A stretch of 33,219 nucleotides of DNA from an uncultured Synechococcus sp. (GTDB lineage: Bacteria > Cyanobacteriota > Cyanobacteriia > PCC-6307 > Cyanobiaceae). The notes beneath the pieces are model-generated. The model did no database searches. It was not told the DNA's origin and saw only the letters and a list, made by a program, of their open reading frames with translations. The position numbers and the translations under genes were made by a program. Location of the stretch: positions 1 through 33,219 of the forward strand of contig CAINZT010000001.1 in assembly GCA_903855705.1 (NCBI GenBank). The letters are read 5' to 3'. Of the stretch, positions 1 to 33,219 are shown one piece after another (position 1 is the first letter of the stretch; the number at the start of each line of letters is the position of its first letter).

Positions 1-99
1 CGGTCAGCGCCAGCCATGGGAGGTAGGTTCGCTGCATGGGGAAAGCTGCTCAACGACGCACTAGACCCGCTTTGTACCAGACCCTGCAGGAGCGGCCCA

Positions 100-990
100 G
101 TGGACACTGACCAGTCCCAGCCCCGGGTGGTGGCGGCCGCCTGCGATGGGGCCTGCAGCGGCAATCCCGGGCCCGGTGGCTGGGGCAGCCTGCTGCGCTT
201 TGAGGACGGCAGCGTCCAGGAATTCGGGGCGGCCGACCCGGCCACCACCAACAACCGTATGGAGCTCAAGGCGGCCCTCGTCCTGCTGGAGTGCCTCAAG
301 GACCTGCCCTGCCACCCCAGCCTGACGATCCGCACCGATAGCCGCTATGTGATCGATGGCTTCTCCAAGTGGATGGCGGGCTGGAAGCGCAAGGGCTGGC
401 GCACCGCTTCCGGGTCACCGGTGCTGAATCGCGAGCTTTGGGAGGCCCTCGATCGGGCCCGTTTGCCGGCGGTGCCGTTCACCTATGTGAAAGGCCATAG
501 CGGTGATCCCGACAACGATCGCTGTGATGCGATTGCGGTGGCCTTCGCGAAGGGGGGCCGGCCGGCCCTGGCCCAGGCCAGCCCCCAGGCGGAGATCAGC
601 CTGGACACCAAGACGCCCAACGGGGCCAAGACCGGGCCTGGCGGAGGGACAAAGACCGTTACGAAAAAAGCGGTCGCGAATGGATCGGGGGCGGCTCAGC
701 CGGTCCGCGCTGCAGACCAGGCAGGAGAGGGTGGACCAGTCCAGGAGCCGGCTCCTGCGGCCCTCAGTCAGCTGCTCAGCCGGCTGGAGCTGGCCGATCG
801 CCTGGCGGCGGGGGGCTACTCCCTCAGCCTGGTGGAACTGGCCCAGCTGGTGCAATTGCCGATCAAGCAGCTGGCGGAGAAGGCCACGCCCTGGGCCTGG
901 CGGGATTGGATGGTGCGGCCAAATGGGGATGGACGCTGGCACCTGGAGCGTGGCGCGGCAGGATCGGAACCTGTGATCCCGGGGACCTGA
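100..990 (+). CDS. rnhA: Ribonuclease HI with C-terminal extension
   Basis: RNase HI cuts the RNA strand of RNA-DNA hybrids. Numbered from the GTG at 100, all acidic active-site residues are present: D16 ([11 protein letters not shown]), E55 (NNRMELK), D80 (IRTDSR) and D143 (DRCD), with the flexible-loop H133 ([11 protein letters not shown]). The hydrolase domain ends near residue 152. A linker rich in Gly, Lys and Ala follows, then a helical C-terminal part (about 220-285) that I cannot assign, so the protein (296 aa) is about twice the length of a minimal RNase HI. I chose the GTG at 100 because AGGAG lies at 88-92, seven bases upstream. An in-frame ATG at 16 would add 28 residues before the domain. 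pyrD starts 5 bases after the stop codon, so the two are probably co-transcribed. Confidence 0.93.
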
Positions 991-994
991 GGCC

Positions 995-2218
995 ATGGCA
1001 GAGCCAATCCCGGCAGGAACACCTTCAGGACCAGGGTCTGGACCAGGTTCAGGACCGGGGGCTGCCACCAGCACGGCGGGCCTCTATCGCCAGTGGGTGG
1101 CCCCCCTGCTCAGCCGCGATGAGGGCGCCGATGCCGAGCAGCTCAGCCAGCTGACCCTGGCGGCCCTGGGCCAGTCCTCCCTGCGGCGCCACTGGCCCCT
1201 GGTGTCCGGCAGTTTGGCCGGCCTGGGGGCCGAGCTGCAGCGGCGCGATCTGCGCCTGGAGCAGAGCCTGTTTGGCTGCCGCTTCGCCAATCCAGTCGGC
1301 CTGGCCGCCGGCTTCGACAAGAACGGCGTGGCCGCCGGTATCTGGCACCAGTTCGGCTTTGGTTTTGCCGAACTGGGCACAATCACCTGGCAGGCCCAGG
1401 CCGGCAACACCCGGCCGCGGCTGTTCCGGCTGGCGGCGGAGCGGGCGGCCCTCAACCGCATGGGTTTTAACAACATCGGCGCTGAGGCGGTGCTGCGGTC
1501 GCTGGAACGGCAGGCCCTGGAGCCCCCAGGCCAGCGGCCGGCGGTGCTGGGCCTGAACCTGGGCAAATCCAAGGCCACCCCCTTGGAGCTGGCTGGCGAT
1601 GACTACGCCTCCTCCCTGGAGCTACTGGCGCCCCTGGCCGATTACGCCGTGATCAACGTCAGTTCGCCGAATACGCCGGGGCTGCGCGAGCTGCAGGGAG
1701 AGGCCCAGCTGCGGCGGCTGGTGGAACGGCTGCGGCGGTTGCCAGCCTGTCCGCCCCTGCTGGTCAAGATTGCCCCCGACCTGGAGGACGATGCCATCGA
1801 TGGCATTGCCCGCCTCGCCTATGAGGAGGGCCTCGCTGGCGTGATCGCGGTGAACACCAGCCTGGATCGCTTTGGCCTGGAGGGGCGCCGCCTGGTCCAG
1901 ACCGGTCGCACCCTGGCGGAGGAAGCGGGCGGATTGAGTGGGACGCCCCTGCGGCACCGGGCCCTGGAGGTGATGCGGCGGCTGCGGGCGACTGCGGGCC
2001 CAGCCCTGCCCTTGATCGGGGTGGGTGGCATCGATTCGCCCCAAACGGCCTGGGAGCGGATCACGGCGGGCGCCTGCCTAATCCAGGTTTACACCGGCTG
2101 GATTTATGGCGGGCCGGCCCTGGTGCCGGCGATTTTGGAGGGTTTGTTGAGCCAGCTAGATCGCCATGGTTTCCGCAACATCGGAGAAGCGGTCGGCAGT
2201 GGAGTGACTTGGCGGTAA
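995..2218 (+). CDS. pyrD: Dihydroorotate dehydrogenase, class 2 (quinone-linked)
   Basis: Oxidises dihydroorotate to orotate in pyrimidine synthesis and passes electrons to membrane quinone. The class 2 form is indicated by the N-terminal extension (about 90 residues before the barrel) that usually makes the membrane-associated helices. Visible motifs in order: [40 protein letters not shown] with the catalytic Ser region, [27 protein letters not shown] and the FMN-phosphate region YTGWIYGGP. The length (407 aa) is slightly long for the family because residues 12-23 are a low-complexity GPGS repeat. The ATG at 995 follows the rnhA stop by 5 bases. Confidence 0.95.
1028..1063 (+). repeat. 12-bp tandem repeat x3 in the pyrD 5' end
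   Basis: Three 12-bp units (1028-1039, 1040-1051, 1052-1063) of the form GGACCAGGNTCN encode [12 protein letters not shown] in the N-terminal tail of PyrD, ahead of the conserved domain. The period is a multiple of three, so copy-number change would keep the frame. Confidence 0.85.
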
Positions 2219-2256
2219 AAATCCAATACTATTGAACTCATTCTCGGTAGTCGTTC

Positions 2257-3249
2257 TTGGTGCTTGCGGGAGTCGTCGATCGCCTTATCCCACTGAAATC
2301 CTGGTTATTTCCCTGTCGGGTGTTGCTTGAGCTTGACGACCATTTTCTCACTTTGCTCGTCCTGCAATCACGGGGCGGCATCCCCATGGTCAAGTGGCTG
2401 GAGCGGGTTCCTTTGCCGGCTGGCACCTGTGACCAGGGCACCCCAATGCGGGCAGAGGCCCTGGCTGATTTGATCGGCGACCTGCTGGTGGAACGGGGAT
2501 TTGCCGGAGCGCGGGTCGCGGCGGTCCTGCCCGAGGTGGCGACTGAATGGCACCTGGTGCAATGGCCTGGGGCTGAATGGCCCGAGGATCCACGGCGCCT
2601 GTTGATCCAACGGGGTCGTGAAGGGGGCTTCCGGTTGCCGATCCAGGCGGCCGATATTCGCGAGATTCGCTTGGACCCGCAGCGCGGTGATGGCACCCCC
2701 ACCTCCTTGGTCCTGGCCGTCCGCCAAGCGCTGCTTCAGGGTTGGATCGAGACCTTTGCGCTGGCTGGCTTGGCTCTCGATGGCCTGGAGGCTGGCCAGG
2801 TTTGCCTGCTGCGGGCCATCGATCCTGTGCTGAGCGATGCACCGGATAGCCAGGTTGTAGCGGTGTTGGAACTCAAAAAAGACAGCGGTCGGCTCGTTTT
2901 GATTCAGAAAGGGATTCCTGTCTACGAGCAGTTGCTGGGCGGTTCCCTGGCTGGACTTGGGTCCCTCGCCGATGACCTGAGGCGTTGTTTGGACTTTTGG
3001 CGCCAACAGGAGCGGGGCGTGACCTCCATTCGGCTTCTGCTGCATGGATCCCAGGCGGCGCTGACGGAGGAGGTCGTGGACCCCCTGCGGCAGTTGTTAC
3101 CAGCTTGGGAGGTTGGGGTAGCGGATCCCTTTGCCCTGGGCTGGTTAGAGGCCGCACCTGAGCCGCCGATCTCGGAGGAAGGGGCCCAACCTGCCGGGGT
3201 GGAGTTGTTGCGGTTGTTGGGTCTGGCCTTGGTGGAGGCCTACCGATGA
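2257..3249 (+). CDS. pilM: PilM-like type IV pilus assembly protein (divergent)
   Basis: First gene of a pilM-pilN-pilO-pilQ cluster. PilM is a cytoplasmic actin-like protein that binds the N-terminus of PilN and links the pilus motor to the membrane alignment complex. The sequence is divergent: I see no clear actin-type nucleotide motif by eye, and the assignment rests on length (330 aa), position and the downstream genes. The start is uncertain. TTG at 2257 and GTG at 2260 are adjacent options, neither with a good ribosome-binding site. A -10-like TACTAT at 2227-2232 has no well-spaced -35 box. The stop overlaps the pilN ATG (ATGA at 3246), pointing to translational coupling. Confidence 0.7.
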   Translation: MVLAGVVDRLIPLKSWLFPCRVLLELDDHFLTLLVLQSRGGIPMVKWLERVPLPAGTCDQGTPMRAEALADLIGDLLVERGFAGARVAAVLPEVATEWHLVQWPGAEWPEDPRRLLIQRGREGGFRLPIQAADIREIRLDPQRGDGTPTSLVLAVRQALLQGWIETFALAGLALDGLEAGQVCLLRAIDPVLSDAPDSQVVAVLELKKDSGRLVLIQKGIPVYEQLLGGSLAGLGSLADDLRRCLDFWRQQERGVTSIRLLLHGSQAALTEEVVDPLRQLLPAWEVGVADPFALGWLEAAPEPPISEEGAQPAGVELLRLLGLALVEAYR

Positions 3250-3944
3250 GCAGCTTGTTTCAGGCCCCTGTCGACTTATTACGGCAGCGCCGCATCGAGG
3301 TCGGTTTGCCGGGCGACCCAGCCAAGGGGCAGAAGGCCTGGCGTTTGATGCTGTTGGGGGGGCTTCTAGGCGGAGGGATGTTCTTGCCTGCCCTTGGCCT
3401 GCAGTTGGCCCTCGGGTTTTGGGATTCCCTGGTCGAGACGCAACTGGCTGAGCTGAGCCTCATCCCGCCCAGGGTCAAGGCCTTGGAGGATGAGCTCAAC
3501 GGCGCCCAGGCCCAGGCCAAGCGGTTGGAGGCAAGCAACAAGGGATTGGCCGGGGGGTTGGTGACCGTGTCCTCGGGTTCGGCCCTAATCGCCAACCTGT
3601 TCCAGCTTTCCCCAGCTGGGGTGGAGCTGAAGGAGGTTTCCGTGGTGGGGCAACTCCTCTCCCTCAAGGGAGGGGCCAGCGATCCGGGCGCCTTCCAGCG
3701 CATCAATGCCCTGCAGCTGCAAATGGCCTATTCACCGATGTTCCAACCCGATTCCGTCAAGGTTCTCAAGGTGAGCCGCGAGGGCGCTAAGGGCGCAACG
3801 GCCCCCGGCCAGCTCAATTTTGAACTTGCTTCTGGATTCAAGGCCCTTGAACCCCTGGCCCAGCTCAAGCAATTGCAGCGGCTGCAGGCCACGGGCATGG
3901 CCAGTCGACTAGAGATTCTGCAGACGGCTGGGGTGTTGCCATGA
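3246..3944 (+). CDS. pilN: PilN-like type IV pilus assembly protein
   Basis: A 232-aa bitopic membrane protein with the PilN layout: a short cytoplasmic N-terminus (about 35 residues), one hydrophobic segment (about 36-62, from LMLLGGLLGGG to LQLALGF), then a periplasmic part beginning with a likely coiled coil (LSLIPPRVKALEDELNGA) and a ferredoxin-like region. In known systems PilN pairs with PilO and carries PilM on its N-terminal tail. It overlaps pilM and pilO by ATGA on both sides. Assignment is from topology and cluster position; sequence similarity was not tested. Confidence 0.8.
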   Translation: MSSLFQAPVDLLRQRRIEVGLPGDPAKGQKAWRLMLLGGLLGGGMFLPALGLQLALGFWDSLVETQLAELSLIPPRVKALEDELNGAQAQAKRLEASNKGLAGGLVTVSSGSALIANLFQLSPAGVELKEVSVVGQLLSLKGGASDPGAFQRINALQLQMAYSPMFQPDSVKVLKVSREGAKGATAPGQLNFELASGFKALEPLAQLKQLQRLQATGMASRLEILQTAGVLP

Positions 3945-4708
3945 CTAATCTGCAAGCCCAGGAGCCACTAACGCGTTTACAGTCTTTTTTCACCCGAGAG
4001 CGGGTTCTTTGGGGCGTGCCGGCTTTGGTGGGTGGTTTAGCCGCCCTCGGCATCGGGGGGTTTTTGGCTTTGCCAAGTTGGCAAAAACTTCAGGACGATC
4101 GGGCGCAGGTGAGTCGCCTTACTGCCCTGCTCCAGCAGGTTCCCCAGCTGAAAAACAGGATCGAGCGGGCCCATCTTCGCCATAGCACTGCCCAGGTTTT
4201 GCAGTCGAAATTGCTCTCGGTGATTGCCGGCAGCGGTGACATCTCCACTTTCATGGCCCAGATCGGAGCGGAGGCCAGCCGCAGTGGTGTTCAGCTGGAC
4301 AGCTACGAACCGAATCAAACGGCCGCACCCGCTCAACCTGGGCCAACTCCAATTCCAATTCCAACTCCAATTAAACCCGCATCACCGCCAGAAGCGCAAA
4401 AAGCCTCCGAGCCACCCGATCCCCTCCTGGCTCCTGGGTTGCAGAAAACCTCCCTGTTGATCACGGCCCATGGCTCAGCTCCTAACGTGCTGACCTTTCT
4501 GCGCCGGCTGGAATCGCTCAGTTTGTTGGTGGTTCAAAGCGATCTCAGCCTCAAACAGCAGCCAAGTGCATCCCCGACGGGGAGTACCCCCGCTTCAGCC
4601 GCGATCCCTGCGGCCTTGAGCACCACAACCTTGAAGCTCACTTTGACCCTGTATTCCAAACAGGCTCCCGCTTCATCCCAAACGCCATCGACGCCAGCCA
4701 GGTCATGA
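3941..4708 (+). CDS. pilO: PilO-like type IV pilus assembly protein
   Basis: A 255-aa bitopic protein: cytoplasmic tail, transmembrane segment at about 24-46 (VLWGVPALVGGLAALGIGGF), a coiled-coil stretch (about 50-85, with VSRLTALLQQVPQLKNRIE) and a periplasmic domain. PilO forms a heterodimer with PilN that spans the periplasm toward the secretin. In the middle is a proline-rich spacer encoded by a hexanucleotide repeat, and the C-terminus is rich in Ser, Thr and Pro. No pilP follows; in cyanobacteria its role is usually thought to be covered by the AMIN-bearing PilQ. It overlaps pilQ by ATGA at 4705. Confidence 0.8.
   Translation: MTNLQAQEPLTRLQSFFTRERVLWGVPALVGGLAALGIGGFLALPSWQKLQDDRAQVSRLTALLQQVPQLKNRIERAHLRHSTAQVLQSKLLSVIAGSGDISTFMAQIGAEASRSGVQLDSYEPNQTAAPAQPGPTPIPIPTPIKPASPPEAQKASEPPDPLLAPGLQKTSLLITAHGSAPNVLTFLRRLESLSLLVVQSDLSLKQQPSASPTGSTPASAAIPAALSTTTLKLTLTLYSKQAPASSQTPSTPARS
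4343..4372 (+). repeat. 6-bp tandem repeat x5 in pilO
   Basis: Five consecutive CCAACT/CCAATT units encode alternating Pro-Thr and Pro-Ile residues in the linker of PilO. The period is in frame, so unit gain or loss would change linker length only. Confidence 0.85.
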
Positions 4709-7116
4709 ACTTGCCCTTGATGCCTAGCCGCAGCGGCCCTGTCCCCATACGCTTCGCTGACGATGGTGGAACTACTCGCGTGATCGAACGTCGTCCCAGG
4801 AGAAGGCTGAACTGGGTAGGGGTAGGTGGCCATTCCCGTGCCCAGGCCCGGAGATCATTAGCTGGTTTGCTCGTTTCTGCGATCACCCTGCCCTTCACGG
4901 CTGTTCCCTCGCAGGCGGCTGTTCCTTCGCAGGCAGCCCGCGGATTCGCGGCTGGTCCCAGTTCTCAGCAAGGAATAGCCAGCAGCCTGGCGCCCTCCAG
5001 CCAGCCCGGTCCTGGGGCCCAGCCGGTGGCCCAGGGAGGAGCCTCCTTGCATCTCAGCCTCCGGCGCCAGCCGGGTGGGGTGGATGTGGTGATCGAGGGC
5101 ACTGGGGCGACGCCGGTGTTGCAGCAGGGCCGCAATGGCAACAGCTGGGCTGGCCAACTGACCACCTCCAGCCCCGCCGTGTTGCGCTACGGGGCCCAGA
5201 ACCTCTCCCTGCCTGAGGCGGGCATCCAGAGCATCAGCCTGCAGGGCAGCGGCTCCACGTATCAGATTCAGGTGGTTCCCCTACCGGGGCTGCCCCTGGC
5301 CCGGCCCGTGATCGGCGCCGATGGCCGCAACTTAGTGATCAGTTTCAGCACCGTTCCCCAACTCAGCAGCCAGACGGCCCGGCCCGATCTGCGGACCCCT
5401 GGAACGGTGCCCCAGGCCACCTTTGCCCCAGCCCTGCAGCCCCGGGCGGTGGCGCCCCCCCTGGGTGATATGGCCGTGGGCAGCATGGTGTTGCGCAATC
5501 GCGGTTTTATCAATCTCAATGGCCCAGCCGTATCGATGACGATGCGCAATGCCCCAGCCCGGGATGTGCTCATGGCCCTGGCCGACGTGGGCGGCTATGG
5601 CTTTGTGTTTGTTGGCGGCACGGACAAGGATGGCAAACCCCTTGATGCGGCCTTGAGCCAGGGTGCGCCCGTTTCGATCTCTTTTCATGGCGAGAAATAT
5701 GCCCGCGCCATCAACTCAGTGCTCTTGAGTGCTGGTCTCCAAGCCAGGCTGGAGGGCAATTTGATTGTGGCCGGTCCCAATGTGCTCGGCCAGAGTTTCG
5801 GCACCCAGCTCTCGAAGGTGTATCGGCTCAACCAGGCCTCAGCCAATTCCGCCGCTGATTACCTCGCCAGCCTGGGGGCCTCGATCACGAAGGTGACTGT
5901 GATCACCAATGCCACCCAGACCGGCACGGCCCAGGGCAACCAGGTGGCCGGCGGCACCACCACCACCCAGACGGAAACCCAGCGGATTACCACCACTGAA
6001 ACCTACGGGGCCACAACAGGCCCCCTGAAGGGCCTCACCGGCACCACCGATTCCCGCCTGCAGACGATCACCCTGGTGGGTGATCCCATGGTGATTGCCG
6101 TGGCTGAGAATTATCTGCGCCAGCTGGATCTGCGTCAGCGGCAGGTGGCGTTATCGGTGAGGATCCTTGATATAAACTTGGACAATGACTCTACTCTAAG
6201 CAATAGCTTTGCCTTCAAGTACGGAAATAATTTTATTGTTAGCGACAAGGGGAAGCTTATCGGGGCGTGGGGTAATCAGTTGCCTCCCACAAGTACTCAG
6301 TTTGGCACACTCTCTGGAGGCGCCACCAGTGCCAAGCCGGTTTATGGGGACCCCCAGATTGTGTTGCAGCCTTTGGCTCCTGCTCCTGTAAATCCTGGTT
6401 CTGTTTATGCAACAGATTCGTTTTACAACCTGCTTAACGCTTCAATCACGTCGTCTTCTACTAAGTTATTGGCGTCTCCAACCTTGATCCTCACGGATAA
6501 CCCGGAGACGATCACCGGTGGTGCTGCAACAACCGTGACAATTGGCGCAGCCTTAAGCACTTCAACCATCGGCCGTGAAAGATCCAATGAGGCCTTTGTG
6601 ACCGTTGGCACCCAAGTCCCTATTAGTTATAACGTCTCGTCGGCGGCAACGGGCTCGTCTTCCAACGTTATTGCTTGCACGCCAAACTTTGGCACTTCAG
6701 GTTTGACTTTTGGGGCAAGGGTAAGCAAGATTGATGACAATGGCTTTGTTACGTTTAACCTGTCTCCCTCCGTTTCTGCAAGTACGCCCGGCACGCCTGT
6801 AACCGGTTGTGGCCCGATCAATATCCTCAGTGTCAGGCGCCTTGATACGGGTTCTGTGCGAGTGCGGGATGGTCAGACATTGATCCTTACGGGTGTGATC
6901 TCTGACTTCAATTCCCAAACGTCGGATAAGTGGCCCATTCTGGGAGACCTCCCCTTGGTGGGTCAGTTTTTCCGCAGTTCCGGCGGCACTCGTCAGAAAC
7001 GAGAGCTAGTTATTATGGTTACGCCCCATATCATTAATGACACCGAGGGAGGGAGTTATGGCTATGGCTATCAGCCTGGTAGTGCTGAGTCCAGGCAGCT
7101 GATGGGGGCTAGTTAA
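4705..7116 (+). CDS. pilQ: Type IV pilus secretin PilQ with AMIN domain
   Basis: Outer-membrane secretin through which the type IV pilus passes. Order in the 803-aa protein: an unusually long basic N-terminus, hydrophobic signal region at about 51-72, AMIN domain (about 114-213; binds peptidoglycan in related proteins), an N0/STN-like domain (about 275-355, PAVSMTMRNAPARDVLMAL), an N1 domain, a Thr-rich loop (about 410-435), and the secretin barrel (about 480-780) ending in the typical VRDGQTLILTGVI, PILGDLPLVGQFFR and RELVIMVTPHII. The ATG at 4705 overlaps the pilO stop. Base composition changes inside the gene: 5041-5100 is 42/60 GC, whereas 6181-6240 is 20/60 GC. The AT-rich part starts near 6165 and covers the secretin domain. 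Confidence 0.95.
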   Translation: MNLPLMPSRSGPVPIRFADDGGTTRVIERRPRRRLNWVGVGGHSRAQARRSLAGLLVSAITLPFTAVPSQAAVPSQAARGFAAGPSSQQGIASSLAPSSQPGPGAQPVAQGGASLHLSLRRQPGGVDVVIEGTGATPVLQQGRNGNSWAGQLTTSSPAVLRYGAQNLSLPEAGIQSISLQGSGSTYQIQVVPLPGLPLARPVIGADGRNLVISFSTVPQLSSQTARPDLRTPGTVPQATFAPALQPRAVAPPLGDMAVGSMVLRNRGFINLNGPAVSMTMRNAPARDVLMALADVGGYGFVFVGGTDKDGKPLDAALSQGAPVSISFHGEKYARAINSVLLSAGLQARLEGNLIVAGPNVLGQSFGTQLSKVYRLNQASANSAADYLASLGASITKVTVITNATQTGTAQGNQVAGGTTTTQTETQRITTTETYGATTGPLKGLTGTTDSRLQTITLVGDPMVIAVAENYLRQLDLRQRQVALSVRILDINLDNDSTLSNSFAFKYGNNFIVSDKGKLIGAWGNQLPPTSTQFGTLSGGATSAKPVYGDPQIVLQPLAPAPVNPGSVYATDSFYNLLNASITSSSTKLLASPTLILTDNPETITGGAATTVTIGAALSTSTIGRERSNEAFVTVGTQVPISYNVSSAATGSSSNVIACTPNFGTSGLTFGARVSKIDDNGFVTFNLSPSVSASTPGTPVTGCGPINILSVRRLDTGSVRVRDGQTLILTGVISDFNSQTSDKWPILGDLPLVGQFFRSSGGTRQKRELVIMVTPHIINDTEGGSYGYGYQPGSAESRQLMGAS
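4900..4935 (+). repeat. 18-bp tandem repeat x2 in the pilQ signal region
   Basis: Two 18-bp units (4900-4917 and 4918-4935), differing at two positions, encode AVPSQA twice at the likely signal peptidase region of PilQ. Confidence 0.8.
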
Positions 7117-7211
7117 AGAGCGAATTGAAAGCCAATCTTTGGCCTTGCTGCACCCTGCCCTTGTCCCGGGTCTGGCTTGCAAAGATAGGGGGTTGATTCT
7201 TGCCGCCCGAG
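7117..7211. other. Convergent spacer between pilQ and the minus-strand operon
   Basis: Both flanking genes end here. An imperfect hairpin (AAAGCCAA at 7128-7135 against TTGGCCTT at 7139-7146, one mismatch, 3-nt loop) is the only terminator-like structure. It has no following T-run on the plus strand, so I do not call it a terminator. Confidence 0.35.
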
Positions 7212-8063
7212 TTAGATCCCCAGCGGTACCAAGGCCTTGGCGGCCAGGGGCGCCAGGAACTGGAAGGCGGCCAAGGCCCCACCCATTAGTTGGGAGCCGA
7301 CGCCATTGCCCCCTTTTTTGGCGGCTTTGGGATCTTCCAGGAGCAGTTGGGAGGCTTTTTTGAGTTGCTCGGCCTCGATTGGATCGCCCATGCGTTCATA
7401 GAGGACACTGGCGTAGTTGAAGTCCTGGGCCGCCAGGCTGGTTTTGCCCTGTTCGCTGCGGGCGATGCCGCGGGCGATCCAGCTGATCGCCGCATCGGGC
7501 AATTGGCGGATGGCTTCCGCGAAGAACTGTTCGGCCTGGGGATAGCGGCCTTGGTTGGCTTCCGCCACGCCGGCGTTATGCAGAGCCGCATAGCCGAGCT
7601 GGCTGAGCTCCAGGCCCCGGGCCTGCTGCCAGTGGCTCTGGGCAAGGCCATTGCGATCGAGCAGGGCCCCGGTGAGTTCGGCCTCGCTCAGGTCCGTGCC
7701 CAGCAGCAGGGCGCCGCGCAGGTCGGCGCCGCGCAGGGAGGCACCGGCCAGGCTGGTGAAGCTCAGGTCGGCGCCCGTGAGGTTGGCCCCATCGAGTTTG
7801 GCGCCGCTGAGGTTGGCCCGCTGCAGCTTGGCCTGGCGCAGGTTGGCGTCCCGCAGGTCGGCATGGACCAAGTCGGCATCCTGAAGGGCGCAGCCGGGAC
7901 AGCCGTGGCGATCGAGCAGGCGCACCACCTGGGCTGGATCGGCGGCCCAGGCCGGGGCAGCTGCCAGGGCGCCGAGCCCAAGCAGGGCCCCCAGCAGGCC
8001 AGCCAGGGTCAGGGGCCCTTTTTGGAGGCTGGGCGACTGGGGTAGCAGGCGCGGCAGCGTCAT
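7212..8063 (-). CDS. Exported pentapeptide-repeat protein with TPR-like region
   Basis: A 283-aa protein with an N-terminal signal (hydrophobic stretch about 18-41, ending AAAPAWA). A pentapeptide-repeat domain follows (about 60-135), with the A(D/N)LxX pattern repeated about fifteen times (ADLVHADLRDANLRQAKL), expected to form a right-handed quadrilateral beta-helix. A TPR-like helical part (about 150-225) comes next, and the C-terminus is hydrophobic. The Cys pair HGCPGC near residue 53 could be redox-active or metal-binding. Its ATG (8063) overlaps the stop of the transglutaminase gene as ATGA, so it is the last gene of the operon. No function can be read from the repeats; the coupling suggests an envelope partner of the TgpA-like protein. 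Confidence 0.85.
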   Translation of the reverse strand: MTLPRLLPQSPSLQKGPLTLAGLLGALLGLGALAAAPAWAADPAQVVRLLDRHGCPGCALQDADLVHADLRDANLRQAKLQRANLSGAKLDGANLTGADLSFTSLAGASLRGADLRGALLLGTDLSEAELTGALLDRNGLAQSHWQQARGLELSQLGYAALHNAGVAEANQGRYPQAEQFFAEAIRQLPDAAISWIARGIARSEQGKTSLAAQDFNYASVLYERMGDPIEAEQLKKASQLLLEDPKAAKKGGNGVGSQLMGGALAAFQFLAPLAAKALVPLGI

Positions 8064-9934
8064 CGGGGCTCCGGCGGTTGCAGCCGTTCTACCGGCCTGT
8101 GCTTGAGCCGGTTGGCGGCGGCAGCCAGCTCGCGATCCGCTGCCCCCAGGCCCCGGGCCAGCTCGCGGGCCCAGGCGCGCTCCTGGCCCCGGGGGGCGAA
8201 GCGCAGCCGCTCGTAACTGGTTTGCAGGTGCTCTAGGCCCTTGGCCAGCTCGGGCACCTGGGCCGCGGCCCGCTGGCAGAAGGCCGGCAAGGTTTCTCCC
8301 GGTTGGGGCACCAGGTTGAAGGGGGCCAGGCGGCTGAGGCTGCGATCGAGCCGGCGCCGCTGCTGGTCCTGGCGGGGGGTCGGGCGCAGCAGGCCCAGGA
8401 TCCCCACGTCCAGGGCTAGGGCCAGGCCCAGGCCCACCACCAGCACCATGCCTTGCCAGCTGCGGAACGGGCCCAGCAGGCGCCGCATCAGCTCATCTTG
8501 GCTGGCCTGGTCGTAGTGGAGCAGTTGGCTCCAAGCCAGGTCGAGGTTGGTCCAGCTGCGGGTCAGGGGCCGCAGCCAGGGCAGGCCTTGGCGCAGCAGG
8601 CCCAGGTCGGCCCACTGGCCCGCCAGACCCGAGCGCAGCCCGCCGCGGATTCGGGCCGGGGCCACCCAGGCGGTGGGATCGATGCGCACCCAGCCCTGAT
8701 CGGCCAGCCACACCTCACTCCAGGCGTGGGCGTCCTGCTGGAGCACTTCTAGGTAGCCGCGGCCCCAGAGGCTGGCGGGAACCCAGCTGCCCCCCTGGTA
8801 GCCCACCACCACCCGGGCCGGCACCCCGGCCGCCCGCATCAGGTCGGTGAAGGCGCTGGCGAAGTGTTCGCAGAAGCCGGCCCGGGTGCCGAAGAGGAAC
8901 TGATCCAACGGGGCGTCGTCCCCCAGGGCCGGGGGCTGGAGCGTGTAGCGGAAGGGCTGCCCCTGGAACAGGGCCTGGGCCGCGGCCAGCCGCTCTGCAG
9001 GCGGGAGCTGTTGGCGCCAGCCCAGGGCCAGGGCTTCCAGCTGGGGGTTGCTGCCGGCGGCGAAGTTCAGGTCGGAGCGAGTGGGGGGGTGCCGTTGCCA
9101 AGCGGGGGGCTTGTCGCTGGCAGCCAGCCCATAGCTGCGGCGCTCGAGGGTCTGCCAGGGGCCGACCAGTTCGCCCTTGGCGGTGTTGCGGATCTGGGGG
9201 TTTAGGGGCACGCCAGTGCCCCCCCAGGGCAGGGCGCTGATGGGGGAGGGTTCCACCAGCCAGAGTTGCTCGGCTGCGCCTGGTTGGGCTGGGGCGGGGG
9301 GCGTCCAAGGCTGGGAGAGGCCAATCGGTGAGCTGGCGACCCAGCGCTGGCCATCGAAGCGATCGAGCACCCGCACCCGCCAGTAGCGCTGGTCGGCCGG
9401 GGGCAGGTCTTTTTCTTGGCCTGGACTCAGCCGTAGGGCTGGCGAGGGGTCCTGCGCTAGTTGGGCGATGCTGCCTGGATTGAGCTGGTCGCTCAGGCCG
9501 GTTTGGGCCCGCCCGAGCTCGGCATAGGGCCAGAGGGGTCCCAGGCGGGGCATGAAGACAAACAGCAGCACCAACAGGGGCAGGCAAACCACCATCAGCT
9601 GCACACTGCGGTTGAGGATTTGGCGCAGGTTGCTGGCGCCGCCGCTTTCCTGCGCCAGCAGGCCGGCGATCAGCACCAGGCCCGTGGCGGCCTGCAGCAG
9701 GCCTTGGCCCAGGCTGGGGTTCAGGCCCGCCAGCACCCCAAGGGCAATCAGCTGGGCCAGGAGGGCCCGGCGCAGGTCGGCCGACCTGCGGGCATTGCGC
9801 ACCTTGAGGATGGCCATCAGCACCAGGGTGAGGCTGCCCCAACTGAGCGGGCTTTCCCAATCGCTGTCCAGCAACTGGAGCCCCAGCAGGCTGAGGCTGA
9901 GGATCTGCAGGCGGCGGGCGAGGGGTTCGATCAC
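8060..9934 (-). CDS. TgpA-like membrane transglutaminase (DUF3488/transglutaminase core)
   Basis: Multi-spanning membrane protein with a periplasmic transglutaminase-like domain, the type found with MoxR and DUF58 genes. The N-terminal third has several hydrophobic segments (for example LVLIAGLLAQ and LMVVCLPLLVLLFVFM). The catalytic triad is visible, numbered from the GTG at 9934: C355 (AGFCEHFAS), H403 (DAHAWSEVW) and D419 (RIDPTAW). A further transmembrane segment (GMVLVVGLGLALALDVGIL) precedes a cytoplasmic tail. I chose the GTG at 9934 because it overlaps the stop of the upstream gene (GTGA). A TTG at 9964 would give a 34-bp overlap and has a poorly spaced GGAG. The family's natural substrate is unknown. 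Confidence 0.88.
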   Translation of the reverse strand: MIEPLARRLQILSLSLLGLQLLDSDWESPLSWGSLTLVLMAILKVRNARRSADLRRALLAQLIALGVLAGLNPSLGQGLLQAATGLVLIAGLLAQESGGASNLRQILNRSVQLMVVCLPLLVLLFVFMPRLGPLWPYAELGRAQTGLSDQLNPGSIAQLAQDPSPALRLSPGQEKDLPPADQRYWRVRVLDRFDGQRWVASSPIGLSQPWTPPAPAQPGAAEQLWLVEPSPISALPWGGTGVPLNPQIRNTAKGELVGPWQTLERRSYGLAASDKPPAWQRHPPTRSDLNFAAGSNPQLEALALGWRQQLPPAERLAAAQALFQGQPFRYTLQPPALGDDAPLDQFLFGTRAGFCEHFASAFTDLMRAAGVPARVVVGYQGGSWVPASLWGRGYLEVLQQDAHAWSEVWLADQGWVRIDPTAWVAPARIRGGLRSGLAGQWADLGLLRQGLPWLRPLTRSWTNLDLAWSQLLHYDQASQDELMRRLLGPFRSWQGMVLVVGLGLALALDVGILGLLRPTPRQDQQRRRLDRSLSRLAPFNLVPQPGETLPAFCQRAAAQVPELAKGLEHLQTSYERLRFAPRGQERAWARELARGLGAADRELAAAANRLKHRPVERLQPPEPR

Positions 9935-10965
9935 GGCGGAGCCAGGGCCAGGGCTGTGAGGCAACGCTCCAGCTGGGCGGCGCCGGCGCCGGCGGCGATT
10001 GTCTGGTCCCCGAGCACTAGGCCATAGCTCTCGTCGCTGGCCGCTAGCTGCCAGATCCGGGCGCTGAGGTGTTCAAGGGCCTGCTCCCACGGCAGGGCGG
10101 GGTCCGGCGCCAGCAGGTGGGGACGGGGCTGGGGATCGGCAAAGCGTTTGCCGTAGCGCTCGCCGCTGCGGGCCAGTTGCTTCCAGGCCAGGCGGGCAAG
10201 CCCCTCCTCTGGCCGATGGGGGCTCAGTTCGCGCCAGTGTTCGCTGCCTTTGGCCTGGTCATCGGCGCCGCCGTGGGCCTGGTCCTGCCCCCTGGTCTGG
10301 GATCGATCCAGCTCCAGCACGGGCCCGGGCCGCCGGGCTGGATAGACGAGCTGGGGGGCGGGCGGATCCCAGAGGGTCCAGCACAGCAATAGGCCAAGGG
10401 GCGCACTCGATTGCAGGCGCAGGCGCCCGGGGGTTTGCAGGCCCCGCTGGCTGGGGCGCCAGGGTATGGCCAGCCACCGCTGGCCAGGCTCCAGGTTTCC
10501 GCTCCAGCTCAGGTCAGGCTCGGATCGGCGGAAGCGAATGTGCAGGGCCTGCCGTTGTTCGCGGCTGGTGGCCAGTACTGGATAGGTGAGCAACTCCCCG
10601 GCAAACCCGGGCGCCGGATTGCCGCATCGCAGCTCCAGGCCCTGCAGGTTGAACTGGGTGAGATAGGGCGCCAGTAGGAATAGGCCCAGCAACAGGTAGG
10701 CCAGCAAGGCCCCATGGCTGCTGCCCTGGACGCCCAGGATGAACAACACGCCGCAACTCAGGAGCCACAGCCAGCCGAAGCCGCTCGGCAGGATGTAAAG
10801 CGTGCGCAGGCCGAGTCGATGGCTGGCCCTGCGCTGTCGCCGAATCAGGCGGTCGGGGAAGGGCTCGCGGAGCGGCTCCTCGAGGAGCGGCTCAGGAAAC
10901 GGTTGGGGGAGCAGCTCAGGGATTGGACCAGGGATTGGCCCGGGCCGGGGCATGGTGCTCGCCAT
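9931..10965 (-). CDS. DUF58-like membrane protein
   Basis: A 344-aa protein with two transmembrane segments (about 57-75 and 84-103) followed by a cytoplasmic part with the DUF58-type pattern: LQGLELRCGNPAPGFAGE, a conserved Pro/Arg-rich core, HWRELSP...LARLAWKQLARSGERYGKRF, and a degenerate C-terminal von Willebrand-like part. Family members sit between a MoxR ATPase and a transglutaminase, as here. The ATG (10965) directly abuts the MoxR stop (10966). The first 45 residues are rich in Pro, Glu and Arg and contain a GPIPGPIPE duplication and repeated PEP/REP-like motifs, an extension that is not part of the family core. Confidence 0.82.
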   Translation of the reverse strand: MASTMPRPGPIPGPIPELLPQPFPEPLLEEPLREPFPDRLIRRQRRASHRLGLRTLYILPSGFGWLWLLSCGVLFILGVQGSSHGALLAYLLLGLFLLAPYLTQFNLQGLELRCGNPAPGFAGELLTYPVLATSREQRQALHIRFRRSEPDLSWSGNLEPGQRWLAIPWRPSQRGLQTPGRLRLQSSAPLGLLLCWTLWDPPAPQLVYPARRPGPVLELDRSQTRGQDQAHGGADDQAKGSEHWRELSPHRPEEGLARLAWKQLARSGERYGKRFADPQPRPHLLAPDPALPWEQALEHLSARIWQLAASDESYGLVLGDQTIAAGAGAAQLERCLTALALAPP

Positions 10966-11874
10966 TCAACGGATCGCCTCGACGGCGGCGAGCAGTTGGC
11001 GGCTGTAGCCCCCCGGCTCCTGGGCGGGCCGGCCGCCATCGAGCCGGTGTTCCGCCACCGCCGGGAACACGGCCTGGACATCGGCTGGAACCCCATAGCT
11101 GCGGCCTTCGAGCAGGGCCCAGGCCCGGGCCGCCGCCACCAGGGCACAGCCGGCCCGGGGCGAGAGGGGCGTGCCCGTGGCCAGGCCCCCCTGGCGACTG
11201 GCGGTCAGCAGGTCGAGCACGTAGTCGAGCAGGGGCGGCTCGCAGGCCACCCGGCTGGCCTGCTGTTGCAGCTCCTCGAGACCTTCCGGTTCGATCACGG
11301 CCGCCAGGCTGGCGAGGGGCGTGCTTTGGCCGGCCAGCAGGGCCGCCTCCGCCTGGCGGGGCGGGAAGCCGAGGCTGAGGCGCATGGCAAAGCGGTCCAG
11401 CTGGGATTCGGGCAGGGGCGAGGTGCCGGCCTGGTCAAGGCCGTTCTGGGTGGCGATGACGCAGAAGGGCTTGGGCAGCTGGTGGCTGGTGCCATCGACG
11501 CTCACCCGACCGGCGGCCATGGCCTCCAGCAGGGCGCTCTGGCAGCGGGGGCTGGCCCGGTTGATCTCATCGGCCAGCAACACCTGGCTGAACAGGGGCC
11601 CGGGCTCGAAGCGGAACTGGCCGAGGTGTTGGTCGAACAGGCGCAGGCCTGTGAGGTCGGCGGGCAGCAGGTCGCTGGTGAAGTGGACGCGGCGAAAGGC
11701 CAGGCCGAAACTGCGGGCCAGGGCTTCGGCCAGGGTGGTTTTGCCAACACCGGGGAAGTCTTCGATCAGCAGGTGGCCGCCCGACACCAGGCAGGCCACT
11801 GCCAGTCTCACCTGATCGTTTTTACCGAGGAGGACGCCGTTGATCTGGGCGAGGACCTGTTGCAGGGAACCCAT
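10966..11874 (-). CDS. MoxR-family AAA+ ATPase
   Basis: A 302-aa AAA+ ATPase of the MoxR group, thought to act as a chaperone for assembly of partner von Willebrand/DUF58 proteins. Walker A is FPGVGKTTLAEALA near residue 40, Walker B LLADEINRASP near 105, sensor 1 VIATQNGLDQAGTSPLPESQ near 145, followed by the lid domain (LSPRAGCALVAAARAWALLEGR). I placed the start at the ATG at 11874; an in-frame TTG lies at 11886. It is the first gene of a minus-strand operon with three downstream genes joined by abutting or 4-bp overlapping junctions, so stoichiometric expression is likely. Confidence 0.92.
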   Translation of the reverse strand: MGSLQQVLAQINGVLLGKNDQVRLAVACLVSGGHLLIEDFPGVGKTTLAEALARSFGLAFRRVHFTSDLLPADLTGLRLFDQHLGQFRFEPGPLFSQVLLADEINRASPRCQSALLEAMAAGRVSVDGTSHQLPKPFCVIATQNGLDQAGTSPLPESQLDRFAMRLSLGFPPRQAEAALLAGQSTPLASLAAVIEPEGLEELQQQASRVACEPPLLDYVLDLLTASRQGGLATGTPLSPRAGCALVAAARAWALLEGRSYGVPADVQAVFPAVAEHRLDGGRPAQEPGGYSRQLLAAVEAIR

Positions 11875-11940
11875 GGCCTGGGGCAATTCGGTCCAACCTA
11901 GGCAGATCCTGTGTGCTGCCCCTTGTTCTCGCCTGTGATT

Positions 11941-12111
11941 GGTCTGGGCCGATGATTTTACCTTCCCCCGAGAATTGTTTGCGCCGGTGATTGGTCTGCG
12001 CCAAGGTCAGGTCGGCGCCAATGACTGGTCTGCGTTGATGTTTGGTCTGCGTCGACGATCGGCCTGCGTCGATAACCGGTCTGCGGTGATGATCGATTTG
12101 CGTCGATGACC
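11941..12111 (+). repeat. 17-bp degenerate tandem repeat array
   Basis: Eight contiguous 17-bp units run from 11976 to 12111, starting at 11976, 11993, 12010, 12027, 12044, 12061, 12078 and 12095. One more unit lies at 11941-11957, separated by 18 bp. The consensus is close to GGTCTGCGCCGATGATT, and GGTCTGCG is the best-kept part. The period is not a multiple of three, so this is not a coding repeat in any single frame. The units have no spacers, so it is not CRISPR-like. Confidence 0.88.
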
Positions 12112-12139
12112 AGTGGCGCGAGACCAGTGGAGTGAGACC
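12112..12139 (+). repeat. 14-bp direct repeat x2 flanking the 17-bp array
   Basis: AGTGGCGCGAGACC (12112-12125) is followed at once by AGTGGAGTGAGACC (12126-12139), identical at 12 of 14 positions. A third, weaker copy follows at 12140-12154. The pair abuts the last 17-bp unit. Confidence 0.7.
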
Positions 12140-12262
12140 AGGGGAGCTATGACCGGGTCTGGCATTGGTGCTTGGACTGGGTCCTTGATTTGATCTTGGA
12201 TTGCCTGTGCAACTGGAACTGGATGGGGACCTGAGGGCGGGGCGGGGCCTTTGACTGGTGCC

Positions 12263-13378
12263 ATGCAAGGGTCTTTCTCGGGCGCTGGCTCCACCGCCGC
12301 CGAGCCCGCCCGCCATGGCGGCAACCTGGCCCAGGCGGCCGAGCGGCTCGGCTGCCGGCCCGGCCAGATCCTCGATGCCAGCGCCTCCGTGGTGCCCTTC
12401 GGCCCGCCTTTGGCCCTGCGGGCGGCCCTGCTGGCGGCGCCCCTGCGTTCCTACCCCGACAGGGACCACAGCCGCCTGCGCCATGGCTTGGCCCGCCACC
12501 ACGGCCTTGATCCCGACCAGCTCCTGCCTGGCAATGGCGCCGCTGAACTCTTCACCTGGGCGGCCCGGGACGCCGCCGCCGCCGGCTGCAGCCTGGTGCC
12601 CGCCCCCGGCTTCGCCGACTACCAGCGGGCCCTGGCCTGCTGGGGTGGCCTCTGGCACGACTGGCCCTTGCCGTTGCAGTGGACCGGCCCAGCCCCCCAG
12701 GCCTTTCCCGCCGGTTCAGAGGGCGCTGGGGCCGAGGTCCTCTGGATCACCAACCCCCACAACCCCACCGGCCAGCTCTGGAGCCGCGCCAGCCTCGAAC
12801 CCCTGCTGGAGCGCTTCGCCTTGGTGATCTGCGATGAGGCCTTCCTCTCCCTGGTGCCCGGTGGCGAGGCCCAGTCGTTGATTCCCCTGGTGGCCTGCCA
12901 CCCCAACCTGGTGGTGATCCGCAGCCTCACCAAGCTGTTTGCGATCGCCGGCCTGCGCCTCGGCTACGCCGTGGCCGATCCCAAGCGCCTGGCCCGTTGG
13001 GCCGCCTGGCGCGACCCCTGGCCCGTGAACAGCTTGGCCGGGGCCGTGGGCGAAATCGCCCTGGAGCAGGGGCGCTGGATCCGCCGGGTGCAGGCCTGGG
13101 TGGGTTCGGAGGGGCCCTGGCTGGGCCAACGCTTGGCCCAACTGCCGGAGCTGGTGCCCTTGCCCTCGGCGGCCAATTTCCTGCTGCTGCGCGGCGAGCG
13201 GGAGGGCCAGCCCTGGTCGCTGGAGCCCCTGCGCCTGGCCCTGGAGCAACGCCACCGGATCCTGCTCCGTGATTGCCGCTCCTTTGCCGGCCTCGATGCC
13301 AGCTGGCTGCGCATTGGTCTCCAGGACCGTCGCGGTAACCAGCGGCTGCTGCGGGCCCTGGGGCAGGAACTGGGCTAG
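12263..13378 (+). CDS. cobD: Threonine-phosphate decarboxylase-like PLP enzyme (CobD/CobC type)
   Basis: Fold-type I PLP enzyme of the HisC/CobD group (371 aa). The N-terminal RHGGNLAQAAERLG is the hallmark of threonine-phosphate decarboxylase, which makes (R)-1-amino-2-propanol phosphate for the cobalamin nucleotide loop. Other motifs: DASASVVPFGPP, RSYPDRDHSRLR, LLPGNGAAELF, the cofactor-binding NPHNPTG and VICDEAF, the Schiff-base lysine in RSLTKLFAIAGLRLGY, and a C-terminal WLRIGLQD arginine. A histidinol-phosphate aminotransferase is the main alternative, but the HGGN start argues against it. I placed the start at the ATG at 12263; an in-frame TTG lies at 12251. It converges on murG with a 45-bp gap. 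Confidence 0.85.
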   Translation: MQGSFSGAGSTAAEPARHGGNLAQAAERLGCRPGQILDASASVVPFGPPLALRAALLAAPLRSYPDRDHSRLRHGLARHHGLDPDQLLPGNGAAELFTWAARDAAAAGCSLVPAPGFADYQRALACWGGLWHDWPLPLQWTGPAPQAFPAGSEGAGAEVLWITNPHNPTGQLWSRASLEPLLERFALVICDEAFLSLVPGGEAQSLIPLVACHPNLVVIRSLTKLFAIAGLRLGYAVADPKRLARWAAWRDPWPVNSLAGAVGEIALEQGRWIRRVQAWVGSEGPWLGQRLAQLPELVPLPSAANFLLLRGEREGQPWSLEPLRLALEQRHRILLRDCRSFAGLDASWLRIGLQDRRGNQRLLRALGQELG

Positions 13379-13423
13379 GGGGGCCCCGCCCGGTCCCTGG
13401 CTGCGATCAATCCCAGCCTGCGA

Positions 13424-14542
13424 TCAATCCCTGGCCTCAACCAGCCCCTGCAGCACCAGGGCCAGCTGCCGGTCGGCGTCCCGCTCGGCTAAACGCCCCA
13501 TGCCCCGCCGCAGCTCCAGCAGGGGATCGAGGCTGCGCCCGCCGCCCGCCGGTTCCCCGCCCGCGTCCACCCGCCGCAGCCGGGGACCGAGCAGGCGCCA
13601 GATCGCCCGCTCCAGGGGCGGCTCGCCTGGGGGGTGTTGCAACACGATGACTGCCGCCCCCACCGCAGCGGCCGCGGCAGCATTGGCCTCCTGGTGGCCG
13701 TCGGCCGCGGCGGGGAAGGGCACCAGGATCGCCGGCGTACCACCCACGGCCAGTTCGCTGAGGCTGCCGGCCCCGGCGCGGCTGATCACCAGATCCGCGT
13801 GCTGCAGCAGGCCTGCCATTGCGTTGCTGAAGGGCAAATCCACGTAGGCCGGGTGCTGGAACTGGCCCGAGTCGCCATCGTTGCTGCCACTGAGATGCAC
13901 CACCCGGCAGCCGGCCGCCAGCAAGCGGGGTAGCAGGGGGCGCACCATGCGGTTGAGTCCGACCGCTCCTTGGCTGCCGCCCATCACCAGCAGCAGGGGG
14001 CCTTCGCCGGCGGGTACCCAGGCCGGCAGGGGGGCGGGCTCCAGGAAGGCCCGCCGCACGGGGGTGCCGGTGACGACCGGCTGGCAGCCCCGCAGCTGGC
14101 CAGCGGCCTGGGGCAGGCCCAGGGCCACCTGGCTGCAGAGGCGCCCCAGCAGCCGGGTCACCCGGCCGGGTACGGCGTTGGATTCATGTAGAACCACGGG
14201 AACCCCGCACCAGCGGGCCGCCAGGATCGCCGGGGCGGCGATGTAGCCGCCGGTGCTGAACACCAGATCCACTCCTTCCCGGCGGATCAGGCGGCGCACC
14301 TTGCCGGTGGCGGCGAGCAGGCGCAGCAGTTGCCACAGTTTTTTCAGGCCCCGGCCCTGGAGGCCGCCGGCCCGGATCGTGTGCAGGGGATAGCGGCTGG
14401 GCACCAGCTCCCGTTCCAGCCGGTCCGGCACCCCCAGCCAGTGGATTGACCAGTCGGGTGGCAAGGCCTCGGCGACGGCCAGGGCGGGGAACAGGTGGCC
14501 CCCGGTTCCGCTGGCGGCGATCAGGAGCCGGGTCATGGACAT
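13424..14542 (-). CDS. murG: UDP-GlcNAc:undecaprenyl-PP-MurNAc-pentapeptide GlcNAc transferase
   Basis: Adds GlcNAc to lipid I to make lipid II, the last cytoplasmic step of peptidoglycan precursor synthesis, at the inner face of the plasma membrane. GT28 layout over 372 aa: N-terminal glycine-rich loop [28 protein letters not shown] and [14 protein letters not shown] in the acceptor domain, then the donor domain with [37 protein letters not shown] and DGHQEANA. The ATG at 14542 is two codons ahead of another ATG (14536); either is possible. It is transcribed alone on the minus strand, divergent from the secreted protein gene at 14608. Confidence 0.95.
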
Positions 14543-14607
14543 CTGCAGCGGTGCCTGGCGCCCGAGCCGGGCGGCCCTAACTTAAAAGCCGGCCCGTGTG
14601 CTCGTTC

Positions 14608-15345
14608 ATGTCCCCGCTCCGCCCGCTCCTGCCAGCGTTGATGGCGATGGCTTGCCTGCTGGTTGGGGCACCCCTGCGGGCGGCCCCCACTCCAGCGGCC
14701 CTCGAAGCGGCCCTCAACGATCCGGCGCCCACCAGCCTGGCCGCCGTGTTTGAGGTCGGTCCCGATTTCGTTCCGGCTGAGCTGGAGGCCCGCCGCGCCG
14801 CCCTGCGGGAGCGGTTCCCCGACCTGCGCTGGCAAGTGGCCCCTGGCGCCCCCTTGACCGACGGCCGTCCCACCCTCGAGATCACGGCCCGGGGCAGCCG
14901 CCAGGAGGGGCAATCCCGCTACCGCATGGTGGCCACGGAGCTAGTTGCGCTGCAGAGCCATGGCGATCGCTTCAACGGCCAGGATGTGATTCGCGAAAGC
15001 TCCCTGGTGCGCAGCGGGTCCAAGGATCTGGCCGTGACCCTGTTGGTGCCCGATGCGGTGCTCACCGGCCAGCGCTACGACCTCGATGTGGTCGTTGATG
15101 AGCCCCTTGATGGGGCGGTTCTGGCTGGAGCCGTGGCGGCGGTGACCCCGCGCCAGCTGGCCCAGTCCGCCATGCCCGAACTCCAGCTCGAGGCCCTCGG
15201 CGGCGGCGGCGTCTTCAAGACGGTGCAGGCCCCCGCTAATCCCGGCTCCCAAACCTGGGCGGTGCTGCTGGTCCATCCCGATGGCATCGTCACCGCCACG
15301 AAGCGGGTGAGGGTGGTGGCAGATAAGGCGGCGCTCACCCCCTGA
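14608..15345 (+). CDS. Secreted protein of unknown function
   Basis: A 245-aa protein with a clear signal peptide (MSPLRPLLPALMAMACLLVG then APLRAAP). The mature part has two sections: an N-terminal acidic/arginine-rich section (LEAALNDPAPTSLAAVF, ELEARRAALRERFPDLRW) and a beta-rich section from about 115 (SLVRSGSKDLAVTLLVPDAV, YDLDVVVDEPL, QTWAVLLVHPDGIVTATKRVRV). I do not recognise the family. The start was set at the ATG at 14608 because it gives the better signal peptide; a GTG at 14596 adds four residues. It diverges from murG with 65 bp between starts. Confidence 0.75.
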   Translation: MSPLRPLLPALMAMACLLVGAPLRAAPTPAALEAALNDPAPTSLAAVFEVGPDFVPAELEARRAALRERFPDLRWQVAPGAPLTDGRPTLEITARGSRQEGQSRYRMVATELVALQSHGDRFNGQDVIRESSLVRSGSKDLAVTLLVPDAVLTGQRYDLDVVVDEPLDGAVLAGAVAAVTPRQLAQSAMPELQLEALGGGGVFKTVQAPANPGSQTWAVLLVHPDGIVTATKRVRVVADKAALTP

Positions 15346-15522
15346 GCCGGTCCCTGCAGCCGACCAAGCTCTGAGCCCCGCGCCCGAGGCCGCCGCTAAA
15401 GCTGCAGAAGCGCTGGCCCTGGGGCAGTCCGATCCCGTCACAGGTTGGCGACGGCCCAGTCACATCTGGGGCGGAACCCGTGGTCATGATGACAACGTCC
15501 CCATCCCCTGCCGGCTCCTCCC
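15346..15522. other. Spacer between two secreted-protein genes
   Basis: 177 bp without a convincing gene. The codon-like Ala/Glu-rich start of this stretch is open in one frame for a short distance but has no start codon context. It should hold the promoter of the next gene; no consensus boxes are evident. Confidence 0.3.
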
Positions 15523-16041
15523 ATGGCCCCCCGTTCTTCCCTGCGCGCCCTGCCCCTGGCGCTGATGGCCCTGCTCAGTTCCCCCCTGGCTGTGGTCGCC
15601 CAAACCAGCGGACCACCCCCGGGCGATGACCCGGGCCGCAACGAGCGCCCCCATCCGCCCCAGGGTCCCTCCAAACAGACCCGCGAGGCCCACCTTCAGC
15701 AGGAGGCCGAAGCCATGGCCAAGCTCAGCGTGGCCCAGCGCAAGGCCTATTTCCAAGCCCGCCAAGATCTACAGCGCCAGCTCTTTGACAAGCGCCAAGG
15801 GGACCTGAAGCGCTTTGGCCAGTGCTACGAGCAGGCCGCCACCCTCCCAGCGATCAAGGCCTGTCAGCAACTGGAGCGCACCAGCTGGAAACAGGATCGC
15901 CGCCAGACCATGGAGCAGGTGCTCAAGATCCGCCAGCGCTTTGGCTTCCCCGCCCTCACCCCACCACCGGGCCGGGGTCCCGAGGGAGCCTGGAAACCCC
16001 AACACAAGGACCAGGACGGTCCGCCCCCCGGGAGCGTCTGA
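15523..16041 (+). CDS. Secreted, charged helical protein of unknown function
   Basis: A 172-aa protein with a signal peptide (MAPRSSLRALPLALMALLSS, cleavage likely after AVVAQT). The mature part begins with a Pro/Gly/Asp-rich stretch, then a highly charged helical section (about 50-140: QTREAHLQQEAEAMAKLS, RKAYFQARQDLQRQLFDKRQ, and a Cys pair in FGQCYEQAATLPAIKACQQL), ending in a Pro-rich tail. The two cysteines about 16 residues apart could form a disulfide. No known domain is apparent. It converges on pgk. Confidence 0.7.
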   Translation: MAPRSSLRALPLALMALLSSPLAVVAQTSGPPPGDDPGRNERPHPPQGPSKQTREAHLQQEAEAMAKLSVAQRKAYFQARQDLQRQLFDKRQGDLKRFGQCYEQAATLPAIKACQQLERTSWKQDRRQTMEQVLKIRQRFGFPALTPPPGRGPEGAWKPQHKDQDGPPPGSV

Positions 16042-16070
16042 CGCTGTTAAGGGTCTCAAATAGCCCAAAA

Positions 16071-16097
16071 GTTGGTCGCCCTCATGAGGCGACCAAC
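16071..16097 (-). terminator. Intrinsic terminator of pgk
   Basis: A perfect 10-bp stem (GTTGGTCGCC at 16071-16080 with GGCGACCAAC at 16088-16097) and a 7-nt loop. On the minus strand it lies 33 bases past the pgk stop and is followed by TTTT (16070-16067). On the plus strand there is no T-run, so it serves mainly pgk but may also limit read-through from the opposite gene. Confidence 0.75.
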
Positions 16098-16130
16098 CAA
16101 AGCTAGATGGGTGATTAAGCCTGAATGAAA

Positions 16131-17336
16131 TCAGGCCTCGTCTAGGGCCGCCACACCAGGCAGCACCTTGCCTTCGAGCAGCTCCAGGCTGGCGCCGCCG
16201 CCGGTGGAGATGTGGCTCATCTTCTCGGCCACGCCCACCTTCTCAACGGCAGCCACGGAGTCGCCACCGCCGATGATCGTGCAGCAGCCCGTGCCGCTCA
16301 GGTCGGCCAGGGTGTGGGCGATGCCGTTGGTGCCGGCGGCGAATTTGTCGAACTCGAACACGCCCATGGGGCCGTTCCAGATCACGGTCTTGCAATCGGC
16401 CAGGGCCTCCTGGAAGGCCTTGAGCGAGTCGGGGCCGATGTCCAGGCCCATCCAGCCGTCGGGGATGGCGTCGATCGCCACGGTTTGGCTGTTGGCATCG
16501 GGCGAGAAGGCATCGGCCAGCACCACATCGGTGGGCAGCAGCAGCTGCACGCCTTTAGCGGCTGCCTTGGCCTCCAGCTCCTTGGCCAGTTCAAGCTTGT
16601 CCTCTTCCACCAGGCTCTTGCCAACGGCCAGGCCGCGGGCTTTGTAGAAGGTGAAGATCATGCCGCCGCCGATCAGCACCTTGTCGCACTTGTCGATCAG
16701 GGCTTCGAGCACGCCGATCTTGCTGCTCACTTTCGAGCCGCCCACGATCGCTGCCAGGGGACGCTTGGGCTCATCGATGGCGCCCTGGAGGTATTGGAGT
16801 TCCTTCTCCATCAGGTAGCCGGCCACGCAGGGCTTGAGGTGGGCGGTCACCCCCTCGGTGGAGGCGTGGGCCCGGTGGGCGGCACCGAAGGCGTCGTTCA
16901 CATACACATCAGCGAGCTTGGCCAGTTCGGCGGCGAAGTCGCTTTCGTTCTTCTCTTCTTCGGCGAAGAAGCGCACGTTCTCGAGCAGCAGCACATCGCC
17001 ATTGGCCAGGGCGGCCACCTTGGCTTCGGCGTCGGGGCCGATGCAGCTGTCGGTTTTGGGCACGGCCACGCCGAGCAGCGCGCTGAGGCGGGCGGCCACG
17101 GGGGTGAGGCGCATGGCCTCGTTCACCTGGCCCTTGGGCCGGCCGAAGTGGGCCGCCAGGATCACCTTGGCGCCCTTGGACGTGAGGTCGTTGATGGTGG
17201 GCAGGGCCGCCTTGATGCGGGTGTCGTCGGTGATCGCACCGGCGTCATCGAGGGGCACGTTGAAGTCGACCCGCACCAGCACCCGCTTGCCACGGAGCTC
17301 ATCGGCGGACAAGCTGGCCAGGGAGCGTTTTGCCAC
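16131..17336 (-). CDS. pgk: Phosphoglycerate kinase
   Basis: Transfers phosphate between 1,3-bisphosphoglycerate and ADP; in a cyanobacterium it serves both glycolysis and the Calvin cycle. Length (401 aa) is normal. Motifs: [13 protein letters not shown] near residue 20, the substrate residues in [11 protein letters not shown] and [58 protein letters not shown], the nucleotide region [17 protein letters not shown], and the C-terminal [13 protein letters not shown] and [13 protein letters not shown]. The start codon is GTG (17336-17334). It is a single-gene unit with its own terminator. Confidence 0.97.
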
Positions 17337-17500
17337 GGGTGCGGGGGCTAAGGAGCGGTGAGATTAACCTGCGGCCCTTCTGCGCCGTCGGCCCGCCCGG
17401 GCGCCAGCTAGTGCCCAGCGGCCAAGGACCGCGCTAAGACAAGGGGGGACGGGACCTGCCGGCGCATCGCCGGTCGCGACTGCCGGTCCCCTTCGTCACC
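17337..17500. promoter_or_regulatory. Divergent promoter region, pgk and usp
   Basis: 164 bp between divergent starts. On the minus strand GGTTAATCT about 30 bases before the pgk start could be a -10 element. On the plus strand GCTAAGAC (17433-17440) is a weak -10 candidate for the Usp gene. A short perfect hairpin (CCGGCG-CAT-CGCCGG, 17459-17473) would lie in the Usp leader. No -35 boxes are clear. Confidence 0.35.
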
Positions 17501-17875
17501 ATGTTCGACACCGTTCTCTTTCCCATCGATCGCAGCCGCCAGGCCGCCGAAACCGCTGCCACAGCCTTGAAATTGGCCCAGAAACACCAGAGCCGCCTGG
17601 TGCTGCTCTCGGTGGTGGAGCCCGAGCAGGACGACCCGGCCGCCGTGGCGACCTTGCTGGAGGATGCCCGCAAGCGGTTTTTGGCAGAGGGGATGGATTG
17701 CCAATTGATCGAGCGGCAGGGCAAGCCCGCCTTTGTGATCTGCGATGTGGCCGATGAAATCAATGCCGATGTGATCGTGATGGGCACCCGGGGCCTCAGC
17801 CTGGAGCCGGAAGAAGCCAGCACCGCGTCGCGGGTGATCCAGCTGGCCCCCTGTCCCGTGTTGGTGGTGCCTTGA
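17501..17875 (+). CDS. Universal stress protein (UspA family)
   Basis: A 124-aa single-domain Usp. The Rossmann-like pattern is complete: FDTVLFPIDRS at the N-terminus, RLVLLSVVEPE, LIERQGKPAFVICDVADEINADVIVMGTRG, and PCPVLVVP at the C-terminus. The ATP-binding signature G-x2-G-x9-G-S/T starts as GTRG but the later Gly is not apparent (LSLEPEEASTASRV), so nucleotide binding is doubtful. The stop overlaps the TTG start of the downstream GTPase gene, so the two are probably co-translated. Confidence 0.88.
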   Translation: MFDTVLFPIDRSRQAAETAATALKLAQKHQSRLVLLSVVEPEQDDPAAVATLLEDARKRFLAEGMDCQLIERQGKPAFVICDVADEINADVIVMGTRGLSLEPEEASTASRVIQLAPCPVLVVP

Positions 17876-18951
17876 GCGAGGCCGCCGCCGCTGCTGAAGC
17901 GCAGTTGAACAAGGACGACCAAGGGGGGCCGGCCGACGAAGCGAACAGCGCCGAGCAAGCGAGCAGCGTCGACGAAGCGACCAGTGCCGACGAAGCGAGC
18001 AGCGCTGCCGAGGGGAATCCAGATGCCCAGCTCAGTAGGGCGGCCCCGCTGAGCAGTACGACCCAGTTGAACAGTGCTGCCCAACTGAGCAGCGCCGCCC
18101 CGGCGATCCAGTGGTATCCGGGCCACATCGCCAAGGCCGAGAAGTCCCTCACCGAAAACCTGGCCAAGGTGGACCTGGTGATCGAGGTGCGCGACGCCCG
18201 CATCCCGCTCGCCACCGGCCACCCGCGCCTGCAGCGCTGGATCAAGGGCAAGCAGCACCTGCTCGTGATCAACCGGCGCGACATGGTCAGCGCCGAGGCG
18301 CGCCAGGCCTGGGACCAGTGGTTCCGCGCCGCCGGCCAAACCCCCTGGTGGTGTGACGCCAAGGTCGGCACGGGCGTGAAGCAATTGCAAACGGCGGCGA
18401 TCCGGGCCGGCGAGCAGCTCAATGCCCGCCGCGCCGGACGGGGCATGAAACCCCGGCCGGTGCGGGCCCTGATGCTGGGCTTCCCCAACGTGGGCAAATC
18501 GGCCCTGATCAACCGGCTGGTGCGGCGCAAGGTGGTCGATAGCGCCCGCCGGGCCGGCGTCACCCGCAGCCTGCGCTGGGTGCGCCTCGGCCAAGACCTC
18601 GACCTGCTCGATGCCCCCGGTGTGTTGCCGCCGCGCCTGGACGACCAACTCGCCGCCCTGCGCCTGGCCCTTTGCGATGACATTGGCCAGGCGGCCTACG
18701 AGGGCGAGGCGGTGGCCCTGGCCTTTCTGCGTTTGCTAGCGCTCCTGGAGCCGGTGGCCGGCGCCGGCGTAGCGGCGGGCCTGCTGGAGCGCCGCTATGG
18801 CATCCCCTCCCAAGACCCCAACGCCTGGCTGGAGGCGGCCGCAGCCCGCCACACCAGCGGCGACGAGGGCCGCATGGCCCAGCGGCTGCTCGATGATTTC
18901 CGCCGCGCCCAGCTGGGGCCAATCGCCCTGGAGCTGCCCCCCAGCCCATGA
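17872..18951 (+). CDS. ylqF: Circularly permuted GTPase, YlqF/RbgA family (ribosome biogenesis)
   Basis: YlqF/RbgA assists late assembly of the 50S subunit. The permuted G-motif order is seen: G4 at 134 (NRRD, with Arg in place of the usual Lys of NKxD), then G1 at 203-210 (GFPNVGKS), a G2-type Thr in AGVTRSLRW, and G3 at 247 (DAPG). The family N-terminus begins at IQWYPGHIAKAE (about residue 80). Ahead of it is a low-complexity section made of two tandem repeat arrays. The TTG at 17872 overlaps the Usp stop (TTGA); a TTG at 18067 inside the second array would remove most of the repeats, so the true start is uncertain. The gene overlaps the next by ATGA. Confidence 0.88.
   Translation: MSEAAAAAEAQLNKDDQGGPADEANSAEQASSVDEATSADEASSAAEGNPDAQLSRAAPLSSTTQLNSAAQLSSAAPAIQWYPGHIAKAEKSLTENLAKVDLVIEVRDARIPLATGHPRLQRWIKGKQHLLVINRRDMVSAEARQAWDQWFRAAGQTPWWCDAKVGTGVKQLQTAAIRAGEQLNARRAGRGMKPRPVRALMLGFPNVGKSALINRLVRRKVVDSARRAGVTRSLRWVRLGQDLDLLDAPGVLPPRLDDQLAALRLALCDDIGQAAYEGEAVALAFLRLLALLEPVAGAGVAAGLLERRYGIPSQDPNAWLEAAAARHTSGDEGRMAQRLLDDFRRAQLGPIALELPPSP
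17941..18012 (+). repeat. 18-bp tandem repeat x4 (hexapeptide AxSxxE)
   Basis: Four in-frame 18-bp units at 17941, 17959, 17977 and 17995 encode ANSAEQ, ASSVDE, ATSADE and ASSAAE in the N-terminal extension of the YlqF-type GTPase. Confidence 0.88.
18031..18102 (+). repeat. 18-bp tandem repeat x4 (hexapeptide LxxxxP/Q)
   Basis: A second, unrelated in-frame array: units at 18031, 18049, 18067 and 18085 encode LSRAAP, LSSTTQ, LNSAAQ and LSSAAP, ending two codons before the conserved QWYPGH start of the GTPase. Confidence 0.88.
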
Positions 18952-19898
18952 GTGCCTTTGGCGAAGGCGAAGGCGAGCTGCTGACGCTCCACTACCCCAA
19001 GCCCCTGCCGATGCGGCTGGACCGCTGGCTGGTGGCCCAGCGGCCCGAGCAGAGCCGGGCCCGCATCCAGAAATTCATTGATGCGGGCTACGTGCGCGTC
19101 AATGGCGTCACCGGCCGGGCCAAAACGCCCCTGCGGCTTAACGATGAGGTGCAGCTGTGGATGCCGCCGCCCGAGCCCCTGCCCTACCTGCTGGCCCAGG
19201 ACATCCCCCTCGATGTGCTCTTTGAAGACAGCCATCTGATCGTGCTCAATAAGCCGGCCGGCCTCACGGTCCATCCCGCCCCCGGCAACAAGGACGGCAC
19301 CCTGGTGAATGGCCTGCTGTTCCATTGCCCCGACCTACCCGGCATCGGCGGCGAGATGCGCCCCGGCATCGTCCACCGGCTCGACAAGGACACCACCGGC
19401 TGCATCGTCGTGGCCAAGAGCCAGGAGGCCCTGGTGAAGCTGCAGGTTCAGATCCAGAAACGGATCGCCTCGCGCCAATACCTGGCCGTGGTCCATGGGG
19501 TGCCGCCGGCGGAGCAGGGCACGGTGGTGGGCGCCATCGGCCGCCACCCGGCCGACCGCAAGAAATATGCGGTGGTGGCCGATGAAACGGGCCGCCACGC
19601 CTGCACCCACTGGCGCTTGATCGAGCGCCTGGGCGATTACTCACTGATGCGCTTCAAGCTCGACACCGGCCGCACCCACCAGATCCGGGTCCACTGCGCC
19701 CACATCGGCCATCCGATCGTGGGCGATGCCACCTACAGCCGCTGCCGCAAGCTGCCGATCGCCCTCAGCGGCCAGGCCCTGCACGCGGTGGCCCTGGGCC
19801 TGGATCACCCGATCACGGGCGAACGGATGCTGTTCGAGGCGCCCTTGCCCGAGGCCTTTGAGGCCCTGCTGGCGGTGTTGCGGCGGCGGGTGGCCTAG
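18948..19898 (+). CDS. rluD: RluD-type 23S rRNA pseudouridine synthase
   Basis: Converts uridines of 23S rRNA (helix 69 in the E. coli enzyme) to pseudouridine. The 316-aa protein has an N-terminal S4 RNA-binding domain (about 20-75, MRLDRWLVAQRPEQSRARIQ and VRVNGV) and an RluA-family catalytic domain with the signature HRLDKDTTG; D146 is the expected catalytic Asp. Other family motifs: VLNKPAGLTVHPA, QKRIASRQYLAVVHG, DTGRTHQIRVH and GHPIVGDATY. The ATG overlaps the GTPase stop (ATGA), so two ribosome-maturation genes are coupled. The exact target among RluA/C/D types is inferred from the S4 domain. Confidence 0.92.
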   Translation: MSAFGEGEGELLTLHYPKPLPMRLDRWLVAQRPEQSRARIQKFIDAGYVRVNGVTGRAKTPLRLNDEVQLWMPPPEPLPYLLAQDIPLDVLFEDSHLIVLNKPAGLTVHPAPGNKDGTLVNGLLFHCPDLPGIGGEMRPGIVHRLDKDTTGCIVVAKSQEALVKLQVQIQKRIASRQYLAVVHGVPPAEQGTVVGAIGRHPADRKKYAVVADETGRHACTHWRLIERLGDYSLMRFKLDTGRTHQIRVHCAHIGHPIVGDATYSRCRKLPIALSGQALHAVALGLDHPITGERMLFEAPLPEAFEALLAVLRRRVA

Positions 19899-19916
19899 GG
19901 CCTAGGGCCGGCCCCC

Positions 19917-21656
19917 TCAGGCCAGGGCCGGCAGCCGCGGGCAGGCCTCCACCAGGCTGCGGGTGATCGCGGCCTGGGGATGGGCCAGCAGCTGGTCACC
20001 AGGACCCTGCTCCACGATCCGGCCGCCCTCCAGCACGATCACCCGCTGGCAGAAGCCACTGGCCACGCCCAGGTCGTGGGTCACAAAGATCAGGCCCAAA
20101 CCGAGGCGGCTCTGGAGATCGCGCAGCAGCGCTAACACCTCCGCCTGCACTTCGGCATCCAACATGCTGACGCTCTCATCGCAGAGCAACACCTGGGGTT
20201 CCAGCACCAGGGCCCGGGCGATGGCGACCCGTTGTTGCTGGCCGCCCGAGAGCTGGCGGGGCAGGCGCCGCTCAAAGGCTTCGGGCGGATTCAGCCCCAC
20301 GGCCGCCAGCAGCTCCCGGGCGCGGGCGCGGGCCTGGGCCCGGCTGGCCAGGCCATGGATCAGCAGGGGGTCGGCGATCGCCTCGCCCACGGCCATCAAG
20401 GGGTTGAGGCAGGCCAGGGGGTCCTGGAACACCATCTGGATACGCCGGCGGGCCCGCCGTAGGGGCCTGCCGCGCAGGCTGAGCAGGTTGACCCCCTGCA
20501 GGCGCACGGCGCCGCCCCGCACCGGTGCCAGGCCGATCAGGGCGCGGCAGAGGGTGCTCTTGCCGCAGCCAGAGGCGCCCACCAGGCCGATCGTTTCGCC
20601 GTCATGGAGCTGCAGGCTGACGCCATCAACGGCCTTGAGCCAGCGCTGCTGCCAGGGCAGGGAGGCCAGGGGATGCCAGCAGCGCAGCTGGTCGATGTCC
20701 AGCAACAACGGCGCCTGGCGGGGGGCCGGGGTGGCCTGACCTTCCCGGGCCCGGGCCGCCGCCACCAGGCGCTGGGCCAGGGCGGACCGGGGCGCCGTGA
20801 GCAGCTCCAAGGCGGGGGCTTCCTCCACCAGCCGGCCCTGGTCGAGCACGGCGATGCGGTCGCACCAGCGGCCGGCCAGGGCCAGGTCGTGGCTGATGAG
20901 CAGCAGGGCGCTGCCGCTGTCCTGGCAGAGGGCCGTCAGTTCGGCCATCACCTGGCCGGCCACCGCCACATCCAGGCTGGTGGTGGGTTCATCGGCAATC
21001 ACCAGGGGCGGTTGCAACGCCAGGGCCAGGGCGATCGCCAGCCGCTGGCGCATGCCACCACTGAACTCGTGGGGATAGCTGGCGTAGCGATCGGCGCCAA
21101 TGCCGACCCGGGCCAGCAGGGCCTCGGCCCGCTGCCGGATCGCCCGGCCCTGGCCCAGGGGCCCTCGACTGAAAAGCCCCGCTCTGGTGAAACTTCGGCG
21201 GTCGGCGCTGGCGGCTGGGCCCTGGTGGGCCGAGAGGGTGTCGGCCAGGTGCTCCCCAATCGTCATCAGCGGGTTGAGCCGGGTCATCGGGTCCTGGAAC
21301 ACCAGGCCCACCGCCCCACCGCGCAGGCGTCGCAGATCCCGTTGACCCAGCCGCCGCGGATCCTGGCCGGCCAGCTCCAGGCCGCCCTCGCAGCGGCTGC
21401 CGGGGGGAAGCAATTGCAAAACGGCCCGGGCTACCGTGCTCTTGCCACAGCCCGAGGGCCCCACCAGGGCCAGGCGCTCACCGGGCTGGAGCACCAGATC
21501 GAGGCCGTTGAGGGTGGCAATGGCACTGCCGGGGTAGTGAACCAGCAGCTGCTGCAGGCTCAGGATCGGCAGGTCCGGCCCGTTAGTCGTTGCCGCAGCG
21601 GCGGACGGCAATCCGCTGGCAGGCGATCCGCTGGCAGGCGTTTCGCTGGCAGCCAT
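19917..21656 (-). CDS. Duplicated-domain ABC transporter ATPase (oligopeptide/nickel type)
   Basis: A single 579-aa chain with two complete ATPase domains, like DppD and DppF fused. Domain 1: Walker A GPSGCGKST (66-74), signature FSGGMRQRLA (about 199-208), Walker B LVIADEPT. Domain 2: Walker A GASGCGKST (361-369), signature LSGGQQQRVA, Walker B LLCDES. Q-loops read FQDPMTRLNPL and FQDPLACLNPL, typical of the peptide/opine/nickel family. No permease or binding-protein genes are in this window. The ATG (21656) is preceded by no clear ribosome-binding site, and the first 25 residues are a repeat-derived low-complexity stretch. The gene diverges from relA/spoT. Confidence 0.92.
   Translation of the reverse strand: MAASETPASGSPASGLPSAAAATTNGPDLPILSLQQLLVHYPGSAIATLNGLDLVLQPGERLALVGPSGCGKSTVARAVLQLLPPGSRCEGGLELAGQDPRRLGQRDLRRLRGGAVGLVFQDPMTRLNPLMTIGEHLADTLSAHQGPAASADRRSFTRAGLFSRGPLGQGRAIRQRAEALLARVGIGADRYASYPHEFSGGMRQRLAIALALALQPPLVIADEPTTSLDVAVAGQVMAELTALCQDSGSALLLISHDLALAGRWCDRIAVLDQGRLVEEAPALELLTAPRSALAQRLVAAARAREGQATPAPRQAPLLLDIDQLRCWHPLASLPWQQRWLKAVDGVSLQLHDGETIGLVGASGCGKSTLCRALIGLAPVRGGAVRLQGVNLLSLRGRPLRRARRRIQMVFQDPLACLNPLMAVGEAIADPLLIHGLASRAQARARARELLAAVGLNPPEAFERRLPRQLSGGQQQRVAIARALVLEPQVLLCDESVSMLDAEVQAEVLALLRDLQSRLGLGLIFVTHDLGVASGFCQRVIVLEGGRIVEQGPGDQLLAHPQAAITRSLVEACPRLPALA
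21611..21655 (-). repeat. 15-bp tandem repeat x3 at the 5' end of the ABC ATPase gene
   Basis: ATCCGCTGGCAGGCG occurs twice without change (21611-21625, 21626-21640), followed by a degenerate copy (21641-21655). Read on the minus strand it encodes the Ser/Pro/Ala-rich residues right after the start codon. Confidence 0.88.
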
Positions 21657-21759
21657 GGCGCGTATCCAGGGTCACGGCATCCAAGCTTGGATGGGCAGCC
21701 CCACACAGCGCCGCCAATGTGTCGCGAAATGCATACGATGGGAGTCTCCGCGGGCTTGG
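21657..21759. promoter_or_regulatory. Divergent promoter region, ABC ATPase and relA/spoT
   Basis: If relA/spoT starts at 21760, this 103-bp stretch carries both promoters. TACGAT at 21734-21739 could be a -10 element for relA/spoT; a matching -35 is not clear. An open frame reaches back through here to an ATG at 21655, which would overlap the ABC start codon on the other strand. Confidence 0.3.
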
Positions 21760-24303
<2,544 letters not shown>

Positions 24304-24362
24304 GGCTGACATCAGCCAACCCAGCTCTGGCTTTTCGGCTTTATCGGTGGTGGTTCGGACGC

Positions 24363-24390
24363 TTGATGGCTAGATTGCAACAGCCATCAA
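24363..24390. other. Inverted repeat (9-bp stem)
   Basis: TTGATGGCT (24363-24371) and AGCCATCAA (24382-24390) pair perfectly across a 10-nt loop. No T-run follows on either strand. It may be a transcript-end hairpin for relA/spoT or a protein-binding site. Confidence 0.55.
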
Positions 24391-24442
24391 AGGGATCGGC
24401 GGGCGTCGCGCTGGATTAATCAAGCGGTGCTGGTTGGTTGTT

Positions 24443-24480
24443 TTGGGGACAGTCTCTTGGCCTGGGCGAATGGTCCCCAA
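24443..24480. other. Inverted repeat (8-bp arms, 22-bp spacing)
   Basis: TTGGGGAC (24443-24450) and GTCCCCAA (24473-24480) are perfect complements. TTTTT lies about 13 bases after the second arm on the plus strand, too far for a classic terminator. Confidence 0.4.
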
Positions 24481-24507
24481 CCGTGGGGTTCGTTTTTGCT
24501 TGCACGG

Positions 24508-24559
24508 AAGTCTGATCGCTAAGTCTGACCGCTAACTCTGATCGTTAAGTCTGATCGCT
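24508..24559 (+). repeat. 13-bp tandem repeat x4
   Basis: Four contiguous units at 24508, 24521, 24534 and 24547. Units 1 and 4 are identical (AAGTCTGATCGCT), unit 2 has one change and unit 3 has two. It is intergenic, about 120 bp ahead of a broken secreted-protein gene. Confidence 0.9.
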
Positions 24560-24675
24560 GCCCATGGGCCGCTTGAGTGGTCTGATTCCCTGCTACCAGC
24601 CAAGGAAATACGTCTTTGTTGCGCAAGCTTTGGGGTTTTGCTTGCACTTATTTGCCCTGCCGTGCTGATCCTTCC

Positions 24676-25253
24676 ATGAACAACCTTCTGTCGCACCTCT
24701 TGCCTGGGGTGCTTGTTTTGGCCGCCTATGGAGCGGCAGCCCCAGGGGCCCAGGCGGACACTCTGGTGATGCCCATACCGCCTGGCTTGCAATTGGTGAC
24801 TAAGTCGCAAGGCCGAGAGATCAAGCTCTTTGAATGGGTTGGCCCTGGTGAGACGACATCCAGCTGGCGAGAAATGCTGACGGCGCAGATCCTCATGGGA
24901 CTGGGGAAGGCAACGCCAGCTCAATGGGAGGCTGGTATGTCGAGGCGTTGGCTTTAGTTTTGCCCAACGTCTAGACATGTATCGATTGCAAGGGGTCACG
25001 AGTATGGCCATGCTTTTTCTGTCTTTTTTCTGTCTTTTTTCTGTCTTGTTTGAAAAATCCCAGCACTGGCTTGCCAGAATTCACTTGGGTTAAGGCCATC
25101 CAAGGGGGGCAGGACTTCTTCGTGGTTCAAAGGGCCTTTAAGGCCATGCCTTCGAACCCGAAAATCGTTGCGCTCTCAACCCATCTCAAGTCCGCCCTGG
25201 TCTGCAGCGGAGAAAGTTGCGGTCGGCAGGGGGGACGGACCGTTTGGCAATAA
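24676..25253 (+). pseudogene. Secreted protein pseudogene (stop codon plus 11-bp frameshift)
   Basis: The ATG at 24676 opens a frame with a good signal peptide (hydrophobic LLSHLLPGVLVLAAYGAAA, cleavage likely after GAQA). It ends at TAG 24955-24957 after MSRRWL. The same frame then stays open (FCPTSRHVSIARGHEYGHAF) to an 11-bp tandem repeat, beyond which the gene-like sequence KNPSTGLPEFTWVKAIQGG continues in another frame to 25253. Removing one 11-bp unit restores a single 188-codon frame apart from the TAG, so the gene carries one nonsense mutation and one repeat-expansion frameshift. I do not recognise the intact family. The C-terminal part has two Cys (LVCSGESCG). Confidence 0.75.
25014..25045 (+). 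repeat. 11-bp tandem duplication that breaks the frame
   Basis: TTTTTTCTGTC occurs twice in a row without change (25024-25034, 25035-25045), preceded by a 10-bp copy (25014-25023). Deleting one unit joins HAFSVFFLS to CLKNPSTGLPEF in frame. Confidence 0.85.
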
Positions 25254-25320
25254 AAGCAACCGCCACAGGTGCAAAATCCTGGCAGGGTTCAGTTAAAGTG
25301 CTAAAATCTAGCTCTGCGCT

Positions 25321-26214
25321 TTGATAGAAGTGTCCCCAGAGCTGCTTGTTCTTGCCGGACCTTGCCTTGTCGTGGCCCTGGCCTATGGCTATGCCAGGTT
25401 TGTGGAGCCCCGATGGCTTAAAACAACAACCATCACCTTGGCGCTGTTGCCGCCAACGGCAGGGGCTGACCGGATCACAATCCTACATCTGTCAGACCTG
25501 CACCATTCCGATGCGGTCTCCTTGCGCTATTTAAGGCGCTCGCTGCAAAGGGCCATCAACGAGCAGCCAGATTTAATCTTGCTGACTGGTGACTACATCA
25601 CAACCAAGATCGACGATGCAGGCTTCTTAGAGATCTTGAAGCTGCTATCCCAGACAGCCCCCACCTTCGCCTGCCCCGGCAACCATGACGGCGGCCCATG
25701 GGCCCAGGCCATGGCCGGTTACCCCACAACCGGGCCGATTCAACGCTTGCTCGCAGCCGCGGGTATCCAGTATTTAGAGAATGCCTGGGCCCTGGTCGAC
25801 ATCAATGATGTGGCCATTGCGATTGGCGGTATGGGCGATTTGTGGGCTCGTAATTGTGAGCCGGAAGCGATTCAGGAGCCATTCAATACTGCCAACGCTG
25901 ATCTTAAGCTCTTGCTCTCCCATAATCCCGATTCCAAGGCCAAACTCAAGGCCCTGAATTGGAATTTAATGCTCTCTGGCCATACCCATGGTGGCCAATT
26001 CAGGCTGCCGCTCCTGGGGGCGCCGTTTGCGCCAATCAAAGATAAGTCCTGCCTTGCCGGTCTATGTCCCTATGGTGATCGATGGATCTATGTGACAGCT
26101 GGCCTTGGTAATGTGCATGGCTTGCGCTTTAATTGCCGTCCGGAGATTTCTGTTGTCAAATTGGTAAGGCATGTCGAGGGCGAAACCACTGGCACGCAGA
26201 CGTCCGCCCCCTAA
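25321..26214 (+). CDS. Membrane-anchored metallophosphoesterase (YkuE/YaeI-like)
   Basis: Calcineurin-like phosphoesterase with a hydrophobic N-terminus (about 7-25) that should anchor it in the membrane. All five metal-binding blocks are present, numbered from the TTG at 25321: D59 and H61 (SDLHHSD), G90-D91 (TGDYI), G120-N-H-D (GNHDGG), H201 (LLSHNPD), and H221/H223 (GHTHGGQFRLP). The block spacing and the GHTHGGQ-LP-LG form fit the YkuE/YaeI group, whose known members act on lipid phosphates or glycerophosphodiesters; the substrate here cannot be told. A GTG at 25330 is an alternative start. The gene stands alone, 9 bp before hepT. Confidence 0.88.
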   Translation: MIEVSPELLVLAGPCLVVALAYGYARFVEPRWLKTTTITLALLPPTAGADRITILHLSDLHHSDAVSLRYLRRSLQRAINEQPDLILLTGDYITTKIDDAGFLEILKLLSQTAPTFACPGNHDGGPWAQAMAGYPTTGPIQRLLAAAGIQYLENAWALVDINDVAIAIGGMGDLWARNCEPEAIQEPFNTANADLKLLLSHNPDSKAKLKALNWNLMLSGHTHGGQFRLPLLGAPFAPIKDKSCLAGLCPYGDRWIYVTAGLGNVHGLRFNCRPEISVVKLVRHVEGETTGTQTSAP

Positions 26215-26223
26215 CCTGGAGCC

Positions 26224-26643
26224 ATGACAGGTCATGACGTTCGCTGGCGCCAGCGCTCAAGCAATTTCCGCCGAGCCCTGGCGCGGTTGGTTGAAGCTGT
26301 TGATCTCTCAGGCCAACGCACCCTCAGTGATTTGGAGCGCCAGGGATTGATCCAGGCCTTTGAGTTCACCCATGAGCTCAGCTGGAAAACTCTCAAGGAT
26401 TTTCTGGCCTCCCGGGGCGTGGAGGAGCTGTATGGCTCCCGGGATACCACCCGGGAAGCCTTCGCCCAGGGGCTGATCAGCGATGGCGAGGCCTGGATGG
26501 AGATGATCCGCCACCGCAACCTCAGCACCCACACCTACGACGAAGCCACCGTGCAGGAGATTGTCACAGCGGTGGTGAGTCGCTATCTCCATGCCTTCCA
26601 GGGGCTGGAGACGCTGTTGCAGGACTGGGAGCGCCGGCCGTGA
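26224..26643 (+). CDS. hepT: HepT-like HEPN protein (nucleotidyltransferase substrate-binding family)
   Basis: A 139-aa all-helical HEPN protein of the HI0074 type. The HEPN RNase motif with the extra tyrosine, Rx4HxY, is intact: R98, H103 and Y105 in RNLSTHTY. Other family features: LIQAFEFTHELSWKTLKDFL and the Arg/Glu-rich DTTREAF. In studied pairs HepT is an RNase toxin and the partner MntA blocks it by adding AMP groups to the tyrosine. The stop overlaps the mntA GTG (GTGA at 26640), the usual tight pairing. Confidence 0.88.
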   Translation: MTGHDVRWRQRSSNFRRALARLVEAVDLSGQRTLSDLERQGLIQAFEFTHELSWKTLKDFLASRGVEELYGSRDTTREAFAQGLISDGEAWMEMIRHRNLSTHTYDEATVQEIVTAVVSRYLHAFQGLETLLQDWERRP

Positions 26644-26996
26644 GCGTTCAGGCAACTCCTCAGGCAACCCCAGCCAGCCATGGTCTGCCTGCCGCCGCCG
26701 TGGCGAAAATCAAAGACACGCTGGCCACCTTCCCGGCCATCGAGACGGCAACCCTCTACGGATCTAGGGCCCTGGGCCGCCACCGGCCCGGGTCTGATAT
26801 TGATCTCACCCTTGCCGGGGCCGGCCTGGATGGCGGTACCCTGGCCCGCCTGGATGCCGCCCTCGATGATCTCCTCTTGCCCTGGCGCTTTGATCTCTCG
26901 TTGCAGTCTTGCCTGCAATCTCCCGAGCTGATCGAGCACATTCAGCGGGTGGGACAGCTGTTCTACTGCCGTAGCGATCGGTCCCAACGTCCTTAA
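26640..26996 (+). CDS. mntA: MntA-like minimal nucleotidyltransferase (antitoxin)
   Basis: A 118-aa minimal nucleotidyltransferase. The active-site pattern GSx10DxD is intact: G41-S42, D53 and D55 in [22 protein letters not shown] third acidic residue for the catalytic set is likely in the C-terminal [10 protein letters not shown] (Asp after Arg-Phe). The start is GTG, overlapping the hepT stop. Expected role: AMPylation of HepT. An alternative role as an orphan nucleotidyltransferase is less likely given the adjoining HEPN gene. Confidence 0.88.
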
Positions 26997-27286
26997 ATGC
27001 TCCGTTCGTAACGCTATCGAGCGGTTCGCTTGCGAACTCAACCAAGCGCAACTTCACCGCTACGGCTACCAAGACTCACCTGTGGCAACGGCTCAACGAC
27101 CCAAGTTCACGGCAATGTGAATCCACTTGTATTGAGGTGCTTGAGATCCAGCATCACAACCCCCAGCCAAGCCAGCAACGCCAAGCTTCCGATAGCCCCG
27201 ATGACAACCAGCAGGGTGACCAAGGCAGACCGTGGAGAGCCGTTGATGTTCGCCACGCGTTCAATGGTGAGGAGCTCGATCTTGCC
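26997..27286. other. Spacer between mntA and the selO-like remnant
   Basis: 290 bp with no confident plus-strand gene. It contains a short palindrome (GTTCGC-TT-GCGAAC, 27024-27037) and, on the minus strand, a small open frame for one transmembrane helix (27107-27256, listed separately). Confidence 0.4.
27107..27256 (-). CDS. Possible small single-helix membrane protein
   Basis: A 49-codon frame from GTG 27256 encodes a short polar N-terminus, a long hydrophobic segment ([20 protein letters not shown]) and a short tail ([10 protein letters not shown]). The plus-strand frames here look like noise, while this one reads like a real transmembrane helix. It has no recognisable ribosome-binding site, and I do not know the family. 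It may be a remnant rather than a working gene. Confidence 0.3.
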
Positions 27287-28121
27287 ATGACCTGGGCCTA
27301 CGGCCGCTTCGAGGCGCGCCAGGCCCTGCTGGCCCTGCACCGGTTGGGGGTCAGCACCAGCCGCACCCGCAGCCTGGTGGAAACTGGCGAAGCCCTTTGG
27401 CGCGGCGATGAACCCTCGCCCACGCGCAGCTCGGTGATGGTGCGCCTGGCCCGCACCCCCGGCGCTGTGGCAGCTGCGAACGGCTGCTGCACTGGCGCGA
27501 GCCCCAGCAGCTTGAGCGTCTGTGGCGCCATGCCCAGGCCAGCTACATACCCCCATCTGGGGGATGGCACTGGCACTGGAGATAGCCCTAGCGAGGGGGT
27601 GCCCTCGCTTTCTATGGGGAACAGGGTTGACCGGGTGGCCGCGCCAGGAGTTGGAGCAGCGTCAGGAGCGCTTCGGTGCCGCCTACGACGCCCATTACCA
27701 CTCCCACCTGATGCGCCGGCTCGGCGCTAGCCAGGATTTAGGCCTTCTCGATTCAGGATTTCCAGATGGGCTGGCCAGCACCGAGCTGCCGGACCTGCTT
27801 CCACCCACCTGCCAGTTGCTCGCGGCCTGGCCGGTGGCCTAAGGCGCCTTGGAGCGGCCCATCGCCAAAGGCGGCCTGCCGGCGGAAGCGGAAGTCCTGG
27901 CTCCTTTTGTGGAGGGGGCGCCGGAGCCTGCACGGGCCGCTTGGCTGGCCTGGAGCCGGACCTGGCCCCAGCCCAAAACCGTCGCTCCCACCCTGGCCCG
28001 CTGGAAGCTGCAGGTCACCCCGGTGCGGGCTGGGATCGAACGGATCTGGGAGGCGATTGAGCAGCGCGATGACTGGAACCTGCTGGAGACTTGGCTGGGG
28101 CAGATTCGGGGCCGAGCCTGA
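27287..28121 (+). pseudogene. Degraded gene resembling selO/ydiU (protein AMPylator)
   Basis: Pieces of one gene in changing frames. The first piece (27287 to about 27460) reads [34 protein letters not shown] and SSVMVRLA, which resembles the SelO stretch LGIPTTR...TGE...V..RVA. Near 27460 the frame shifts; the continuation [20 protein letters not shown] resembles the following R-x-G-x-F-E block and ends at TAG 27583. A later piece (from about 27640: [19 protein letters not shown]) resembles a SelO C-terminal part, is stopped by TAA 27840-27842, and continues in the same frame to 28121. The N-terminus and the central catalytic region are missing. Pseudogene status is clear; the family name is from memory of motifs and needs a search. 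Confidence 0.55.
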
Positions 28122-28302
28122 TTCCTCGGGCCATTCGATGGCGTCTGTTGTACGGCGATGGTGCTAGCCGTTGGATGACGGGATCGGGGATTTCCCCTCA
28201 ACCTGGCTTAGTTGAACTGGTCTGATCGGAGTTGGGCGTGCAGCCGCCCCATAGCAGGGTTGAGAACGATTTATATTGGATGCATTGATCGGTTGCCTGC
28301 GA

Positions 28303-29286
28303 ATGCCCCTGCTCCAGCCTAGTTTGTCGCTACTTGTTTACGGCTCAAGCGGCTTTGTTGTCGCTGAGATTTATCTCACACTCAACAAGCTGTGGTCGCG
28401 TAAGCATGAGCCGCAAGTGATTGAAAGTATCTCGCCGATGTCCAAGCTGGTTGGCTTGATCCCCGTGACCGTGTTTGCCATCGATGGTGTGCTGAGGCAT
28501 CTATGGGTGGTGGCGATTGTCAATGGCCTCTGGATTATGGCAAGGACAGTGCAATTGTTGATTGGCATTGGCCTGTGGGAGGCGGGCCGGCGCAGGATTT
28601 CCCTATGGGTGATGTTGCGGCGGGCCCTGAGCCAGGAACGATCTGAGTTGGGGGATCTTTTGAAGGCCTTGGTGCGGCCAACGGGCGCGCGTCAAATCAT
28701 CGACATTCTATGCCAGTTGGCTACCATTGATGGTGATCTTGATCAGGCTGAGCGTGAACTCATTCAAACCTTTGCTGACCATTGGCAGATTGCATTGGAT
28801 TGGCAGGCTATCGATGACCATCAGCTAGCCAATGCCTCGCTTCGATTGAGATCCTTGAGCCAGGTTGTGACCAGTTACTTAGAATTGAATCCACCGAAAG
28901 ACCAGGCCCGCCAGCTGGCTGATCTTGTGGTTTTGATTATCCGTGCCGATGGCAAGGTTACGGTTGAAGAAGAGATTACCATGGCCGAGACAACCAACCA
29001 GCTCAATGCCTATGTGCATGGCAGCAAGGCCACGTATCGCTATGTCAATATTGTGACCCGCTCCCATGAGCAGGCTGGGGCCCTCATGGGTTTGCTCGAT
29101 ACTGTGGTCGAGCGACAAGTGGCTGGAGGCACCACCTATCTGGTGGGCCCCTACTTTTCAGACCTGTACGCCGAACAGGTGGCCAAGCAATATCGGGCCC
29201 TAGGCTTTTTTGCGATTATGCTGGATCAAGAGGGCCTAGATCGGCTGGTTGGGGAAGAGCTTGGCGAGGCGTTACTTGTTGGTTAG
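28303..29286 (+). CDS. Membrane protein with TerB-like domain and SPOR-like C-terminus
   Basis: A 327-aa protein (from ATG 28303) with hydrophobic segments at about 6-26, 48-62 and 66-92, a basic linker, then a cytoplasmic helical domain. Two acidic motifs, TIDGDLDQAERE (about 141-152) and IRADGKVTVEEE (about 213-224), match the DG...E pattern of TerB-type domains, which bind metal and occur in stress and membrane-linked systems. The end (about 277-307, YLVGPYFSDLYAEQVAKQYR then ALGFFAIM) looks like a SPOR-type fold, but the predicted topology would put it in the cytoplasm, so that reading is tentative. An in-frame TTG at 28276 is an alternative start; TATATT at 28273-28278 could be a -10 element and favours the ATG. 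Confidence 0.65.
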   Translation: MPLLQPSLSLLVYGSSGFVVAEIYLTLNKLWSRKHEPQVIESISPMSKLVGLIPVTVFAIDGVLRHLWVVAIVNGLWIMARTVQLLIGIGLWEAGRRRISLWVMLRRALSQERSELGDLLKALVRPTGARQIIDILCQLATIDGDLDQAERELIQTFADHWQIALDWQAIDDHQLANASLRLRSLSQVVTSYLELNPPKDQARQLADLVVLIIRADGKVTVEEEITMAETTNQLNAYVHGSKATYRYVNIVTRSHEQAGALMGLLDTVVERQVAGGTTYLVGPYFSDLYAEQVAKQYRALGFFAIMLDQEGLDRLVGEELGEALLVG

Positions 29287-29434
29287 CGGCATATTAGCCA
29301 TGCTCAGGTCTAGATTTTGTGTCCGGCGACGATTGCAGACTTCGATCAGGTGTTTCATGGATTCACTTTGCAGGCGCTTAGCCATTGACAATGGGATCCG
29401 ATTCGCTAGGATTTTCTAAGTAAGTTTAGGTAAA

Positions 29435-29989
29435 ATGTTCGCCCATCAACGCATTGTCAGGGTGGCTTGCATGCGGTTTTTGTTCGCTTGTGCATCGGCT
29501 GGTGTTGGTCTTTCTCAAGGTGCGCTTGCCGCCGATGATTACCCCTTTGTTGTCAAGAACACAACGGGTGCCACCATTTGCAAATTGCAGGCTGGCCCTG
29601 GCATTGTTGCTGACACGGCAGTCGCATTCAAGGAGGCTTTTGCAGCCGCTAACAAGGGAAATCTGAATGCTATGGTTGATCCGTATGATCTGGTGAGTTG
29701 TAAAACACCTGTTATTCCGGCGGGCTATAACGGTCGCTACAAACAAATTTGGCATTTCAACCTGGGCTCCGGAATCAAACCAGGCAAGGAAGCCTCATTT
29801 ACTTGGAAAGGGCAGGCAGGCAGTAACGACTACTGTAAGCTAGACGTGATTATGACCATCCAGACTGTTGATGCCACTGGCATCACAACTTCGGCTGTTT
29901 ATATGAAAAATGAGGATTTTTGTGCGGGTTCTCCCCACCTAGTTGTGCCGTCTCCTAAGAATGCTTCCGCAATGCCAACCGCAAATTAG
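29435..29989 (+). CDS. Secreted cysteine-containing protein of unknown function
   Basis: A 184-aa protein with a signal peptide (MRFLFACASAGVGLSQGALA, followed by ADDYPF). The mature part looks beta-rich, with four cysteines (TICKL, LVSCK, DYCKL, EDFCAG) that could form two disulfides, and a Ser/Pro/Ala-rich tail. Two starts are possible: ATG 29435 (TTAGGT just upstream) or ATG 29471 (CAGGGTGG upstream), and the second gives the more compact signal peptide. I do not recognise the family. It lies between a TerB-like membrane protein gene and an outer-membrane protein gene, all three of lower GC than the core genes. Confidence 0.7.
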   Translation: MFAHQRIVRVACMRFLFACASAGVGLSQGALAADDYPFVVKNTTGATICKLQAGPGIVADTAVAFKEAFAAANKGNLNAMVDPYDLVSCKTPVIPAGYNGRYKQIWHFNLGSGIKPGKEASFTWKGQAGSNDYCKLDVIMTIQTVDATGITTSAVYMKNEDFCAGSPHLVVPSPKNASAMPTAN

Positions 29990-30061
29990 GGCCTGCTAAG
30001 GGGGCTTTGGTAGGCAGCGTGATTGAGGAGGTCTGGCATTGGTTAGGACAGCCATAGGCCC

Positions 30062-31633
30062 TTAGAACCTATACCTCAACCCACCCTGATAGCCAATCTG
30101 ATCGCCATTGTTGAAGGCTTGATAATTCACGCCTGCATACAGCACGGCCTTGGGATTGAGTTGCAGATCGGCGCCTAGGTTGAGATAGAGGGTGTTGGCT
30201 CCCCGGATCTGCCCTTGTACGGTGTAGGAGGTGGTGGCTTCATCTTGCAAGGCAGCTGTGATTGAGCGATTGCCATCCTGATCGGCCAGGAAATCAACTT
30301 GATAGGCAACGCCGATGTGGGGCGATAGCACGGTGGTCTTTTGTTTGTTCAAGGGGATGGGTGCTTCTAAGGAGACTCCAACAGTGCCTAGCAGGGAATT
30401 GGTGGTTTGCCCTTGCACATTGACCAGGGTGCCAGCACCTGATTCAGAGAAGCCATCTTGCTGGTGGGAGCCATAGGCGATACCCAGCATCGGCTTGATG
30501 TGAACAGGGCTGAGGCGATTCTTTTCGCCGTTGTAATTGGTGGTTAAGGGAATGTCATAGGACGCTTGTAGGGCACCGGTAAAGCCACTGGCGTTGTAGG
30601 CAGAGGTGGCGGTATCGCCTAGGTACGATCGAGAGCCGGTGTAGTTGAAGCTGCTGGTACCAAACAAAGCAACAATTTTCCAGCGTTGCTGCCTGTCAGG
30701 GCGATAGACGCCGTAGATCGACCCTGAATTGATCGTGGAGTTAATTGCTGCGGTGGTGTCCTGAAAATTGAAGTTGCTCAGGTTTGTGCTGCCGTAGCCA
30801 TAGGCAGCGCCAATGACCCATTGTCTGGAGAGTTTCCATTCCAACCCATAGGCACTTGAGGCGTTAGCGCTGTTGTATCCGCCTAATGTCGTAGTACCGT
30901 TGATCGTGCCGTTAGCGTTACTGCCTTCCACGAAGACACAAAGGGATTGCTGCTTGTTGGTTCTAGAGTTGGACTGGGTCTTCCCACTGTCATGGACGAT
31001 CCAACCCCGCTGGTTGCATTCGCCTGCTTGGTTTAAGATAATTTCCCTTTGATTCTTTAGGGCATCGAGGCCCACTGATTGGTTTGTGGCATAGGGCTGC
31101 AAGGCGTTAGCCGAAAACGCAATGGTGAGAAATGACCAGGGGAATGTGAAATTAACGAGGCAAGATCCTTCCGGACAATCAAAAGCAAACGGAGGAGGAC
31201 CTTCATTGTAAACAGCAAACCCGACTTGATTGTTGAAGCCGGAAAGGGCTCCTTTGCTGTAGGCGATCCAGGCCGAGTAGGGGGTCCCGGGCGGGCCTGG
31301 TACGCCACTGTTCCAACTGTTGGCGTTCAAGGCGTAGCCCAGGGCGGCTAGATTAGTGGCTAATTCTAGGGACAGGGATTGATTCCCCCACCAGGGTTGA
31401 GATTGCAGCGGGAAGAGGGCGGAGGGGCTGGAAAGATTCAACTGTTGATAGGTCACTGCATAATTCTTGCCATTCGCCGATATGGTTGTAACTGGATTTG
31501 CCGATGCCGACCCGGCTAGCAATAATCCGGTCAACAGGCTGAAGCCGCCCAGTACTTTGCGACCAGTGCCGTGGGTAATCTTCTGGTTACCGGCTTTGGC
31601 CCTTAGGCAAGGCAAGGCAAGACACGACAGCAT
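30062..31633 (-). CDS. Autotransporter-type outer-membrane beta-barrel protein
   Basis: A 523-aa protein (from ATG 31633; a GTG at 31660 adds nine residues). The signal region is KVLGGFSLLTGLLLAGSASA. Residues to about 240 form a short N-terminal domain with WWGNQSLSLELATNLAALGY and four to five cysteines. From about 245 on the pattern is amphipathic strands typical of an autotransporter barrel (YGLEWKLSRQWVIGAAYGYG, GSIYGVYRPDRQQRWKIVAL, IKPMLGIAYG), ending in GLRYRF with the C-terminal aromatic residue used in outer-membrane insertion. The passenger is too short for a large secreted effector; a surface or porin-like role is equally possible. The stretch between start codon and signal core contains three 5-bp repeats. 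Confidence 0.8.
   Translation of the reverse strand: MLSCLALPCLRAKAGNQKITHGTGRKVLGGFSLLTGLLLAGSASANPVTTISANGKNYAVTYQQLNLSSPSALFPLQSQPWWGNQSLSLELATNLAALGYALNANSWNSGVPGPPGTPYSAWIAYSKGALSGFNNQVGFAVYNEGPPPFAFDCPEGSCLVNFTFPWSFLTIAFSANALQPYATNQSVGLDALKNQREIILNQAGECNQRGWIVHDSGKTQSNSRTNKQQSLCVFVEGSNANGTINGTTTLGGYNSANASSAYGLEWKLSRQWVIGAAYGYGSTNLSNFNFQDTTAAINSTINSGSIYGVYRPDRQQRWKIVALFGTSSFNYTGSRSYLGDTATSAYNASGFTGALQASYDIPLTTNYNGEKNRLSPVHIKPMLGIAYGSHQQDGFSESGAGTLVNVQGQTTNSLLGTVGVSLEAPIPLNKQKTTVLSPHIGVAYQVDFLADQDGNRSITAALQDEATTSYTVQGQIRGANTLYLNLGADLQLNPKAVLYAGVNYQAFNNGDQIGYQGGLRYRF
31605..31619 (-). repeat. 5-bp tandem repeat x3 in the leader of the outer-membrane protein
   Basis: AGGCA three times on the plus strand (TGCCT on the coding strand), lying 14-28 bases inside the gene and before the signal-peptide core. 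The period is not a multiple of three, so gain or loss of one unit would switch the reading frame. Confidence 0.75.
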
Positions 31634-32015
31634 CTCTGCATTGGTTGACCAACAACCCACATTGGCAATGGCAGCCTGGCCGTAGCTCTTGATCAGAAGT
31701 TATGGCGTATCTTTGCTGTGGAGCTGCTGGGTTTTCGTCCCATTCGGGCATTGAAGGTGGGGGCAAGAGCCCTAACCATCCAAATGGCCTCTCCATGGAT
31801 AAAGCCACCAGCTCCTTCTGCGCTGGCCTGAGCTGTCTACCCATCGGCTGGCATGTTGTCTCTGCTAACAGCACCCGCATTCCGGCCGCAAGGATCGCCC
31901 CCTCCCTGACGCCCATTCGGGTCAGGGACCAGGCACAGGGCCTGCTTGCCGTACCGATCGCTACAACCCGCCAGCAGGGGCGTTCCTACAACTCGCCCAC
32001 TTCGCTGCTTGGCCG
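31634..32015. other. Divergent spacer upstream of the outer-membrane protein gene
   Basis: 382 bp. Open frames on both strands here have no signal, domain or start context, so I leave them out. A hairpin lies at 31904-31927 (CCCTGAC with GTCAGGG, extendable past a one-base bulge). The promoter of the outer-membrane protein must lie at the low end, but no clear boxes are visible. Confidence 0.4.
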
Positions 32016-32204
32016 ATGACCTCCGAACAAGCTGCCCAGCTGATCGACGACACCCTCGATCTGGTGCACCAGCGGCTCCAGGAGTTGGAGGCGGCCGAGC
32101 ACCAGCACGAGCAACGGGCCCTGGCGGCCGAGTTCCGCGAGTGGCGCCAGCCCTTGGGGGGGCACATTGATTTGATGGTGTGCCCGGGGTTCCCGGCGGT
32201 TTGA
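32016..32204 (+). CDS. Small acidic helical protein of unknown function
   Basis: A 62-codon frame from ATG 32016. The sequence is strongly helical and charged ([39 protein letters not shown]), like a short coiled coil, and codon use matches the high-GC core genes, unlike the spacer before it. No family recognised and no clear ribosome-binding site. It lies about 150 bp before mnmE on the same strand. Confidence 0.5.
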
Positions 32205-32352
32205 GTCGACAGGTCTGACCAGGCCGTGGTGGGCTGTCAAGGCCAGCACCCATACACCAGCCACCGGGCGCTTGAGTCCGAGACTGGAGGGAATTCCTAG
32301 CCCGCTGGCCCCAGGCCAGTCAGCCCAGCCCTTGCCTAATCCCAGTGCTGAT

Positions 32353-33219
32353 GTGGCCGATCCAGCGGCCACGATTGCCGCCATTGCCACGGCGGTGGCG
32401 CCGGGCCAGGGCAGTGTGGCGATTGTGCGGCTCTCGGGGCCGGCGGCCCTGGCGATTGGCCGGCGGTTGTTTCAGGCGCCCGGTAGCCAGGTTTGGGAGA
32501 GCCATCGAATTCTTTATGGCCATGTGGTGGATCCGGCTTCGGGCGAGCGGATCGATGAGGCCCTGCTGCTGTTGATGCAGGCGCCCCGCAGTTTCACCGG
32601 TGAGGACGTGGTGGAGTTCCACTGCCACGGTGGTCTGATCTGCGTGCAGCGGGTGTTGGAGCTGGTGTTGGCCTGCGGTGCCCGCCGGGCCCAGGCCGGC
32701 GAATTCAGCCAGCGGGCCTTTCTCAACGGCCGCCTTGATCTCACCCGGGCCGAGGCGGTGAGCGACCTGGTGACGGCCCGCAGCCGCCGTGCCGCCCAGC
32801 TGGCGCTCGCTGGCCTCGATGGCGGCCTGCAGCGGCGCATCTCAGGCCTGCGCGAGCGCCTGCTCGACCAGCTGGCCGAACTCGAGGCCCGGGTGGATTT
32901 TGAGGAAGACTTGCCCTTGCTCGATGGTGCTGCGGTGGCGGCCGAACTGGCAGCGGTGCGCTCTGAGTTGGCGGAGTTGGTGGCTGGGGCGGCCCAGGGC
33001 CAGTTGCTGCGCGAGGGCCTGCGGGTGGCGATTGTGGGCCGGCCCAACGTCGGGAAATCGAGCCTGCTCAACCGGCTCAGCCGCAGCGAGCGGGCGATTG
33101 TCACCGACCTGCCGGGAACAACCCGCGATTTGGTCGAAAGCGAGCTGGTGCTCCAAGGCGTGCCCCTCACCCTGCTGGACACCGCCGGCATCCGCGCCAC
33201 CGACGACCGCATCGAGCAA
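32353..33219 (+). CDS. mnmE: tRNA modification GTPase MnmE (5' part, cut by window end)
   Basis: With MnmG, MnmE modifies the wobble uridine (5-carboxymethylaminomethyl type) of certain tRNAs. The visible 289 codons cover the N-terminal folate-binding domain ([48 protein letters not shown]), the helical domain ([30 protein letters not shown]) and the first part of the G domain: G1 [11 protein letters not shown]2 DLPGTTRD and G3 DTAG. The start is uncertain: GTG 32353 sits closest to the conserved TIAAIATAV; in-frame TTG codons at 32332 and 32272 give longer N-termini. The frame is open to the end of the window. Confidence 0.95.

Follow-up and report, generated by a model that had tools for sequence, protein, structure and literature searches.

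Positions 24676-25253 (+ strand) of the 33,219-nucleotide stretch analysed here, referred to below as the window, most probably (with a probability of about 0.92) hold a recently inactivated gene for a small secreted protein, turned into a pseudogene by the gain of one 11-bp unit in a tandem repeat and by a separate TAG stop codon. The window corresponds to contig 1 of a draft assembly (2,627,092 bases in 229 contigs, 93% complete), and the assignment relies mainly on an intact, collinear homologue of 188 aa in a sister genome, which provides the reference for a clean, recent-looking gene loss in a Synechococcus-like cyanobacterium. We regard the locus as an ordinary pseudogene of recent origin, derived from an accessory gene that was probably dispensable. 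Its study also brings out a rare and patchy secreted-protein family without a match to any family model, and neither this family nor the example of gene loss alters current understanding.

The proposed course of events is as follows. In its ancestral state, the gene would have specified an exported protein of 188 aa belonging to a rare family of cyanobacteria, and it would already have contained two 11-bp direct-repeat units, coding in two different frames, as they still do in the sister. In the lineage of the window, one unit would have been gained, most likely by slipped-strand mispairing during replication, with a shift of the reading frame as the outcome and, separately, codon 94 would have become TAG through three adjacent base changes. 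Either lesion by itself would truncate the protein.

Organization of the pseudogene and its lesions

On one side of the pseudogene is a RelA/SpoT gene (21655-24303) and on the other a metallophosphoesterase gene (25321-26214), named from Pfam matches in each case. The pseudogene and its parts described in this section are on the + strand. Its 578 bases leave a remainder of 2 on division by 3. Frame 1 opens with the ATG at 24676 and begins with a signal-peptide-like N-terminus (MNNLLSHLLPGVLVLAAYGAAAPGAQAD; 24676-24759), as read from the translation, and hydrophobic leaders are also present in the sister and in two distant relatives; on inspection by eye, signal-peptide cleavage is predicted after AQA. 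The same frame contains a single in-frame TAG (24955-24957) and then, soon after the repeat (25014-25051), a TGA that appears because the frame is shifted there. The continuation beyond the array, KNPSTGLPEFTWVKAIQGG..., sits in another frame: this C-terminal half (25047-25250) translates without internal stop in a frame that differs from that of the N-terminal half, and it ends with a TAA at 25251-25253. DNA and protein searches of the window's own genome, in its 93% complete assembly, matched only the place at 24676-25253 and revealed no intact second copy.

An intact copy in the sister genome

The closest relative among the genomes compared is ‘MAG: Synechococcus sp. UW140 isolate MsE-30apr19-67’ (G018, the sister), and most of the window is collinear with its contig 7. 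The sister homologue (L008:4779-5345, - strand) is one open frame of 188 aa whose ATG and TAA match those of the window in position, and the N-terminal and C-terminal halves of the window are 94 and 96% identical to it at the protein level. In a base-by-base alignment, the window has 11 additional bases inside the array and its TAG stands opposite a GGC codon (Gly94) of the sister; within the gene, no indel other than the 11-bp unit separates the two copies. Thus, an orthologue that spans both lesion sites within collinear flanks is intact in the sister. The sequence-only reading, which had joined the two halves into one gene and had proposed a search for intact homologues, is upheld on this point, since the search returned a 188-aa sister protein that bridges stop and repeat in one frame. 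The lesion set that it had put forward, a repeat-borne frameshift and a single TAG, likewise agrees with the sister, which has one unit fewer and a sense codon in place of TAG. Homologues ending at the TAG would have spoken against it; neither the sister protein nor a distant relative from genome G120 (see below) ends there, and a fragment from genome G139 is cut by a contig end beyond the TAG.

Separate searches of the two halves against 201 family genomes yielded four matching genomes at E up to 0.001 for the N-terminal half (93 aa; the window's own genome, G018, G126 and G139) and two for the C-terminal half (68 aa; the own genome and G018). A scan of genome contigs gave the G018 sister as the sole relative among the matches listed. 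Given that a single close homologue was found, the direction of change is judged from the sister together with two distant relatives.

The 11-bp repeat array

Exact 11-bp units start at 25014, 25025 and 25036 and are followed by an imperfect part, the whole array (25014-25051) being scored by Tandem Repeats Finder as 3.5 copies with 96% match. The longest exact lag-11 run of the window, 23 bases, is located at this array, compared with a maximum of 11 and a mean of 8.1 in 100 simulated sequences of the window's second-order Markov composition. Similarly, when the 22-base double unit was searched with up to three mismatches, the window gave two hits, which overlap, are exact and lie at the array; 100 shuffles gave none. 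The sequence-only reading had described two identical adjacent units: the identical tandem units are there, but their number is three. It had also stated that dropping one unit restores a length divisible by three, and the arithmetic holds (578 minus 11 = 567 = 189 codons).

The difference in copy number, three exact units in the window versus two in the sister, makes slippage on an existing repeat the natural cause of the indel, and the two units carried by the sister within its open frame indicate that the repeat predates the lesion. The indel amounts to one 11-bp unit, which is not a multiple of three. The simplest way to gain such a unit is replication slippage, and we infer that it operated here.

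Phase-variable contingency loci with repeats inside the coding sequence are known. A phase-variation switch, in which gain and loss of the 11-bp unit toggle the gene off and on, is nevertheless very unlikely for the locus. In its favour, a tandem array inside a coding frame exceeds that of the sister by one unit, and the repeat is already part of the sister's intact copy, yet the TAG precedes the repeat, so that translation stops at any copy number and no number of units opens this allele; loss of one unit would alter the frame only and the TAG stop would stay. Moreover, the two alleles known come from two species, and a 13-bp tandem array upstream of the pseudogene (24508-24559, + strand, four copies, 39 bp of which are absent from the sister alignment) also differs in length between the genomes, which means that repeat turnover in this region need not be functional. 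A bolder version, in which the 11-bp array is a hypermutable switch, populations repeatedly turn the exported protein off by gain of a unit and the window holds an off allele later sealed by a stop, is little better placed and may be called decidedly unlikely. Compared with phase-variable contingency loci, the window shares a coding-sequence tandem repeat whose copy number sets the frame, but it differs by the additional nonsense codon, the small number of units, one known allele per species and no evidence of switching. Recent bacterial pseudogenes generated by slipped-strand duplication of short direct repeats are also a known kind, and the locus shares with them an indel of one unit, not a multiple of three, in an existing tandem array, an intact orthologue in a close relative and few further lesions. 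Nothing differs in kind, except that the present gene carries a second lesion too, the three-base change to TAG.

Production of the full protein in spite of the lesions, by stop readthrough combined with programmed frameshifting, is extremely improbable: six-T runs within the repeat count in its favour, but two different recoding events would be needed, and recoding is not an inherited design because in the sister a single stop-free frame covers the gene.

As a separate observation on the 13-bp array, a pattern of about one and a half of its units occurs once in the own genome, at this place.

The TAG codon

Relative to GGC in the sister, the TAG represents three adjacent substitutions directly after an identical run of 146 bp (24809-24954). 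The length of this run is unremarkable, since another run of 151 bp exists elsewhere between the two genomes. A template for the change was sought with exact 8- and 9-base strings around the TAG, and no second copy was encountered on either strand of the window.

Both lesions are probably real rather than assembly errors. Assembly or consensus errors at one or both sites, or a minority strain variant with most cells carrying an intact gene, constitute an unlikely alternative. It draws on the draft status of the genome (229 contigs, 93% completeness), shared by the sister genome, which is a draft too, and on the fact that the copy number of tandem repeats can be misjudged. Conversely, the entire array covers 38 bp, which ordinary short reads would generally span; exactly three adjacent substitutions creating a stop codon after 146 identical bp are an unlikely error; and for one gene to have suffered two independent errors is even less likely.

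Past selection and age of the lesions

With the TAG codon left out, 24 substitutions separate the window and sister copies, distributed as 3/5/16 over codon positions 1/2/3. The dN/dS ratio is 0.236 over the gene (0.321 before the repeat and 0.137 after it); the corresponding values are 0.225 in the metallophosphoesterase gene next to it and 0.169 in the gene at 26640. Both the distribution over codon positions and the two partial ratios reveal past coding constraint in the frames on either side of the lesions. This substitution pattern and the overall ratio suggest that purifying selection acted for much of the separation of the two lineages and that the lesions look recent, in line with the ‘recent-looking’ character noted in the sequence-only reading (dN/dS 0.24, 16 of the 24 substitutions at third positions). 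The ratios rest on these 24 substitutions and on two sequences only, in which the window's own branch is not separable, and the signal may stem wholly from the shared past and from the branch of the sister.

These values also bear on the idea that cells produce a truncated protein of 93 aa (signal peptide plus about 65 residues) with a function of its own. In favour of this, the N-terminal part has no lesion and most of the residues common to both distant relatives fall within it, a count biased by the contig end that cuts the G139 fragment. On the other hand, neither the sister nor the G120 protein ends at the TAG, and the sequence beyond the repeat shows conservation with the sister (dN/dS 0.137, 96% protein identity), so that a functional short product has very little probability.

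A survey of indels in the 26 other genes of the window, of which 24 matched the sister and two had no match, also speaks for the pseudogene. The longest aligned pieces of those 24 genes, one piece per gene and thus covering several genes in part, contain five indels. Four have lengths of 3, 12 or 15 bases; the fifth is a single-base indel, for which the sister copy is broken and the window copy is not.

A 159-aa ORF on the minus strand (24532-25011) was considered as an antisense gene and rejected, its nonsynonymous/synonymous ratio being 3.3 and that of the plus frame 0.25. Of the two other minus frames, one has a ratio of 0.29 but is interrupted by 3 to 4 stops and reflects the third-position changes, and the other has a ratio of 1.4 with 7 to 8 stops.

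Distribution of the family

Beyond the sister, relatives are few and distant. G139, which belongs to another genus of the family, contains a related N-terminal fragment at a contig end. Used as query, this fragment matched three of 250 genomes, namely G139 itself, G120 (of the same genus as G139) and G018 (E 9e-4). The G120 protein has 230 aa and aligns with residues 51-155 of the sister protein at 27% identity (BLASTP E 2e-05 in a single comparison). Both codon 94 and the repeat fall within this alignment, which is therefore a second source in favour of the two halves forming one protein.

In samples of larger groups, with overlapping order and phylum draws, the whole sister protein matched two of 399 genomes of the order (the own genome and G018) and, at E up to 0.01, four of 386 genomes of the phylum (the own genome and three matches judged to be chance), and a three-row profile matched one of 292 genomes of the phylum, the own genome. 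G018 evidently lies outside the 386-genome draw and is also not among the matches of the 292-genome draw. The matches treated as chance are those in G126 (E 1e-4, or 0.005 with the whole sister protein), G460 (0.006) and G483 (0.007); they fall in stretches that have other long open frames or internal stops, and no common motif is visible.

Within the genus (six genomes), the gene is found in the window's genome and in G018, and is missing at the locus in two of the four others. In G096, the end of the RelA/SpoT gene and the start of the metallophosphoesterase gene are ~44 bp apart and the gene is absent; in G118, ~54 bp separate the end of the RelA/SpoT gene from sequence matching the window from 26968 onward, the gene and its downstream neighbours being absent. 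In G068 the contig breaks off shortly beyond the RelA/SpoT gene, and in G137 nothing matched the locus; both were counted as neither present nor absent. A search with window 24330-25300 gave no match anywhere in G096, G118, G068 and G137; it had no positive control of its own, and the same type of search with window 22800-27300 found G018. The secreted-protein family is therefore rare and patchily distributed. Patchy presence among members of the genus marks the gene as accessory, and the G096 and G118 loci without it fit a dispensable gene.

Family, structure and possible mobile origin

No family was recovered with the sister protein in Pfam and NCBIfam at E up to 5, nor in PHROGs at 0.1. The G120 relative has no Pfam or NCBIfam family and, in PHROGs, a single family of unknown function (E 0.064). 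Pfam and NCBIfam matches of the C-terminal half (E 0.036 and 0.073) do not reach the curated cut-offs and are no longer obtained when the whole sister protein is the query, and PDB sequence matches, at E 0.054 or worse, are not credible. AlphaFold2, run on the sister protein alone without relatives, gave a mean pLDDT of 39.9, unusable for fold comparison. Altogether, the protein was probably exported and dispensable.

Regarding a mobile origin, searches of plasmids and phages returned no match to the sister protein or to the G139 fragment, and a search of plasmids none to the G120 protein; in viral contigs, 31 pattern matches included no relative. Among the literature matches listed, as seen in titles and openings of abstracts, no publication on the gene was found.

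Other differences between the window and the sister

Several further places of the window deserve mention. The spacer at 11925-12294, between two genes, is rich in repeats with units of about 17 and 34 bp; matches to the sister stop on either side of it, the gap in the sister being only about 36 bp, and no second copy of the spacer was found in the own genome. Two 15-bp length differences relative to the sister, one in each direction, occur at 21607-21652, within a 15-bp tandem array, and at 21856, near the junction of the RelA/SpoT gene with a gene that we take to be ABC-transporter-like. The TerB-domain gene (28276-29286) and the autotransporter-beta-domain gene (30062-31660) have no DNA match in the 36 kb of sister contig compared. 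Lastly, 26224-26996 contain a gene pair with Pfam matches to NTase_sub_bind and nucleotidyltransferase, presumably HepT/MntA-like. The pair is intact in the window; in its sister counterpart (L044), the first gene is one base short within the stretch that encodes RNLSTH in the window, which we assume to be the HEPN RX4-6H motif, and its frame is broken.
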